Source: a bacterium (GTDB taxonomy: Bacteria > Actinomycetota > Acidimicrobiia > Spongiisociales > UBA5794). From it: DNA of 59,886 nt. Every line of letters starts with the position of its first letter. Position 1 is the stretch's first letter. Shown here one piece after another: positions 1 to 59,886 of this stretch. The stretch is taken from NCBI GenBank assembly GCA_024228555.1, contig JAAETI010000921.1, forward strand, positions 1 through 59,886, written 5' to 3'. Below the pieces are notes generated by a model, which saw nothing but the letters and a program-made list of their open reading frames with translations, made no database searches and was not told where the DNA came from. A program made the position numbers and the translations under genes.

Positions 1-870
1 ACTGTGCTCGGCTCGGCCTTTGTCACGGCATATCCCGAGTTGGTGAGGGCAGCCGTATTCGACGGTGCCTATTTGGCCTACCAAGAGCCGTTCGAAGCGA
101 TCGTCGACAGCTCAGAGGCGATGGAAGCGTTGCTGGTTCGAGTGTTTGACGAATGTGACGCCGATGCGGACTGCCCGATCACCGACGGCGCCCAGGCTGC
201 GTTCACGAGGGTCGCGGCGCAAGCTGACGCCGAGCCGATGGAGAGCAACAACCAGCTTCCTGCGGTCAACGAGCAAGGCTTTGCAATGGTGATCCGCTTC
301 AGCGAAGTTGCGTATGGCGGATCTGCGAAGAGGCTTCTCGAGGCCGTCTCTGCCGCCGATGCCGGCGACTATCTCGAGCTGCAGTTCTTGCTTTCCGATG
401 CAGCAGGATTGTTGGAGGCAGGGGGGTCGGCGATGGCTATCTCCTGTATGGATTACCCGTATCGGGAGGCGGTCCCGATGCCCGATGACGCCGTGGAGCG
501 GCTGGAGGCGCTCACGCCAACCATGTCTGCCGTATTCCCGACTCCCGAAGGTTTCGATCCGTTTTCCCTGCCCAATGAGTGCATGCGGTGGTCGGCAGGG
601 CCGGACTTGCTGCCCCAACCGCTATCGGGTGCGGGGGCCGGGCCGGTGCTGGTTGTTACCGCTACCGAGGACCCAGTGACACCGATGGCGAGCGCCGAGA
701 AGCTTGCGGCGGAACTCGTCAACGGAACCCTGCTTGTTGTCGACAGTCCTGTCCACGGCAGCTATCAGGTGAGCGGTCCAAGTGCAGCACGGACTTGCGC
801 CACTGAATACATGGACCGCTTCCTCATCGACCTCGAGGTCCCGGAGGACGGAACCGAGTGCATGGAGTAG
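1..870 (+). CDS. Alpha/beta hydrolase, TAP-like C-terminal part (5' truncated)
   Basis: The frame is open from the first base, so the gene starts upstream of the window. The visible part begins at the residues that normally follow the nucleophile elbow (LGSAFVTAYPELV), so the catalytic Ser itself is probably just outside. The C-terminal third carries the TAP-like signature: LVVTATEDPVTP (catalytic Asp loop) followed by a HGSY motif supplying the catalytic His, near residue 250. Proteins of this family are usually exported peptidases or esterases. Cys residues in the lid region fit an extracytoplasmic location. The substrate cannot be inferred. Confidence 0.8.
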   Translation, partial: TVLGSAFVTAYPELVRAAVFDGAYLAYQEPFEAIVDSSEAMEALLVRVFDECDADADCPITDGAQAAFTRVAAQADAEPMESNNQLPAVNEQGFAMVIRFSEVAYGGSAKRLLEAVSAADAGDYLELQFLLSDAAGLLEAGGSAMAISCMDYPYREAVPMPDDAVERLEALTPTMSAVFPTPEGFDPFSLPNECMRWSAGPDLLPQPLSGAGAGPVLVVTATEDPVTPMASAEKLAAELVNGTLLVVDSPVHGSYQVSGPSAARTCATEYMDRFLIDLEVPEDGTECME

Positions 871-905
871 GAACGCCGTTGGCGTGCAGCAGTCGATAGT
901 CCTCG

Positions 906-1934
906 TCACTCTTTTTGGGTTACGCCTGCACGACGATCGAGTTCCCGAATGACCGGCCAGGCGCCGGCCTCGGTGTTTGATAGCACCACGCCGTCGACGC
1001 CCGGGCCGCTCTTCTCACCCCAATGCCTCAGAATCCCGCTGACGCCGGCGTTGATGCCCTCTTTCCACCACATGTTGTCCTTGAACTCGAGCCCGAAACC
1101 CTGCCCGGTGCCGTCATCAAAGGACAACTGCGGGGTGAAGAACTCCTTGGTGAACTCTGAGGTCAACAACACACCGTTGCGGAGTGCATCGACGAACCGG
1201 ATCAGGTCGGCGGCCGTCACGTGGGCACCCCCGTCGGGCGAACCGATGGGTGGATACTTGAATATGTTCGACTCGAGTCGGCCATCTGGCAGTGGGTCAA
1301 ATCCCTCAGCCACGTCCGGCTCGGCATCCCGTTTATCGAAGAAACCCGATCGGGTCATCCCGGCGGGGCCGAACACATGCTCGATTACGTACTCGCGGAA
1401 TGATGTCCCTGCCGCATGTTCGATCGCCAGACCGGCGAGCACATAGCCACAGTTGCAGTAGCGATGTCCCTCTTCCGGTGCGAAGTTCGGCTGATCCGAT
1501 GTGCACTGCGGCAGGAAGTCGCGGGTTTGGGTGACTGAGTATGTGGGCTTGTCGATCCACAGTTCGGCGTAGTCCTCCCCGGCCTCCTCATCGGCATCAT
1601 CGGCGATACCGCTGCTGTGAGTGAGCAGGTGCCGCAGCGTCACCGTCGGCGGAATCATGGTGGCAGCCAGATCGACGTAGGTGTGGATCGATGCGTCTAG
1701 GTCAAGCCGCTGCTGCCCGACGAGCTGCAGCACCGCGACGGCAGTGAAGAGCTTGGTAATCGAGGCCGTGTCGAAGCGCATGTCCATCGTGTTGGGGATT
1801 CCCCAGCGGGGCGAGGCCATTCCATACGCCCCCGCAAAGATTTCGTCGCCTCCGCGCTTCAGCAACACGACGCCGGTGTAGCCACCCTTGCGGAGGAACT
1901 CGTCCAATCCGTCGGTCTGGATAGGTCCAGCCAT
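906..1934 (-). CDS. Serine hydrolase, beta-lactamase/class C-like family
   Basis: The 342-residue protein has the three landmarks of the serine beta-lactamase / D-alanyl carboxypeptidase fold: S58-I-T-K (SxxK nucleophile), Y-C-N (YxN) near residue 170, and a late H-W-G in place of KTG. I start it at ATG 1934 because GGAGGTGAG lies 3-4 nt upstream. A longer frame to 2051 has a low-complexity Arg-rich N-terminus and no ribosome binding site. No signal peptide is visible, so a cytoplasmic esterase or peptidase role is more likely than antibiotic resistance. It ends close to the end of the preceding plus-strand gene (convergent). Confidence 0.85.
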   Translation of the reverse strand: MAGPIQTDGLDEFLRKGGYTGVVLLKRGGDEIFAGAYGMASPRWGIPNTMDMRFDTASITKLFTAVAVLQLVGQQRLDLDASIHTYVDLAATMIPPTVTLRHLLTHSSGIADDADEEAGEDYAELWIDKPTYSVTQTRDFLPQCTSDQPNFAPEEGHRYCNCGYVLAGLAIEHAAGTSFREYVIEHVFGPAGMTRSGFFDKRDAEPDVAEGFDPLPDGRLESNIFKYPPIGSPDGGAHVTAADLIRFVDALRNGVLLTSEFTKEFFTPQLSFDDGTGQGFGLEFKDNMWWKEGINAGVSGILRHWGEKSGPGVDGVVLSNTEAGAWPVIRELDRRAGVTQKE

Positions 1935-2132
1935 CGCCTCACCTCCAGTAGCGTTGCCACGGAGGCTAGCGACACCACTCCGTGGTGGACCTCGGCGCAT
2001 CGGGGCATCACGCTGGCAACGAATCGGAGTTGCCTGACCGGCTTGCGTCACATTGGTTCACCGGCACCGGGAACCTGCCGATAGCTAGCGAACGTCAACT
2101 ACCCATAGCGCCAACGTTGGAAAGGGTGGACA

Positions 2133-5100
2133 ATGTCGACAGCTAGTGGGCGCCGCAACGCGACACTCGTCGGTAGCGGCCTGGTGATCGTTCTCGTCTT
2201 GGCCCTTTTCGCCTCTATGTGCAGCGGGCAGGATGACACCGCACAGCCGCTCACCACGACCCACCCCACGGGCACTTCGCTGCCAACTGCCGCTCTTGCG
2301 TTCGTCCAGACCGGTGAGCCTGTATCTGTCCGCTTGAGCGCCGGTACGGCACAGAACCAGGCGGCACCCGCCCCAGTTCAAGTAGTCACAGGCGAGTTGC
2401 TGGACGATGCCACCGTCGACGCGATCTTCGAGCGGCTTCCGGAATGGGTCGTACCCGACGGCGACCGACTGGACTTCAACCGTCCTGCAGCAACACTGAC
2501 CCCGCCCTTGGTGGGCGAGACGATCGACGTTCCTTTCCCTGCCGGAACCGACGCCGCTGTTCCGGAGGTACCGAGTGGACCGCTGGAAGTGTTGCGTTTC
2601 CAGCCTGAAGGACCCGTCGATATCGCACCGTTCATCAGCATCACGTTCAACCAGCCGATGGTGCCGCTGGCCACTCTCAGCCAGCTCAATACCCTCGATA
2701 TCCCTGCAACCATCACGCCGGAGTTGCCGGGGCGCTGGCAGTGGATCGGTACTCGGACTCTGCGATTTGAGCATGATCCCACTCTTTTCGATCGTCTGCC
2801 GATGGCCACCGAATACCGGGTCGAGATCCCGGCCGGTACCCAATCACAGACCGGCGGTGAGTTGGCGGAAACCGTGTCGTGGGAGTTCAGCACTCCACCG
2901 GTTCAGGTGCAGTCCTTTGAGCCGCAGCGCGACTCCTTGCCCCTCGACCCCATCTTCCTCGTGGTTCTTGACCAGCGTATTGACCCAGCCGCGGTGCTGG
3001 ACAAGATCCACCTCACTGCAAACGGCGACACCCGCTCAGTCCGTCTCGCCACCGATGCCGAGATCGCTGCTGATGAACAGATCGCAGCAAGAGTCGAGAA
3101 CCTTCTAGAGGACCGTTGGCTGGCGTTCCGTCACAGTGAGATGTTTGAGCCCGATACAAGCATCGAGATCCGGATTGGGCCCGATACGCCATCAGCCGAG
3201 GGACCGCGCCTAACTACGAATGCCCAGACCTTCAGCGCCCGCACCTATGCGCCGCTTCGTATCAACGACTCATCGTGTCGCTCAGGTGATCGGTGCTGGC
3301 CGGGGCAGAGTCTGTCTATCAGTTTCAACAATCCTCTCGACACCGAGGTCTTTGATCCTTCGATGATCACCATTGAGCCGGAGCTGGCCGGGATGACGGT
3401 TTTTGCCCAGTTCAACTCGATCTCGATTCGGGGTGCGACGGTTGGTGGCACCCGATACACAGCAACAGTGTCGGCGGACATTGCCGACGTATTTGGGCAG
3501 ACACTGGGCAACGACAGGACAGTTGACTTTCACATCGATGACGTTCCCCCTGCGTTGGATCAGTTCCACAACCGTCTCATCACCGTAGATCCTTTGGCGG
3601 AGGACCCGTCGATCGCGGTGACCAGCGTCAACCAAGACGAACTCCGAGTCAGGCTGTTCGAGGTCGACGTCGATGACTGGGCTTCCTATCTGACCTACTG
3701 GGAGCGGCGCTGGGATGATCAGAACCCGCCACCGTTGCCGGACTGGACGCTCGCAAGCGATACCACGGTCGACATCAAGTCCGAACCCAACGCCATTGCC
3801 GAGACCACCGTCAGCCTGAAGGCGGCCCTTGGCGGAGAGCCTGGTCACGTCGTTGTGTTGGTCGAGCCGAGCGGCCGATTGGCCGACCTGAGTTCCAATG
3901 ACGACAACTACTGGGCCAATCGCCCAACTGTCGTCTGGGCGCAGTCGACCAACATCGGTGTCGACATCCTCGAGGACAGCAGCGAGATGGTTGTGTGGGC
4001 CACCGACCTCCGCAACGGTGAGCCAATGGCCGACGTTTCCGTGAGCGTTGACGGTTCCAGTGGGGGCACGACAAACGACGACGGATTGCTACAGACGGAC
4101 AAGCCGTCTGGGTCATCGAGCAATGGCCATCACCTTGAGGCCCGCATCGGTGACGACAGCGCCCTGGTCGACTTCATCAGTGAGCATTACACACAAAGCG
4201 ACGAGTCGCTTTGGTACGTGTTCGATGACCGCCAGATGTACCGACCGAGCGAAACCGCCCATATCAAGGGTTGGGTGCGTCGACTCACCCTGAGCGACGA
4301 TGCGCAGTTGGCTCCCGTCGATTCAACGGCCAGCGTCACCTATCAGGCGACAGACTGGTACGGCAACGAGATTGGATCGGGCGAGGCCGACCTCAACGCA
4401 CTCGGCGGTTTCGACTTCGAATTCGAGATTCCCGCTGGTGCGAATCTTGGTCAGGCCTGGGTATCGATTGGCGTTGGGGGAGGGAGCAGTCACTCGCACA
4501 GCATCCAGATCCAGGAGTTCCGCCGACCCGAATTCGAGGTCACCACCCGTCCCGAATCCGTCGGACCGTATGTGGTGGGTAGCCCGGCGACTGTTGCCGT
4601 CCAAGCGAGCTACTTCTCCGGGGGTCCGCTTCCGGACGCGGATGTCGAGTGGACGGTCACGACCAGCCAGGCAACCTATTCGCCACCCAACTGGGATGAT
4701 TTCTCGTTCGGGGTGTGGATCCCTTGGTGGTACCACGATGACTACTACGGCGGGCCTAGGGGTAACTACGAGAGTGATGTGTTCTACAACGACTTCTGGC
4801 CCGAGTTCGAAGAGGCCATGGTCGAGACATTCAGCGGTAGGACCGACCGCAGCGGCACTCACTATCTCCAGATGGACTTCGACGGCGATGGCGAAGGTCT
4901 GCCCACTACCGTCGCTTCACAGGCAACCGTGTTCGATGTGAACCGGCAGGCATGGTCCGACGGTACGGATCTGTTGGTCCATCCCGGCGAGCTCTACGTG
5001 GGCTTGCGTGGCCAGCGCACTTTCGTGAAGAAGGGCGAGCCATTGGTGATCGAGGCCATTGTCACCGACATCGACGGGGAGGCCGTTGGCTCGCGGGCTG

Positions 5101-8100
5101 TCAGTGTCGAGGCCGGGCGGCTGGAGTGGCAGATCATCGATGGAAGCTGGGAGGAGGTGCCGGTAGAGATCGAGACCTGTGACATCACTTCTGCTGCGAC
5201 GCCGGTCGAGTGCACATTCACGACCGACATCGGCGGCACCTATCAGGTCAAGGCGACTGTCGCTGACGATGCGGGTCGTTCCAGCAGGACAGAGCTGACC
5301 CGTTGGGTGAGTGGTGGCGACCGTCGGCCCGAGCGCAACGTTGTCCAGGAGGAAGTCACTCTCATCCCCGATCAACAGGAGTACGCCCCCGGCGACCAAG
5401 CGGAGGTTCTGATTGAGGCACCGTTCACCCCGGCGCAGGGTTTGCTGACGATCAGCCGCAACGGTGTTGTCTCGACTGAGACTTTCGTCGTTGACGATGG
5501 CGGCACCGTCCTCACCATCCCGATTGCGGACGAGTACATCCCCAACATTCATATCCAGGTCGATCTCGTCGGGGCCGTCGCGCGCACTTCTGATAGCGGC
5601 GATCCCCTGCCGGATGCCCCGGACCGCCCTGCCTTCGCCGTCGGGCGATTGAACCTGCAGGTACCTCCGCACAGTCGCACCCTTGCGGTGACGGCAGAGC
5701 CGGCCGCGGCGACTCTCGAGCCGGGCCAGGACACACAGGTTGATGTGATCGTGACCGACAGCGACGGTGCCCCGGTGGCCGATGCCGAGCTGGCGGTCGT
5801 CGTGGTGGACGAGGCGGTTCTGGCCCTGAGCAGCTATGAGCTTCCCGACCCTCTTGATGTGTTCTATCGCCCGATCGCTTCGCAAGTGTGGAGTCGTTAT
5901 CTCCGCGAGACCATCGAGCTGACCAATCCTGAGCAGCTTGGTAACAAGACAACCGGCGCCCCCGAAACGACCGCCGCGGCGTCATTCGAGGAGGTCGCCG
6001 ACGACCTTGCGGCGGGCTCAGCTCGGGGCGAAGAAGCATCCGTTGGCCGATTCGCGGCTGGCGATGGAGAGGACTCCGCTGAGGGCCCGATCGAGGTACG
6101 GGCGAACTTCGATGCGCTTGCCGTATTCGAGCCGGAGGTGAAGACCGATGCCGAGGGGAAGGCCACCATCGACGTGCCCCTGCCCGACAGCTTGACCCGG
6201 TACAGGGTGATGGTTGTGGCCGTCGCCGGGATCAACCAGTTTGGGTCCACAGAGTCCAACATCACCGCACAACTGCCGCTGATGGCGCGGCCATCTGCAC
6301 CCCGCTTCCTCAACTTTGGTGACCAGTTTGAACTACCGGTCGTGATCCAGAACCTCACCGACGAGGCACTCGAGGTTGATGCCGTCATCCAGGCCGCCAA
6401 CCTCACCTTGACCGCAGGTGCCGGTCGTCGCGTGACGGTCCCTGCCAACGACCGTGTTGAGGTTCGTTTCCCGGCCGCCGCAGATGATGTTGGAACTGCA
6501 CGGTTCCGTGTTGCGGCGGTCAGTGACGAGTATGCCGACGCGGCCACGGTTTCCCTACCGGTCTATACGCCCGCAACGACCGAGGCATTTGCGACGTACG
6601 GGGTTGTTGACGACGGCGTCATCGGCCAGCCGATTCTGGCTCCCGATGGGGTCTTCCCCCAGTTCGGCGGGCTCGAAGTCAACACTTCGTCGACCGCATT
6701 GCAGGCGCTCACCGACGCTGTCATCTATCTCAACGACTATCGATATGAGAGCGCCGACGCACTGGCATCACGCATCTTGGCAATCGCCGCTTTGCGTGAC
6801 GTTCTAGAGGCGTTTGAGGCCGATGGCCTGCCGTCAGCAGCTGAGTTCGATGCGAGGGTCGCTGACGATATCGAAGCGCTCCTTCGACTCCAGACAGACA
6901 TGGGTGGCTTTGCGATCTGGCGTCGAACCAATGAGACGGTTCCCTATCACAGTATCCAGGCAACTCATGCTCTCGTTGAGGCCAAGGCCAACGGTTACGG
7001 AGTCCAGGCCGAAGCCCTGCAACAGGCTCTGTGGTACTTGGCCAACATTGAGGAGTTCTATCCGGTCGACTACGGCCAGCAGATCAAGGACACGTTGAGC
7101 GCCTACGCACTTCATGTGCGCAACGTGGCGGGCGAGCGTGACTCCGCCAAGGCCAACGAGCTTTATCGTCGGGCCGGTGACGATCTTGGACTCGATGCGG
7201 TTGCGTGGTTGTGGCCGGTGCTGGATGGTGCCGACGCTGAGATAGAGCGGTTGTTCAGCAACCGAGTCACAGAAACGGCTGGTGCTGCCACCTTTGCCAC
7301 GGACTACGGCGAGGATGCGTACTTGATCCTGCACTCGGATCGTCGCACCGACGGGATCATCCTCGATGCCCTGATTGCAGAAGTGCCTGACAGTGATCTG
7401 ATCCCGAAGGTCGTCACCGGGCTTCTCGGCAACCAGACCAGAGGGCGTTGGAGCAACGTGCAGGAGAACTCGTTCATCTTGCTGGCGTTGAACAACTACT
7501 TCGACACTTTCGAGGCGACGACACCGGACTTCGTGGCCCGGATTTGGCTCGGCGATCTGTATGCGGCTGAGCATGTGTTCGAGGGTTGGACCACCGATCG
7601 CGCCGAGACCCTGGTGCCGATGGTGGAGTTGCTGGAACAGTCGGCCGACGGTGAGACGAATCTCGTCGTGAGCAAGGAAGGCGACGGTCGCCTCTACTAC
7701 CGGATGGGTTTGCGGTACGCACCTGAGGATCTCGATCTGGATCCGCTGGACCGTGGTTTTGTCGTGCAACGCACTTATGAGGCTATTGACGATCCCGACG
7801 ATGTGACACGAGATGCCGATGGCACCTGGCACATCAAGCCGGGTGCCGAGGTGCGGGTCCGTTTGACGATGGTGGCCGACAGCCGCAGAACCCATGTGGC
7901 TCTGGTCGACCCGATGCCTGCCGGGTTCGAGGCACTCAACCCATCGTTGGCCGTGACCGGTCCGATTCCGCAAGATGAAGGGGAGTCCGTCTCATCTTCT
8001 TGGTGGTGGCAGTGGTACGAGCACCAGAACCTACGCGACGACCGGGCCGAGGCGTTTGCCTCGTTGCTGTGGGCGGGCACCTACGACTACACATACGTAG

Positions 8101-8216
8101 CCCGGGCCACCACCCCCGGCACGTTCATAGTTCCCCCAACCAAAGCCGAAGAAATCTACGCCCCCGAAACCTTCGGCCGCTCCAGCTCCGACGTAGTAAT
8201 CATCAAATCCAACTGA
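2133..8216 (+). CDS. Giant alpha-2-macroglobulin family protein lacking the thioester
   Basis: This is a 2027-residue exported protein. Residues 1-31 are a signal or lipoprotein-like segment (hydrophobic run ending ASMC-SG). Then come repeated MG-type beta domains, a bait-like W/Y-rich insert near residues 850-890, the A2M domain (EVRANF...EPEVKTDAEGKA...PDSLTRYRVMVVA) near 1310-1380, a helical thioester-domain region (about 1500-1800), and a C-terminal receptor-like domain ending in the bacterial signature EEIYAPETFGRS. Where family members carry CxEQ, this protein reads R1537-Y-E-S-A, so no internal thioester can form. Family members trap proteases in the periplasm or at the surface. No neighbouring PBP1C gene is present. 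A GGAAAGGGTGG ribosome binding site precedes ATG 2133. Confidence 0.93.
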   Translation: MSTASGRRNATLVGSGLVIVLVLALFASMCSGQDDTAQPLTTTHPTGTSLPTAALAFVQTGEPVSVRLSAGTAQNQAAPAPVQVVTGELLDDATVDAIFERLPEWVVPDGDRLDFNRPAATLTPPLVGETIDVPFPAGTDAAVPEVPSGPLEVLRFQPEGPVDIAPFISITFNQPMVPLATLSQLNTLDIPATITPELPGRWQWIGTRTLRFEHDPTLFDRLPMATEYRVEIPAGTQSQTGGELAETVSWEFSTPPVQVQSFEPQRDSLPLDPIFLVVLDQRIDPAAVLDKIHLTANGDTRSVRLATDAEIAADEQIAARVENLLEDRWLAFRHSEMFEPDTSIEIRIGPDTPSAEGPRLTTNAQTFSARTYAPLRINDSSCRSGDRCWPGQSLSISFNNPLDTEVFDPSMITIEPELAGMTVFAQFNSISIRGATVGGTRYTATVSADIADVFGQTLGNDRTVDFHIDDVPPALDQFHNRLITVDPLAEDPSIAVTSVNQDELRVRLFEVDVDDWASYLTYWERRWDDQNPPPLPDWTLASDTTVDIKSEPNAIAETTVSLKAALGGEPGHVVVLVEPSGRLADLSSNDDNYWANRPTVVWAQSTNIGVDILEDSSEMVVWATDLRNGEPMADVSVSVDGSSGGTTNDDGLLQTDKPSGSSSNGHHLEARIGDDSALVDFISEHYTQSDESLWYVFDDRQMYRPSETAHIKGWVRRLTLSDDAQLAPVDSTASVTYQATDWYGNEIGSGEADLNALGGFDFEFEIPAGANLGQAWVSIGVGGGSSHSHSIQIQEFRRPEFEVTTRPESVGPYVVGSPATVAVQASYFSGGPLPDADVEWTVTTSQATYSPPNWDDFSFGVWIPWWYHDDYYGGPRGNYESDVFYNDFWPEFEEAMVETFSGRTDRSGTHYLQMDFDGDGEGLPTTVASQATVFDVNRQAWSDGTDLLVHPGELYVGLRGQRTFVKKGEPLVIEAIVTDIDGEAVGSRAVSVEAGRLEWQIIDGSWEEVPVEIETCDITSAATPVECTFTTDIGGTYQVKATVADDAGRSSRTELTRWVSGGDRRPERNVVQEEVTLIPDQQEYAPGDQAEVLIEAPFTPAQGLLTISRNGVVSTETFVVDDGGTVLTIPIADEYIPNIHIQVDLVGAVARTSDSGDPLPDAPDRPAFAVGRLNLQVPPHSRTLAVTAEPAAATLEPGQDTQVDVIVTDSDGAPVADAELAVVVVDEAVLALSSYELPDPLDVFYRPIASQVWSRYLRETIELTNPEQLGNKTTGAPETTAAASFEEVADDLAAGSARGEEASVGRFAAGDGEDSAEGPIEVRANFDALAVFEPEVKTDAEGKATIDVPLPDSLTRYRVMVVAVAGINQFGSTESNITAQLPLMARPSAPRFLNFGDQFELPVVIQNLTDEALEVDAVIQAANLTLTAGAGRRVTVPANDRVEVRFPAAADDVGTARFRVAAVSDEYADAATVSLPVYTPATTEAFATYGVVDDGVIGQPILAPDGVFPQFGGLEVNTSSTALQALTDAVIYLNDYRYESADALASRILAIAALRDVLEAFEADGLPSAAEFDARVADDIEALLRLQTDMGGFAIWRRTNETVPYHSIQATHALVEAKANGYGVQAEALQQALWYLANIEEFYPVDYGQQIKDTLSAYALHVRNVAGERDSAKANELYRRAGDDLGLDAVAWLWPVLDGADAEIERLFSNRVTETAGAATFATDYGEDAYLILHSDRRTDGIILDALIAEVPDSDLIPKVVTGLLGNQTRGRWSNVQENSFILLALNNYFDTFEATTPDFVARIWLGDLYAAEHVFEGWTTDRAETLVPMVELLEQSADGETNLVVSKEGDGRLYYRMGLRYAPEDLDLDPLDRGFVVQRTYEAIDDPDDVTRDADGTWHIKPGAEVRVRLTMVADSRRTHVALVDPMPAGFEALNPSLAVTGPIPQDEGESVSSSWWWQWYEHQNLRDDRAEAFASLLWAGTYDYTYVARATTPGTFIVPPTKAEEIYAPETFGRSSSDVVIIKSN

Positions 8217-8221
8217 CCCAA

Positions 8222-8242
8222 GGAACTGCCCATGGCAGTTCC
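8222..8242 (+). terminator. Hairpin after the macroglobulin gene
   Basis: A 9-bp perfect stem (GGAACTGCC/GGCAGTTCC, loop CAT) begins 6 nt after the stop codon. No T-run follows, so termination is plausible but not certain. Confidence 0.5.
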
Positions 8243-8467
8243 CGTAGTCCCCCCTTGATGGGGGGATCGGGCGGGCGTAGCCCGTACGAGGGGGGTGAGG
8301 AGGTGAGGTTGTCTGGACGGGTGCGGTTCTTCCCCCTCCCGGTCCAGTCTCTAGCTGCGGTCGGTCCCAGCCCCGCCCTCCCAAACCAGGGGCTGCCGTG
8401 CCGGCAGCTTGCGAGTTCGGCTTCGCCGACCTCGGGGAGGGCTGCAAGAAGCGTTCTCCGTCCTTCG
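8243..8467 (+). repeat. Structured intergenic repeat, copy A
   Basis: This non-coding stretch lies between two convergent genes. It contains CGAGGGGGGT, then 39 nt, then CTCCCGGTCCAGTC, then a GC-rich block ending CCCCGCC. The same elements recur in the same order and almost the same spacing (41 nt) on the opposite strand at about 25100-25250. Further small hairpins are visible (GCTGCCG/CGGCAGC). This looks like a dispersed, non-coding, palindrome-rich repeat of roughly 110-150 bp. Confidence 0.55.
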
Positions 8468-9880
8468 CTAGCCGGCGCCTGGGTAGGGCTCGTCGCCGAG
8501 GTCGGCTTGGAGTCCTGCCAACTCTGCTTCCAACTCAGCGCGCACTCCTGCGTGTGTAGGGTCATCGATGACGTTGCGTAGCTCCAGCGGGTCGTTGACG
8601 AGGTCGAACATCTCCCACTCGATCGGATCGTTTGGACCGTTGGCGCCGAGTTGGCCGAGCGGGTCGTTGTAGTAGCAGATGAGCTTGTGGGTGCGGGTGC
8701 GCACGCCGTAGTGAGCGGGTGTGTTGTGGGCACCGTCGCGATGCATCCAGTACCGGTAGTACATCGACTGCGGCCAATCGTCGGGTGTCTCGCCGTCGAG
8801 GATCGGGGCGAAGGAACGGCCCTGGACGTGTTCGGGCACGTCGACCCCCATAAGGTCCAGCAAAGTTGGCCCGAAGTCGACGTTGACGACGATGTCGTCA
8901 GACGTCGTACCCGCCTCAATCCGCTCGGGATACTGGATCAGCAACGGCATCCCCAACGACTCCTCATACATGAGCCGCTTGTCGAACCAGCCGTGGTCGC
9001 CGAGGAAGAACCCCTGGTCCGAGGTGTAGACGACGATGGTGTTGTCGGCCAGGCCTTCCGCTTCGAGCTTGTCGAGCAAGCGTCCGATGCCCTCATCCAT
9101 CGCCGTGACCACCCGCAGATAGTCCTTGATGTAGCGCTGGTAGCGCCATTCGATCTCCTCTTCCCTGCTCAAACCCTCGGGCACCAGCGCCTTTAGGTCG
9201 GTGATGGGGTCGAGGTCCATCATGTGCATCTTGACCGACTTGATGACCTCGGCGCGTCCTTCGAGATCGTCGTGGAATGTCGCCGGTTCCGGGATATCGA
9301 CATCGTCGTAGAGGGTGAAGTGGCGGGGTGCCGGATTCCAGGTGCGGTGCGATGCCTTGTGATGACAGAACAGCGCAAAGGGTTCGTCCTTGTGCTCATC
9401 GATGAAGTCGATGCAGTCATCGGTGATCAGATCGGTGACGTAGCCGCCGCGCTCAACGATCTTGCCGCCGGGTTCGAGCATGACGGGGTTGTCGTAGTGG
9501 CCTTGACCGGGAAGAACCCGCCAGAAGTCGAATCCGGCCGGATCAGCATCGGGTCCATGGCCGAGATGCCACTTGCCGATGATCCCTGTGTAGTAGCCGG
9601 CCTCCCGCAGTGACTGGGGAAATGTCCACTGGCTGTTGTCGAGTGGCGTTTCAAGAGTGGTCGCACCATTCACATGGTTGTACGTTCCGGTGAGGATGGC
9701 CGCCCGGCTCGGCGTACAGATCGAGTTGGTGCAGAACGCCGCATCGAACCGCATGCCGTTGTCGGCGATTCTGTCGAGATTCGGCGTCTCGTTGATCCGG
9801 CTGCCATACGCCGAGATGGCATGGGCCGCGTGGTCGTCGCTCATGATAAAGAGCAGATTGGGCTGTTTTGCGTTGGTCAC
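8468..9880 (-). CDS. Sulfatase (arylsulfatase family)
   Basis: The 470-residue protein hydrolyses a sulfate ester, substrate unknown. The N-terminal metal-binding pair N-L-L-F-I-M-S-D-D is followed by C55-T-P-S-R, the formylglycine signature of type I sulfatases. Further down are HLGHG and a DHG motif (FLGDHGWFDKR) typical of the family. The start is GTG 9880, preceded by AGGAGG at 6 nt spacing. No signal peptide is visible, so the enzyme probably acts in the cytoplasm. Its activity needs a formylglycine-generating enzyme, which is not encoded in this window. Confidence 0.92.
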   Translation of the reverse strand: MTNAKQPNLLFIMSDDHAAHAISAYGSRINETPNLDRIADNGMRFDAAFCTNSICTPSRAAILTGTYNHVNGATTLETPLDNSQWTFPQSLREAGYYTGIIGKWHLGHGPDADPAGFDFWRVLPGQGHYDNPVMLEPGGKIVERGGYVTDLITDDCIDFIDEHKDEPFALFCHHKASHRTWNPAPRHFTLYDDVDIPEPATFHDDLEGRAEVIKSVKMHMMDLDPITDLKALVPEGLSREEEIEWRYQRYIKDYLRVVTAMDEGIGRLLDKLEAEGLADNTIVVYTSDQGFFLGDHGWFDKRLMYEESLGMPLLIQYPERIEAGTTSDDIVVNVDFGPTLLDLMGVDVPEHVQGRSFAPILDGETPDDWPQSMYYRYWMHRDGAHNTPAHYGVRTRTHKLICYYNDPLGQLGANGPNDPIEWEMFDLVNDPLELRNVIDDPTHAGVRAELEAELAGLQADLGDEPYPGAG

Positions 9881-9943
9881 TCAATGCCTCCTGTGGCAAC
9901 ACGTTTGCAGGAGGCTCTGTTGTGTCCAACTCCGCCGCAGGCT

Positions 9944-12463
9944 CTAGTACTCGCGGTTGTAGATCGACTCAAGCAGGACCGAAATGCTCTCCGCACTGAA
10001 CACGGTTTCGCAGGGGATACCGTTGCCATCGACATCCATCCGATCGGGTGTTCCTTCGAGCATCCAATACGCAATCACCCGCAGGTACTCGTCGGGGTCG
10101 TCCTGGATGGGTAGCTCAGCACAGAGCAGGCCAGGATCGAAGTCGGCCGCATTGACAAGGAAGCTATCGATCTGTTCCTCCGGGTAGACCGTCTCGCACG
10201 GGATACCGTTGCCATCTGCGTCCATCCGGCTGGTTGACCCTTCCGACACCCAGTAGATGGCTGCGTCCCAGAATGGGAAGCCGCGGGTATTGAGGTCCCG
10301 GCAGAACAGGCCTGCTTCCAACCCGGTCGGTGCTGGCGGTTCTCCTGCCAGGAAGCTGCCTTGCCACGTCGGCCGAGGCGGCTGCCTGCCCAATTCCAGC
10401 CAGTCGCGCCACTCCTCGTCGGTGAGGCGTTGGTCGTTCCAGAACTCGTAGTAGGAGTAGACACCACCGGTGGCTATCTGGAACCCCCCTTCATCATCGG
10501 AGACGATGACGAAGATGTTGTCGATGTATCCCGTCCCCAGCTCCAGGACCTCACCTTGGTTCCTCATCACATCTGCGATCAGCGCCGCATGTGAGTCGGG
10601 GCCGTCGTCGATGGCGATGTCTGAATCGGAGGTGCGAACCCAGAAGGCCTCGAGGGTCGAGCCGATCCAGCTGAGTTCTTGGTTGTCCTCTTCGCTGATG
10701 GGGAGACCGGCGAGTTCGTCGCTGGCGATTCCCTGTAGCCATAAGTAGAAGTCCTCGAGCTCAGTGAGCAAGCCGGAGTACTCGTCGGGAAGTAGGTCCC
10801 TGCTCTCCAAGCCGGTGCGCATCAGGCTGGTGAGCGCCGCCAGTCGACCGAATGCGACCGGTTCCGGTTCTACCCAATGCCGGGGTGGCACTGGTGGTTC
10901 TTCGCCACCGCCTTCGGCAACGGCTTGCTTCGTGTAGAGGATCGTGTCGTGTTTCAGCTCGGTGTACGAGCCGAAGCCGGTCTGGTGGGATTTCGCATCC
11001 CACGCCTCTGTCTGCATGTAGTTCGGGTATTCGTCACCATGGGACTGCCACATCGGGGCAACCGCATACAGCCAGGCGTCGTAGACGGTGCCGCCCCAGT
11101 CGGCGACGGTTCGCGAGGCGATGAGCTCCTGCATGGCATCCATCTGTTCGTCGTATCCTGTTGCCGCGGTTGCTCCAAATGCCTCCTGGACACCGTATGC
11201 CCACTCCGATCCGAAGGCGGCGGCGATATCAAGTGGGGAGGCGGTGTCGTTCTCCACGTTTGGCGCCACCAGCTGATCCAAGATGAAGGAGTCGATGACG
11301 AATCGGCTCCCCATGATCCGAAGCGAGGCGGCTTCTGGGTTGATTTCAACGGTTCGCAGTGCCAGCAGGCTGTCGCCGACGGCTGCCACGGTGGTCGGAT
11401 CGGCAAACACCGACATGTCAGACCAACCCGTTGGCACGACTTCTTCGACAACCGCACCCAATTCGAACGGCGTGTAGTCGTCGGCGGCGCCAACCAACCA
11501 CGAGGTGGGTTCGTAGATCTGTCGCCATTGCTCGATGACCGCCGGATCCGCCAGCAGGACTCGGCTGGCCAGGATGCCAAGGTCGAGGTTCTTGGTCACG
11601 AGAAAGGCGTTGTTGCCGAGCTGGGACATGGCGCGGAAATAGCGCTCGAGGTCGGCGTTTCGGGTGTAGTGACCTCGGGGACGGAACAGCGAATAGTCCA
11701 CTTTGGTCGTGATGAAGCCGGAGTTCTCGTCGCCGCCGGTCGTCGGCGAAAGCGTCAGTTCCGAGGCGTCCATGATGAGCTCGACCTCTTGCTGGGCAAG
11801 CGGACCAATTGGGCCGACATCGAGTTCGAGGACGGTGGCGGCGGCTTCGTAGAACTGGGTGACCCGGCTCGCTGCTTCGGCAAGCTCGGTGCCGGCGAGT
11901 TCGCTCTCTTGCGCACGGGCGAGGTGGACCAGGCTGGCCACCATCTCATCGAGGACGGGCAGCAGGCTTTGCTGCTCCGCCTCCCTGAGGATCTTGTCAA
12001 AGGCCAGATGCCACACGTGATAGGCCGCATCGGTGGTCACATAGACCGGATAGGCGTCGTAGGACGCTCCCTCGTAGACATGGTGAAAATGCCTCGTGCT
12101 GCCGGGGACGACAACGAAGCCGTTGTCGACGAGTTTGGTTGTTGCGTCGTTGGCCGAGAGGTATGCATCCACCCAGTCGGGTACGTAGACGTTGCTGAGG
12201 CTGGTTGGAGAATTGGAGCCCGCAAAGGGTGCTCCGCCTGCGAGCAGCGGCACCTCGGTCAGATCACCGAATGAGGATTGGGCAACCGTGGGCACGACGA
12301 TGGGAGGCAGCGAGGTGGTGGATGCCGCGGCGACAGTGGTGGTTGTGGCTGGTGTTGCTGTCGTGGACGGGGGTGGGGCGGTCGTCGGGGCCGGCTCGTC
12401 GTCGGATGTGCATGCAGCCGCGATCAACAGGATCGCGGAGAGAAGGATTGACCAGCGTTTCAC
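9944..12463 (-). CDS. DUF3160 lipoprotein with two C-terminal Excalibur-like repeats
   Basis: The protein has 839 residues. The start is taken as GTG 12463, which follows GGAGG at 5 nt and gives a clean lipoprotein signal (WSILLSAILLIAAAC18). A Pro/Thr-rich tether follows, then a long DUF3160 region (YPVYVTTDAAYHVWH, later GGVYSYYEFWNDQRLTDEEW). The last about 110 residues hold two copies of a C...RMD(A/V)DGNGIPCET unit, which match the Excalibur calcium-binding motif DxDxDGxxCE. The function of DUF3160 is unknown. The architecture suggests a surface-anchored, Ca-stabilised protein. Confidence 0.85.
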   Translation of the reverse strand: MKRWSILLSAILLIAAACTSDDEPAPTTAPPPSTTATPATTTTVAAASTTSLPPIVVPTVAQSSFGDLTEVPLLAGGAPFAGSNSPTSLSNVYVPDWVDAYLSANDATTKLVDNGFVVVPGSTRHFHHVYEGASYDAYPVYVTTDAAYHVWHLAFDKILREAEQQSLLPVLDEMVASLVHLARAQESELAGTELAEAASRVTQFYEAAATVLELDVGPIGPLAQQEVELIMDASELTLSPTTGGDENSGFITTKVDYSLFRPRGHYTRNADLERYFRAMSQLGNNAFLVTKNLDLGILASRVLLADPAVIEQWRQIYEPTSWLVGAADDYTPFELGAVVEEVVPTGWSDMSVFADPTTVAAVGDSLLALRTVEINPEAASLRIMGSRFVIDSFILDQLVAPNVENDTASPLDIAAAFGSEWAYGVQEAFGATAATGYDEQMDAMQELIASRTVADWGGTVYDAWLYAVAPMWQSHGDEYPNYMQTEAWDAKSHQTGFGSYTELKHDTILYTKQAVAEGGGEEPPVPPRHWVEPEPVAFGRLAALTSLMRTGLESRDLLPDEYSGLLTELEDFYLWLQGIASDELAGLPISEEDNQELSWIGSTLEAFWVRTSDSDIAIDDGPDSHAALIADVMRNQGEVLELGTGYIDNIFVIVSDDEGGFQIATGGVYSYYEFWNDQRLTDEEWRDWLELGRQPPRPTWQGSFLAGEPPAPTGLEAGLFCRDLNTRGFPFWDAAIYWVSEGSTSRMDADGNGIPCETVYPEEQIDSFLVNAADFDPGLLCAELPIQDDPDEYLRVIAYWMLEGTPDRMDVDGNGIPCETVFSAESISVLLESIYNREY

Positions 12464-12564
12464 CACTACCTCCGCTTGGTGTCGTGATCTCACGGTAGGC
12501 CACAAGGGTTGACCCTAGTAGTGCCAAACGACTCTCGTCAGGGTTGCGTCTCCCCCCATCGCCG

Positions 12565-14052
12565 CTAGCTGCGGTTCAGAATCACCGGCTCTGTCATCCC
12601 GTCGCCGTCGAGGTCCGCACAGCCGGGTTCGCCGCCGCCGGGGATGTCGGAGGCGGTGTCGAAGCCAAATCCGTTCCACTCCCAAGCTCCGGCGGCGATG
12701 GGGGTGGGGTCGTCCAGTGAATCGTGGATGGTGGCCAGGGCTCCGTCGCACACTTCAAGGTCTGTGATCGGCATGAGAACCGAACCGGCGACCCAAATCT
12801 CCTGGAGTCCTTTGGGTTCGTAGACCCCGAGGTGGGCGCTTCTGCCATCCGCGTCGGCCCACTGCACTTCCGGATGGGTTTCCATGAAAGGCGTGGTCTT
12901 GTGCGGGCGGCGGAACGAGGCAACAGTCTCGGAGATCCCGTCACCGGTGACGTTGCCGCTGGCACCGGCCACGAGATCTCCGTGGCGGAAGTTGTCGAGG
13001 GGGATTGCGGTTGTGGCCGCCAACGGCGGAGTGTGCACCAAGTTCCACCATGACCCATCGAGCCAAGCGGCGTCGCCCGTTGGTTCTAGCCATTCGACGA
13101 ACTCAACACGCCGATTGGCGTGATCGGTGATTCCGACCCGATAGGCAGCAATGCCGGTTGCGTCGGCCATGATCTCGAGCAAGGCGCCTGTAGTGCGGTC
13201 AGGTCCTGATTGGTCGAAGAGGAAGTTTCCCAGCGAAGTTGCCACCACCATCTCGTTGGTCACAGCGACCGGCTGCACGACGTGGGCGCCATGACCCCAT
13301 ATGACATCGGCTCCGGCTGTGGCGAGCGCTTCGCTGATCTCGGCCATGCCAGGGTCGGTGGTCGGCAGGTACTCGGTGCCGCCATGAATCGATACAACAA
13401 CGATGTCGGCTTGCTCGCTGAGATCGGCAACGGCTTGCAGGGCGCTGCCTTCCTCCCAGGCAGCCACCCCCGGCTGATCCGCGGTGGCGACGGCTCCAAC
13501 CCCGGTGGCGTCGAAGGCGAGGAAGCCAACCTGCAAGCCTTTTGCTGCGACGATCTGCGGGGCGCGGGCAGAGGCGGCATCCGCTCCGGCGCCGACAGTC
13601 CGGATCTCGGCGTCTTCGACCGCGGCGATAGTGTCGAGCAGACCCAATGGTCCGGCGTCGGTGCTGTGGTTGTTGGGCAGCGCCAAGAGGTCAAAGCCTG
13701 CCTTGGCCAACGCAAAGGCCGTATCGGGATTGGCCTCGAGCTCATTCTCGTTGGCCGACACGTGAGGCCGCGCCGTCAGGGGTGATTCGAGGTTTCCCGC
13801 GACAATGTCCGCAGTGCCGAGCAGGTGGCGGACGTCGGCGAAGACGTCGTCCGGGTCTGTTTCGAGAGCCCCGGCCACACCCCGTCCGGTCATGATGTCG
13901 CCAACGAGGACGATACGCACGGTTGCCCCTGCTGCGGTGGGTTGGGCCAACTCGGTAGTGACCGTGGTCACGGTTGTGTCCCCACCACAGCTAGCCAGCA
14001 GTCCGGTCGAGATCAGAAGGCTGACCGTGAGCTCAAGGGGGCGAGTACGCAT
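12565..14052 (-). CDS. CapA-family metallophosphatase-like lipoprotein
   Basis: The lipobox LLASC22 follows a short hydrophobic leader. The CapA/PgsA metallophosphoesterase fold is shown by VGDIMTGRG (D52), GNLESPLT, LPNNHSTDAG, SIHGGTEY and WGHGAHVVQP. These are the metal-ligand motifs of the poly-gamma-glutamate CapA family. An FG-GAP-like tail (GNVTGDG..., CADLDGDGMTEPVI) occupies the last about 140 residues, which is unusual for plain CapA. No capB/capC is nearby, so capsule synthesis is not supported. The start ATG lies 6 nt after TAGGCT, so the mRNA is probably leaderless. Confidence 0.87.
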   Translation of the reverse strand: MRTRPLELTVSLLISTGLLASCGGDTTVTTVTTELAQPTAAGATVRIVLVGDIMTGRGVAGALETDPDDVFADVRHLLGTADIVAGNLESPLTARPHVSANENELEANPDTAFALAKAGFDLLALPNNHSTDAGPLGLLDTIAAVEDAEIRTVGAGADAASARAPQIVAAKGLQVGFLAFDATGVGAVATADQPGVAAWEEGSALQAVADLSEQADIVVVSIHGGTEYLPTTDPGMAEISEALATAGADVIWGHGAHVVQPVAVTNEMVVATSLGNFLFDQSGPDRTTGALLEIMADATGIAAYRVGITDHANRRVEFVEWLEPTGDAAWLDGSWWNLVHTPPLAATTAIPLDNFRHGDLVAGASGNVTGDGISETVASFRRPHKTTPFMETHPEVQWADADGRSAHLGVYEPKGLQEIWVAGSVLMPITDLEVCDGALATIHDSLDDPTPIAAGAWEWNGFGFDTASDIPGGGEPGCADLDGDGMTEPVILNRS

Positions 14053-14058
14053 AGGTGC

Positions 14059-14064
14059 AGCCTA
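14059..14064 (-). promoter_or_regulatory. -10 box TAGGCT of the CapA-like gene
   Basis: TAGGCT on the minus strand ends 6 nt before ATG 14052, with no purine-rich ribosome binding site between. This is the TANNNT/leaderless arrangement seen at many starts in the window. Confidence 0.5.
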
Positions 14065-14270
14065 CGACGGGACCGAAGATCGGGGGAGCTCTCTGATGTG
14101 CGAGGAAGGGACGCTATCGCTTCAGCGAATGCCGAGAAACCCGATTATGGCCGAGCAGCAATTGTTGCGACCTCGGTTGCTCCTGATCTTGCGTTTCCTG
14201 ACCGGGTGGCGCGAAGTCATCGGACCTGGCGCACCGGTCGCTTCGAGGCACAACCAAGGAGCTGGTGAGG

Positions 14271-15128
14271 TCAGGCGTCGAGTAACCAACGTGCCATCTC
14301 GATGTGGCTGGGTAGTACCTCACCGTCATGGAAACCCCAGGCGATGGCATGCCCGAATGCCCACATGCGAGCACGTTCCCGATCGAGTCCCAGTTCCTCC
14401 GCGAGGCGGTCGAGACGGGAGACGACGTCATTGCGGCTGGACCCGAGCTCTGCGGATCGGATCACCGGGCTCAGCCCGAATTCCCGCTCCCCGCGAAGTG
14501 GCTTGGGATCGATCAGCAGCCAAGGTTTACGAGAGGCCGACAGCACGTTGTCCCCGTGCAGGTCCTGGTTGACTAGAACTTGTTCGCCTTGTGAAGAGGC
14601 GAGGTCAATGAGCGTCTCGATTGTCTGGTTCAGCAGCGAGCGTTCAATGGGGGCACCCGCCGCTTCGAATGCAACCGGGAGGTTGATGATCCATCTTGCT
14701 ACCTCATCCGACAGCGATGGGATGCTGGCCGGGGCTTCAACCCAGAGACGGGGCAGTAGATCGATCATGACGTTCATGCCTGCGCAGGGACTCTTTGCCG
14801 AGAGAGGATGACCGGGGAGGCAACGTTCCAGCAGTAAGGCGCAGCGAGCGACATCGTGTTCGAGGAGGCGGACGGCACCATTCCCTTTCCACCGGCGCAG
14901 CGCCTCGGCTTCCGGTGCACTCTCTCGATGCGGGTACTGGATCTTGAGAACAACGTCGGATCCACCGCGGTGGGCCGGGAGTACCAGTGACACGAATGAG
15001 TCCTGGAACGGCTCTCCGATGTCGAGATCCCATTGATTCGCCATCGTTTCGACCATCCGCGGCAGATCGCTGAGCCACTGTCGGCCCCGGTCGGATCTGG
15101 CGATCCAGTCAAGGTTGGATGGGTACAT
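14271..15128 (-). CDS. Aminoglycoside/hydroxyurea-type phosphotransferase
   Basis: The 285-residue kinase belongs to the APH(6)/StrB-like family, which phosphorylates small hydroxylated molecules. K62 in VVLKIQ is the ATP lysine. The catalytic loop is N-Q-D189-L-H191-G-D-N194 (equivalent to HGDLHxxN), and the metal Asp is D207 in LLIDPKP. ATG 15128 overlaps the stop of the upstream lipoprotein gene (TGATG), so the two are translationally coupled. The longer frame upstream is only a shadow of that lipoprotein gene. The family name suggests streptomycin or hydroxyurea resistance, but the true substrate is unknown. Confidence 0.87.
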   Translation of the reverse strand: MYPSNLDWIARSDRGRQWLSDLPRMVETMANQWDLDIGEPFQDSFVSLVLPAHRGGSDVVLKIQYPHRESAPEAEALRRWKGNGAVRLLEHDVARCALLLERCLPGHPLSAKSPCAGMNVMIDLLPRLWVEAPASIPSLSDEVARWIINLPVAFEAAGAPIERSLLNQTIETLIDLASSQGEQVLVNQDLHGDNVLSASRKPWLLIDPKPLRGEREFGLSPVIRSAELGSSRNDVVSRLDRLAEELGLDRERARMWAFGHAIAWGFHDGEVLPSHIEMARWLLDA

Positions 15129-15967
15129 CACCGGCCGAGCAGGGGTAGCCCCGGAGGCAGACCCATTGTGTCGAGGTCCAGGGGAGCGTCCAGATCGGGG
15201 GCTTCTATTGGAGTGGGTTTGGCTGGGATGACGAACTCGAATCGGCTCCGCGAGTACAGCCCGAGAGGTGCACCGGAGTCGGCCCCAACCGTGTACGACA
15301 CAAGAACACCGTCGGCATCGATACGCCACACCCTCGTGAACGATCCTTCGTCAAGCGACGTCTCGACCGTCCATACGATTTCGCCGTCGAGTCCGGGTTG
15401 TAGCGTGGTCTTGATCTGGTCGGCCCCGAATCCGGCGACGTTGGTGCCGTCATTGGCCATCCCAAGAAGGTCAAGCGCGATCGGAGGCTGAGCCGAGTCT
15501 GCGGGAATGGCGGCGGTCTCCTGCTGCGCCCATGGCTCGGCTGTGGCTGGGTTATCGACATCGCAGTACATGTCCGGTCCCGCCGATGCGCAGAAGCGGG
15601 CGTCGGCGAGTTGGACCCACGCAATCTCGTCCACGTCGTCGGTTGGAGAACCGATCGACTGCCCGAGCAAGACGTACGTGCCGTCGTCGCGGTAGTCCAA
15701 CCAGTCGGTCCGCACATGTTCCCCGTCGGGATCGAACCATTGGGTCGTCACCTGGATGGCAGGGGCATCGAGGATGGCTTGGGCGGCTGGGCGAACTGCG
15801 GCATTCAGCTGATCTATCGAGATCACCTCGGCTGGCCCCACGGTTGATTCTGATCCGTCGCCTGAGCACGCGGTGCTTGCGAGAGTTGCCAGCGCCAACA
15901 CCGCCACAAGCCGTCTCGCCCTGGGCGCTTCGTTGGTGAAGCGGGTGGTGGCCGATTCACTCATCAA
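15128..15967 (-). CDS. Lipoprotein of unknown function (paralogue of the next upstream gene)
   Basis: The signal peptide ends in LASTAC34. After a short linker the mature protein starts with the block ISIDQLNAAVRPAAQAIL and keeps a beta-rich pattern (VWTVET, RVWRIDADG). The same block order is seen in the adjacent gene, so they are tandem duplicates. The overall pattern is reminiscent of LolA/LprG-like lipid-binding lipoproteins, but I see no decisive motif. It overlaps the upstream paralogue by 11 nt and the downstream kinase by 1 nt. Confidence 0.75.
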   Translation of the reverse strand: MMSESATTRFTNEAPRARRLVAVLALATLASTACSGDGSESTVGPAEVISIDQLNAAVRPAAQAILDAPAIQVTTQWFDPDGEHVRTDWLDYRDDGTYVLLGQSIGSPTDDVDEIAWVQLADARFCASAGPDMYCDVDNPATAEPWAQQETAAIPADSAQPPIALDLLGMANDGTNVAGFGADQIKTTLQPGLDGEIVWTVETSLDEGSFTRVWRIDADGVLVSYTVGADSGAPLGLYSRSRFEFVIPAKPTPIEAPDLDAPLDLDTMGLPPGLPLLGR

Positions 15968-16781
15968 GAGCGATCAGATTGTCGGGCACGCCGAGGCTTT
16001 CCAGGTCGAGTCCTGTCCCCTCTATCGGTGGGCCGATCGGCGCAGGTTCCTCGGGGATCGAGAATCGGGTAACGATCGTTCTTGCGTATCCGGCAAGCGG
16101 TGTCTCGTCGGCTTCGGTTCTGTAGAACCACAGCGTGCCGTCGCTGTCGATGATCCACTCCGCCGTCAGCACATCTGTGTCCCCAGTCTCTGCGGGGCTG
16201 GTCAGGCTCCACATCATGCTTCCGTCCTGTGCCTCCTGGCGTGTCACCGCGATTTGATCGAGTCCGTCATCCAGGGCGAGCACACTGCCATCGGCCATCT
16301 GGCTCACAAGCGCCAGTGGCAGGGTTCCTTCCGGTGGCTCCAGCGCCGGGCTGAATATCGCCCAAGGTTGGCTTTCGTCGCCGATCTCAGAAGCGCTGTA
16401 CCTGTCGGCGCCGGACTGGACAAAGGCAGCGATAGCGTCTTGGTCGATGTCGTTGGAGACGATTATGTGGTCGCCGTCGTTCCGTGCTGCCATCCAGTCG
16501 TACCGATAGACGCGCTCGGCATCGTCGAAAGCGAAGTAGATAGTGGTGGCTTCGACGTCAGGAGCATCCAGAAGTGTCTGCGCTGCCGGTCGGATGGTTG
16601 CATCAAGGTCCGCCAACGACATCGACTCCGGAGGCCCGGTGGTAGCCGTGCTGTCACCGCCGGAGCATGCCGCCATAGCGAGGGCGGGCAACAGCGCCAG
16701 CGCCGCAAGACGACTTCTCGAGGCGGTTCTCAACAAGCGCACTGATGGACCTCCGGCAGTGCCAACCGGTGCGCGGGTCAT
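15957..16781 (-). CDS. Lipoprotein of unknown function, tandem paralogue
   Basis: The 274-residue protein has a long n-region and the lipobox ALAMAAC39. Its mature part begins MSLADLDATIRPAAQTLL, matching the downstream paralogue. A WSLTSPAE...AEWIIDSDGT segment corresponds to VWTVETS...VWRIDADGV in the copy. It is the first gene of a three-gene coupled operon (two lipoproteins, then a phosphotransferase). No assigned domain is recognised. Confidence 0.75.
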   Translation of the reverse strand: MTRAPVGTAGGPSVRLLRTASRSRLAALALLPALAMAACSGGDSTATTGPPESMSLADLDATIRPAAQTLLDAPDVEATTIYFAFDDAERVYRYDWMAARNDGDHIIVSNDIDQDAIAAFVQSGADRYSASEIGDESQPWAIFSPALEPPEGTLPLALVSQMADGSVLALDDGLDQIAVTRQEAQDGSMMWSLTSPAETGDTDVLTAEWIIDSDGTLWFYRTEADETPLAGYARTIVTRFSIPEEPAPIGPPIEGTGLDLESLGVPDNLIALDE

Positions 16782-16808
16782 CTCAAGACCGCCGCAGGGA
16801 CATCGTGC

Positions 16809-17663
16809 TCAGGCTCCTGATGCCGATTCGATCAGCGCATGTGCAGCCATCACCATGCCAGCTGCCAGCGCCGGTCCTGAGCTGTGTCCAACGTGCAGCA
16901 GGCTCTCATGGCTCGATGCAATGTCGCCGCGGCCGGTGAAGGCCCGCAGCAGTGCCCCCGCCGGTTCCGCAACCTGGCCGCGCAGCGCCGCATGAATGAG
17001 CGAAGCCGAGAACGACGTCGTTCTGGCGTCAGCAAGTTTGGCGAGCGGAACAGAAACGCCTGCAATGAGAGCTGCGGTTCGATCGCGGCGCAGGGCTTCT
17101 CCGAGAAGTCGGGTTCCGGCCAGCGCCCCCGCAAGGTAGTCGTCGCCCTCGGGAGTCAACCCAGAGCCCTTGCCGAGAAGAAGGCGTGCCGAGTGGAGAA
17201 TGCCACCGGCCGAGTTGGCCATAAGCGCTGCACGTAACGGCGCCGGGTCAATGTCGGGCACATCGGTCGGAAGACCGTTGATTGCCGTGGCCAGGTCCGC
17301 TTCTGTGGTGGCGGTGAGGGTCGGTCGTGGGTCCCACCATCGGTTGATGGTTACTGCAACGCCTTCGAGCATTATCCGTCCATGACCGATATCGATCGTG
17401 GCCCCATGGTGAACCATGCGAAAGAGGTCGGACGACGAGCCGGCGGCGATTTGAACACCGTTCGGCAGGCGGGTCGAATCGCTGGTGGAGATGACGAGAA
17501 CTCGATCATCGACTAGCAGCCAAACCGCGTGCGCCGATGTGCCCAGAACCGTTGCCTGCGTTCCGGCAGCCGAGACCAAGCCGTATATCGCGGTGCTAGC
17601 AACACCCGGCACCCGGACCGGGGTCTGTGGCCGTTTGGTTCCTTCAGCTGCGGGAAGTGTCAT
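16809..17663 (-). CDS. DUF2877 / AllH-like protein
   Basis: The diagnostic DUF2877 block GKGSGLTPEGDDYLAG is present (about residues 160-177), followed by R-T-T-S-F-S and a Gly-rich C-terminus. DUF2877 includes AllH, a component of oxamate carbamoyltransferase in bacterial allantoin/ureide degradation. No other all genes are in the window, so the pathway assignment is tentative. It is divergently oriented to the DDAH-like gene. Interplay between two carbamoyl/guanidino-related enzymes is possible but speculative. Confidence 0.75.
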   Translation of the reverse strand: MTLPAAEGTKRPQTPVRVPGVASTAIYGLVSAAGTQATVLGTSAHAVWLLVDDRVLVISTSDSTRLPNGVQIAAGSSSDLFRMVHHGATIDIGHGRIMLEGVAVTINRWWDPRPTLTATTEADLATAINGLPTDVPDIDPAPLRAALMANSAGGILHSARLLLGKGSGLTPEGDDYLAGALAGTRLLGEALRRDRTAALIAGVSVPLAKLADARTTSFSASLIHAALRGQVAEPAGALLRAFTGRGDIASSHESLLHVGHSSGPALAAGMVMAAHALIESASGA

Positions 17664-17832
17664 GGTTTGGTCACCCGACGTCGGCTGTGGCTGTGTCGTC
17701 AGCGGCGCACGGTACCACGACCTCGAGGACCCCTTCTTGGACGAAGGTCCATTGTAAGTGGAAACCCGACCGCGGGGCTAGGGACGAATGACCCTTGCTT
17801 AGCGGTGAGTACCGCCGTGACGCAGGCTGCCG

Positions 17833-17838
17833 TAGACT
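17833..17838 (+). promoter_or_regulatory. -10 box TAGACT of the DDAH-like gene
   Basis: TAGACT ends 6 nt before ATG 17845, with no ribosome binding site between, consistent with leaderless transcription. Confidence 0.5.
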
Positions 17839-17844
17839 CATCGA

Positions 17845-18609
17845 ATGTATCCAACTGCCCTCATCCGAGGTGTTCCAGAATCCTTCTCCAACGCGCTTGT
17901 TATGGGAGAGCGACCTGCGATCGATGTCGAGAAGGCACGGGCACAACACCGCGGGTACCAAGAGATGTTGCAGAACGCCGGGTACTCGCTGCTGCCCGTG
18001 GCCGCCGATGAGAGATATCCGGACTGCCCGTTCGTGGAGGACGCAGCAGTGATCTTGGACAGCCTTGCAGTGATCACCAGGCCTGGTGCTCCCGAACGCC
18101 GTGGCGAGACTGAAGCGATGGCAGCCGCGCTGGGCACGTTGCTGGCGTTGCGGCACATTTCGGACCCAGGGACTATCGATGGCGGTGATGTGCTTCGTGT
18201 CGGCTCGACCGTTTTTGTGGGCCGATCGACCAGGACGAACGATGCTGCCATCGTTCAGCTGGGGGAGTTCGCCGCCGAAGTCGGGTTGAACGTCGTCGCG
18301 GTCCCGGTCAGCGGTGTGCTCCACCTCAAGTCGGCGGTGGCTTTGCTGGACGACGAGACCTTGTTGATCGCTCCCGATTGTGTCGACGTGGGGCTCTTCG
18401 CCAACTACTCGCTCCTGCACAAGGCACCAGGGGAAACACATCTGGCATCGGTGCTTCGGCTGCGTTCTGGAACGCTTGCTGTAACCACAACGGCCCCGGC
18501 GACCACCGGCTTGTTGCGAGACAAGGGCTACTCCGTGGTCTCTGTCGACAGCTCAGAGTTTCAGGCTGCCGACGGTGGTCTCACCTGTCTGTCTGTCCTT
18601 ATCGACTAG
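17845..18609 (+). CDS. Dimethylarginine dimethylaminohydrolase-like (DDAH) enzyme
   Basis: The 254-residue protein belongs to the guanidino-group hydrolase (pentein) superfamily and is expected to convert methylated arginine to citrulline plus methylamine. Visible motifs are PFVEDAAVI (65-70 region), IDGGDVL with D112, H160-L-K-S, and the nucleophile C248 in GGLTC near the C-terminus. The spacing fits bacterial DDAH. The active-site acid is Asp (as in mammalian DDAH) rather than Glu. It sits divergently from the DUF2877 gene. Arginine deiminase-like alternatives are less likely because of the short length. Confidence 0.88.
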   Translation: MYPTALIRGVPESFSNALVMGERPAIDVEKARAQHRGYQEMLQNAGYSLLPVAADERYPDCPFVEDAAVILDSLAVITRPGAPERRGETEAMAAALGTLLALRHISDPGTIDGGDVLRVGSTVFVGRSTRTNDAAIVQLGEFAAEVGLNVVAVPVSGVLHLKSAVALLDDETLLIAPDCVDVGLFANYSLLHKAPGETHLASVLRLRSGTLAVTTTAPATTGLLRDKGYSVVSVDSSEFQAADGGLTCLSVLID

Positions 18610-18657
18610 CGATTTGCCGGCTGCCGAGCTCGACGAGCGCTCCCTTGAGCTGGTTGT

Positions 18658-18663
18658 TACCCT
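18658..18663 (+). promoter_or_regulatory. -10 box TACCCT of the GT39 gene
   Basis: TACCCT ends 6 nt before the GTG at 18670, with no Shine-Dalgarno sequence, which supports that GTG as start. Confidence 0.5.
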
Positions 18664-18669
18664 GCCCGC

Positions 18670-20160
18670 GTGCAAGAGGAGCCGACTACCCGCCTGACTG
18701 GCCGTGACCGACGCCATTTGATCCTGATCGCAGGAGCAGTGGTGACTGTTCTCTTGCTTGTGGCAACCCGGTACGGCTACCACCGCGACGAGTTGTACTT
18801 CGTGGAGGCGACCAACCACCTGGCATGGGGTTATGTTGATCAGCCGCCGCTCACCGTCTGGATTGCCTGGGTGGCGGGGACTCTGGCCCCTAACTCACTC
18901 TTCGTCTTGCGAGTCGCTCCTGCGCTAGCGATCGGCGCTGTGGTGGTCTTGGCTGGGATGATGGCTCGTCGCTTGGGTGGCGGCAGAGTGGCAGTGTTGG
19001 GGGCCGCCACCGCTATTGCGGTGTCGGGCATCTTCCTTGCGGTTGGCCACCTACTCAGTACTACAACCTTCGACATACTCGCCTGGGCCATCGTGCTCTA
19101 TCTGGTGGTTTTGCTTCTTGATGGCGCTGATCCGCGCCTGTGGTTGTTTGTCGGCGCTGCGGTGAGTGTCGGTCTCTTGAATAAGCACCTTGTCCTCTTT
19201 TTGATCTTCGGTCTCATGGTTGGGTTGCTGGCGACACCGCAACGGCGGCTGCTCGCATCCCGCTGGCCATGGCTTGGCGGTCTGACGGCCCTTGTGATCT
19301 GGTCACCGAACTTGCTTTGGCAGATCAGCAACGATTGGCCGACCATCGAAATGATGCAAAGCCTCCAGGACAACAACTCGGGCGTTGGTAAGGCGATCGA
19401 ATTCCTCGGTTTGCAGCTCCCTTTTCTGTCGATTGTCGTGTTGCCACTTGCAGTTCTCGGGGTGCGGCGGATGTTGGCTGGCGACTCGCAATACCGGCCT
19501 ATAGCGATAGCGTTCATAGCTCTGGTGGCCCTCTTCCTCGTCGCTGGGGGAAAGGGCTACTACGTGGTCCCGTTCTACGTCGTCTTCGTCCCTATGGGCA
19601 TGGTTGAGATGGAGAGGCGATGGTCGAATCGAACCGCCCGGATTTCGGCCCGCACCTCCATTGTCACGATGGTTCTTGCCGGGTTGCTGATGAGTCCCTT
19701 CTTCCTGCCGGTGGTTCCCACAAGTTCGGTCGGGTTCTTCAACGCAATCAACAAAGAGCTTGGCGAGACCGTGGGCTGGGACGAGATGGTCGCACAGGTC
19801 GCCGATGTGTATAGGACGCTGCCGGGTCAGGAGCAGTTGACGGCCTCAATACTGACGGGGAGTTACGGAGAGGCTGGAGCCATCGACCGGTTTGGTGAGG
19901 ACTTTGGCTTGCCGTCGGCTCACAGCGGGCACAACGCGTACTGGATGTGGGGGCCACCGCCCGACAACGCTGAGCCGGTGATCTTCGTCGGGTATGGCGC
20001 AAGCGCTCTGGGTAGCGTGTGTTCATCATGGGATGACGTCGCCACGATCGACAACTCGGCCGATGTGGCTAACGAGGAGCAGGGGCTTCCGATATCAATT
20101 TGCCACGAGTTGCGTACCGCATGGTCCGCTTTGTGGCCGGAGCTCAGGCACTACAACTGA
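18670..20160 (+). CDS. GT39-family (ArnT/PMT-like) membrane glycosyltransferase
   Basis: The protein has 496 residues and about 10 hydrophobic segments. The first loop contains Y-G-Y-H-R-D-E-L-Y-F (the DE catalytic pair of GT39) and WGYVDQPPLT, both hallmarks of the PMT_2/ArnT-like family. These enzymes use polyprenyl-phosphate sugars to glycosylate proteins or lipids outside the membrane. A soluble C-terminal domain of about 140 residues follows the last membrane segment. The acceptor is unknown. Confidence 0.88.
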   Translation: MQEEPTTRLTGRDRRHLILIAGAVVTVLLLVATRYGYHRDELYFVEATNHLAWGYVDQPPLTVWIAWVAGTLAPNSLFVLRVAPALAIGAVVVLAGMMARRLGGGRVAVLGAATAIAVSGIFLAVGHLLSTTTFDILAWAIVLYLVVLLLDGADPRLWLFVGAAVSVGLLNKHLVLFLIFGLMVGLLATPQRRLLASRWPWLGGLTALVIWSPNLLWQISNDWPTIEMMQSLQDNNSGVGKAIEFLGLQLPFLSIVVLPLAVLGVRRMLAGDSQYRPIAIAFIALVALFLVAGGKGYYVVPFYVVFVPMGMVEMERRWSNRTARISARTSIVTMVLAGLLMSPFFLPVVPTSSVGFFNAINKELGETVGWDEMVAQVADVYRTLPGQEQLTASILTGSYGEAGAIDRFGEDFGLPSAHSGHNAYWMWGPPPDNAEPVIFVGYGASALGSVCSSWDDVATIDNSADVANEEQGLPISICHELRTAWSALWPELRHYN

Positions 20161-20226
20161 GGTTGTCGACATTGATTGGGCCGATCTATCACCTAGCATC
20201 GTGGGTCTGAATGAAGGACTCGACCC

Positions 20227-20655
20227 ATGCATGAACTAGCGCTGGCCGACTCTGTCGTGAAGGCCGCATTGAGCGCCGCCGACGAAGCCGGCATGGATCG
20301 GATCTCGCGGATTGTTGTCAAGGTCGGTGAGCTGCAACAGATCGAGCGAGACCTGTTCGAATTCTCGTTGACAACCGTCGTGCCTGCCCAGGATTCACGA
20401 TTGGCCGATGTCGTGTTTGACGTAACGGACGAGCCGGTGCTGTTCAGGTGTCGGCCGTGCGGCGCTAGCTATGACCGTGATGCGGCCAACATCGATTCCG
20501 CAGGCGACGAAGGCGAAGCCGTCCACTTCATCCCCGAGCTCTCGCATGCATTTGCCCGATGTCCATCGTGTGCCAGCCCGGACTTCGACATCGTGGCTGG
20601 TCGCGGAATCACACTCAGAAGCGTCGAAGGAACCGGTGACGATGAGCCCGAGTGA
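20227..20655 (+). CDS. hypA: HypA, nickel insertion/zinc-binding maturation protein
   Basis: The 142-residue protein has the N-terminal M-H-E nickel-binding motif and a zinc finger made of C75-x-x-C78 and C112-x-x-C115. The zinc loop is longer than in E. coli HypA (a 33-residue spacer), as in archaeal homologues. HypA delivers Ni to NiFe hydrogenase or urease. It overlaps the following ATPase gene by 14 nt. AAGGA lies 8-9 nt before ATG. No hydrogenase or urease subunit is in the window. Confidence 0.9.
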   Translation: MHELALADSVVKAALSAADEAGMDRISRIVVKVGELQQIERDLFEFSLTTVVPAQDSRLADVVFDVTDEPVLFRCRPCGASYDRDAANIDSAGDEGEAVHFIPELSHAFARCPSCASPDFDIVAGRGITLRSVEGTGDDEPE

Positions 20656-21373
20656 GATCGATCCGCGTTCGTTTGCAGTCGAGGACCGACTTGCGGGCGT
20701 CTCCCGAATAGTCGGGGTAACCGGGAGCAAGGGTGGCATTGGCAAAAGCGTGGTTGCTTCGACCCTGGCGCTGACCCTTGCGGACCGCGGAATGCGTGTA
20801 GGTCTGTTCGACCTCGACTTCACCTCGCCGAGCGATCACGTTGTGCTCGGTGTGAGCCGGAGCTTCCCGGAAGAGGAGTTCGGGATCGAACCGCACCTCG
20901 CCCACGGTATTCACCTGATGTCGATTGCTTTCTTTGCCGGCGATGCCGCGGTCCCGTTGCGGGGTGGGGCAACCACCAACGCTCTGCTCGAGCTCCTTGC
21001 GATCACCCGGTGGGGCGAGCTTGAAGTCCTGGTGCTCGATATGCCGCCTGGTCTCGGCGACACGAGCCTCGACGTCATCAGACTGTTGCCACGGCTGGAG
21101 TTCCTGCTTGTTGGCAACGGCTCCAAAGTCGTCGTAGAGAGCGTGAAGCGGGCACTGCAGCTGTTCTCCGAACTAGACGTTCCGATGGTTGGTCTGCTGG
21201 AGAACATGAGAAGGGGAAGTGACGATGCTGTTGCATCCCTCGCCGCCACGGTTGGGGTGCCATTCCTGGGCTCGGTCCCCTACGATCCGGATCTCGAAGC
21301 GGCACTCGGCGATGTGGATCAGCTACGTCAGAGCATCCTGTATCGATCGCTCGTCGGTGTGCTGACTCCGTAG
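20642..21373 (+). CDS. MinD/Mrp-type P-loop ATPase coupled to HypA
   Basis: I start it at ATG 20642, inside the end of hypA, because the preceding 57 codons of the frame are only the shadow of hypA. The deviant Walker A is K30-G-G-I-G-K-S36, followed by DLDFTSPSDHVVLG and Walker B DMPPGLGD. This is the Mrp/MinD (ParA-like) family. In archaea such as Thermococcus a MinD-type ATPase paired with HypA takes the role of HypB in nickel delivery. By position this protein probably does the same. A general Fe-S scaffold (Mrp/ApbC) is the alternative. Confidence 0.85.
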   Translation: MSPSEIDPRSFAVEDRLAGVSRIVGVTGSKGGIGKSVVASTLALTLADRGMRVGLFDLDFTSPSDHVVLGVSRSFPEEEFGIEPHLAHGIHLMSIAFFAGDAAVPLRGGATTNALLELLAITRWGELEVLVLDMPPGLGDTSLDVIRLLPRLEFLLVGNGSKVVVESVKRALQLFSELDVPMVGLLENMRRGSDDAVASLAATVGVPFLGSVPYDPDLEAALGDVDQLRQSILYRSLVGVLTP

Positions 21374-21565
21374 CGGGGCCGTCCCATGTGGCCTGAAATG
21401 GGCTAGGTGTCTCCCGGACAAGAAGGGACCTTACGCGGGACGTTCGACCCTATGACCGTCCCACGACTCGTTGCATGCTGGAGGGCACGGCGCACACATC
21501 AGCTGGCGATGGGGACAGATGCTGTTGCTCGGGCGCATTAAGGGGAAAACGCGTGAGGAGGAGCA
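21374..21565 (+). other. Upstream region of the 5'-nucleotidase gene
   Basis: This 192-nt spacer holds no recognisable gene. A strong ribosome binding site, GAGGAGGAG, lies just before ATG 21566. I see no clear -35/-10 pair or known operator. Confidence 0.4.
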
Positions 21566-24500
21566 ATGCGCAATCGTCTGAGAAGACTCTTGGTTGGCGG
21601 CATGGTCATGGCGATGATCATCCCGGCGGCCGCCTCGGCTTCCGATTCGGATTCGGTAGAGCACTGGAACCGTCAGTCACAGGTTGCCGAGATCACGTTG
21701 GTACACACCAACGACTTTCATGGCCGTCTCGAGACCGATTACAAGGGACGAGGTGGTTCGGCCAACGTCGCCGGCGTTGTTGACGCCATCGAGGACGAGG
21801 TCGGCCGTCGCAACGTAGTGATGCTTGATGCCGGCGATGCCTACTTCGCTGCTCCGGCGATCTCGCAGCTGTTGATGGGCGAGAGCACCATCGACATCTA
21901 CAACCGGATGGGCTACGACCTCGCCATATTCGGGAATCACGAATTCGACAAGGGACAGGAAGAGCTGGCCGAGCGTGTCGCACAGTCGGACTTCCCGTGG
22001 CTTGGTGCCAATGTTGTACTCGAAGGGACCGAATGGGATCTGCCCGATTGGGCTGAGCCCTACACGATTCTCAACGTTGGTTCCGGACGGAACAAGGTCA
22101 AGCTCGGCGTTTTGGGCCTCGCAGGCCAAGAAACACCTGATGTGACTTTGATCGGCACCACCGCCGGACTCGAATTCAAGGACCTGACCGAGACCATCCT
22201 GCATTATCAGGGTGAGATCATGGACCAAGCCGACGCTCTTGTCGTCGTTGTACACATGGGCAGCGAGGACAGTGGCGCCTACAAGGGCCTGGCGACGGTC
22301 GCCCAAGAGTTGATTGATGCTGGTTCTCCGGTTGATCTCATGATCGGTGGGCACCAACATCAGGCTCTCTTCGACCCGATCTATGTCGGTGATACCGCAA
22401 TCGTCGCGGCCGGCTACTACGGGCGATGGGTTGGACAGATCGACCTCAAGATCGACAAACGCACCCAGGAGCTGACGGTCAATGACTATCAGCTGCACAC
22501 GGTGCTGGATCCGTCGGTCACCCTTGCCAGTCTGGCGACGGCGGTTGACGACTTCTATGCCGACGGCTCGATCACGAAGGACTACATCTACAAGTACCTG
22601 GCCAAGCGGATCGAGTACGCCATTGGTGCATTCGAGGACGGCAAGATCAACAAGGTTGACAGGTATCTGCGCGGCTTCATCTGGGCTGTCCGCATTTTCG
22701 ATGGGCGGTATATCGACGGCGAAGCCGCCGATGCACTGCTGGCGCAAGCCAGGACAATCAAGGACAACCTGCCAGACACGACGATCGCTAATCGGGTTGC
22801 CTACTGGGCCGAAGTTGTCGCACCGATAGTCAATGAACCGGTGGCGGAGACCAACATCTCGCTGACCAGGGACTACAACGACGAGTCGATCGTCGGCGAT
22901 ATCGTCACGGACTCGATGCTGTGGAGCGCCGATCTGTATGACGACGGTGAGCTCAACGGATCGGTCGATGCCGCATTCACCAATCCCGGTGGTTTGCGGG
23001 CTGACATTGTCATTCCGGACGGGGCCAGTCTCCCGCATACGGTCACTTGGGGAGATACGTTCGAGGTGTTGCCGTTTGGCAACACGCTCTACTTGATGGA
23101 CCTGACCGGAGCGCAGATCCAGGATCTCTTGGACCAATCTGCGCTTCTCTACAAGGGAATCCTGCAAGCGTCGGGTGCCAGCTACCACTGGTACAACGAT
23201 GCAGGCGATGACACTGCAACGGCCTGGGGTGCGTACGGAGTCGAGATCGGTGGTGAGCCACTGGTGCGTGACCAGGTCTACACCATCGTCACGAACGACT
23301 TCCTCGCCGGTGGTCAGGACGGATGGACCACATTTGCCGACGGTGTCGCGAGGTGGAACACCTACTACGACATGCAGGAAGGGTTCGTCGAGTACGTCAA
23401 GATGCTCGGTGTTATCGACGCTGAGGACATTGTGGGTGAGCGGATCGTTCGACTCGATGAGGTCGTCACGATGCTGCACACCAACGACAGCCACGGCGAC
23501 TGGCCTGCGGACAGCTACTACGGCGATCCGCAAGGGTTCGAGTATCTGGCGTCATTGGTTGCCGATGAGAGGGCTCACAACCCGAATGCACTCCTGCTGG
23601 ATGCAGGCGACACGTTCCAAGGGAACTCGTTTGCCTACTTCTTCAAGGATGATGCTGACAACCCGATCGCGGGCGGGATGAACCTGCTCGATTATGACGC
23701 AATGGTCCTTGGAAACCATGAGTTCAACTTCGGGCCGTCCAGTCTCGCCAGCATGCTGGGGCAAGTGGAGTTTCCGCTGCTCGGCACGGCAAACCTGGAC
23801 GATGACGGCTCATACGGGTTCATCAACGACAACGTCGACGACTACATCAACCTGGATGTGAACGGCAAGAAGGTAACGATATTCGGGATCACCAACCCCC
23901 GGGTCTATCGCTACGAGTTGCCGACCAATATCCCGGGCCTGACGTTCTTCCCAGCGGTCGATACCGCAGAGGTGCTCGTTCCGGACCTGCTTGCGAGTGA
24001 GAACCCTGACTTGCTGGTTGGCCTCACTCACGTTGGCTATCAGCCATACGGTGATGAGATCGACAGTGACGAGTTGATCGCACAGAATGTGGCTGGTATC
24101 GATGTGATTGTCGGTGGGCATAGCCACAGCCGGTTGAACCCTGCAGTGATCGTGTCGGACCCGACGAACAACCCGGATGGCACGTTGGTGGCCCATGCGC
24201 AGAAGTATGCCTTGTGGCTTGGTCAGGTGAACGTCGGCTGGATCGGTGACGAGATCGTGCTGCGCGAGGGGTATCTGATCCCTGCAGCAGAAGCGGCACT
24301 CGACCCGGATATGTCTTCGTTCCTCAGTCCGTATGTCACGGCTATCGACGAGTACAACGGCACTGTCATCGGCAACACCCTGGTTCCTATCGACGGTTCC
24401 GAGGCCTACACGGAGGAGACGAACTCGGCGAACTTGCAGGCTGATTCGGCTGTGTGGGAGATCGCCGACAAGGGTGGCCCCGCCGTCGACATCCATCTGT

Positions 24501-25033
24501 CTGGTGCGATGACGAGCGCATCGGTCGATGCGGGGACTTTGACCAAGGGCGACATGTTCAACCTGATGAAGTACGAGAACTCGCTTGTCGTGCTGTCGAT
24601 GAACGGTCCAGAGATCAAGAGGGTCCTGGAGCGGGCGTACCGGAACTACTGGTACTTCGAGTACGACCCGGACTACGGCGGCTACTCGCACTACACGACA
24701 TGTAATCTCGCCACGGACTTCGGCAACACCATCACGTACCTCGATGAGGGTGCGTCGGTTCCGCCGACCGGCGACAACGTTGTTTCGCTGCTCATCGATG
24801 GAGTCCCTGTTGATTTCACCGATGATGTGGCGCACTACAACGTGTCGACGGTGAACTACGTTGCTGCAGGATCGTGCAACTTCAACGATGCTGGCGTGAC
24901 CATCTGGCCACTTGACGAGATCATCGCCGACACCCAGCTGTACGTTCGCGATTCGGTGATCAACTATGTCGAGGCGCAACCGGGCGACATTTCGCCTGCG
25001 GTCGAGGGGAGGCTTGTCTTCACGACCCCGTAG
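21566..25033 (+). CDS. Exported tandem 5'-nucleotidase / UDP-sugar hydrolase-like protein
   Basis: The 1155-residue protein has a signal peptide (hydrophobic 9-25, cleavage near ASA-S). It contains two consecutive 5'-nucleotidase modules. Module 1: metal motifs HTND50-F-H52, DAGDAYF, GNHEFD, GGHQHQ (about 44-300), then a 5_nucleotid_C domain with NPGGLRAD (about 400-600). Module 2: HTND641-S-H643, DAGDTFQGN, GNHEFNFG, GGHSHSR (about 635-890), then a second C domain. The second C domain reads LSGAMTSA where NGGGIR is normal, so its nucleoside-binding Arg is missing. Expected role: extracellular phosphate/nucleoside scavenging. UshA-like proteins normally have one module, so the length is about double. 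Confidence 0.93.
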   Translation: MRNRLRRLLVGGMVMAMIIPAAASASDSDSVEHWNRQSQVAEITLVHTNDFHGRLETDYKGRGGSANVAGVVDAIEDEVGRRNVVMLDAGDAYFAAPAISQLLMGESTIDIYNRMGYDLAIFGNHEFDKGQEELAERVAQSDFPWLGANVVLEGTEWDLPDWAEPYTILNVGSGRNKVKLGVLGLAGQETPDVTLIGTTAGLEFKDLTETILHYQGEIMDQADALVVVVHMGSEDSGAYKGLATVAQELIDAGSPVDLMIGGHQHQALFDPIYVGDTAIVAAGYYGRWVGQIDLKIDKRTQELTVNDYQLHTVLDPSVTLASLATAVDDFYADGSITKDYIYKYLAKRIEYAIGAFEDGKINKVDRYLRGFIWAVRIFDGRYIDGEAADALLAQARTIKDNLPDTTIANRVAYWAEVVAPIVNEPVAETNISLTRDYNDESIVGDIVTDSMLWSADLYDDGELNGSVDAAFTNPGGLRADIVIPDGASLPHTVTWGDTFEVLPFGNTLYLMDLTGAQIQDLLDQSALLYKGILQASGASYHWYNDAGDDTATAWGAYGVEIGGEPLVRDQVYTIVTNDFLAGGQDGWTTFADGVARWNTYYDMQEGFVEYVKMLGVIDAEDIVGERIVRLDEVVTMLHTNDSHGDWPADSYYGDPQGFEYLASLVADERAHNPNALLLDAGDTFQGNSFAYFFKDDADNPIAGGMNLLDYDAMVLGNHEFNFGPSSLASMLGQVEFPLLGTANLDDDGSYGFINDNVDDYINLDVNGKKVTIFGITNPRVYRYELPTNIPGLTFFPAVDTAEVLVPDLLASENPDLLVGLTHVGYQPYGDEIDSDELIAQNVAGIDVIVGGHSHSRLNPAVIVSDPTNNPDGTLVAHAQKYALWLGQVNVGWIGDEIVLREGYLIPAAEAALDPDMSSFLSPYVTAIDEYNGTVIGNTLVPIDGSEAYTEETNSANLQADSAVWEIADKGGPAVDIHLSGAMTSASVDAGTLTKGDMFNLMKYENSLVVLSMNGPEIKRVLERAYRNYWYFEYDPDYGGYSHYTTCNLATDFGNTITYLDEGASVPPTGDNVVSLLIDGVPVDFTDDVAHYNVSTVNYVAAGSCNFNDAGVTIWPLDEIIADTQLYVRDSVINYVEAQPGDISPAVEGRLVFTTP

Positions 25034-25053
25034 GACTCACCCAACCCACGACC

Positions 25054-25083
25054 AGAGGAGCCCCGCCCCGGCGGGGCTCCTCT
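25054..25083 (+). terminator. Strong hairpin after the 5'-nucleotidase
   Basis: A perfect 14-bp stem (AGAGGAGCCCCGCC with its complement, 2-nt loop) lies 20 nt after the stop codon. No T-tract follows, but the stem stability makes it a convincing terminator or mRNA-end stabiliser. Confidence 0.75.
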
Positions 25084-25094
25084 ACGTGGATAGG

Positions 25095-25260
25095 GCAGTC
25101 CCCGTCAAGGGGGGATTGTCTTGAGTAGCCCTCCCCTTGTTGTCGGGTAGGCGGGGCCAGGACTGAGCGAAGCGAAGGACTGGACCGGGAGCGGGAGAGG
25201 GTGCACTTGTCACAGGAGGTGCTCACGTCTTGACCCCCCTCGTTCGGCCTGCGCCCGGGC
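25095..25260 (-). repeat. Structured intergenic repeat, copy B (inverted relative to copy A)
   Basis: Read on the minus strand this region contains CGAGGGGGGT, 41 nt, CTCCCGGTCCAGTC, then a block ending GGCCCCGCC, in the same order as at 8270-8400. A CCCCTTGA/TCAAGGGG-type hairpin element lies beside both copies. It is non-coding and sits directly downstream of a terminator. Confidence 0.55.
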
Positions 25261-25371
25261 TTCTGCAGGCCTCCCCCTGTCGCAATTGGCGACGTTTGAA
25301 ACTGGTAGACGTTGAGCTCTCCAGCTGGTAGGTTTGTGGTAGAGAGTAGTCTGTATAAAGAAGTAATTCTT

Positions 25372-25965
25372 ATGACGAACCCGCCAGAACTGAAAGAACT
25401 CGAGAAGAGAAGATATGGCGCGGCTTACGAAGACGGTCTTATCGACGTCTTTGTTGGTGTCTCCCTGATCTGGATCGGAGGGATGTGGCTTCTGCTCCCG
25501 GACTACTTGTCAGGAGCGGTGGCCCTGGTTGCTTTGCTGATCTCTCCAGTGATGGGGAGACGGAGACGCTTTGTGGAAGCTCGCACCGGGTATGTCAAGT
25601 TCACAGAGCCGCGGCGGCAACGGGAACGACGAATCTATACGACAGCAGGATTCCTCTTTGCAGGGTTCATGTTGCTGGCTCGCCCGCTCGGGTCGCTCCA
25701 AGCCGATGACATCGACTGGGCTGTGGGTCCCGACACCCTCATCACGTGGTTGTTGGCACTAGTTGCGGTGGTGTTGGGGGTCTTGGTTGGAGGGAAGCGA
25801 ATGTTTGCGTACGCCACAGCGCTGACCGCGACCGGGGCGATAGCCGTGATGGTCGACGTACCATTCGGCTGGCCGCTACTCATCTCCGGTGCTGCGATCA
25901 CGCTGACCGGGGGTGCAATGACGAGGCGATTCGTCAAGCAACATCAACGCATCGAGGCTCCGTGA
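25372..25965 (+). CDS. Small polytopic membrane protein of unknown function
   Basis: The 197-residue protein starts at ATG 25372 (the upstream 20 codons lack a good start context). It has five to six hydrophobic segments (for example VFVGVSLIWIGGMWLLL, AVALVALLISPVM, TWLLALVAVVLGVLVG). An Arg-rich cytoplasmic loop (GRRRRFVEART...PRRQRERR) separates the second and third. The stop overlaps the GTG of the next gene (a winged-helix regulator), which argues for a regulator/membrane partner pair. No catalytic motif is seen. Confidence 0.7.
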   Translation: MTNPPELKELEKRRYGAAYEDGLIDVFVGVSLIWIGGMWLLLPDYLSGAVALVALLISPVMGRRRRFVEARTGYVKFTEPRRQRERRIYTTAGFLFAGFMLLARPLGSLQADDIDWAVGPDTLITWLLALVAVVLGVLVGGKRMFAYATALTATGAIAVMVDVPFGWPLLISGAAITLTGGAMTRRFVKQHQRIEAP

Positions 25966-26297
25966 ACGAACCCGCCACCGAGCTAGACCGGCCTCAGGTC
26001 GAGATCGACCGTCTTATCCACGAACCGGCCAGATTGATCATCATGGCCAACCTGTACGTGGTCGACGAGGCCGACTTCGTATACCTCGCGCAGCAAACCG
26101 GACTGACCCACGGCAACATCAACACACATATGACTCGCTTGCAGGCAGGTGGCTACGTAGCCGTCGAGAAGATGTTCGTCGCCAACCGGCCTCGAACGGT
26201 GTACCGAATCACCGAAGAAGGCCGAGCTGCACTCCAGCAGTACCGAGAGCAAGTCGGGAACCTGCTTGCGCAGATCGACCCTTCCGCCCCGACGTAA
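25962..26297 (+). CDS. Winged-helix transcriptional regulator (HTH_34-like)
   Basis: The 111-residue protein matches the winged-helix DNA-binding pattern: IHEPARLIIMANLY, then DFVYLAQQTGLTHGNINTHMTRLQAGGYV (recognition helix), then VANRPRTVYRITEEGRAAL (wing). This is the MarR-like PF13601 type. The start is GTG 25962, overlapping the stop of the membrane protein by 4 nt. It probably represses its own operon. Confidence 0.85.
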   Translation: MNEPATELDRPQVEIDRLIHEPARLIIMANLYVVDEADFVYLAQQTGLTHGNINTHMTRLQAGGYVAVEKMFVANRPRTVYRITEEGRAALQQYREQVGNLLAQIDPSAPT

Positions 26298-26410
26298 CGC
26301 CACCCCATCATTCGGATACTCCGTTGTGATGATGCGATATCCAACTTGAGCATGAGGACTTTCGGATAGCGGCGACAGACAATGTCGAGAGAACATCCGA
26401 GGAGGACCAA

Positions 26411-26701
26411 ATGAGTGATCAAGCGAACCTGACGGCTGAGGATCGGGCTCGGAAGCGAGTCAAGGACAGCACCGATGTGATGTGGCACGTCGCTACCTAC
26501 GTGATTGTCAATGCCTTCCTTTGGTTCATCGACATTGCTCAGGGCGGCGGTGTCAATTGGGCGTTCTGGCCGACGATCGGATGGGGTATCGCGGTCGCCT
26601 TCCACGTCGCCTCGTATGTCATCGACGACAGTGGCACAGAAGGCCGCATGTACCAGCGGTTTCTCGCAGAGGAGCGAGCCAAGGAGAGCGACCAAGCCTG
26701 A
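26411..26701 (+). CDS. 2TM-domain membrane protein
   Basis: The 96-residue protein matches the 2TM family: a charged N-terminal helix (ARKRVKDSTDVMWHV), membrane segment 1 (ATYVIVNAFLWFIDI), then NWAFWPTIGWGIAVAFHVASYV. Such domains are often fused to regulators. Here the domain stands alone behind the winged-helix gene with 113 nt between. AGGAGG lies 6 nt before ATG. Confidence 0.85.
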   Translation: MSDQANLTAEDRARKRVKDSTDVMWHVATYVIVNAFLWFIDIAQGGGVNWAFWPTIGWGIAVAFHVASYVIDDSGTEGRMYQRFLAEERAKESDQA

Positions 26702-27135
26702 GGCCCGGTCGCTGCCTAGAGTGTCCAGGGTTCCCAAACCCGAGCGACTAGAAGTCAATAAACTCGCCGCTCGGTATTGCACCAACCCATCCTCCCTACC
26801 GGTTCGAGGGCGATGGGGGGCGCTCGATAACGTTCAGTGTGGTGGGTGATCTGTGCTACGTGTTGTTTACGATGACGACGTCGGTAGCAGCTCCCTGCCC
26901 GGTGAAGGCCTCGATGAGACGCGAGCCCTTGTGGACACAGGGGCTTTCTTGCGTTTCGGGCGTAACGAACGGTTCGCGCTGATCGAATGGGCTAAGCATC
27001 CGCCGAGGGCTAACCCCAGCTCGAGCAGCGCCGATCACCCGGTATGGGCGATATTGCCCACATCGCCGAGTGTCCCCGAATGGCACATGCGCGCTCGGTG
27101 CATTCAACACTCACGGTCGTCACGCGTGGCATTCG
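26702..27135. other. 434-nt stretch without a recognisable gene
   Basis: Short open frames exist on both strands but none has a credible start, ribosome binding site or family motif. I see no tRNA, no repeat and no clear terminator. Confidence 0.4.
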
Positions 27136-27414
27136 TCAGGATGTTCGGTAGACATGGCGGCGATGCCCGACGCGGAGAATGATGACCTCTCGACGATGAT
27201 CATCAATCCTGTACAGAATGCGGTAGGTGCCACGTCGGGCACTCCAGATCCCGTCCAACTCGTTGCGGAGCGCCGCGCCAACCCGACGCGGATTCTCCCG
27301 AAGCGGACCTGTGATGAAGTCAATGACCGCAAACGCGACCGCTTCCGGGAGCGTCTCTCTGATTGCCCGCGCTGCAGGGGCGGCTACGACGATCTCATAG
27401 GGCGGTTCGGTCAC
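27136..27414 (-). CDS. RelE/ParE-family toxin
   Basis: The 92-residue protein has the RelE fold signature: an N-terminal helix pair, PLRENPRRVG, then the catalytic-type sheet GIWSARRGTYRILYRIDDHRREVIILRVGHRRHVY with several Arg and His in the expected places. RelE toxins cleave mRNA on the ribosome. ATG 27414 overlaps the antitoxin stop by 4 nt (ATGA), so the pair is translationally coupled. Confidence 0.88.
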   Translation of the reverse strand: MTEPPYEIVVAAPAARAIRETLPEAVAFAVIDFITGPLRENPRRVGAALRNELDGIWSARRGTYRILYRIDDHRREVIILRVGHRRHVYRTS

Positions 27415-27680
27415 CGGGGCCGCAATGCCTTGACGGCGTCGACACCCCGGACCACATCACCTTGGAGATAGGCACGATGCGCGTCGACGAGTTCAGCGAC
27501 TGCATTGGAGTCCCCGAGCACCGCTGCGGTTTCTTCGAGCGACTCGAGATCCTCGGGACTGATAAGGACGGCAGCCGGCGTTCCGTTCTTGGTGACGGTC
27601 ACGCGTTCGTGGTGTGATTGCACTCGGTCGATGAATTCGGAGAACCGGTCTCTCACTGTTCGTAATGATTCACTTGACAT
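27411..27680 (-). CDS. Phd/YefM-family antitoxin
   Basis: The 89-residue protein starts at ATG 27680. It shows the Phd/YefM N-terminal DNA-binding pattern LRTVRDRFSEFIDRVQSHHERVTVTKNGTPAAVLISPEDLESLEET and an acidic/Leu-rich C-terminal tail that would bind the toxin. The upstream 15 codons of the frame lie within the operator region and are excluded. It is probably autoregulated through the palindrome next to its start. Confidence 0.88.
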   Translation of the reverse strand: MSSESLRTVRDRFSEFIDRVQSHHERVTVTKNGTPAAVLISPEDLESLEETAAVLGDSNAVAELVDAHRAYLQGDVVRGVDAVKALRPR

Positions 27681-27683
27681 GTA

Positions 27684-27693
27684 CACAATTGTG
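27684..27693 (-). promoter_or_regulatory. Palindromic operator at the toxin-antitoxin promoter
   Basis: The perfect palindrome CACAATTGTG sits 3 nt upstream of the antitoxin ATG. CACAAT ends 7 nt before the ATG and could be the -10 box of a leaderless transcript, so repressor binding would block it directly. A clear -35 is not visible. Confidence 0.45.
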
Positions 27694-27870
27694 CCACACC
27701 CACGAGACGATGGGAAGACCCACACCGATCACCAATTCTGTCGTCCCAACGATCGCTTCGCCGACCGCCCTGGATCCTCACGTCGTGGGCGGGAAGACTC
27801 GCCCCGTCATCGGCGCCGATGAGGCCCGGTCGCCGCACCCGCTAGCTTGGTTCTACGAAGGAGCGTGCTG

Positions 27871-28566
27871 GTGAGGACGATTGGTCTGTTGGGCGGGATG
27901 AGCTGGGAATCATCCATTGAGTACGAACGCATCATCAATACTGAGGTGCGTCGTCGTCTCGGCGGCGTCCATTCGGCGGATCTCTTGGTGCGCTCCTACG
28001 ACTTTGCCGAAATCGAGGAGTTGCAGGCCGCCGGCGATTGGGAATCTGCGGGCTCGCTGCTTGCGTCCGATGCCCGGCAACTCGAAACCGCTGGGGCCGA
28101 CATCATCGTTTTGTGCACGAACACGATGCACGTGGTTGCCGATCAGATCGAGGCGTCCGTGAACATACCCTTTCTCCATCTTGCAGACGCAACGGCAGCG
28201 GCAATAAGCGCAGAGGGCCTAGAGACCGTCGCCCTCCTTGGCACCCGTTTCACCATGGAGAAGGACTTCTACCGAGGCCGCCTGGAACAACACGGGCTCC
28301 AGGTCATCGTCCCCGACGAACCTGACCGCACCGTCGTCCATGACGTGATCTATGACGAGTTGGTACAGGGGCAGATTGTCGAGGAATCCCGCGGCAGCTA
28401 TCTAGAGATCATTGACAGGCTGTTGCAACGTGGCGCCCAAGGCGTCATCGCGGGATGCACCGAGATCGAGTTGCTGGTCAAGCCATCAGACGTGGTAGCT
28501 CCCTACTTCCCGACCACCCAGCTTCATGCGATTGCGGTCGTCGATGCGGCCCTGGCACAGGACTGA
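27871..28566 (+). CDS. Aspartate/glutamate racemase-family protein
   Basis: The 231-residue protein starts at GTG 27871 after AAGGAG at 7 nt. The family motifs are GLLGGMSWESS, the first catalytic Cys loop VLCTNTMH, and the second AGCTEIELL, giving the two opposed Cys of a cofactor-independent racemase. It belongs to the broad aspartate racemase group (YgeA-like), where substrate specificity varies. Confidence 0.9.
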   Translation: MRTIGLLGGMSWESSIEYERIINTEVRRRLGGVHSADLLVRSYDFAEIEELQAAGDWESAGSLLASDARQLETAGADIIVLCTNTMHVVADQIEASVNIPFLHLADATAAAISAEGLETVALLGTRFTMEKDFYRGRLEQHGLQVIVPDEPDRTVVHDVIYDELVQGQIVEESRGSYLEIIDRLLQRGAQGVIAGCTEIELLVKPSDVVAPYFPTTQLHAIAVVDAALAQD

Positions 28567-28595
28567 AGGCCCTCCCAAGCAGGTGAGACGACGAG

Positions 28596-28601
28596 TACGC
28601 T
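28596..28601 (+). promoter_or_regulatory. -10 box TACGCT of the oxidoreductase remnant
   Basis: TACGCT ends 6 nt before ATG 28608. The leaderless arrangement has survived although the gene behind it is broken. Confidence 0.4.
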
Positions 28602-28607
28602 CCCGCT

Positions 28608-28987
28608 ATGCGCGCCATCCTCTGTAGAGAGTTCGGACCCCGTCCTCGCTCACGCTCGAAGAAGTCCCCGACCCGGTACCCGGTCGCGGCGAGGTAGTGG
28701 TCGATGTCGCCGTCGCTGCGGTTAACTACCCGGACACCCTCACCATCCGCAACATGTACCAATTCAAGCCACCACTGCCGTTTTCGCCCGGTGGCGAGTT
28801 TGCCGGAACGGTGTCGGCGCTAGGTGTATTGATCCGTGAGGTTGTTGACGCGGGTTATGGGTGGGCCGCCGACGGCGGGGCGATTCGACCCCACATAGGT
28901 GCACGCCATCCGCTTGCGCAGGCCATCGCAGATCTGTTGGAGCGTTGCGCCACTGGCAAGATTGCTGTCGAGATTGACGCGACTTAG
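28608..28987 (+). pseudogene. Quinone oxidoreductase (zinc-type dehydrogenase) remnant
   Basis: The first codons read MRAILCREFGP, the usual start of NADPH:quinone oxidoreductase. A frameshift then moves the homology to another frame (SSLTLEEVPDPVPGRGEVVVDV), which continues as VAAVNYPDTL...PPLPFSPGGEFAGTVSALG. It then jumps directly to the normal C-terminal end (GGAIRPHIGARHPLAQAIADLLERCATGK). The whole NAD(P)-binding middle, about 200 residues in intact homologues, is gone. The gene is inactive by at least two lesions. Confidence 0.8.
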
Positions 28988-29029
28988 AAAGCGATTGCAC
29001 TCTCGCTAGTCTCGGGTCAGGAGGCCGAT

Positions 29030-31141
29030 TTGGACCGCATAGCCCGCGTAATCGTCAACCGCTCCCACCGGATTCTGGCGGCTACGGCACTGATAACGCT
29101 GGTGTCGTTGTTGATGTTCTTCCGCATGGATTTTAACGGCGACGTCGGCTCCTTTGTCCTCGAAGGCAACGAGACAGGCGAGACCTTTGCGGCGTTGCAG
29201 GAGAAGTACGAAGCCAGCGATCCGATCAATGTGTTGGTCTCGCTTCCCGAAGGGCAGAGCTTCCGTTCTCAGGACGGCTTGGCGGTCCTGGTGCAGCTCA
29301 GGGACGATCTAGGCGCGGTCGAAGGTGTTGCTGCAGTCGCCTCGGTGGTCCCGGACGAGAACCCGCTAACCGGGGAGCCGATCACCGCGGTGATGATTCG
29401 GTCGGCCCCTCCCCAGGCCATTGGGCAGCTGCTGGATCAGAGTCCGGTTACCACTCTCCTGCTGAGCGAAGATGAGCGTCACACCCTGCTGATGGTGGCT
29501 CCGGAAGGTGACACGATCGCTGTAGCCAGGAGAGTCGACGACGTCACCGTCGCCGCCGGTGTAGAGCTCACGTTCTCGGGCAACCCGGTGGTCTTTGCAT
29601 CCGTTATCGACTTGCTATCGATCTTCCTCCTGCTGATCCCACCGGTCGTGATCTTCCTGTTGATCGGAACGTTCTTTGCCACAATCGGGGACCGGAGGCT
29701 CAGTGTCCTCGCCATGGTTCCGGCAGCCCTCGGGGCGATATGGACATTCGGGATCATCTTCGGTCTCGGCAACGAAATAGACATCGTGACCGTGATCGTG
29801 CCGATCTTTGTCATCGTCATGGGGTCGGCCGACGGGTTGCACTTTGTCACCCATTTCCAGGAGGAGGCGGAGAACTCCGATCCGGTCGACCGAGTGCGAT
29901 CGGCCTTGTCTCACGTTGGTGTACCGATGATTCTGACGACCATCAGCACCGCGGCCGGGTTCCTGTCGTTGATTGCGACCGGCGTTCATCCCATCCAGCA
30001 GCTCGGTCTGTTCACCGCTTTGGGCATCACCTTTGCTGGGATCATCTCGTTCTTCTCGCTGCCAGCACTGCTGAGCCGTCTGGAGATCGAAGCCAAGCAA
30101 GACCAGGCGCTACTCGGGCCTGCGGTCACCCGAGGCTTGAAGGCTCTGGTCAGGACCCGCACCCCCGCCGTGATCATCACCATCGGTCTGCTGGCCTTTG
30201 CCGCCATCACTCTTCCCAAGCTTGATGTCAACCCTGATCAGTTGTTCTTCTTCAAGGACGATGATCCGGTGCGGGTGGCATTCCAGAAGACAGAGGAGCT
30301 GTTCGGAGGGGCCACTCCGCTCATCGGCGAGTTTGTGTACGACCCGGCGCAGGGGGCTACCCAGCTGGATCGCCTTGACACGGTGTCTGCCGAATTCGAG
30401 AGTCTTCCCGGGGTGCGTGAGGTCTTCTCGGTCGCAGACGTTGCCACGTCGATGCCGCCGGCTCAGGTCGATGCGGTCCTGGCGGGGCAGGTCACGCTCC
30501 CGATGGGGAAGATGGTCAGCGAAGACGGTTTGCGCTTCATGCTGCTTCCTTCGGGCTTCACTACAGAGGACCTGCGGAGCTGGCTCGACTTTGTCGACGA
30601 GACACCAGAGATCCGGACACTTACCGGTATGCCCATTGTCTGGGACGAGATCGCCAGGCTGGTACTGCGGGCTCAGGTGGTGTCGTTGGCCGTAGCCTTT
30701 GTGATGGTTGTTGTGATGCTGGCGCTGGCGTATCGAGGTCTCCGGGAGACGTTGGTTGCCTTGGTCCCGGTTGCGCTGACCGTGATGGTCATGCTCGGCT
30801 TTGTTGCCGTGTCCGGCATCCAATTGAACCTGCTCACAGCGGTGCTCTCCGGGATTGTGATCGGTGTTGGGATCGACTACTCCATCCATTTCATTGCCGC
30901 CATCGACTACGCCCGTAAGGGCGGCGATGGCTACATACTGCGGGCAATCGACAGGGCGGGCCGGCCGATTGTCGCCAACGCCCTTGGAATTGCGCTGGCT
31001 CTGTCGGCTCTGTGGTTGTCACCGCTCAAGATCCATCCTCAGATCTCCATGGTCATGTGGGTGGCCATGTTGACCGCGGCAGTGACTGCCCTGGTCGTGA
31101 CCCCTGCGATGTTGCCACGCAGTGGCGTGAACTCGGACTAG
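29030..31141 (+). CDS. MMPL/RND-family transporter
   Basis: The 703-residue protein has the two-fold RND layout: TM1, a periplasmic loop of about 170 residues, a five-TM bundle, then the same again. Conserved motifs lie in the TM4-like helices (MGSADGLHFVTHF and GVGIDYSIHF). The start is TTG 29030 preceded by CAGGAGG at 6-7 nt. It is related to HpnN/MmpL exporters of lipids or hydrophobic molecules, substrate unknown. It converges on the next gene with a 4-nt overlap. Confidence 0.9.
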   Translation: MDRIARVIVNRSHRILAATALITLVSLLMFFRMDFNGDVGSFVLEGNETGETFAALQEKYEASDPINVLVSLPEGQSFRSQDGLAVLVQLRDDLGAVEGVAAVASVVPDENPLTGEPITAVMIRSAPPQAIGQLLDQSPVTTLLLSEDERHTLLMVAPEGDTIAVARRVDDVTVAAGVELTFSGNPVVFASVIDLLSIFLLLIPPVVIFLLIGTFFATIGDRRLSVLAMVPAALGAIWTFGIIFGLGNEIDIVTVIVPIFVIVMGSADGLHFVTHFQEEAENSDPVDRVRSALSHVGVPMILTTISTAAGFLSLIATGVHPIQQLGLFTALGITFAGIISFFSLPALLSRLEIEAKQDQALLGPAVTRGLKALVRTRTPAVIITIGLLAFAAITLPKLDVNPDQLFFFKDDDPVRVAFQKTEELFGGATPLIGEFVYDPAQGATQLDRLDTVSAEFESLPGVREVFSVADVATSMPPAQVDAVLAGQVTLPMGKMVSEDGLRFMLLPSGFTTEDLRSWLDFVDETPEIRTLTGMPIVWDEIARLVLRAQVVSLAVAFVMVVVMLALAYRGLRETLVALVPVALTVMVMLGFVAVSGIQLNLLTAVLSGIVIGVGIDYSIHFIAAIDYARKGGDGYILRAIDRAGRPIVANALGIALALSALWLSPLKIHPQISMVMWVAMLTAAVTALVVTPAMLPRSGVNSD

Positions 31142-31560
31142 ACCGTCGGGCTGAGAATCACGATGGGGATCTCCCGATCGGTTCTGCCTTGATACTCCCG
31201 GTAGCCGTCATATGCCGCCACCACCGCCGGCCAGAGTCTCCCTCGCTGTGCTGCGTCGGCAGTCCTTGTTTCGACAGGAATACGGCGACCCTCGATCTGT
31301 GCGGTTGCTGTCGGGTTGCATTGGAGATTGGCATACCACTCTGGGTGATTGTCTCTTCCGCCCCAGGATGCGATAACCACATAGTCGGTTCCGTCGCGGA
31401 GATACAGCAGGGGAATGGTGTGGGTCTTCCCGCTGACTCTGCCTGTAGTCGAGAGCAGAAGCATGTCATTGTTGACCAGACGTCTGCCGACCCGACCCCT
31501 GGTCAGCCGGAAGAGGGAGGTATGAAGGGTCGACAGGTTCTTGGCAGTCCGATCACGCAC
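31138..31560 (-). CDS. F420-dependent nitroreductase/DDN-family protein
   Basis: The 140-residue protein matches the deazaflavin-dependent nitroreductase family: LLLSTTGRVSGKTHTIPLLYLRDG, then VVIASWGGRDNHPEWYANLQCNPTATAQIEG, the characteristic F420-contact blocks. The GTG 31560 start lies 6 nt after TAGGCT (leaderless). Members reduce quinones or nitro compounds with reduced F420 at the membrane. Confidence 0.9.
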   Translation of the reverse strand: MRDRTAKNLSTLHTSLFRLTRGRVGRRLVNNDMLLLSTTGRVSGKTHTIPLLYLRDGTDYVVIASWGGRDNHPEWYANLQCNPTATAQIEGRRIPVETRTADAAQRGRLWPAVVAAYDGYREYQGRTDREIPIVILSPTV

Positions 31561-31566
31561 GTTGGC

Positions 31567-31572
31567 AGCCTA
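31567..31572 (-). promoter_or_regulatory. -10 box TAGGCT of the nitroreductase gene
   Basis: TAGGCT (minus strand) ends 6 nt before GTG 31560, with no ribosome binding site between. It fixes this otherwise uncertain GTG as the start. Confidence 0.5.
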
Positions 31573-31631
31573 GGGCGCGGCAGCGCGGGATCGTTCGCCG
31601 ACACGATGTCAGATACCCACCGTGGGCGCTC

Positions 31632-31637
31632 TACCAT
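31632..31637 (+). promoter_or_regulatory. -10 box TACCAT of the DUF1232-like gene
   Basis: TACCAT ends 7 nt before ATG 31645. It overlaps the alternative ATG at 31636, so the downstream ATG is the likely start. Confidence 0.45.
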
Positions 31638-31644
31638 GCCGGCT

Positions 31645-32055
31645 ATGTCGGTTGATGACATAGTCCGAGCCGTCGCCGAGTCGGCGCTGAGCGTTGAAGA
31701 ACGGCTCGGCTTTCTTGATCTGTGCGAAGCCCGGAGCGTTGACGATCTCTTGGCTGATCGCAGCAGAGTCACCGCCCATCTCAGGGTGATTGCGGCCGCG
31801 GTTGAAAGCGGTGCGGCCCTAGAAGGTGATCTTGCCGAACCCATCGCGGCGACCCTGGTCACGATTCTCGATGATGCTGCCGAGTACTCGTTTGTGCAGC
31901 GCCGTGTCCTCGCCGGCGCCGTTGAGTACTTCCTTCAAACCGATGACACCGATCCCGACTTCGGATCCGATCATGGATTGGTGGATGATGCCCGTGTCGT
32001 TGCCGCCGTGTGCGAGGCGTTGGGCAGAAGCGATCTGGCTCGTGCCCTCAGCTAG
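31645..32055 (+). CDS. Small helical protein, possibly YkvA/DUF1232-like
   Basis: The 136-residue protein is mainly helical. The segment YFLQTDDTDPDFGSDHGLVDDARVV resembles the YkvA/DUF1232 core (short hydrophobic stretch, DP-x-x-D...GxxDDaxVV), but it lacks the usual strong membrane segment. The alternative start at 31636 would overlap its own -10 box. It converges on the DinB gene (4-nt overlap of stops). Function unknown. Confidence 0.6.
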   Translation: MSVDDIVRAVAESALSVEERLGFLDLCEARSVDDLLADRSRVTAHLRVIAAAVESGAALEGDLAEPIAATLVTILDDAAEYSFVQRRVLAGAVEYFLQTDDTDPDFGSDHGLVDDARVVAAVCEALGRSDLARALS

Positions 32056-32537
32056 ATAATCCTGTCGGCAGTCCCGGCGACCTGGCGCAGTATCTCGGTT
32101 TGGCCGGTGTGGTAGGTGTCGTGGAAGTAATCAAAGAACAGGCGCCGGGCCGTGCTCACCATCCGCCCATCGATCTCTGATTGGGTGGAGAACACTTCGT
32201 CGGACATGTCCCCAACAACACGGTCGATGGCCTCCTGGCTCGAAGCAATGGCGGCTGTCAGGCTATCGAGGGGAAGGACCGCTGGCCCGTCCTCGGTGAT
32301 CGGCTCGGACTCACGCAGGTAGCGGTCGAGTTCTCCATGGGTGAACTGTGGTCCGCCTCCGGCGGTCTCTAGCACCCGATCGCGGTAGACGAGAATGTGG
32401 CCCAGCGTCCAGTTGAGGCAATTCACGCCGTATGGCGTTTGCAGCAGCGAGTCCTCGTGCGATAGGCCGGCGACCTGCATCTTCAGGATGGATGTGTTGC
32501 GTCCGAAACTCTTGGCGAGACTGCGTGCGTCGATCAT
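32052..32537 (-). CDS. DinB-family protein
   Basis: The 161-residue four-helix protein has the DinB/DUF664 features: CLNWTLGHILVYRDRVLE (first metal-binding His in W-x-x-G-H) and FFDYFHDTYHTGQTEILRQ (second and third His). ATG 32537 follows GGGAGG at 4-5 nt. The family includes metal-dependent mycothiol or bacillithiol S-transferases, so a thiol-dependent detoxification role is possible. Confidence 0.85.
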   Translation of the reverse strand: MIDARSLAKSFGRNTSILKMQVAGLSHEDSLLQTPYGVNCLNWTLGHILVYRDRVLETAGGGPQFTHGELDRYLRESEPITEDGPAVLPLDSLTAAIASSQEAIDRVVGDMSDEVFSTQSEIDGRMVSTARRLFFDYFHDTYHTGQTEILRQVAGTADRII

Positions 32538-32580
32538 GTGCCCTCCCATGCGGCCATTTTCAGCATACGTCAGTCGTTCT

Positions 32581-34032
32581 CTAGCGGCGCCACAACTCCC
32601 TGGTGAATAGCAGGACGACGGGGAAGATTTCGAGACGGCCCACAATCATTAGGAACGAGAGCAGCCACTTGCCGAGCCCGGGAACGAGGACGTAGTTCGA
32701 GCTGGGACCGACCGCAGCCAGGCCAGGTCCGACGTTGCCGAATGAGGAGGCGACTGCCGAAGCCGACGAGACCAGATCGAATCCGGCTCCCGAGATGTCG
32801 GTGATGATGCCAAAGGCCAACGTCCCTGTCATGAAGATGAACATGTAGAGCAAGAAGAAGGACTGCACCGATTTAACGATCTTGTCGGGCACGACGTCTC
32901 TGCCGAGACGAACAACGAAGATCCCCTTGGGATGGATGACTTTGCGCAGGTCCGTCTTGGAGGCCTGATAGAGCACACCGAGCCGATACGGTTTCATCGA
33001 ACCGCCGGTGGATCCAGCCATCCCACCGACGAACATCAGGCCAAAGATCATGATCTGAAGCGAAGCCGGCCAGATGCCAAAGTCGGCCGTTGCGTAGCCC
33101 GTGGTGGTCACGATCGAGACCATGGTGAAGACTGAGTCGCGCACCACATCACCAATCTCGTGTGCCCAAGTGCCGATGATGGCTACGAGCGATGTAACGG
33201 CGATGATCCCGCCGTAGAGCCGGAATTCCGTGTTACGCAGATACTCCTTTGGTCGAGCCAGCGCCCGGAAGTGGAGTGCGAAAGACGAGCCGGCGAGGAA
33301 CATGAACATGATGACAACCCACTGGGCGTATGAACTGAAGGCGGCCATTGAACGCACATCGGTTCCGAATCCACCGGTCGACATGGTCGTCAGGGAATGG
33401 GCGATCGCTTCAAAAAGAGTCATGTCTCCGACCCAGAGCAAGATCGTTTCCGCAACGGTGAAGCCGACGTAGACAAGCCAGAGACGTTTGGCGGTTTCCC
33501 GGAATCGCGGGGTGAGCCGGTCTGGCGTCGGTCCCGGCGACTCGGCTTTGGCTAGCTCGACGCCACCGACGCCAAGCATCGGCAGGATCGCGACGGATAG
33601 GACGATGATCCCCATGCCGCCCATCCACTGAGTCAGCGCCCTCCACAACAAGATCCCCTTGGGAAGCTCGCCCGGATCGGGGACGATCGAGGCTCCGGTC
33701 GTTGTGAATCCGGCTGCTGTCTCGAAGAAGGCATCGGTGAGAGAGGTGATCTCGCCGGTAAACAGGTAGGGGAGCGTCCCGAAGAAGGTCATGGCTATCC
33801 ACGACAGGCCCACGATGGCGAATCCCTCGCGGGCTGTGAGCTGGGTGTCATCCGAGCGGCCATATCGCCAACCCGCGGTTCCTGCGGCGATGGTCACCGT
33901 GGCGGCAAGGGTGATCTGGAGAGCGTCGCCGTACTCGCCGTAGATGAGGGCGGTCACAACCGGAGCGAACATGGCGAGACCAGAGGCTCCGACAACAGCT
34001 CCGATAACTCTGAGCAGACGGTATCGCGACAT
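32581..34032 (-). CDS. trkH: TrkH potassium transporter, membrane subunit
   Basis: The 483-residue protein has about 10-12 hydrophobic segments and the four Gly-containing pore loops of TrkH/KtrB, including TAAGFTTTGAS, TMSTGGFGTD, IVTTTGYATADF and SSFGNVGPG. It conducts K+ (or K+/Na+) gated by TrkA. Its ATG overlaps the trkA stop by 1 nt (TGATG), so the two are translationally coupled. Confidence 0.95.
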   Translation of the reverse strand: MSRYRLLRVIGAVVGASGLAMFAPVVTALIYGEYGDALQITLAATVTIAAGTAGWRYGRSDDTQLTAREGFAIVGLSWIAMTFFGTLPYLFTGEITSLTDAFFETAAGFTTTGASIVPDPGELPKGILLWRALTQWMGGMGIIVLSVAILPMLGVGGVELAKAESPGPTPDRLTPRFRETAKRLWLVYVGFTVAETILLWVGDMTLFEAIAHSLTTMSTGGFGTDVRSMAAFSSYAQWVVIMFMFLAGSSFALHFRALARPKEYLRNTEFRLYGGIIAVTSLVAIIGTWAHEIGDVVRDSVFTMVSIVTTTGYATADFGIWPASLQIMIFGLMFVGGMAGSTGGSMKPYRLGVLYQASKTDLRKVIHPKGIFVVRLGRDVVPDKIVKSVQSFFLLYMFIFMTGTLAFGIITDISGAGFDLVSSASAVASSFGNVGPGLAAVGPSSNYVLVPGLGKWLLSFLMIVGRLEIFPVVLLFTRELWRR

Positions 34033-35360
34033 CAGCCGGACAGTTCGCCAACGAGGTGGATTGCACCGGGTAGTGCGATGACGATCAGACGGTCGCCGGC
34101 TTCAATACGGCTCTGGCCGCGGGGGACAAAGGCGCGATCATCGCGAACGATTCCCCCGACGATCATGTCGTGGGATAGGTGGATGTCGCGGAGGGTCTTG
34201 CCCACGATCTTGCTCGACTCCTCGACTTCAACCTCGAGCGCTTCAGCATCGCTGTCCTGGAAAGTCACAACCGAGTGAATTCGTCCTCGTCGCACGAAAC
34301 GGAGGATCTCATTGGCTGCCGAGAGACGTGACGAGACTGCGCCATCGATACCCACACCGTCGAGAAGCGTGGCAAGGTCGAGCCTGTGGAAGCGAGCCAC
34401 GGCGGTTTGGATGCCGACCGCTTTTGCCACCAGGGAGCCCAGGATATTGATCTCGTCCCAGCCGGTCAGGGCAAGTACCGCGTCTGAATTCTCCAAGCCT
34501 TCACTGTGGAACAGTTTCGGATCGGTTGGGTCGCCGTTGATGGCGATCACCCGCGGGTTGTCGGTTGCGATGCGGCGAACCCGCTCGGGATCCTGGTCGA
34601 CCAGGATGGTCTGGATACCCGCCTGACAGAGGCGTTTGGCGGTCAACTCGGCGACACGGGTCGCACCGAGAATGGTCACTTTCCGCGCGGGTTCGAGATG
34701 AAGGCCCAGCATGTCCAGGGCGCTGTTGGCTTGGTCGGTCTCGACCATGATGAGGACGTGATCCCCCGGCAGGAGACGGGTGCCGCCGCGGGCGACGATG
34801 GTTTCACCGTGCCTGATGATGGCAACAACCAGCCAAGACCAGTCGCTGACTTCCTGGCGGAGGTCTTCGAGGGCCATTCCGGCAGCCGGGGCATCGGCGG
34901 CAATATGGCCACCGATCAGCTCCAAACTGCCCGCGGCGAATTCGCGCATTTCAGAAACACCACGTTGCTTGACGAGCAACTCCAAGTCACGTGCTGTGGC
35001 GTCGCCCGGATCGATGAGAAGATCGACGCCAAGCCCGACCGCACCGGCGCGCAGCTGAGGATCCTCGACACGGGCAATGCGCCGCGCAGTTCCGATCTTT
35101 GCTGCCGCATGTGCAGAGAGTACGTTGACCGCATCGGATGAAGTGACGGCGATGAACAAGTCCGCCTTGTCGGCACCGGCTTGCTCGAGTATCTCCCGGC
35201 TGGACCCGTTGCCGGTGATGACCAGACAGTCGATTTGCTCCTGAACCTCCGTGGCTGTGGCGGGGTTCGATTCGACGACCACGACGTCTTGGTGCTCGAG
35301 GGAAAGTCTTTCGGCGAGGTGAGAGCCAACGGCTCCCGCCCCAATCACAACGATTCGCAT
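34032..35360 (-). CDS. trkA: TrkA, cytoplasmic NAD(H)-binding K+ channel regulator
   Basis: The 442-residue protein has two RCK modules, each a Rossmann TrkA_N domain plus a TrkA_C domain. The first begins MRIVVIGAGAVGSHLAERL. The second begins near residue 225 (KVTILGATRVAELTAKRL). This double-length form is typical of Trk systems with TrkH. It is the first gene of the two-gene trkA-trkH operon. Confidence 0.95.
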   Translation of the reverse strand: MRIVVIGAGAVGSHLAERLSLEHQDVVVVESNPATATEVQEQIDCLVITGNGSSREILEQAGADKADLFIAVTSSDAVNVLSAHAAAKIGTARRIARVEDPQLRAGAVGLGVDLLIDPGDATARDLELLVKQRGVSEMREFAAGSLELIGGHIAADAPAAGMALEDLRQEVSDWSWLVVAIIRHGETIVARGGTRLLPGDHVLIMVETDQANSALDMLGLHLEPARKVTILGATRVAELTAKRLCQAGIQTILVDQDPERVRRIATDNPRVIAINGDPTDPKLFHSEGLENSDAVLALTGWDEINILGSLVAKAVGIQTAVARFHRLDLATLLDGVGIDGAVSSRLSAANEILRFVRRGRIHSVVTFQDSDAEALEVEVEESSKIVGKTLRDIHLSHDMIVGGIVRDDRAFVPRGQSRIEAGDRLIVIALPGAIHLVGELSG

Positions 35361-35428
35361 ATCAGCCTGTCAGTGAGTCGGCAGATACAGCGTAATAGGG
35401 TGATCATCTGCGACCTACCTCATTGGGC

Positions 35429-36694
35429 CTAGCCGCCGAACGTCATCACCGCGGCGTGGATGAGCAGCCCAACGAGACCGCCGACCAGAGTGCCGTTTAT
35501 GCGGATGAACTGGAGGTCGCGGCCGACTTGCAGTTCGAGCCTGCGACTGGTTTCGTCAGCGTCCCAGCGGGCGACCGTCGTCGCGATCAGGGAGGCAACT
35601 TCCGGCCCCGAGCGCTCGGCGAGATGCGCACCAAGATTCCCTATCCAGAGGTCGACCTTGTGCCTCAATTCGGGATCGGTGCGGAGTCTCTCCCCGGTGG
35701 AGAGAGCGAGTTTCTCGAGCCTCTTCCGCAGATCCGATTCGGGCTGTTCCGCCGCAGCCACCAACTTGTCCTTGACGGTGTTCCACAAGCCGTCGGTCCA
35801 CGCTTTGAGATCCGGATGTTCGATTAGCTGGCGTTTGAGCTGCTCGCCGCGTTCCTTCATTTCCGGCGATGTCTTCAGTTGCGCAACGAGGTCGACCGTG
35901 CGCTCGTTGAGGAGATGGCGGATCTCGTGATCAGGGTCTGCAGCTACCTCGCCGAGAAACCGCACCAAGCTCGTGTAGACCTTCTCGAACACGACATCAT
36001 CCACCTGGTCAGGAACCCACCAGGGCGACTCCTCACCGATCCGGGTTCGCAGCAACGCCCGGTTCTCTGCAATGGCCTTGGTGATGCCACGGAGCCCCGC
36101 CGATACCAGCGCCTCGTGCTGGCCGCCCTCTATCGCCTTGTCCAGGAGTGATCCCACCAGGGGTGCCGCATCGATCGCCTCGATACGAGTCGCTGCCATC
36201 TCGCGGATGTTGTCTTGGATCTCATTCTCGTTGACCGCCTCGGCAACGGCAGCGATCACTCCTGAGGCCTGGCGTGCGGCCATCGCCGCGTTCTCCGGTG
36301 CAGCGAGCCAATCGCCCAGGCGTCGTGCCGGATCGGCTTCGCGAATCCTGGCTACGAGGGCTTCGGGGTCCATGAAGTTGCGCTGTACGAATTCGCCGAG
36401 ACCGCGTCCGATGGCGTCCTTGCCTCGGGGGATGAGGGCTGTGTGAGGAATCGGGATCCCGAGTGGATGACGGAACAGCGCAGTCACCGCAAACCAGTCG
36501 GCGACACCGCCGACCATCGCGGCTTCCGCACCTGCCCTCACGTATCCCCAGGCACCGGTGCCGTCGCTGAAGACGAACGTCGCGATGAAGATGACGGCGG
36601 ACAGCACCAGGAGACCGCTGGCGTTGCGTTTCATATTGCGGAGCCGGCGAGCTCGTATCTCGTCAAAGCCTGCAAGCAGGTCTGGTGTACTCAT
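35429..36694 (-). CDS. DUF445-family membrane-anchored protein
   Basis: The 421-residue protein matches DUF445: an N-terminal membrane segment, the signature GYVRAGAEAAMVGGVADWFAVTALFRHPLGIPIPHTALIPRGKDAIG, a long helical, repeat-like cytoplasmic region, and a C-terminal hydrophobic segment (INGTLVGGLVGLLIHAAV). The ATG at 36694 lies 7 nt after TACCCT (leaderless). Upstream codons of the frame are excluded. Function unknown. Confidence 0.87.
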   Translation of the reverse strand: MSTPDLLAGFDEIRARRLRNMKRNASGLLVLSAVIFIATFVFSDGTGAWGYVRAGAEAAMVGGVADWFAVTALFRHPLGIPIPHTALIPRGKDAIGRGLGEFVQRNFMDPEALVARIREADPARRLGDWLAAPENAAMAARQASGVIAAVAEAVNENEIQDNIREMAATRIEAIDAAPLVGSLLDKAIEGGQHEALVSAGLRGITKAIAENRALLRTRIGEESPWWVPDQVDDVVFEKVYTSLVRFLGEVAADPDHEIRHLLNERTVDLVAQLKTSPEMKERGEQLKRQLIEHPDLKAWTDGLWNTVKDKLVAAAEQPESDLRKRLEKLALSTGERLRTDPELRHKVDLWIGNLGAHLAERSGPEVASLIATTVARWDADETSRRLELQVGRDLQFIRINGTLVGGLVGLLIHAAVMTFGG

Positions 36695-36701
36695 CGTGGT
36701 G

Positions 36702-36707
36702 AGGGTA
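36702..36707 (-). promoter_or_regulatory. -10 box TACCCT of the DUF445 gene
   Basis: TACCCT (minus strand) ends 7 nt before ATG 36694, with no ribosome binding site between, which supports that internal start. Confidence 0.5.
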
Positions 36708-36807
36708 CGTCTCCAGCGATAGGTCGTCGATTGTTGGACCCCAATCCGACCGTGGAGTTCTCGCGTGGCCGTCGGTAAGGTACGCAATCGTCTAGGGAGC
36801 GCATCGG

Positions 36808-37506
36808 GTGCAGGAGCAGGACACGAGGAGGGCTGGGATCACCGACGGAGCGCGGTCGGTGGCGCCGTTGCTCCTTGCAGTTGTCCCTTTCGGTCTGGTG
36901 CTTGGCGTCACCGCGGCGGCTTCCACGGTTGGGGGCGGACTCGGGATCGCAACATCGTTCATCATCTTTGCGGGTGCGGCGCAATTGGTGACGGTTCAGC
37001 TGATGGACAGCGGCACCAGCCTTGCTGTGGTTGTCCTCACTGCCCTCGTGGTGAACGTGCGACACCTCATGTACAGCGCAGCCTTGGCTCCGCATTTCAG
37101 CGAGTTCCCTCGCCGATCTCGGTTGCTGCTCCCCTATGTATTGACGGACCAGGCCTTTGCGGTGTCGATGCTTCGCTACGAGACAACCACCGACCCCCTC
37201 TACAAGCGCTGGTTCTACACCGGGGCCGCGTTCACGCTGTGGGGTTCATGGCAGGTGGCCACTGTCGCCGGAGTCGTGCTTGGCGCACAGATACCGGCGT
37301 CGTTGGGTTTGGGCTTTGCGATACCTCTTGTCTTCCTGGTCCTACTGATTCCGGTCGTGCAGACCCGCCCCGGTTTGGTCGCGGGGATAGTGGGCGGAGT
37401 TGTCGCTGTTGCAGCCAGTGCCGCTCCGTTCGGATTGGGTCTTGTGACCGGGGCGCTGATGGGCGTTGGCGCCGGAGTCATGATGGAACGGGCAGGGCAT
37501 CGCTGA
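36808..37506 (+). CDS. azlC: AzlC-family branched-chain amino acid exporter, large subunit
   Basis: The 232-residue protein has the AzlC motifs PFGLVLGVTAAA, FAGAAQLVTVQLM and VVNVRHLMYSAALAPHF, then DQAFAV in the middle. AzlC/AzlD form a membrane complex exporting branched-chain amino acids or analogues. The start is GTG 36808 after AGGGAG. It overlaps azlD by 1 nt. Confidence 0.92.
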   Translation: MQEQDTRRAGITDGARSVAPLLLAVVPFGLVLGVTAAASTVGGGLGIATSFIIFAGAAQLVTVQLMDSGTSLAVVVLTALVVNVRHLMYSAALAPHFSEFPRRSRLLLPYVLTDQAFAVSMLRYETTTDPLYKRWFYTGAAFTLWGSWQVATVAGVVLGAQIPASLGLGFAIPLVFLVLLIPVVQTRPGLVAGIVGGVVAVAASAAPFGLGLVTGALMGVGAGVMMERAGHR

Positions 37507-37817
37507 TGTGGGGTGCAGTTGTCATCATCGGCCTCGGTACCTACCTCACTCGGCTGTCGTTTATCGGTGCGTTCGGTGAACGAAAGATGCCGGCATGGAT
37601 GGAGCTACCGCTGCGCTACGTCGCTCCTGCTGTCCTGGGCGCCATTGTGTTGCCTGCCGTCCTGATGCCCGACGGTGTCGTCGAGTTTGCCCCGACCGTG
37701 AACCCACGGTTTCTCGCTGCGGTCATCGCCGGAGCGGTTGCGTACAAGTGGCGGAACGTTTCGCTGGTGATCGCCGTCGGTATGGCCTCGCTCTGGGTCC
37801 TCGACTGGCTCTTCTAG
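37506..37817 (+). CDS. azlD: AzlD-family exporter small subunit
   Basis: The 103-residue protein has four membrane segments and the AzlD signature G-T-Y-L-T-R near the N-terminus and LRYVAPAVLGAIVLPA. ATG 37506 overlaps the azlC stop (TGATG). It is the partner of AzlC. Confidence 0.9.
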   Translation: MWGAVVIIGLGTYLTRLSFIGAFGERKMPAWMELPLRYVAPAVLGAIVLPAVLMPDGVVEFAPTVNPRFLAAVIAGAVAYKWRNVSLVIAVGMASLWVLDWLF

Positions 37818-37937
37818 CATTGTTTAGCCGTGATTTATCCGAGGATTGTCAATGGCATAACTGCCCATCGGCCACAATCGATGAGTGAGCTACTGCACAC
37901 TTCCAACTCGTAGAACACAGCGTCGCGGAGGGCTGTG

Positions 37938-38426
37938 TTGAGGCTGCCAAGGCTGTCTCGACGCGACTTTCTTTCCCGAATGGTCGGAGCCGTAGCCGGC
38001 TGCATGGCCGCCCTTATCGGCGTCCCCAGCGCAGTGTTTCTGATAGGCCCATCTCAGGAACGCTCTGCGGGAGGATGGGTTCCGGTGGGGTCTGTCGGCG
38101 AAATCCCGCTCAACCAGCCCACTCTCTTCAACACGACGGTTGCCAAGCAGCGCGGTTGGGTTGTCGAACAACAGGAACTCTCAGTCTTTGTTTCCACACA
38201 AGACGGCACCGACTTCGTGGCACTCTCTGATCGCTGCACTCATCTGGCGTGCCGGGTCCGCTTTGTGGATGAGATGGAGCAGACCGCCAAACCGGGCTTC
38301 TTCTGCCCGTGTCACAACGGAGTCTTCGACGCAAGCGGGGAGATTGTTGCGGGGCCGATTCCACGACCACTGGACCGATTCGACACGAAGGTCGAAGAAG
38401 GCCAGCTGTTTGTGAAGGAGGTCTAG
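37938..38426 (+). CDS. qcrA: Rieske iron-sulfur subunit of a cytochrome bc complex
   Basis: The protein has about 162 residues. The N-terminus carries a twin-arginine signal (SRRDFLSR) followed by one membrane anchor (AVAGCMAALIGVPSAVFLIG). The cluster ligands form C-T-H-L-A-C (about 100-105) and C-P-C-H-N-G (about 123-128). This short, single-anchor form differs from the long three-helix QcrA usual in actinobacteria and resembles the b6f/Bacillus type. The start is TTG 37938, 6 nt after GGAGG (GTG 37935 is possible). First gene of the operon. Confidence 0.92.
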   Translation: MRLPRLSRRDFLSRMVGAVAGCMAALIGVPSAVFLIGPSQERSAGGWVPVGSVGEIPLNQPTLFNTTVAKQRGWVVEQQELSVFVSTQDGTDFVALSDRCTHLACRVRFVDEMEQTAKPGFFCPCHNGVFDASGEIVAGPIPRPLDRFDTKVEEGQLFVKEV

Positions 38427-38430
38427 CCGG

Positions 38431-39117
38431 ATGGGGACTCGGCTTGGCGATTGGATTGACGAGCGCAGCTCTTGGCGTGAGGGGTGGAGCCGAGTGTTTC
38501 TTGCGCGCATACCTCGTGTGTCGTGGGGGCACACGCTCGGTGCCGCCACTCTCATCTCCATCGTGGTCCTCATGGTCACCGGGCTGTTGCTGACTGTTTA
38601 CTACGTTGCCAGCCCCACGGACGCACACCAGAGCGTGCAATACGTCACCAACGTGGTGCCTCTCGGATGGCTTATCCGCGGGCTCCATCACTGGGCCGCC
38701 AGCGCACTCGTTGTGCTCGCCATTGCACACCTGATCAGAGTGATCGCTCATGGTGCCTACAAGTACCCCCGCGAATTCACTTGGTATAGCGGGATTGCGC
38801 TCCTGCTCCTCGTATTTGCGTTTGGCGTGACCGGAAGCCTGCTGCCATGGGATCAGCGGGCCTACTGGGCAACCCAGGTTCGCATCGAGATCTTTGCGAC
38901 TGTCCCACTTATCGGTGATTGGTTCGCTCGCTTCATCCAGGGCGGCGAGGAGTTGTCTGGGTTGACCCTGAGCCGGTTCTACGCTGCCCACGTCTGGCTG
39001 CTGCCCCTTCTCTTGGTCGGTCTGCTGTGGACCCACCTCCGGTTGGTGGTGCGTCATGGAATCTCCGCAAGCCCCAGAGAGCGAAGAGGCCCACGGCGGA
39101 GGATGTGGCACCGATGA
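38431..39117 (+). CDS. qcrB: Cytochrome b (b6-type, N-terminal four-helix part)
   Basis: The 228-residue protein has four helices. Heme ligands are in HHWAASALVVLAIAH (13 residues between) and HVWLLPLLLVGLLWTH (14 residues between). The 14-residue second spacing is the mark of b6-type rather than mitochondrial-type cytochrome b. No Cys for a covalent heme ci is visible. It starts 4 nt after the Rieske stop, following GGAGG. The C-terminal helices are encoded separately in the next gene, whose ATG overlaps this stop. Confidence 0.92.
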   Translation: MGTRLGDWIDERSSWREGWSRVFLARIPRVSWGHTLGAATLISIVVLMVTGLLLTVYYVASPTDAHQSVQYVTNVVPLGWLIRGLHHWAASALVVLAIAHLIRVIAHGAYKYPREFTWYSGIALLLLVFAFGVTGSLLPWDQRAYWATQVRIEIFATVPLIGDWFARFIQGGEELSGLTLSRFYAAHVWLLPLLLVGLLWTHLRLVVRHGISASPRERRGPRRRMWHR

Positions 39118-40436
39118 GAGCGGACGAGGAAGCTCGCTATCTCGAGGAGTATCGGGAAGACGTACGGGGCGGCGAGCCATACTTCCCGCGCTATGCCTTG
39201 CGGGACACATCGGTGGGTCTAGGGATCATTGTGGTGCTGATGGCGTTGTCAGCGTGGCTGGGCGCACCTCTCGACGAGCAAGCCGATCCGCTGGCCACTG
39301 AGTACGTGCCACGCCCCGAGTGGTACTTCTTCTTCATATTCCAGTTGCTCAAGTACTTCAGCGGCGAGTGGGAGGTTGTCGGCATCGTTGTGATTCCGGT
39401 GCTGGCCGTGGTCTTTCTGGCACTACTGCCGTTTCTCGACCGGTCCCGCACCAGGCATTATCGCACCCGCCCGATTGTCACCGGGACCACCTTGCTCCTG
39501 CTGGTGGGTGGTGTAGTTCTGACAATCATTGCGGTCGCGGAGGCTCCGCCTCCGGCCGATGCCTCGGTCCTCACGTTCGAGGCTGCCGCTGTGGATGGGG
39601 CGGGCCTCTTTTCTGCCCAGTGCGCCATTTGCCACGGTGACTTCGGTGAGGGAGCGCCGAACCCGGCCCAGCCCGGTGACATCACTGCCCCGATCAGCAC
39701 CGCTGAGTATCTCGAAAGTCGTACTGATGCCACTATCCGCGAGGCCATTTCTGCCGGCTTCCCTCAGTTCGGTATGGCTGCGTTTGAGGTGGCCCATGGC
39801 GGACCGCTCCAAGCCAATGAAGTTGATGCGATCGTGGCCCACATTCGGCATTGGGAAATTGAACCACCTGTAGCCCTTGATCCTGCCGTCTCCGACGCAG
39901 CACTGTCGGAGAGCGCAGAGTTCCTCTTCCCACAGTTCTGTGCGCAGTGCCATGGCGATGTCGGCCAAGGCGGCGTTGGCCCTGCGTTCTCCGACGCCGA
40001 GCTACAGCAAGCGCGAACGGATCAGCAACTCTTTGATAGCATCAACCTGGGCCATGAAGCAACGGCGATGATCGCCTGGGGTGAGGTTCTCACCCAAACC
40101 CAGATCGAGGGGCTGGTTCAGCACATCAGGTCCCTTGGCAATGCAGGGCGGCCTGGAGAGCTGAGCTACACCCTCGACGTGCTTCCAATCTTCGAGGTTC
40201 GCTGCGTCGCTTGTCATGGAACCGCGGGAGGCTGGGACGCCACGACGTGGCAATTGGCGATCAGCTCTGGCGACAACGCTCCTGTGGTGTTGCCGGGCGA
40301 CTCCGCTAACAGCAGCCTCGCACAAATGATGTTGGGCACTCATCCCGAGGGTGTGCTCATGCCACCCGACGGACTTTTGCCCGATCCTCTTGTTCAGCTA
40401 GTCGTCGATTGGATAGAGGGAGGAGCGCTCGAATGA
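39114..40436 (+). CDS. Cytochrome b subunit IV fused to a triheme cytochrome c
   Basis: The protein has 440 residues. Residues about 1-130 are subunit IV-like, with the Qo-site motif P-E-W-Y-F-F and helices to about 120. After another membrane segment (TGTTLLLLVGGVVLTIIAVAEA) come three c-type heme sites: CAICH, CAQCH and CVACH. The first two lie in cytochrome-c-like domains. The third is in a planctomycete-type cytochrome c-like domain ending MPPDG. ATG 39114 overlaps the cytochrome b stop (ATGA). It would receive electrons from the Rieske centre and pass them outward. Confidence 0.9.
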   Translation: MRADEEARYLEEYREDVRGGEPYFPRYALRDTSVGLGIIVVLMALSAWLGAPLDEQADPLATEYVPRPEWYFFFIFQLLKYFSGEWEVVGIVVIPVLAVVFLALLPFLDRSRTRHYRTRPIVTGTTLLLLVGGVVLTIIAVAEAPPPADASVLTFEAAAVDGAGLFSAQCAICHGDFGEGAPNPAQPGDITAPISTAEYLESRTDATIREAISAGFPQFGMAAFEVAHGGPLQANEVDAIVAHIRHWEIEPPVALDPAVSDAALSESAEFLFPQFCAQCHGDVGQGGVGPAFSDAELQQARTDQQLFDSINLGHEATAMIAWGEVLTQTQIEGLVQHIRSLGNAGRPGELSYTLDVLPIFEVRCVACHGTAGGWDATTWQLAISSGDNAPVVLPGDSANSSLAQMMLGTHPEGVLMPPDGLLPDPLVQLVVDWIEGGALE

Positions 40437-42346
40437 CGAGCCCCACACCGACCCGCCTGCCCCGAATCTCAGTAGTTGTGTCATGGATACTGGCCCTCTT
40501 CATAGGGGTGATCGTGTTTGCCAGCGCAGACACAGCCGCAGCCAAGTCGGGGTTTCTTGGCGACTTCAACGCGATCTATGGCACGGCGGGAACGCCTCTC
40601 GATTCGTGCTCGCTTTGTCACACGAACGTCCCGGCCGTGAACAGCTATGGCGCCGACTGGAAGAGCAACGGCAAGAGTTTCTCTGCGATCGACGGCATGG
40701 ACTCCGACGGTGATGGGTGGCCGAATCTCCAGGAGATCCAGGCGCTGACCATGCCAGGCGACTCCTCGAGCACTCCGCCACCGGCGACGACTACGACCCA
40801 GCCTCCGGGGTCGACCACGACTACAACACAACCGACGACGACGACCACAACCTTGCCGCCAACGGGGAACGGCCCGCTCAGCTTCGACTTCAAGGATTTC
40901 GATGTTCCCGGATCGGTTGATGTAACCAACGGCAGCGTCACCAGAGAGATCAAGGTGAAGCTCGAAATAGAAGACGCCGCCGACGGCTCCAATGTCACCA
41001 CAGATATTCAACTCTGGGCGAACGGGCAACTTGCCCAGACCATCACGAGGACCAAGAAGGCCGAGGATGACGGCGAGGTCGAGCTTGAGGTCAAATTCAC
41101 CTTCACCTTCAACTCCTCACACGTTCCGAAGATCAACTGGTGGGCAATTGCAGTAGTTGCCGGCCAGGCGTCGGCTCCCGAGACCGCTTCGACGACGGTG
41201 ACGGGCCCGCCACCGCCGACAACCACGCAGCCACCAGGGACGACGACAACGCAACCTCCCGGTACCTCAACCACCCAGCCTCCGAGTACATCGACAACGC
41301 AGCCCCCGTCGGGCGGGCCCAACGGCGCCGCCATTTACGCAGCCTCCTGCGCTGGGTGTCATGGGGCAGATGGCAGCGGTGGTTTCGGCGGGCCGGTCGC
41401 GGGGACCTCGATGAGCCTTAGCGAAGTCGTGACGATCACTGCAGATGGTGCCCCGGGGATGCCGGCCTTCTCTGGCGGACTGTCGGGCGCCGAAATTGAT
41501 GCGGTGTCGGCGTATGTGCTCACCCTAAGCGGAGGCGGTGAGCCGCCGGTCACGACTACGACGACACTTCCACCGGGTACGCCACCGGGAAGTGGCGCTG
41601 CGCTCTATCGCCAGCATTGTGCAGGGTGTCACGGTGTCAACGCCGATGGTGGGCCGGGTGGGCCGTTGGTTGGCTCGTCACTCAGCTTTGCACAACAGGT
41701 CTCGGTCACCGCACAGGGTTCCGGGGGGATGCCCGGCTTCAGCTCAGTACTCACGGGCGGCGAGATCGACTCGATCATTCGATATGTCCAGGGTCTCGGT
41801 GGTCCGGGATCAACGACAACGACGACAGCCCCGCCTGATCAGGAAAGCGGTGCCGCCATCTATGGCCGCCTCTGTGCTGCCTGCCATGGCGGTGATGGAT
41901 CGGGCGGCCCTGGCGGGCCCATCCTGGGTACGGGCTATCACGGCTCAGCCCTAACCGGAGTCATCGGCGACGGCGTTGGAACCATGCCGGGCTTTGGATC
42001 ACAGCTGAATGACGGCCAGATGACGCGGCTCGTCGCATATGTCGAGGGTCTTGCCAGCGGAACGATTATCCCCGGCGAGGACGGTGATGCCGATCTGGCG
42101 CTGCTCGGCGAGGACGGTCTTGTGAACCCGGCTGAAGGTTTTGCGGGACATCTGTCTGAGCGCGATGTGGCTGAAGGCAGCGAGAGTGGTGCGCTTGGTG
42201 GCGAACTCGCAGCGGCATCGCCGTTGCCGGTTGGCAACCCTGTTGGCTGGACACTCGCCCTGGCGATAGCCGCCTTCCTGATCGCAGTCGGGTCGGCAAT
42301 CACCGGTGCCATGCCTCGCGAGACAGAGGAGCGTGCGGCTTCGTAG
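40433..42346 (+). CDS. Membrane-anchored tetraheme cytochrome c with Thr/Pro linkers
   Basis: The 637-residue protein has an N-terminal membrane/signal segment (about 12-34) and a C-terminal helix (WTLALAIAAFLIAVGSAI). Heme sites are CSLCH (near 58), then CAGCH, CAGCH and CAACH in three cytochrome c modules (about 300-550). Each is separated by TTTT/PPGT-rich linkers typical of extracytoplasmic actinobacterial proteins. The region after the first heme holds a Ca-binding-like DSDGDGWPN. A beta-rich domain (about 145-250) has no recognised family. It overlaps the triheme gene by 4 nt and is probably a dedicated electron acceptor of this bc complex. Confidence 0.88.
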   Translation: MTSPTPTRLPRISVVVSWILALFIGVIVFASADTAAAKSGFLGDFNAIYGTAGTPLDSCSLCHTNVPAVNSYGADWKSNGKSFSAIDGMDSDGDGWPNLQEIQALTMPGDSSSTPPPATTTTQPPGSTTTTTQPTTTTTTLPPTGNGPLSFDFKDFDVPGSVDVTNGSVTREIKVKLEIEDAADGSNVTTDIQLWANGQLAQTITRTKKAEDDGEVELEVKFTFTFNSSHVPKINWWAIAVVAGQASAPETASTTVTGPPPPTTTQPPGTTTTQPPGTSTTQPPSTSTTQPPSGGPNGAAIYAASCAGCHGADGSGGFGGPVAGTSMSLSEVVTITADGAPGMPAFSGGLSGAEIDAVSAYVLTLSGGGEPPVTTTTTLPPGTPPGSGAALYRQHCAGCHGVNADGGPGGPLVGSSLSFAQQVSVTAQGSGGMPGFSSVLTGGEIDSIIRYVQGLGGPGSTTTTTAPPDQESGAAIYGRLCAACHGGDGSGGPGGPILGTGYHGSALTGVIGDGVGTMPGFGSQLNDGQMTRLVAYVEGLASGTIIPGEDGDADLALLGEDGLVNPAEGFAGHLSERDVAEGSESGALGGELAAASPLPVGNPVGWTLALAIAAFLIAVGSAITGAMPRETEERAAS

Positions 42347-42414
42347 GCGGACGCAGGCCCTTCTGATTGTCGTTGACGTCGATGCATGCCAACCTATGGA
42401 CTCAGCGGGTCTAA

Positions 42415-43182
42415 ATGGGGAGCAGCGGTCGCGTGAACAAAATCGTTGATTGGATCTTCACTATCCCGTTTCTAATCGGCTTCGGGCTCACCCTGGTTGT
42501 GTTCGAGCCCATTGCCAGGATTGCTCGCTTGTTTGGATTGCGACCCATGGAAGTGACGATGGGCGTTATGCAGAGGATCCTGCTTGTCGTCTTTCGTGTC
42601 GGAGGCACCCGACTCCACGTTGAACGCTCGCCGCAAGTGTTGCCGCGTACCGCATACATAATCGTGTCGAATCATCAGAGCCTCTTCGACATCCCGATAT
42701 TTGGCGGCTTGCTCTTCAGCAACTACCCCAAATACATCTCGAAACGGGAGCTGGGGCGATGGCTGCCTTCCGTTTCGTTCAACCTGACCCACGGCGGGAA
42801 CGCAATCATCGATCGAGGCGACCCAGTGCAGGCTCGTGCTGCCATTCGAGAACTCGGAGAGGCGGCGCAGGACCGCAATGTTGCCGTTGTCATCTTCCCC
42901 GAAGGAACACGATCTCGTGACGGGAGGCTGAAGTCATTCCGGCTCGGCGGTCTCACTGAGCTGCTTGAAGCAGCTCCTTTGCTACCGGTCGTTCCCACCA
43001 CGATTGACGGAGCCTGGGAACTATTGAGGTACAAGCTCTTCCCGATCCCGTTTGGCACAAAGGTGAAGGTCCGGTTCTCTGACCCGCTACCCCGCCAGGA
43101 AGATGAGGATCCGACTGAGCTGTTGCGCCAGGCCCATGACATCATTCAAGGAACACTGCTCGAATGGAGGACAGATGACTGA
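42415..43182 (+). CDS. plsC: 1-acylglycerol-3-phosphate acyltransferase (PlsC-like)
   Basis: The 255-residue protein has an N-terminal membrane segment and the acyltransferase motifs N-H-Q-S-L-F-D (the HX4D-type block), FPEGTRS, and VVPTTIDGAW. It acylates lysophosphatidate in phospholipid synthesis. A GTG at 42433 is an alternative start. It overlaps the following gene by 8 nt. Confidence 0.9.
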   Translation: MGSSGRVNKIVDWIFTIPFLIGFGLTLVVFEPIARIARLFGLRPMEVTMGVMQRILLVVFRVGGTRLHVERSPQVLPRTAYIIVSNHQSLFDIPIFGGLLFSNYPKYISKRELGRWLPSVSFNLTHGGNAIIDRGDPVQARAAIRELGEAAQDRNVAVVIFPEGTRSRDGRLKSFRLGGLTELLEAAPLLPVVPTTIDGAWELLRYKLFPIPFGTKVKVRFSDPLPRQEDEDPTELLRQAHDIIQGTLLEWRTDD

Positions 43183-43567
43183 AACATGCGAATGTCATCT
43201 CGAGGTCGCCAGGCTGCACCAGTTCTTCCAGGACTGGTTCCAAGGGGTGTTGGACGTTGGCGAGTTCGCCGTTTGCGAGCAAGCGCTCGCCGACGGTTTC
43301 ACGATCACCACACCCGGTGGCGAGATGGTTGAGCGCAAGGAGATCCTCGAAGCGATCCGCATCCACCGCGGGGGCGAACACGCCGAGTTCCAGATCAGGA
43401 CCGTAGGGCGGGCCTGCCAACAAGTGCGTGGCTTGCATATCTCGACCTACGAAGAGCACCAGACCGGAGCGCGGGCGACGGTCCGGCTATCGACCGCCGT
43501 AATCGGATCCGGTGACGGCGGCTTCGTCTGGCACGCCGTTCACGAGACGTGGATCACAGCCGCCTAG
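43175..43567 (+). CDS. SnoaL/DUF4440-like small protein
   Basis: The 130-residue protein has the NTF2-like pattern: FFQDWFQGVLDVGEFAVCEQALADGFTITTPGGEMVERKEILEAIRIHRG and a C-terminal strand VWHAVHETWI. The start is ATG 43175 after GGAGG; the upstream frame is a plsC shadow. NTF2-like proteins are isomerases/hydrolases or binding domains. The substrate is unknown. Confidence 0.75.
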   Translation: MTETCECHLEVARLHQFFQDWFQGVLDVGEFAVCEQALADGFTITTPGGEMVERKEILEAIRIHRGGEHAEFQIRTVGRACQQVRGLHISTYEEHQTGARATVRLSTAVIGSGDGGFVWHAVHETWITAA

Positions 43568-43588
43568 CTCTGCCGACTCGTCAAGCAG

Positions 43589-46270
43589 TCAGAGTTCCGT
43601 CCACACGTACTGAACGCCGGGGTTGGTCTTGCTGCGCTCGACCTGGAAGTCCATCGACTTGACCAAGTCAAGCATGCGGTGGTTGGCAGTGAGAACCTCA
43701 CCTTCCATCAGATCGAGACCGCGGGAACGAGCGATCTCCATCAATCGCTTCAGCATGCGCTGTCCGATCCCATGGCCCTGGAACTCATCAGAGATGACCA
43801 AGGCGAACTCACAACTGTTCTGATCCGGGTTCATGACATAGCGAACGACACCGTGTTCGATCTCGTATCCGTCCTCCACCGTCACCGCGATGAGAGCCAT
43901 CTCTCTGTCGTAGTCGATCTGGGTGAAGCGAACCAACATCTCTGGGGTCAGCTCGTGAACCGCATGCATGAAGCGGAAGTACTTGGCTTCATCAGACAAC
44001 CCGCGGATGAAGTCCTGCTCGATTTCGGCATCCTCCGGCCGGATCGGGCGGATGGTGACATCGCGACCGTCGGTAAGCTGAAAACGTGACTCCAGATCCG
44101 TCGGGTACGGATGGATCGCCATATGGGCATATGCATCGGTTGACGGCTTGGGGACACCAACCACGATGCGGGCGTCGACGGCAACGGCACCGCTGTCATC
44201 GAGGATCAGCGGGTTGATATCCATCTCCTGTAGCCAAGGAAGCTCGCAGGCCATGTTGGAGACACGCAGCAGCACATCGACCAATGAGTCAGTGTTGGCG
44301 GCGGGCATGTTGCGGAACTGCTTCAACATCTTGGCGATCTTCGTACGCTTGATCAGGTTCTTAGCGAGCCGCACGTTGAGCGGCGGCAGCGCCACGGCGG
44401 CGTCCTTCATGACCTCGACCCATGTTCCACCGGCACCAAAGCTGATCACGGGGCCAAAGACCGGGTCGTTGATGACCCCGATCATGACTTCACGTCCGTT
44501 GGTCGTGCGGTGCATCTGTTCGACGGTGACCCCGAGCAGGTTGGCGTCGGGGCGCTTCACTGCGACCCGCTCCATGAGATCGCGGTACGCACCGCGGACA
44601 TCGCCGGCGTTGCGAATGTTCAGCTTGACGCCGCCGACATCTGACTTGTGTGAAATGTCTTCCGAGTAGATCTTCATGGCAACGGGGAAGCCCATTGACA
44701 CAGCGAGCACCAACGCTTCTTCTGCCGATCGTGCAATACCGTTGCGAACGGTCGGAATCCTGAACGCCTCCAGGAGAGCGATTGACTCCGGCTCAGTGAG
44801 AACATCTCGTTTCTCGTTCAGCGCGCTCTCGATGATCAGACGTGCGGCTTCGATGTTCGGTTCCTCATGATGCAACGACAACTTGCCGGGCGTCTGCAGC
44901 AGCAGTGATTGATTTGCCTTGTAGGCAGCCAGGTAGTGGAACGCATCGACTGCGGCCTCAGGTGTGTTGAAGGTCGGGATCTTCGCCTGGCGGAAGATCG
45001 CCCGGGCCGGATTCACTTGGACACCGCCCATCCACGACGTGATGATCGGCTTCCGGTTCGTCTCCGCTGCGGTGACAACTGCTTCGGCGACCTCAACTGG
45101 GGCGGTCATTGCCTGCGGAGTGAGGATGACAAGCACCCCATCGACACCCTTGTCCTGCAGACAGATGTCGATCGCGGCCTGGTAGCGCTCCGGGGGTGCG
45201 TCTCCGATTATGTCTGCCGGATTCCGATGGGACCAGGTTTCGGGAAGAACCTCATCTAGGGCTTCGAGTGTCTCGTCGCTGAGCTCGGCAAGTTCGAGTC
45301 CGACCTCGGGTACGTGGTCGGCGGCCAGCACAGCAGGCCCACCGGCGTTGGTGATGATGGCGAGACGATTGCCGCTCGAGCGGTACTTGGAACCCAGAGT
45401 GCCGGCTGCGGCAAACACCTGACTGATGTTCTCAACACGCACTACACCAGATCGGGCGAGAGCAGCGCTGAACGCCTCGTCGCCGCCAACCAGCGCACCG
45501 GTGTGTGACATTGATGCCTCGGCACCTTCAGCGTGACGGCCCGCTTTGATAGCAATGATCGGCTTGATTCGCGATGCGGCCCGCAGCCCGCTCATGAATC
45601 GACGCGAGTCTTGGAGACCTTCGATGTAGAGGATGATGCTGCTGGTCTTTGTGTCAGAAGCCAGGTAGTCGAGAACGTCGCCAAAGTCGAGGTCGGCGCC
45701 GATACCGGTGGAGACGACGGCAGAGAATCCAACATCACGGTCTTCAGCCCAGTCCAGGATCGCCGTGCACAGTGCACCAGACTGCGAGACCAGGGCGATT
45801 CCACCCTCGGAAGCCGAGCTATTGCCAAATGTTGCGTTGAGACCAATGCTGGGCCGAATCAGACCCAGGCAATTGGGACCCAGGAAGCGGATGCCATACG
45901 AGCGGGCTGCGTCGCGAACCTTGTCCTCGAGGGCTCTACCTGTTTCTCCTACCTCGCGGAAGCCGGCAGACAGGATGATCATTGACTTGATGCCATATAC
46001 ACCGCACTGCTCGACAATCGCAGGGACGGTACGGGCCGGGGTGGCGACTATGGCGAGATCAACATCCTCACCGATCGAATCGAGATCGGGATACGCCTTC
46101 TTGCCTTGAACAGTTTCCCGTTTTGGGTTGATGGCATAGATGTCGCCTTCAAATCCTCCTTCGAGAAGATTCTTGAAAACAACTTGGCCGACGGAGTCGG
46201 CGGTTTCGCTGGCGCCGAACATCGCCACGGAAGTGGGAGCAAAGAGGGCGCTGAGATAATGGGGACGCAT
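43589..46270 (-). CDS. ADP-forming acyl-CoA synthetase fused to a GNAT acetyltransferase
   Basis: The protein has 893 residues. Domains in order: CoA-binding (about 8-135, VAMFGASE), succinyl-CoA-ligase-like (to about 450) with S-H256-T-G-A-L, ATP-grasp (about 480-700, ISHKSDVGGVKL), and a C-terminal GNAT (about 735-893) with the acetyl-CoA loop F-Q-G-H-G-I-G. This is the PatZ/YfiQ architecture of lysine acetyltransferases. In PatZ the phosphorylated His is lost and the synthetase half is inactive; here the His sits in its canonical context (close to His257 of the archaeal enzyme). It may therefore be both a synthetase and an acetyltransferase. AGGAGG lies 10 nt before ATG. Confidence 0.92.
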   Translation of the reverse strand: MRPHYLSALFAPTSVAMFGASETADSVGQVVFKNLLEGGFEGDIYAINPKRETVQGKKAYPDLDSIGEDVDLAIVATPARTVPAIVEQCGVYGIKSMIILSAGFREVGETGRALEDKVRDAARSYGIRFLGPNCLGLIRPSIGLNATFGNSSASEGGIALVSQSGALCTAILDWAEDRDVGFSAVVSTGIGADLDFGDVLDYLASDTKTSSIILYIEGLQDSRRFMSGLRAASRIKPIIAIKAGRHAEGAEASMSHTGALVGGDEAFSAALARSGVVRVENISQVFAAAGTLGSKYRSSGNRLAIITNAGGPAVLAADHVPEVGLELAELSDETLEALDEVLPETWSHRNPADIIGDAPPERYQAAIDICLQDKGVDGVLVILTPQAMTAPVEVAEAVVTAAETNRKPIITSWMGGVQVNPARAIFRQAKIPTFNTPEAAVDAFHYLAAYKANQSLLLQTPGKLSLHHEEPNIEAARLIIESALNEKRDVLTEPESIALLEAFRIPTVRNGIARSAEEALVLAVSMGFPVAMKIYSEDISHKSDVGGVKLNIRNAGDVRGAYRDLMERVAVKRPDANLLGVTVEQMHRTTNGREVMIGVINDPVFGPVISFGAGGTWVEVMKDAAVALPPLNVRLAKNLIKRTKIAKMLKQFRNMPAANTDSLVDVLLRVSNMACELPWLQEMDINPLILDDSGAVAVDARIVVGVPKPSTDAYAHMAIHPYPTDLESRFQLTDGRDVTIRPIRPEDAEIEQDFIRGLSDEAKYFRFMHAVHELTPEMLVRFTQIDYDREMALIAVTVEDGYEIEHGVVRYVMNPDQNSCEFALVISDEFQGHGIGQRMLKRLMEIARSRGLDLMEGEVLTANHRMLDLVKSMDFQVERSKTNPGVQYVWTEL

Positions 46271-46431
46271 TTGAAGGTGGCCTCCTGGGACCGTTTTGGC
46301 TTAAGAGTGCTGGCTGGACCTGACGCTAGCTAGGGCCTGGAGACCCCAGGACGGTGCCACCTGACCCCGGACATCTCTGACGTTTTGCCGGCATCGTTGC
46401 ATACCGGGTGAGATCCCGCTTTGCTGGGCCC

Positions 46432-46962
46432 ATGCCGGAACCCATCGACCACACTACGTATCTCAGGGCGCTGGCCAAATGGCGGTCGGATCGAGATGAC
46501 TACTTCGCCAACCACTATGCGACTCCGTTGTCAGACGAGGCCATCGCCCGGTTCGCCGGGATCCGCTATTTCGAGCCGGATCCAGGGCTGGTGTTCGAGA
46601 CGGTTCTGGAGCCCGGAGAGAGCAGGATTCTCATCGAGTCATCCACCGGACACCGATCGGAGTACCCGGCCGCAGGGTCGGTGCGGGTGCCCTTTGCCGA
46701 CGTAGCGTTCCAACTCCAAGTACTTCGTGGTGAGGACGACGACCTGTTCATTCCGTTCCGCGACGCAACTGCCGGCGTGACTACCTATAGCGGTGGTCGA
46801 TACGTGGGTGTGGAGAGCCGTAGCGGCGACACTGTGAGCATTGATTTTAATAAGTCCATCAATCCCTACTGTGCCTATGACCAGGAGTTCTCCTGTCCTC
46901 TGCCACCTCCCGAGAACTGGTTTCCGTTTGCGGTGGCCGCTGGAGAGATGGACTATCGATAG
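46432..46962 (+). CDS. DUF1684-family protein
   Basis: The 176-residue protein ends with the DUF1684 signature: FRDATAGVTTYSGGRYVGV, SIDFNKSINPYCAYDQEFSCPLPPPENWFP, then AVAAGE. Start ATG 46432 is chosen; an in-frame GTG at 46408 is possible. The Cys/Pro/Asn cluster is conserved in the family but its function is unknown. It is divergent from the acyl-CoA synthetase. Confidence 0.85.
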   Translation: MPEPIDHTTYLRALAKWRSDRDDYFANHYATPLSDEAIARFAGIRYFEPDPGLVFETVLEPGESRILIESSTGHRSEYPAAGSVRVPFADVAFQLQVLRGEDDDLFIPFRDATAGVTTYSGGRYVGVESRSGDTVSIDFNKSINPYCAYDQEFSCPLPPPENWFPFAVAAGEMDYR

Positions 46963-47067
46963 TGTGGGGCTGTCTAAAGACCGCCCAGATCGATCCGATA
47001 CCCTTCTAGATGAGATTCGTTGGGTGCTCACGATGAAACAACCTGTCTGCAGTCGCGGAGCGGTCCA

Positions 47068-47802
47068 ATGACCGCGCTTTCGATAATTGTGCCTGCCTAC
47101 AACGAGGAATTTCGCATCGGGTCGACGCTGGAATCGATTTCGCAGTTAGTGGCCGATCGTCTCGATACGGAGGTCATCGTCGTCGATGACGGATCGACCG
47201 ATGCCACCTCGGCAGTATCCAGGCAGAGCTCTTGCCCGAACCTCCAGGTGATACGCACCGAGCAGAATGTCGGTAAGGGCCATGCGGTAAAGACAGGAAT
47301 GCTGGCAGCGACGGGGACCTATCGGCTGTTTACCGATGCAGATGGGTCCACTCCGATCTCAGAATTGGCCCGCCTCGAGGCCGCCATGGACAAGATGGCA
47401 GGGTCAGGAATCGCATTCGCCTCGATCGCAGTACCCGGCGCAGAGGTTGAGCAGAAGCAGGCTGGGTTGCGGCCTGCTGCCGGCAGACTGGGTAACTGGC
47501 TAATTCGCAAGATCGCATTGTCGGATGTCCATGACTCGCAGCGAGGATTCAAACTCTTTTCAGCCGAAGTCGCAGAAGTCGTGTTCTCCAATTCCGTGGT
47601 CAATGGCTGGGCGTTCGATGTGGAGGTGCTGGCGATGGCTCGCCACCTCGGATTCCAGATTGCTGAGGTGCCGGTCGTTTGGGCCCACAAGGACGACAGC
47701 CGGGTGACACCGCTGTCGTATCTGACGACGTTGGCCGAGGTCATCGCGGTTCGCTGGCGGCTTGCCCGTGGTCGCTACCGAGCTCCGGCGGCAAAGCAAT
47801 GA
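47068..47802 (+). CDS. GT2 glycosyltransferase, dolichyl-phosphate glucosyltransferase-like
   Basis: The 244-residue protein has the GT-A nucleotide-sugar motifs SIIVPAYNEE, VVDDGSTD, and the metal site FTDADGSTP (DXD), with HDSQRGFKLF later. The lack of C-terminal membrane helices makes it resemble Alg5/dolichol-phosphate glycosyltransferase homologues. It probably makes a polyprenyl-phosphate sugar that the adjacent GT87 membrane enzyme could use. GCGGAG precedes ATG. It overlaps the GT87 gene by 4 nt. Confidence 0.85.
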   Translation: MTALSIIVPAYNEEFRIGSTLESISQLVADRLDTEVIVVDDGSTDATSAVSRQSSCPNLQVIRTEQNVGKGHAVKTGMLAATGTYRLFTDADGSTPISELARLEAAMDKMAGSGIAFASIAVPGAEVEQKQAGLRPAAGRLGNWLIRKIALSDVHDSQRGFKLFSAEVAEVVFSNSVVNGWAFDVEVLAMARHLGFQIAEVPVVWAHKDDSRVTPLSYLTTLAEVIAVRWRLARGRYRAPAAKQ

Positions 47803-49055
47803 AGACCGAAATAGAAACGGCAGACGTCGATAGCGTCCGCGCCGCATCGGCTAGCTGGCGTCTTCGTGTCTACCCGGTTGCTGTCTTGTTGGCCTTGGCA
47901 TTCGCTTTGACCCTTGCGGCGCTCATGGCGGCAGATGCTGAGGCGCCGGGAGAGGAGATAGGGGGTGACTACCCCGCCTTTTATGGAGCAGGCCACATTG
48001 CTGCAGATGGCGATTGGGATGCGCTCTACACGCTGGACCGTCAGGCGAACGCCCAGCGGGGACTGTTTTCCGACCAGGAAGGGCGAGTGGCCAGGTTCTT
48101 TGCGTACCCTCCGCAGGTGGCGTCGGCATATGTCCCCTTCGCCGCACTCGACTATCACTGGTCCTATCTTCTCCACACCGCGTTGATGGCGCTGCTCCTC
48201 TGGGGCACATTGATGATCGCCCGACCGATGATTCCGTGGCTGCGGGGTCACGTGGCTCTAGCCATGGCTGCGGCGATCTTGTTTTGGCCGATGTGGCGGA
48301 CGATCACCGGCGGATCGAACACTGCACTGACCCTGTTCCTCATCGTCGCTGCGTGGCGTCTGATCTACGACGACCATGACTTCGCCGGGGGCTTGGTCAT
48401 CGCGGGCCTTGCCTACAAGCCACAGTTTGCGCTTCCCTTGGTTGGCCTGTTCTTGCTGGGCCGGTACTGGCGGGTCGTTGCAGGAGGGGTTGTGGGCAGC
48501 ATCGTGTTCTACCTCTGGGGCGCCGCCCTCCAGGGCTGGGCATGGGGTCCGGAATGGGTTGAAGCCGCCTCTGATTTCGGAGTACGAGATGCCGAGCTCA
48601 ACGGCCACTCGAGCATCTCGTTCATCGGCTTCGCCGAAAACCTATTCGGTGTGGGCGCTTCACCGCCTGTTGTCATCGCCTGGGCTCTTGCCGGCGCGAC
48701 AGTCATGTTCCTCAGCTGGTTCTGGTGGCGTGGCGACCGTGGCGACCTTCCCTATCTGGTGGCGATCACCATGCCGGGAATCCTCCTCCTCTCGCTGCAC
48801 GCCATGTCGCACGATGGTGCGATTGTTGTCCTGACGGCAGCCATTTTGGTCGGGGCGAGTGCCCGGCGCGACTGGGCGCTGTGGGTGATTGTGATCTGGG
48901 TGTTGGGAGCATCGCAGATGCTGATCAGAACGCTTGGCTTCTCACCGGGGCTGCCGATGTTGCTCATCGTCGTTGCTTGGGCATGGCAGGGCTCGTGGAG
49001 ATCGCAGCTGCTGGGGGGACAGTCCCGCAACGAAGGGTCGCTGGTCGAGAGCTGA
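47799..49055 (+). CDS. GT87-family (DUF2029) membrane glycosyltransferase
   Basis: The 418-residue polytopic protein has the DUF2029 pattern: GGDYPAFYGAGHIAADGDWDALY (extracytoplasmic Asp loop), RFFAYPPQVASAYVPFA, LFWPMWRTITGGSNTALTLFLIVAAW and GLAYKPQFALPL. GT87 enzymes use polyprenyl-phosphate sugars. ATG 47799 overlaps the GT2 stop (ATGA), so donor synthesis and transfer appear coupled. Confidence 0.85.
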   Translation: MKTEIETADVDSVRAASASWRLRVYPVAVLLALAFALTLAALMAADAEAPGEEIGGDYPAFYGAGHIAADGDWDALYTLDRQANAQRGLFSDQEGRVARFFAYPPQVASAYVPFAALDYHWSYLLHTALMALLLWGTLMIARPMIPWLRGHVALAMAAAILFWPMWRTITGGSNTALTLFLIVAAWRLIYDDHDFAGGLVIAGLAYKPQFALPLVGLFLLGRYWRVVAGGVVGSIVFYLWGAALQGWAWGPEWVEAASDFGVRDAELNGHSSISFIGFAENLFGVGASPPVVIAWALAGATVMFLSWFWWRGDRGDLPYLVAITMPGILLLSLHAMSHDGAIVVLTAAILVGASARRDWALWVIVIWVLGASQMLIRTLGFSPGLPMLLIVVAWAWQGSWRSQLLGGQSRNEGSLVES

Positions 49056-49124
49056 ATCGCCCGGTAGTGCGGAATCAGACCGGCTTCTGATGGGTTGACT
49101 CACCCAGGGATGGAAGGACACCCG

Positions 49125-49573
49125 ATGCCAGAATTCACTATCACTCGTCAGATCGATGCGCCGCTCGAAACGGTCTGGTCGGTTCTCAACGATTTCGGGA
49201 AATCCAGCGATGGAGCCCTGGCGTCAAGAACTCGGATCTCACCTCACATGGTCCGGTCGGCGAGGGGTCGACCCGCCATTGTGACTTTGCTCCGTTTGGC
49301 GGCGTTGAGGAGCGGATCGAACGCTACGAGTCCAATCGGCGCTTGACGGTCAACATCTATGAAACGTCGAAGCTACCTATCTCATCTGCGGTTGCCGACT
49401 TCAATATCGCCGCCAAGGATGAGGGCACGGTGTTGACGCTCAACTACAGCTACACCCCAAACCTGCTGGGCCGTCTCATGAGTGGCTATACCGACAAACA
49501 GATGCGCCAGGGGATCGGCAGCATGACCAAAGGCCTGAAACGCGAGAGCGAGACGATGGCTGCTACCGCTTGA
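49125..49573 (+). pseudogene. SRPBCC-family protein broken by a frameshift
   Basis: The first frame reads MPEFTITRQIDAPLETVWSVLNDFG. At about 49197-49202 the SRPBCC homology moves to another frame (EIQRWSPGVKNSDLTSHG...GGVEERIERYE). It then continues through ETSKLPISSAVADF...DKQMRQGIGSMTKGLK to 49573. The lesion behaves as one missing base beside GGGAAA, so it is either a recent mutation or a consensus error. Repaired, the protein would be about 150 residues. Confidence 0.8.
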
Positions 49574-49644
49574 GCCTCAATCGTCGGGGCCAATGCGGTC
49601 GGGTTGCTCAAGTGGTCGAGCTGGGCTGCCGATTCGTCCTATTG

Positions 49645-51330
49645 ATGGATTTGCGCAATACATCGGGATGGATGCACTCCGATCCGGTATTAGAGCTGGC
49701 GCGTCGTAGTGCGGTTCGACTGGTTGTCGGCGGCGCCGCCGCGCTTTCGCTCGCGTCCCTGCTCCAGGTGATCGTTGGTGACGCTGGCGGTCCAATAACG
49801 CTGATCGCCTCCCTGACCACGGCAGCGATTGCGGCGATCATGTTGCGTCAAGAGCGCCCCAACGTCGTCGCTCTGCTGGGTTTGGTATCCCTCTTTGCGA
49901 TAGTTGCGGAGACCTACGCGGCCATAGACGGGCAGTCTCAATACGTCGCCAGTGTTGGTGCCGAAACCGTTCTGTTCGCCTTGGGAATCCTCTCTGTGTT
50001 CATTGCGCGGAAACATCCCCGAGTGATTGCGGTCAGTTACCTTGCAGCTTCTGCCCTGATCGTCTTTATCGCCCAGCTCCATCTGAACGGTCTGTCTCTG
50101 GAGATCGCATCAGACATAGTCGTGATGTTGGCAACTCTGGGGACGCTGATGTACATCGTGATCCGGGTCATAGAGTCCCTCTCCGCATCCGAAACGCGCT
50201 ACAGCGATCTCGCCAACGTCATCCCGGTCGCAACCATGGAGCTTGACGTGTCTGGTGTGCTCGAGCGGATTGCAGATCTGACCAGCACGCTCAGCCCGGA
50301 CGATACCGGCGACAATCTCGAGCGTTACACCGAAATGCTCGGTCTGGTGAAGCTGTCGTTCTCGAACCATGCGGCTAATCGTCTGGTTGATCAGCTCGGA
50401 CGGTGGGAGGAACTGGCGTCTGGTCCCAACGCCGCACTTGTCCGAACCGAAGCGGTGAAGGTCCTCCTATCGGTTTGGCAAGGAGTGAACGCCGGGGCCG
50501 GCGAGGTATCGGTGGTGAGCATGGATGGCACGGAAATGGACTTCTTCTACAGGTGGTCGCTGGGTCATGTTGGCGGCCGTGCTGTTCCGGGGACACTCGT
50601 AGTTGCGGCGACGGATGTGACCCGGCTTCGACAAGCCGAGCACGAGCTGGGTCGGCAGCTTCAGGAACGAGACCAGTTTGTGGCAAGCGTTAGTCATGAG
50701 CTGCGCACTCCCCTGACTTCGGTGATGGGCCTAACTGAAGAACTTGTCAGCCGGCCCGACGACTTCGATGCAGCCGAGCAGGCGGAGCTTCTCGCCATCG
50801 TCGCCACCGAGACCCGAGATGTTGTTGACATTGTTGAAGACCTCCTCGTGACAGCTCGGGCGGAAGCGGGACAACTCCAGGTGAGCGTCGAGCGATGTGA
50901 CCTCGCCGCAGAAACGCGTCGACTTGCCGAGTTGCTTGGCGGCGAAGCCGACGCAGTCGGGCCCGTGTGGACCGAGGCAGACCCGGTGCGGCTACGGCAA
51001 GTCCTCCGCAATCTTCTGTCGAACGCCCAGCGATACGGTGGGCCCAACGTGCGGATGACGGTGAGCGCAACCTCAAGGGTCGCGACATTTGAGATCCGTG
51101 ACGATGGTGATCCGCTTCCATTCGATGCGCGCGACCGGATCTTCGAGGCATACGAAAGGGTCGGTAAGCAGGGAGCCGTCGGCTCAGTTGGCCTCGGGCT
51201 CCACGTCGCACGTCTCCTCGCCCGCCTGATGGGCGGCGATCTCACTTATGACCACGACGGTGTGGACACCGTGTTCAGCCTTTCGCTACCCGCAGCGCAC
51301 TTTGACCTGATCGGGTCGTCACACGAATAG
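49645..51330 (+). CDS. Membrane sensor histidine kinase (orphan)
   Basis: Six membrane segments lie in the first about 190 residues, followed by a PAS-like linker. Then come HisKA with the H-box SVSHELRTPLTSVMG (His about 351 from this start) and a HATPase domain (RNLLSNAQRYGG, EIRDDGDPLP, GLGLHVARLLARLMGG). ATG 49645 is the first Met. The frame is open to a TTG at 49570, and ATG 49672 is also possible. No response regulator is adjacent. Its stop overlaps the convergent DsrE2 gene by 12 nt. Confidence 0.85.
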   Translation: MDLRNTSGWMHSDPVLELARRSAVRLVVGGAAALSLASLLQVIVGDAGGPITLIASLTTAAIAAIMLRQERPNVVALLGLVSLFAIVAETYAAIDGQSQYVASVGAETVLFALGILSVFIARKHPRVIAVSYLAASALIVFIAQLHLNGLSLEIASDIVVMLATLGTLMYIVIRVIESLSASETRYSDLANVIPVATMELDVSGVLERIADLTSTLSPDDTGDNLERYTEMLGLVKLSFSNHAANRLVDQLGRWEELASGPNAALVRTEAVKVLLSVWQGVNAGAGEVSVVSMDGTEMDFFYRWSLGHVGGRAVPGTLVVAATDVTRLRQAEHELGRQLQERDQFVASVSHELRTPLTSVMGLTEELVSRPDDFDAAEQAELLAIVATETRDVVDIVEDLLVTARAEAGQLQVSVERCDLAAETRRLAELLGGEADAVGPVWTEADPVRLRQVLRNLLSNAQRYGGPNVRMTVSATSRVATFEIRDDGDPLPFDARDRIFEAYERVGKQGAVGSVGLGLHVARLLARLMGGDLTYDHDGVDTVFSLSLPAAHFDLIGSSHE

Positions 51331-51834
51331 CTGTACGTCCGAATCTGCTGCGAAGTCGAGAAACGCAGCCGCTCCGGCGATGTCGCACCCGGCGATGAGG
51401 TCTGTGTCTTCGACACCCATAACTCCCATAGTCGTCGCACACGCAAAGAACGTGACGCCGAGCCCCTGAGCCATCTCCACGAAATCGGGGAGGCTTGGCA
51501 TCTGTGACTTCTCCATCCAGCCCTTCATCACCTTGGTCGCGGCGGCCGTTGCTCCCGGTACCGCACCCAACAGGTTGGGAATCCTGATCGGCCCTGCTGG
51601 ATTAGCCAGCGACGCCACTCTCAGCTTCTCAAATCGATCCTGGTGCAGGATGTCCAGACCGTAGAAGGTGAAGTAGATGCCCACTTCCCAGCCGAGGCTG
51701 GCCGCCGTGGTTGCCAGAATCAGCGGTGGATAGGCCTGGTCGAGGGTTCCTTTCGACGCCACCAGGGCCAGGCGTTTGCGCCGCGGTGGCGCTTCTGGTG
51801 CAGATTCCGGTGCGGGGTTGACTGCCATCGTCAT
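51319..51834 (-). CDS. DsrE2-type sulfur-relay protein
   Basis: The 171-residue protein has the DsrE/DsrF-like pattern of the DsrE2 group: RLALVASKGTLDQAYPPLILATTAASLGWEVGIYFTFYGLDIL, a basic loop, and a conserved C-terminal VTFFACATTMGVMG with Cys. DsrE2 proteins act in persulfide transfer together with TusA. ATG 51834 overlaps the tusA stop by 4 nt. It is the last gene of the cysteine-synthase operon. Confidence 0.85.
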   Translation of the reverse strand: MTMAVNPAPESAPEAPPRRKRLALVASKGTLDQAYPPLILATTAASLGWEVGIYFTFYGLDILHQDRFEKLRVASLANPAGPIRIPNLLGAVPGATAAATKVMKGWMEKSQMPSLPDFVEMAQGLGVTFFACATTMGVMGVEDTDLIAGCDIAGAAAFLDFAADSDVQLFV

Positions 51835-52088
51835 GATGAAGGACCCTTCTCGATCCAGAATATCTGGGAGTCGCCCCCGGCATCGGTTGCCACCAGCACA
51901 TCGCCACGCTGGCGAGCCATCGCGGGGATGTCGGCCAGCGAGCCGGGGTCGGTGCAGATCAGCTTGAGGACCTGACCGGGCTGGAGTCGGCCGAGCGCAA
52001 TTGCAGCCTTGTAGACGGGCAGCGGGCACAGCAGCCTGCTCGTGTCGAGGGTGTCGGTTGCCTCTGGGTTTTCGGTACGTGTTGTCAT
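51831..52088 (-). CDS. tusA: TusA-family sulfur carrier
   Basis: The 85-residue protein has the TusA signature L-L-C21-P-L-P near the N-terminus, and a beta-alpha fold ending DPGSLADIPAMARQRGDVL. C21 carries the persulfide. It sits 11 nt after the cysteine synthase gene and overlaps the DsrE2 gene, forming one operon. Confidence 0.92.
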   Translation of the reverse strand: MTTRTENPEATDTLDTSRLLCPLPVYKAAIALGRLQPGQVLKLICTDPGSLADIPAMARQRGDVLVATDAGGDSQIFWIEKGPSS

Positions 52089-52099
52089 GGTTGCTCCTT

Positions 52100-53089
52100 T
52101 CAGATCTGGGGGAGTCCATCGCTACCAAGGATGTCGCCGAAGTAGCTGGCATATTTGGCGCCGGAGTCAGGGGAGATACCGACGGCGATGCCGGGGATGT
52201 CGTTGAGCTGATTGATGGCGTGAACCACGGCCCCGGTGGACGGACCGACGATCAGCCCCTCTTCCCTGTGAAGGCGCTTGGTCGTCTTGTAGGCCGACCC
52301 GTCGTCGACCTTGATCACGTCGTCGATGACTTCCCAGTCGAGGATTCCCGGCTCCTTGGCTTCCTGGAAGCTCTTGAGCCCGGGGAGTTGGTGCCCACGT
52401 TCGGGCTCGATCGCTATCACCTTGACCGCAGGGTTCTGTTTCTTGAGGTAGCGACCCGTTCCTGTGATGGTTCCCGTGGTACCCAAGCCAGCGATGAAAT
52501 GGGTGACTCGACCATCGGTCTGGCGCCATACCTCGGGGCCGGTCGTCTCGTAGTGAGCTCGCACGTTGTCCAGGTTCTCGTACTGGTTGGCCATCGCATA
52601 CCGACTTCCGCCCTCGGAGGCAGCGAGGGATCGGGCCAATGCAATGGCGCCGTCCTTGGGATGGTCGATCGGGCAGAGGTCATCGGGGGTCTCCCACACC
52701 TCTGCTCCCAGCATGCGGAGCATGATCTTCTTCTCTTCAGGAACGCCGTCTGGGATGGTGACGGTGAGGTGTTTGCCGACAAGCGAGGCCAGGGCAGCCA
52801 GTGCGATGGCGGTGTTGCCGGATGAGGCTTCGACGATGTCGCGACCATCGAGATCGCCACGCTCTGTCATGCCTGCGAGCAGGTAGGCGGCGGCACGGTC
52901 CTTGACGGAGCCGAACGGATTCAGCCATTCCAGCTTCAGATAGGACATGAGGCTGGGGTGATCGGTGACGTTGTTGAGCCTGACCAGCGGTGTTGGGTTG
53001 TTGACGTTTGGCAGCAGGTCTCTGATATCGCCGAAGCGTCGTGTTTCGGTGTCTGTGCCAAGGGACATGCTCGAGATAGTGGTTGTCAT
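52100..53089 (-). CDS. cysM: Cysteine synthase-like PLP enzyme
   Basis: The 329-residue fold-type II PLP enzyme has the internal aldimine lysine in N-P-F-G-S-V-K63-D-R, the substrate loop ASSGNTA (88-94), and the phosphate-binding GLGTTGTITGTG near 200. It probably makes cysteine from O-acetylserine or O-phosphoserine and sulfide or a carrier-bound persulfide. TTGGAG precedes ATG 53089 by 6 nt. Expression appears to be controlled by the Cys-leader attenuator directly upstream. cysK-like specificity cannot be excluded. Confidence 0.9.
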   Translation of the reverse strand: MTTTISSMSLGTDTETRRFGDIRDLLPNVNNPTPLVRLNNVTDHPSLMSYLKLEWLNPFGSVKDRAAAYLLAGMTERGDLDGRDIVEASSGNTAIALAALASLVGKHLTVTIPDGVPEEKKIMLRMLGAEVWETPDDLCPIDHPKDGAIALARSLAASEGGSRYAMANQYENLDNVRAHYETTGPEVWRQTDGRVTHFIAGLGTTGTITGTGRYLKKQNPAVKVIAIEPERGHQLPGLKSFQEAKEPGILDWEVIDDVIKVDDGSAYKTTKRLHREEGLIVGPSTGAVVHAINQLNDIPGIAVGISPDSGAKYASYFGDILGSDGLPQI

Positions 53090-53103
53090 GGTTGCTCCAA
53101 TAG

Positions 53104-53134
53104 AAAAACCCGCACCGGCTGTGCCGTTGCGGGT
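53104..53134 (-). terminator. Intrinsic terminator of the cysteine attenuator
   Basis: On the minus strand ACCCGCA pairs with TGCGGGT (7 bp). After one A/G mismatch CGGC pairs with GCCG around the loop ACA. A run of five T residues follows. It lies between the Cys leader and the cysM ribosome binding site, 15 nt upstream of the ATG. Its 5' arm can pair instead with TGCCGCGCGG at 53179-53188 (5 + 4 bp). Confidence 0.8.
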
Positions 53135-53162
53135 AGTGGTTCTTTGAGTTGCTAGCTGGTGG

Positions 53163-53234
53163 CTAGTTGTCGACCTTTCCGCGCGGCAATGTGCAACAAC
53201 AGCAACATGCAGCGGTGGTGAGTTCGAACTTCAT
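53163..53234 (-). CDS. Polycysteine leader peptide (23 aa) upstream of cysM
   Basis: This small ORF starts at ATG 53234 and ends at TAG 53163. Residues 10-14 are five consecutive Cys (codons TGT TGC TGT TGT TGC, 53207-53193). No ribosome binding site precedes it, and the likely transcription start is within about 3 nt of the ATG (leaderless or nearly so). It matches the logic of amino-acid leader peptides, and polycysteine leaders upstream of sulfur genes are known in mycobacteria. Ribosome stalling here would expose the antiterminator segment just downstream. Confidence 0.85.
   Translation of the reverse strand: MKFELTTAACCCCCTLPRGKVDN
53179..53188 (-). promoter_or_regulatory. Antiterminator segment of the cysteine attenuator
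   Basis: TGCCGCGCGG lies 4 nt after the last Cys codon. It can pair with CCGCAACGGCA (53122-53132), the 5' arm of the terminator: TGCCG/CGGCA (5 bp), an internal loop of 1 by 2 nt, and GCGG/CCGC (4 bp). A ribosome stalled at the first Cys codons leaves it free. A ribosome that has reached the leader stop would cover or disturb it. Confidence 0.6.
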
Positions 53235-53243
53235 TGAGGATTG

Positions 53244-53271
53244 AGCGTACCCGGCTGCGGAGCCTCGTCAA
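53244..53271 (-). promoter_or_regulatory. Promoter of the cys leader-cysM-tusA-dsrE2 operon
   Basis: The minus strand carries -35 TTGACG (53271-53266), a 16-nt spacer, and -10 TACGCT (53249-53244). The ATG of the leader peptide follows after 9 nt. Transcription would begin 0-3 nt before the leader ATG. Confidence 0.6.
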
Positions 53272-53328
53272 GCGAATTGTCGGGTCGGTTACAGCCACCC
53301 AGGGGGTGAGAGAGTTGGCTCCACGCGC

Positions 53329-53334
53329 TATGTT
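53329..53334 (+). promoter_or_regulatory. -10 box TATGTT of the LLM oxidoreductase
   Basis: TATGTT ends 6 nt before ATG 53341 with no Shine-Dalgarno sequence. The promoter is divergent from that of the cysteine operon. Confidence 0.45.
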
Positions 53335-53340
53335 CAGACC

Positions 53341-54324
53341 ATGAGATTTGGAGCATTCACCCCGCAAGGATGGCGTCTCGACCTGGTAGGTATCGAGACC
53401 GCTGAGCAATGGCCGACGATCCTGTCGGTCGCCAAGACGATCGAGACGGCAGGCTACGAGTCTGTGTGGGTCTATGACCACTTCCATACTGTTCCCGTGC
53501 CGACCCAGGAGGTCACCTACGAGGCGTGGACCTTGATGGCGGCCTTGGCCGCCGCAACAGATACCATCCGTCTCGGTCAGATGTGTACCTGCAACGGTTA
53601 TCGACCTCCTGCGTATTTGGCAAAGGTCGCCGCAACCGTTGATGCAATTTCGGGCGGACGGCTCGAGATGGGTATCGGTGCAGGTTGGTACGAGCACGAG
53701 TACGGCGGATATGGCTATCCGTTCCCCAAGCCATCGGTCCGGATAGGTGAGCTCGGCGAAGCCGTCGAGATCATGAAGAGAATGTGGACCGAGGACGAGG
53801 TCAGTTTTGACGGCGAGTACTACAAGCTCGACGGCGCCATCTGTCAGCCAAAGCCTGTGCAGGACCCGCACATTCCGTTCTGGGTTGCCGGTGGTGGGGA
53901 GAAGCTGACGCTCAACGTTGCGGCGCGGTATGCGTCGTACACCAACTTTGCGTCGACCCCTGAGGAGTTCCAGCACAAGTCGGAGATCTTGAAGGGTCAC
54001 TGCGAGGACGTAGGCACTGACTTCGATGCAATCGTGCGCTCGACGAACCTGAACGTGGTCTGCGAAGAGACAGAAGCGGACGTCGAGGACCGTATTGCTT
54101 CGATCAAGGGTCGCTACCGCCCCTTTATACCGGAGGACCGGCTCGACGCTGTCGAGAAACTCTTCCGCCCCATGGCGGGGACTCCTGAGCAGCTCATCGA
54201 GCGGATGAAGCCGTGGATGGATGTGGGCATGAGCTATGGCATCGTCTACTTCCAGGAAGCCGCATACGACACTTCCGGTTTGGAGCGATTCGCTCGTGAG
54301 GTCATTCCCGCACTGATCCAGTGA
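53341..54324 (+). CDS. LLM-class F420-dependent oxidoreductase
   Basis: The 327-residue luciferase-like TIM-barrel protein has RFGAFTPQ at the N-terminus, YESVWVYDHFH, RLEMGIGAGWYEHEYGGYGYPFP and IPFWVAGGGEKLTL, the pattern of the F420-dependent LLM group. Together with the DDN protein it supports F420 use in this organism. The substrate is unknown. Confidence 0.9.
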   Translation: MRFGAFTPQGWRLDLVGIETAEQWPTILSVAKTIETAGYESVWVYDHFHTVPVPTQEVTYEAWTLMAALAAATDTIRLGQMCTCNGYRPPAYLAKVAATVDAISGGRLEMGIGAGWYEHEYGGYGYPFPKPSVRIGELGEAVEIMKRMWTEDEVSFDGEYYKLDGAICQPKPVQDPHIPFWVAGGGEKLTLNVAARYASYTNFASTPEEFQHKSEILKGHCEDVGTDFDAIVRSTNLNVVCEETEADVEDRIASIKGRYRPFIPEDRLDAVEKLFRPMAGTPEQLIERMKPWMDVGMSYGIVYFQEAAYDTSGLERFAREVIPALIQ

Positions 54325-54359
54325 CAGGTGCGGCTTCGTAGTACTGCCGCGGAGCAGAG

Positions 54360-55556
54360 ATGACAGCGATAGACGAAATCCGAAGACGCATCGTCGGCAC
54401 CACTACGGGCTTGTTTGCGCATGCCCCGTACCCGCTCGAGGACTCTCTGCAGTACCGAGGCGATCCAGGGCTGTTTGGTCCTGATTCGGTCACGTGGCGG
54501 CTCACCGGTGACGTTGCCACCTTTGTGGGCGGGATCCGGGCACTGCTTGTCCAAGCCGCTCACCAGGAGGTGGCGGCTGGTGTCGCTGATCACTCTCGTT
54601 ACCAAGATGATCCGCTCGGTCGGTTGTCTCGAACATCGTCGTACGTAACCGCCACCGCCTTTGGAGCGATGCCAGAAGTTCAGGGAGCGGTCCGTATGGT
54701 GCGTCGCGCTCATCGCCCGGTGCGTGGCGAGTCCCATCGTCTCAAGAGTTACGCCGCCGACGATCCCGGCCATGCCGCATGGGTGCACAACGTGCTCACC
54801 TATTCGTTCCTGTCTGCATATCAGGTGTTCGGCAAGGACAAGCTGAGCGACCGTGACGCCGATCGATTTGTTGCCGAACAGACCGCGGTGGGACGGTTAT
54901 TGGACGCTGATCCGCTTCCTCGGACTGCCGAAGAGCTAATCGAGTGGGTGGTGGAACACCCCGATATTGGGCAGTCGCCGGGTATGGAGACCGCCGTCGA
55001 CTTCCTCCGCTCCCCGCCACTCCCGCTGAAGGTGCGGTTGGCGTACCGGGTGGCTGAGCCTCAGGTCCTGACCCGACCGACCGTGTGCCGCAACGGCTGG
55101 GATGGCAGAGTGTCACTGTTGCGTTGTAGGTTTGCTGTCGTGACCGACTCCAAGCGCCCTGACATGACTCTCGAAGAACTCGAACGACGCATCCGTCTCA
55201 GCTGGGGTCCCGACACCTGCCAGTTCCTTCATCTATGGGACCCGGATCGACCCGAGCAGGGTCAGTGCGGAACGACCGCCATGGTCGTCATGGACATCAT
55301 GGGAGGCGAGCTGCTCGAAGCCAGGGTTCATCTCGATGGGGAACAGGTCGAGTATCACTACTGGACCCGACTACCCAATGGCCAGGAAGTGGACTTCACC
55401 CGCACACAGTTCGATGCGCCGGGTGACCGCCGAGCTATCGGGGAACCGGTCGTCAAGGAACGCCCGCCGACGCTGAAACCCGAGTTCCAGTCGCTGTACG
55501 ACACAATGCTGGCTCGGGTACTCGCACCCGACGATGAGGCCGACACCGGCTCTTAG
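54360..55556 (+). CDS. DUF2236/MpaB-like oxygenase ORF running into a YunG domain
   Basis: Residues about 25-250 are DUF2236 (MpaB/latex-clearing protein-like heme oxygenase): RLTGDVATFVGGIRALLVQAAHQ, YVTATAFGAM and W-V-H-N-V-L-T-Y-S-F. Residues 261-398 are a separate YunG-like domain (GQCGTTAMVVMDIMGGELL, HYWTRLPNGQEVDFTRTQF). The intervening about 30 residues have no family pattern. In another frame the same bases give GPDPTDRVPQRLGWQS then a stop at 55129, a plausible MpaB tail. The ORF may thus be a fusion or two genes joined by one indel near 55050-55075. Confidence 0.75.
   Translation: MTAIDEIRRRIVGTTTGLFAHAPYPLEDSLQYRGDPGLFGPDSVTWRLTGDVATFVGGIRALLVQAAHQEVAAGVADHSRYQDDPLGRLSRTSSYVTATAFGAMPEVQGAVRMVRRAHRPVRGESHRLKSYAADDPGHAAWVHNVLTYSFLSAYQVFGKDKLSDRDADRFVAEQTAVGRLLDADPLPRTAEELIEWVVEHPDIGQSPGMETAVDFLRSPPLPLKVRLAYRVAEPQVLTRPTVCRNGWDGRVSLLRCRFAVVTDSKRPDMTLEELERRIRLSWGPDTCQFLHLWDPDRPEQGQCGTTAMVVMDIMGGELLEARVHLDGEQVEYHYWTRLPNGQEVDFTRTQFDAPGDRRAIGEPVVKERPPTLKPEFQSLYDTMLARVLAPDDEADTGS
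55127..55132 (+). promoter_or_regulatory. Possible -10 box TAGGTT for a separate YunG gene
   Basis: TAGGTT ends 7 nt before the GTG at 55140, the same TANNNT/leaderless layout as elsewhere. It would also coincide with the stop codon of the frame-shifted MpaB reading. Confidence 0.4.
55140..55556 (+). other. YunG-like domain, possibly an independent gene
   Basis: From GTG 55140 the product would be 138 residues, the usual size of YunG proteins, starting at MTLEELERRIRLSW eight residues later. It is in frame with the upstream MpaB-like ORF. YunG family function is unknown. Confidence 0.5.
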
Positions 55557-55710
55557 CCAGCACGACCGCCGCTCACCCATGCCGCTCCGCTCGCTGCGGA
55601 CGGAACAAGCCCGAGCATCCGAAGATCGGAGCCAACCCAACCTTGCGGTCGGTCCATCCGATGAGTCGACGAGATCCTGAACAGCCGCCTCCCAAATTGG
55701 CCGAGTCCAG

Positions 55711-56235
55711 TCAGGTGTCGAGTGTGGCGGTACTGGTTGGGCGGGTATGCCGGAAGCTTACCTGGGTCGCACCGTACTCCTCGAAGGTTGCTTCCTCGGC
55801 GAATCCGAGACTGCGGAGCAGACGAATTGAGCTGACGTTGGCTTCCTGAGTAACCGCGATGATCGAGCGGTCGTCGGCGTTGTTCCAGACCCACTTCATG
55901 GCCGCCGCCACCGCCTCTCGCGCTATCCCCCGCCCCCAATACTCAGGTAAGAGCTGAAACGAGACTTCCAGCTCACCCCGCTCCCGCTCCAGCGTGCAAC
56001 TCCCCAACGGCTCGTCACTGCTGTTGTCAGCAATGCAGAACACACCCCACTGCTCACCAACGACTGCCAGTTCCAACAGTTCGAGATGTGCCTCGCCAAC
56101 CGGACCGCCCAGGAACCGCCGCACCTCCGAACTCGACATCCACTCGCGGATGGCTGGCTTGTCCTTGTCAACCAGGGGACGCAGTGTCAGTCGCTCGGTC
56201 TTAATCGTCGTCTCTGTCCATACCATGGGCTGCAT
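55711..56235 (-). CDS. RimJ-like GNAT N-acetyltransferase
   Basis: The protein has about 174 residues, starting at one of three closely spaced Met codons (56247, 56235 or 56226). The Acetyltransf_3 pattern is TERLTLRPL near the N-terminus, the acetyl-CoA loop P-E-Y-W-G-R-G-I-A-R-E-A, and NVSSIRLLRSLGF. It probably acetylates a protein N-terminus or small molecule. The substrate is unknown. Confidence 0.85.
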   Translation of the reverse strand: MQPMVWTETTIKTERLTLRPLVDKDKPAIREWMSSSEVRRFLGGPVGEAHLELLELAVVGEQWGVFCIADNSSDEPLGSCTLERERGELEVSFQLLPEYWGRGIAREAVAAAMKWVWNNADDRSIIAVTQEANVSSIRLLRSLGFAEEATFEEYGATQVSFRHTRPTSTATLDT

Positions 56236-56332
56236 GATGCTAGACAAACGCTTTAGCCGGACGGTGCTGCAATCGATGATTGCGATCCCGGGCGGGGAGA
56301 CAGGTGGGCTGGCGAGGCGGTCTCGCTCTCGA

Positions 56333-56830
56333 CTAGTCGGAGAGTGTTCGCCGCATCACGGTATCGACTCCTACATAGGCCCTGGGTCGAACGACTCGCC
56401 AATCGCATCGTTCGTAGAAGCGGTGCGCCTCGCTGGTATGCAGCCACAGGTCGTCGAATCCCAGGTCGCGACACTCCTCCTCGACTGCGCCCAGGAGTAC
56501 CCGGCCGATGCCCAGGTTCCTCGCCGGCCCTTGGACAAACATCCCAGTAAGCCACGGACCTCGATCGGCAAAGTCCGCATCGCCGTCGTCCCAGCACACT
56601 GTCGCGGTACCGACCAAGACCTCAGAGAGAAGTGCGAGTCTGGTGAACGGCACTGAACCGCGCAATGATTGGCTTACTATGAGTTCCTGCTTACGGGCCT
56701 CGGAGTCGTTGGGATCGGTGTGGTCGCTCCATTCACTCCAATGCCACCGCGCTATCTGCGGTACGAGTTCGAGATGATCCGCGAGATCTCGAACTGAGAG
56801 ACCATCGATGGAGTGTTGAGCACCAGCCAT
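56333..56830 (-). CDS. GNAT-family N-acetyltransferase
   Basis: The 165-residue protein starts at ATG 56830 (56851 is an alternative). It shows the GNAT core LTGMFVQGPARNLGIGRVLLGAVEEECRDLG (acetyl-CoA loop R-N-L-G-I-G) and LHTSEAHRFYERCDW. It is close to a second GNAT gene but of a different subfamily. Substrate unknown. Confidence 0.85.
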   Translation of the reverse strand: MAGAQHSIDGLSVRDLADHLELVPQIARWHWSEWSDHTDPNDSEARKQELIVSQSLRGSVPFTRLALLSEVLVGTATVCWDDGDADFADRGPWLTGMFVQGPARNLGIGRVLLGAVEEECRDLGFDDLWLHTSEAHRFYERCDWRVVRPRAYVGVDTVMRRTLSD

Positions 56831-56925
56831 GCAGGGATTCTCGCACGGCACCCCGTGTGCTTACGAACCGCAGGATCGACAATCCACGGGTCGCGTCTCC
56901 GACGGGTCGCTCAGTCGTCACGATC

Positions 56926-57588
56926 TCATCGGACGAGACGCACGACAGCGTCAAGTCCTCGTGGTGACACCTCACCGGGCATCGGCAATACCAGCGTGTC
57001 GATGCCAAGAGAGGCGGCCGCTCCATCGCTCGGCATAGAGTCACCGACCATCAGCGAATCCGACGCATCGACCGCAAGCAGATCAAGTGCGGTCGTGAAC
57101 ATCCTCTCGTCTGGTTTCTGGAACCCATTCTCAGCCGATATGACTACTGCGTCCACGAACTCGGCCAGACCGTAGTTGGTGATCGCTGGCCGAATGTCTC
57201 GGTGGAAGTTGGTGACCACCGCAACACTGACGCCAAGCGAGCTGATCTCAGCGAGCACGTCATGGGTATCCGGATAGATGGGATGGGTGGCGGGTTCGAA
57301 CTCCATCGCATAGATCGCCTCAGCCAGGTCCGCATCGACACCAGCACGTTCGAACCACAACATGTTGGCGAGGCGATGCAGCTCCGGTGAGCAATCCTCC
57401 GTGGCCATTGCTTCTTTGACGTCAGGCAAGCTGTAGGCGGATCCAAGGGATAACGCCAATTCCTCAAAGGCACCCTCGTCGATAGGTCGCCCGAGGGATT
57501 CGTGGGCCCGACGTAGCCGCCAACGACCAGGCTGGTAGTGGACCAACGTGCCTACCCAATCGAATAAGACCGCCCTGTAGTGACTCAC
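56926..57588 (-). CDS. HAD-family hydrolase
   Basis: The 220-residue protein has motif I L-F-D9-W-V-G-T-L, motif II VVTNFH, motif III lysine in FQKPDERMF, and motif IV MVGDSMPSDG, with a cap domain inserted after motif I. Motif I reads DWVGT rather than DxDGT, so the usual +2 acid is replaced by Val. The DW-x-GT form recalls phosphonatase/dehalogenase-like members. The start is GTG 57588, 6 nt after TAGAGT. Confidence 0.87.
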   Translation of the reverse strand: MSHYRAVLFDWVGTLVHYQPGRWRLRRAHESLGRPIDEGAFEELALSLGSAYSLPDVKEAMATEDCSPELHRLANMLWFERAGVDADLAEAIYAMEFEPATHPIYPDTHDVLAEISSLGVSVAVVTNFHRDIRPAITNYGLAEFVDAVVISAENGFQKPDERMFTTALDLLAVDASDSLMVGDSMPSDGAAASLGIDTLVLPMPGEVSPRGLDAVVRLVR

Positions 57589-57594
57589 GCTCGG

Positions 57595-57600
57595 ACTCTA
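57595..57600 (-). promoter_or_regulatory. -10 box TAGAGT of the HAD gene
   Basis: TAGAGT (minus strand) ends 6 nt before GTG 57588. No ribosome binding site is present. Confidence 0.5.
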
Positions 57601-57744
57601 CCTCGAACCCGCACTCGGCCACCCACGCTCCGCATAATCACTCTGCCGCCTCGAATCACCACGGGCTAGCTATTGAGCGGGCCGAGCAGGCCACAGTCAG
57701 CGTTTGTCGGAGACCGGGGCCTGAGCGTCAAGTCGATATCTGCC

Positions 57745-57750
57745 TAGAGT
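57745..57750 (+). promoter_or_regulatory. -10 box TAGAGT of the methyltransferase gene
   Basis: TAGAGT ends 6 nt before ATG 57757. It is the same hexamer and spacing as for the divergent HAD gene 145 nt away. Confidence 0.5.
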
Positions 57751-57756
57751 CCAATC

Positions 57757-58401
57757 ATGGAGCCTATCGAGACCGTCGCTGCTGGATACGATCGCCTGGC
57801 CAACAAGTGGGATAGGTGGACTGCGACCGTTGAGCCTGACTTGCGGTTGGAGTTCCTACGGCAACTTGAGACCGAGATACCGGTCGGGGCGGCCGTAGTC
57901 GAACTGGGATGCGGCACGGGTCACCCCGTCGGTTGCGCACTGTCGAAGAGGTTCGACTACCTCGGAGTGGACGTATCCCCCGAGATGGTGCGAATCGCAT
58001 CTGCCCACTGCCCGCAAGCTCGGTTCCAGACCGTCAACATGGCAACACTCACCCTTCCCGAACAATCGCTGGCTGCGGTCGTGGCGTTCTACTCGATCAT
58101 CCATCTACCACGTGACAGTCACAGTCCCCTGTTCGCTTCAATTCATCGGTGGTTAGAACCGCGCGGCTGGTTCGTAGCCAGCCTCGGAACATCCGACCTT
58201 GAAGCAGGAACTGATAAGGGCTGGCTCGGTGCCGGCGAGATGTACTGGAGCGGCTGGGACGCGGACAAGAACCTCATGCTGCTTCAGGACGCCGGGTTCT
58301 CGGTAGTTGACGCTCACGTGATCGGCCAGATGGAAGGTGACAATCCAGTCGAGTTCCAATGGGTGCAATGCCAAAAGGCCCATGCTCAATCGGCAGATTG
58401 A
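57757..58401 (+). CDS. Class I SAM-dependent methyltransferase
   Basis: The 214-residue protein has the SAM-binding motif I V-V-E-L-G-C-G-T-G-H-P, the acidic motif LGVDVSPEMV, and motif IV FYSIIHL, all typical of Methyltransf_11/25. The substrate cannot be inferred. Its promoter pairs with that of the divergent HAD gene. Confidence 0.87.
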   Translation: MEPIETVAAGYDRLANKWDRWTATVEPDLRLEFLRQLETEIPVGAAVVELGCGTGHPVGCALSKRFDYLGVDVSPEMVRIASAHCPQARFQTVNMATLTLPEQSLAAVVAFYSIIHLPRDSHSPLFASIHRWLEPRGWFVASLGTSDLEAGTDKGWLGAGEMYWSGWDADKNLMLLQDAGFSVVDAHVIGQMEGDNPVEFQWVQCQKAHAQSAD

Positions 58402-58635
58402 ACGCATCTCGAGGATGGTCGCCAACACTGTCAGTGTCCGAGACGCTGAGCGCAAACCTGCCGACCCGTGTAATAGGCAAAACGCAGGTGATGCCGACAT
58501 AGGTGCTGATCTGCGTGGAAAGCGCACGAATCGCTTGAGATACGCGCTCGTGGCTACGGGAGTGTCCGTTGTCGCAATGGGCGGGCGCGCCCACGGTTCG
58601 TAGACTGGCCCAACAGCTATCACAGGGGGACACTG
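58402..58635. other. Spacer between the two methyltransferase genes
   Basis: No gene, repeat or RNA motif is recognised in these 234 nt. An AGGGGG ribosome binding site lies at the end, before ATG 58636. Confidence 0.4.
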
Positions 58636-59370
58636 ATGCCCGAGGACTACTTCGGAGAAGGAATCGCGGAGCGCTACGACGCGGGGGCAGCAGACCTCTC
58701 TACGCCCGAGGTCGTCGGTCCTGTTGTGGATTTCCTCGCCAACCTTGCAGGTGAAGGCCGAGCGTTGGAGTTCGGCATAGGCACGGGTCGCATTGGACTT
58801 CCTCTCCACGAACGAGGTATCCCGGTTGACGGTATCGACCTGTCGGCTGCGATGCTTCGACAGCTCGAGGGGAAACCCGGAGCCGACAGCATCAACGCGA
58901 TAGAGGGCAACTTCGCGTCGATGTCGATGGAAGGCACCTACACCTTGGTGTACCTCGTGTTCAACACGATCAACAATCTCACGACCCAAGACGAGCAGGT
59001 GGCTTGCTTTCGCAATGCAGCAAATCACCTCGAACCCGGTGGCTACTTCGTTATCGAAGTGAACCTGCCCAAGCTGCGGATGCTACCTCCGGGCCAGAAT
59101 CTCCACACGTTCCATCTCAGCGAGAACCGCTGGGGGATTGATGAGTACCACTTCGCAACCCAGGACTTCACGTCACACCATTTCGCTGTGCGCGATGGCG
59201 AGCTGAAGCGGATGTCCGTCCCGTTCCGATACGTGTTTCCAGAGGAGCTAGACCTGATGGCGAAGATCGCTGGAATGAGCCGTTTCGGAAGGTGGGCAGG
59301 TTGGGAGGATGAGCCATTCACCGATGACAGTACGAAGCATGTGTCTGTCTGGCAGAAGCACGCCGAGTAA
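58636..59370 (+). CDS. Class I SAM-dependent methyltransferase
   Basis: The 244-residue protein has motif I ALEFGIGTGRIGLPL, then VDGIDLSAAML, then YLVFNTINNL and LEPGGYFVIEV, the order seen in Methyltransf_25. It is not a close copy of the preceding methyltransferase. Substrate unknown. Confidence 0.87.
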   Translation: MPEDYFGEGIAERYDAGAADLSTPEVVGPVVDFLANLAGEGRALEFGIGTGRIGLPLHERGIPVDGIDLSAAMLRQLEGKPGADSINAIEGNFASMSMEGTYTLVYLVFNTINNLTTQDEQVACFRNAANHLEPGGYFVIEVNLPKLRMLPPGQNLHTFHLSENRWGIDEYHFATQDFTSHHFAVRDGELKRMSVPFRYVFPEELDLMAKIAGMSRFGRWAGWEDEPFTDDSTKHVSVWQKHAE

Positions 59371-59669
59371 GCCAGCAGCAGAGCAGCACCGCGCTCATCG
59401 AGGTCTTCTACTAGGAGCGACGCGACCCTCGTCACGCCGGATGCTGTTTCGAGAGTTCGTAGCGATGGGGGTGGAGCTAGCAAATGGACAATTCGCGTCG
59501 GTTTCGGGCAGCCAATCGGGAGACCCGGATCAGCGTGCTCACGCTGCGTGGCGCCAGCGTCGCCCGGTAGCCAATCCTGGACGTGCCGTTCCCGGACGGA
59601 TGGGGAAATGCTCGTTCCTGCGTTGTATTTGGCGATCTGCGCGCTATGTGGTTGAGCAAGACGAGGGTA
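59371..59669. other. 300-nt stretch without a recognisable gene
   Basis: Only short frames without starts or family motifs are present. It ends at the promoter of the final gene. Confidence 0.4.
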
Positions 59670-59697
59670 TTGATAGGTCAATATTTTGACCTATAAT
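59670..59697 (+). promoter_or_regulatory. Promoter with internal operator palindrome of the antitoxin gene
   Basis: -35 TTGATA (59670-59675), a 16-nt spacer and -10 TATAAT (59692-59697) form a near-consensus promoter. A palindrome with 9-nt arms (ATAGGTCAA at 59673-59681 and TTGACCTAT at 59686-59694, 4-nt spacer) fills the gap between the boxes. ATG 59705 follows 7 nt later, so the transcript is probably leaderless. Autorepression by the antitoxin is the obvious reading. Confidence 0.7.
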
Positions 59698-59704
59698 GGA
59701 ACCC

Positions 59705-59886
59705 ATGAGCGACACCCTCCCATTCTCGGAAGTCAAGACACATCTCTCTGAGCTAGCCGACCGAGTTGAAACCGAGCACGACCGAATCCTGGTGACCCGA
59801 AGCGGCCGGCCCTCGTTTGTGCTCATGAGTCCCGACGATCTGGAGTCCCTCGAGGAGTCACTCGACATCCTCAGAGACGATGAACT
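59705..59886 (+). CDS. Phd/YefM-family antitoxin (3' truncated by the window edge)
   Basis: The first 60 residues show the Phd/YefM pattern FSEVKTHLSELADRVETEHDRILVTRSGRPSFVLMSPDDLESLEES, very similar in layout to the complete antitoxin at 27411-27680. The rest of the gene, and any toxin partner, lie beyond the window. Confidence 0.85.
   Translation, partial: MSDTLPFSEVKTHLSELADRVETEHDRILVTRSGRPSFVLMSPDDLESLEESLDILRDDE

Follow-up and report, generated by a model that had tools for sequence, protein, structure and literature searches.

The actinobacterial QcrCAB complex (bcc-aa3) is built from an unsplit QcrB, a long QcrA, and a diheme QcrC. The DNA analysed here, a stretch of 59,886 nucleotides from an uncultured member of the Acidimicrobiia referred to below as the window, carries an operon for a complex that appears to share with QcrCAB its function class, a multiheme anchored c subunit, and the 14-residue histidine spacing, but that differs from it in each of those three subunits. 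The locus raises the question of which lineage of bc complexes this enzyme belongs to, how it stands beside the other complexes of the same cell, and where its electrons would go.

Organization of the operon

Four open reading frames follow one another on the plus strand and form one tightly coupled operon (Table 1), where the first-pass annotation had located all four genes. The Rieske and cytochrome b genes are 4 bases apart, and ATGA overlaps join the second gene to the third and the third to the fourth. Two starts are available to the Rieske gene, GTG at 37935 and TTG at 37938; the latter has the better Shine-Dalgarno spacing and was the earlier choice. The products were named from Pfam profile matches. 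No cytochrome f occurs among the Pfam or NCBIfam matches of the operon; the c domains are of the PF00034/PF13442 type.

Seven CxxCH motifs are encoded in the operon, three in the subunit IV protein (subunit IV-c3) and four in the tetraheme protein, and they contain every cysteine of the two proteins (6 and 8, 14 of 14 in total). Since shuffled proteins yield a mean count of only 0.002 (triheme) and 0.001 (tetraheme), the seven heme-c motifs are not a product of chance. The sites are kept in the two nearest relatives, L012 and L013, at 60–70% protein identity. Seven c-type hemes in two dedicated subunits, as proposed at first pass, are thus predicted.

Table 1. Positions of the operon genes, heme-binding motifs, and associated features in the window.
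Feature	Position	Strand	Length	Evidence or remark
Rieske protein	37935..38426	+	163 aa	PF00355 E 4.5e-12, box comparison, Rieske tree
Cytochrome b, four-helix, b6-like	38431..39117	+	228 aa	PF00033 E 4.1e-44, alignment to b6 structures, tree
Subunit IV with three c-type heme domains	39114..40436	+		ATGA overlap, Pfam, collinearity with heptaheme relatives
CxxCH 1 of subunit IV-c3 (CAICH)	39621..39635	+		conserved Met (FGM) downstream
CxxCH 2 of subunit IV-c3 (CAQCH)	39939..39953	+		alignment with relatives
CxxCH 3 of subunit IV-c3 (CVACH)	40203..40217	+		PSCyt1-like domain
Tetraheme cytochrome c	40433..42346	+		ATGA overlap, three PF13442 matches, four CxxCH
CxxCH 1 of tetraheme protein (CSLCH)	40607..40621	+		N-terminal distal domain
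Ig-like/CARDB-like beta-sandwich spacer	40865..41188	+		residues about 145–252; fold match only
CxxCH 2 of tetraheme protein (CAGCH)	41348..41362	+		conserved in relatives
CxxCH 3 of tetraheme protein (CAGCH)	41618..41632	+		conserved in relatives
CxxCH 4 of tetraheme protein (CAACH)	41873..41887	+		conserved in relatives
C-terminal transmembrane anchor	42239..42307	+		sequence, and helix 603–625 in model
Stretch with the module, absent in four congeners	37818..42414	+		azlD-to-acyltransferase site, synteny of L203–L206

Rieske protein and cytochrome b

The first gene encodes a short Tat-type Rieske protein, as had been noted: its N-terminus is a Tat signal-anchor with the twin-arginine motif SRRDFL, and box I (CTHLAC) and box II (CPCHNGVF) hold the two cysteine and two histidine ligands of the cluster. 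Box II lacks the redox-raising serine and tyrosine, both of which are kept in the corresponding box (CPCHGSKY) of a second complex of the same genome, encoded on contig C145. In the yeast Rieske protein, loss of these residues costs about 130 and 65 mV (PMC12954380). Because of this difference in box II, the potential of the window Rieske cluster is predicted to be comparatively low and below that of the C145 complex. The two residues are an unreliable guide to Rieske potential; an exception to the rule is Kustd1480, which stands at +335 mV although it is without the tyrosine (PMC12954380).

Cytochrome b has four transmembrane stretches and four heme-b histidines in pairs 13 and 14 residues apart. 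These four ligands and the PEWY-type Qo motif of the following gene product are those of a Rieske/cytochrome b complex, and the division into a four-helix b6 part and a subunit IV is that of the b6f/b6c group. The 14-residue spacing of the second histidine pair, which had been read as a b6-type mark, is indeed present but has no diagnostic value, as all 25 canonical QcrB proteins examined share it. In an alignment to b6 structures, threonine occupies the position of the b6f heme-c(n) cysteine (HTLGA in the window versus YCLGG in b6). This column holds threonine in 18 of the 19 rows formed by the window clade and L024, a basal Anaerolineae sequence, and alanine in one, whereas the b6 structures have cysteine. 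Judged by this alignment, the window clade lacks the heme-c(n) cysteine.

Heme-bearing subunits

Subunit IV-c3 matches PF00032, PF00034, PF13442 and, weakly, PSCyt1, so that the fusion of subunit IV to a triheme cytochrome c described at first pass holds, with PF00032, the PEWY motif, and three CxxCH sites in one chain. In an alignment, its three heme domains line up in order with domains 5, 6, and 7 of heptaheme relatives, and domains 1–4 are absent. The trees favour loss of domains 1–4 in the window lineage (99/86 and 88/90), but loss is not a secured reading: the AU test (p 0.38) does not reject a grouping of the 15 rows that carry more hemes, and it is accordingly possible that these domains are primitively absent.

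The tetraheme protein starts with a signal peptide, after which come the distal heme domain and an Ig-like spacer; three class I c domains follow, strung on Thr/Pro linkers, and the anchor closes the chain at the C-terminus. Its signal peptide, four CxxCH sites, and anchor agree with the separate, C-terminally anchored tetraheme cytochrome c that had been predicted. Two structure models were of low quality (mean pLDDT 35.5 and 59.2). In the tetraheme protein the sole part modelled with fair confidence is the Ig-like spacer, which reaches a Z of up to 9.2 to surface-adhesin repeats. Heme geometry is not claimed, since both models are poor and only this spacer gave fold matches. Full-length matches to the tetraheme protein are confined to the genomes of L012 and L013, and outside these the best matches are separate anchored companion cytochromes of relatives. 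An origin as a split-off piece of a heptaheme subunit IV was considered and ruled out, because the c domains match the companions at 36–42% identity with E values of about 1e-34 to 1e-36, whereas their matches to the strings on subunit IV are weaker (E 1e-10 to 1e-17).

Relatives and phylogeny

Among 84,980 species genomes scanned, L012 and L013 came nearest to the window (84% and 79% cytochrome b identity), both with the same layout of three plus four hemes. Related operons were collected from Acidimicrobiia and Chloroflexota MAGs (L012–L023, G030, G038, G046, G062, G090, G101, and G109). They encode a Rieske protein, a split four-helix cytochrome b, and subunit IV domains 5–7 in the same order, except that heme domain 6 is missing in L021; the heme-c(n) position is threonine (alanine in one), and Rieske box II is without serine and tyrosine. 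Subunit IV in the other Acidimicrobiia and Chloroflexota operons mostly carries 6–8 hemes, which makes the window complex one of the smaller versions, and some relatives add separate anchored strings of 6–9 hemes with the same Thr/Pro linkers. L024 has two hemes on subunit IV. Literature searches found no name, study, or description for these operons.

In the cytochrome b tree (119 rows), a 100/100 clade unites the window sequence with L012 and L013. It is nested in a larger clade of 18 rows from Acidimicrobiia and Chloroflexota (99/93) that stands apart from 24 QcrB sequences (100/100) and from the genome's own C145 complex. These 18 rows group together in the Rieske tree as well (SH-aLRT 95), and QcrCAB is a separate branch in both trees, which left out anammox, Bacillus, and heliobacterial sequences. 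Scores against the actinobacterial models lie far below their cut-offs: 112 bits for the 228-aa cytochrome b against the QcrB model NF050120 (cut-off 500), 32 bits for the Rieske protein against the QcrA model NF050121 (cut-off 275), and 38.5 and 54.4 bits for the c subunits, with three and four hemes, against the diheme QcrC model NF050122 (cut-off 200). The trees and the scores together sustain the earlier proposal of a lineage different from actinobacterial QcrCAB.

Of the 198 genomes of the class, 8 have window-type hits above 360 bits, and strong cytochrome b hits elsewhere in the family are those of G332 (L012), G334 (L013), G335, and G344. Weaker hits, mostly of 175–195 bits, are nearly universal, and 189 of the 198 genomes have a match. 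Since most of these weaker hits sit in open frames of about 260–300 aa (the genes were not all individually inspected), the split, b6-type form of cytochrome b appears to be the norm of the class. Given this norm and the spacing found in QcrB, neither the split, which had been taken as distinctive, nor the histidine spacing sets the complex apart from its own relatives.

Other complexes of the genome

Cytochrome b is encoded at three places in the genome: in the window, on C145, and on C243. At the C145 locus, a 2x[4Fe-4S] ferredoxin gene accompanies those for a split cytochrome b that has the heme-c(n) cysteine, a 277-aa Rieske protein, and a 531-aa diheme cytochrome c, and C243 encodes a cytochrome b-ferredoxin-cytochrome c fusion adjoining a heme-copper oxidase. 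The C145 complex (L092) likewise combines a split b6-like cytochrome b, a Rieske protein, and a multiheme c. Unlike the window complex, to which it is only distantly related, it has the ferredoxin gene, the heme-c(n) cysteine, the Rieske serine and tyrosine, and a diheme c.

The first-pass annotation had suggested searching the genome for a second, canonical qcrCAB and for a terminal oxidase. No canonical QcrB was found in the genome (best score 107 bits, cut-off 500), and the split C145 complex is present instead. Oxidase genes are of the aa3 type on C890 (TIGR02891, over cut-off) and cbb3-like on C145, and none lies near the window operon. Cytochrome c maturation is represented by a CcmC/CcmF-type pair on C486 (two Pfam hits only), and no ResB was found in the genome.

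Genomic context and history

Four of six congeners have syntenic flanks on both sides, mostly 70–89% identical, and in these azlD is directly followed by the acyltransferase. Such empty sites had suggested a recent insertion, a reading withdrawn on the evidence of congener G319, where a degraded remnant of the tetraheme anchor sequence survives in this gap at L203:11654–11745, with one base missing (75% over 93 bases, E 5e-13; 61.7 bits versus 31 bits for the best of 200 shuffles). This remnant indicates that the operon was present in the ancestor of at least the window genome and G319 and was later lost. As four congeners are empty at the same site, one of them with a scrap of the tetraheme gene, the operon is, on the comparison of these loci, a dispensable accessory module that relatives have lost as a whole. 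The genome is very fragmented and, at 5.4 Mb, larger than those of its congeners, some of which lack the operon, and a contig or operon wrongly binned from another organism might be suspected. With syntenic flanks in four congeners and the G319 remnant at the same site, such contamination is scarcely credible, and it was rejected.

Comparison with known complexes

The Bacillus menaquinol:cytochrome c reductase QcrABC also has a split cytochrome b and a subunit IV fused to cytochrome c; its subunit IV carries a single heme, and it has a cysteine of the heme-c(n) type. The window complex differs in its three subunit IV hemes, its extra tetraheme subunit, and the threonine at the cysteine site. 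In anammox bacteria, the complexes Kustd1480-1485 and Kuste4569-4574 combine a split b6-like cytochrome b and a subunit IV with a multiheme c replacing cytochrome f (PMC12954380). They have hexa- or octaheme cytochromes, a five-helix subunit IV, modelled hemes c(N), and a high-potential Rieske protein with the serine, and their proposed role is NAD(P)H formation (PMC12954380). The window complex, compared by description, resembles them in the combination of split b6-like cytochrome b, subunit IV, and multiheme c.

Proposed function and alternatives

We propose that the operon encodes an accessory quinol:cytochrome c oxidoreductase of the bc type, distinct both from QcrCAB and from the other bc complex of the genome. 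It belongs to a lineage of split, b6-like, multiheme complexes found in Acidimicrobiia and Chloroflexota, and its anchored string would lead to an oxidase. For this joint reading, drawn from sequence comparison, we estimate a probability of about 0.68. A quinol, probably menaquinol, would be oxidised at Qo. One electron would pass to the hemes b and a Qi site free of heme c(n), and the other to the comparatively low-potential Rieske cluster and on to the hemes of subunit IV. From there the anchored tetraheme string would take the place of a diffusible cytochrome c and deliver electrons to a terminal oxidase, for which the aa3 or cbb3-like genes are candidates. We infer the outward direction of this path from topology only.

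The C-terminal anchor, and the reach of heme domains and Ig-like spacer on their Thr/Pro linkers, would also suit an entry to extracellular electron transfer, in which the tetraheme string crosses the cell wall to an external acceptor; the strings of relatives are longer still, with 6–9 hemes and PKD-like spacers. We consider this unlikely, as flexible linkers of about 20–30 residues would give no continuous heme wire, oxidases are present in the genome, and in other Gram-positives anchored c domains act simply as a tethered cytochrome c. Unlikely, too, is the broader proposal of a separate low-potential, heme-c(n)-free lineage whose modular tethered strings, of 7 to about 20 hemes, would run through the Gram-positive wall to an outside acceptor beside a high-potential complex in the same cell. 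The possible reverse operation, in which an external donor, for example Fe(II) or nitrite, would supply electrons to quinone, we hold to be very improbable: an outward-facing heme string could accept electrons, and some bc complexes run uphill in lithotrophs, but a Rieske protein without both potential-raising residues would disfavour high-potential donors, and no donor oxidase lies near the operon.

The complex might also be an ordinary variant of the class-typical enzyme, redundant with C145, its multiheme subunits having no special role. The few strong matches in the class and the losses in congeners, set beside nearly universal C145-type hits, would fit such redundancy, which we nevertheless judge improbable in view of the deep separate lineage, the differences in Rieske box II and at the heme-c(n) site, the conservation of the CxxCH sites, and a c4 dN/dS of about 0.16, a value from one pair only with dS near saturation. 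The oxidoreductase proposed above is the reading we prefer.

Significance

Multiheme subunits on b6-like complexes are already known from anammox bacteria (PMC12954380), and the enzyme class itself is not new. A survey of UBA5794 mentions complex III in general terms only (PMC12008989). Three things appear to be unreported in the literature searched: the lineage shared by Actinomycetota and Chloroflexota, the modular heme strings of that lineage, and the occurrence of two contrasting split complexes in one genome. The operon shows that the bc complexes of Actinomycetota extend beyond QcrCAB. It also shows that two split bc complexes can occur in one cell; the Rieske potentials and heme-c(n) sites of the two are predicted to differ. 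The acceptor side of the accessory module would consist of repeatable cytochrome beads, and its natural length variants (3+4, 7, 7+6, and 8 hemes) would make the exit of electrons from a bc complex without soluble cytochrome c open to experimental test.

Other Respiratory Loci of the Source Genome

Positions of the loci described here
Feature	Sequence	Positions
azlC and azlD	window	36808-37817
Rieske box I	window	38235-38252
Second bc complex	C145 (L092)	6859-12114
Oxidase and fusion locus	C243 (L093)	5457-10894
CcmC- and CcmF-like genes	C486	56670-58832
Remnant of the tetraheme anchor	L203	11617-11853
Family f4 operon	L179	5767-9780

A class-typical bc complex is encoded on another contig of the source genome, C145, where the b6-like cytochrome b carries the heme-c(n) cysteine and is accompanied by genes of the same complex for a 2x[4Fe-4S] ferredoxin and a four-helix membrane protein, the latter without an NCBIfam match. 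A cbb3-like oxidase I/II fusion adjoins this complex. C243 encodes a heme-copper oxidase subunit I that bears an HPLVY motif. After it comes a 776-aa protein in which cytochrome b, 2x[4Fe-4S], FlpD-like and cytochrome c domains are fused, and then a protein that combines an ODP-family beta-lactamase fold with a CxxCH motif close to the N terminus. CcmC- and CcmF-like genes of System I maturation are present in this actinobacterium, and ResB has no match in the same genome.

Operon Variants and Neighbourhood

In the window and in one of its two nearest relatives (L012), the sequence of Rieske box I is CTHLAC rather than CTHLGC, the change being absent from the other relative (L013); CTHFAC occurs in many Chloroflexota Rieske sequences of the compared set. 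A decayed remnant of the tetraheme anchor lies between azlD and an acyltransferase gene in a congener.

The azlC and azlD genes stand upstream of the operon in the window and downstream of the same operon type in two relatives (L015, L016), and this is perhaps an old neighbourhood.

Another relative's genome (G090) holds two operons (L183, L184) whose anchored cytochromes have 6 and 9 hemes with PKD-like spacers, and heme-c sites in one operon total about 24. In family f4 (L179, L180, L181), the subunit IV-c8 operon has after it a gene for a 598-aa protein, GltD-like at its start and ferredoxin-like at its end, and next come a second cytochrome b and Rieske protein; this arrangement may encode a Rieske/cytochrome b complex linked to NAD(P)H.
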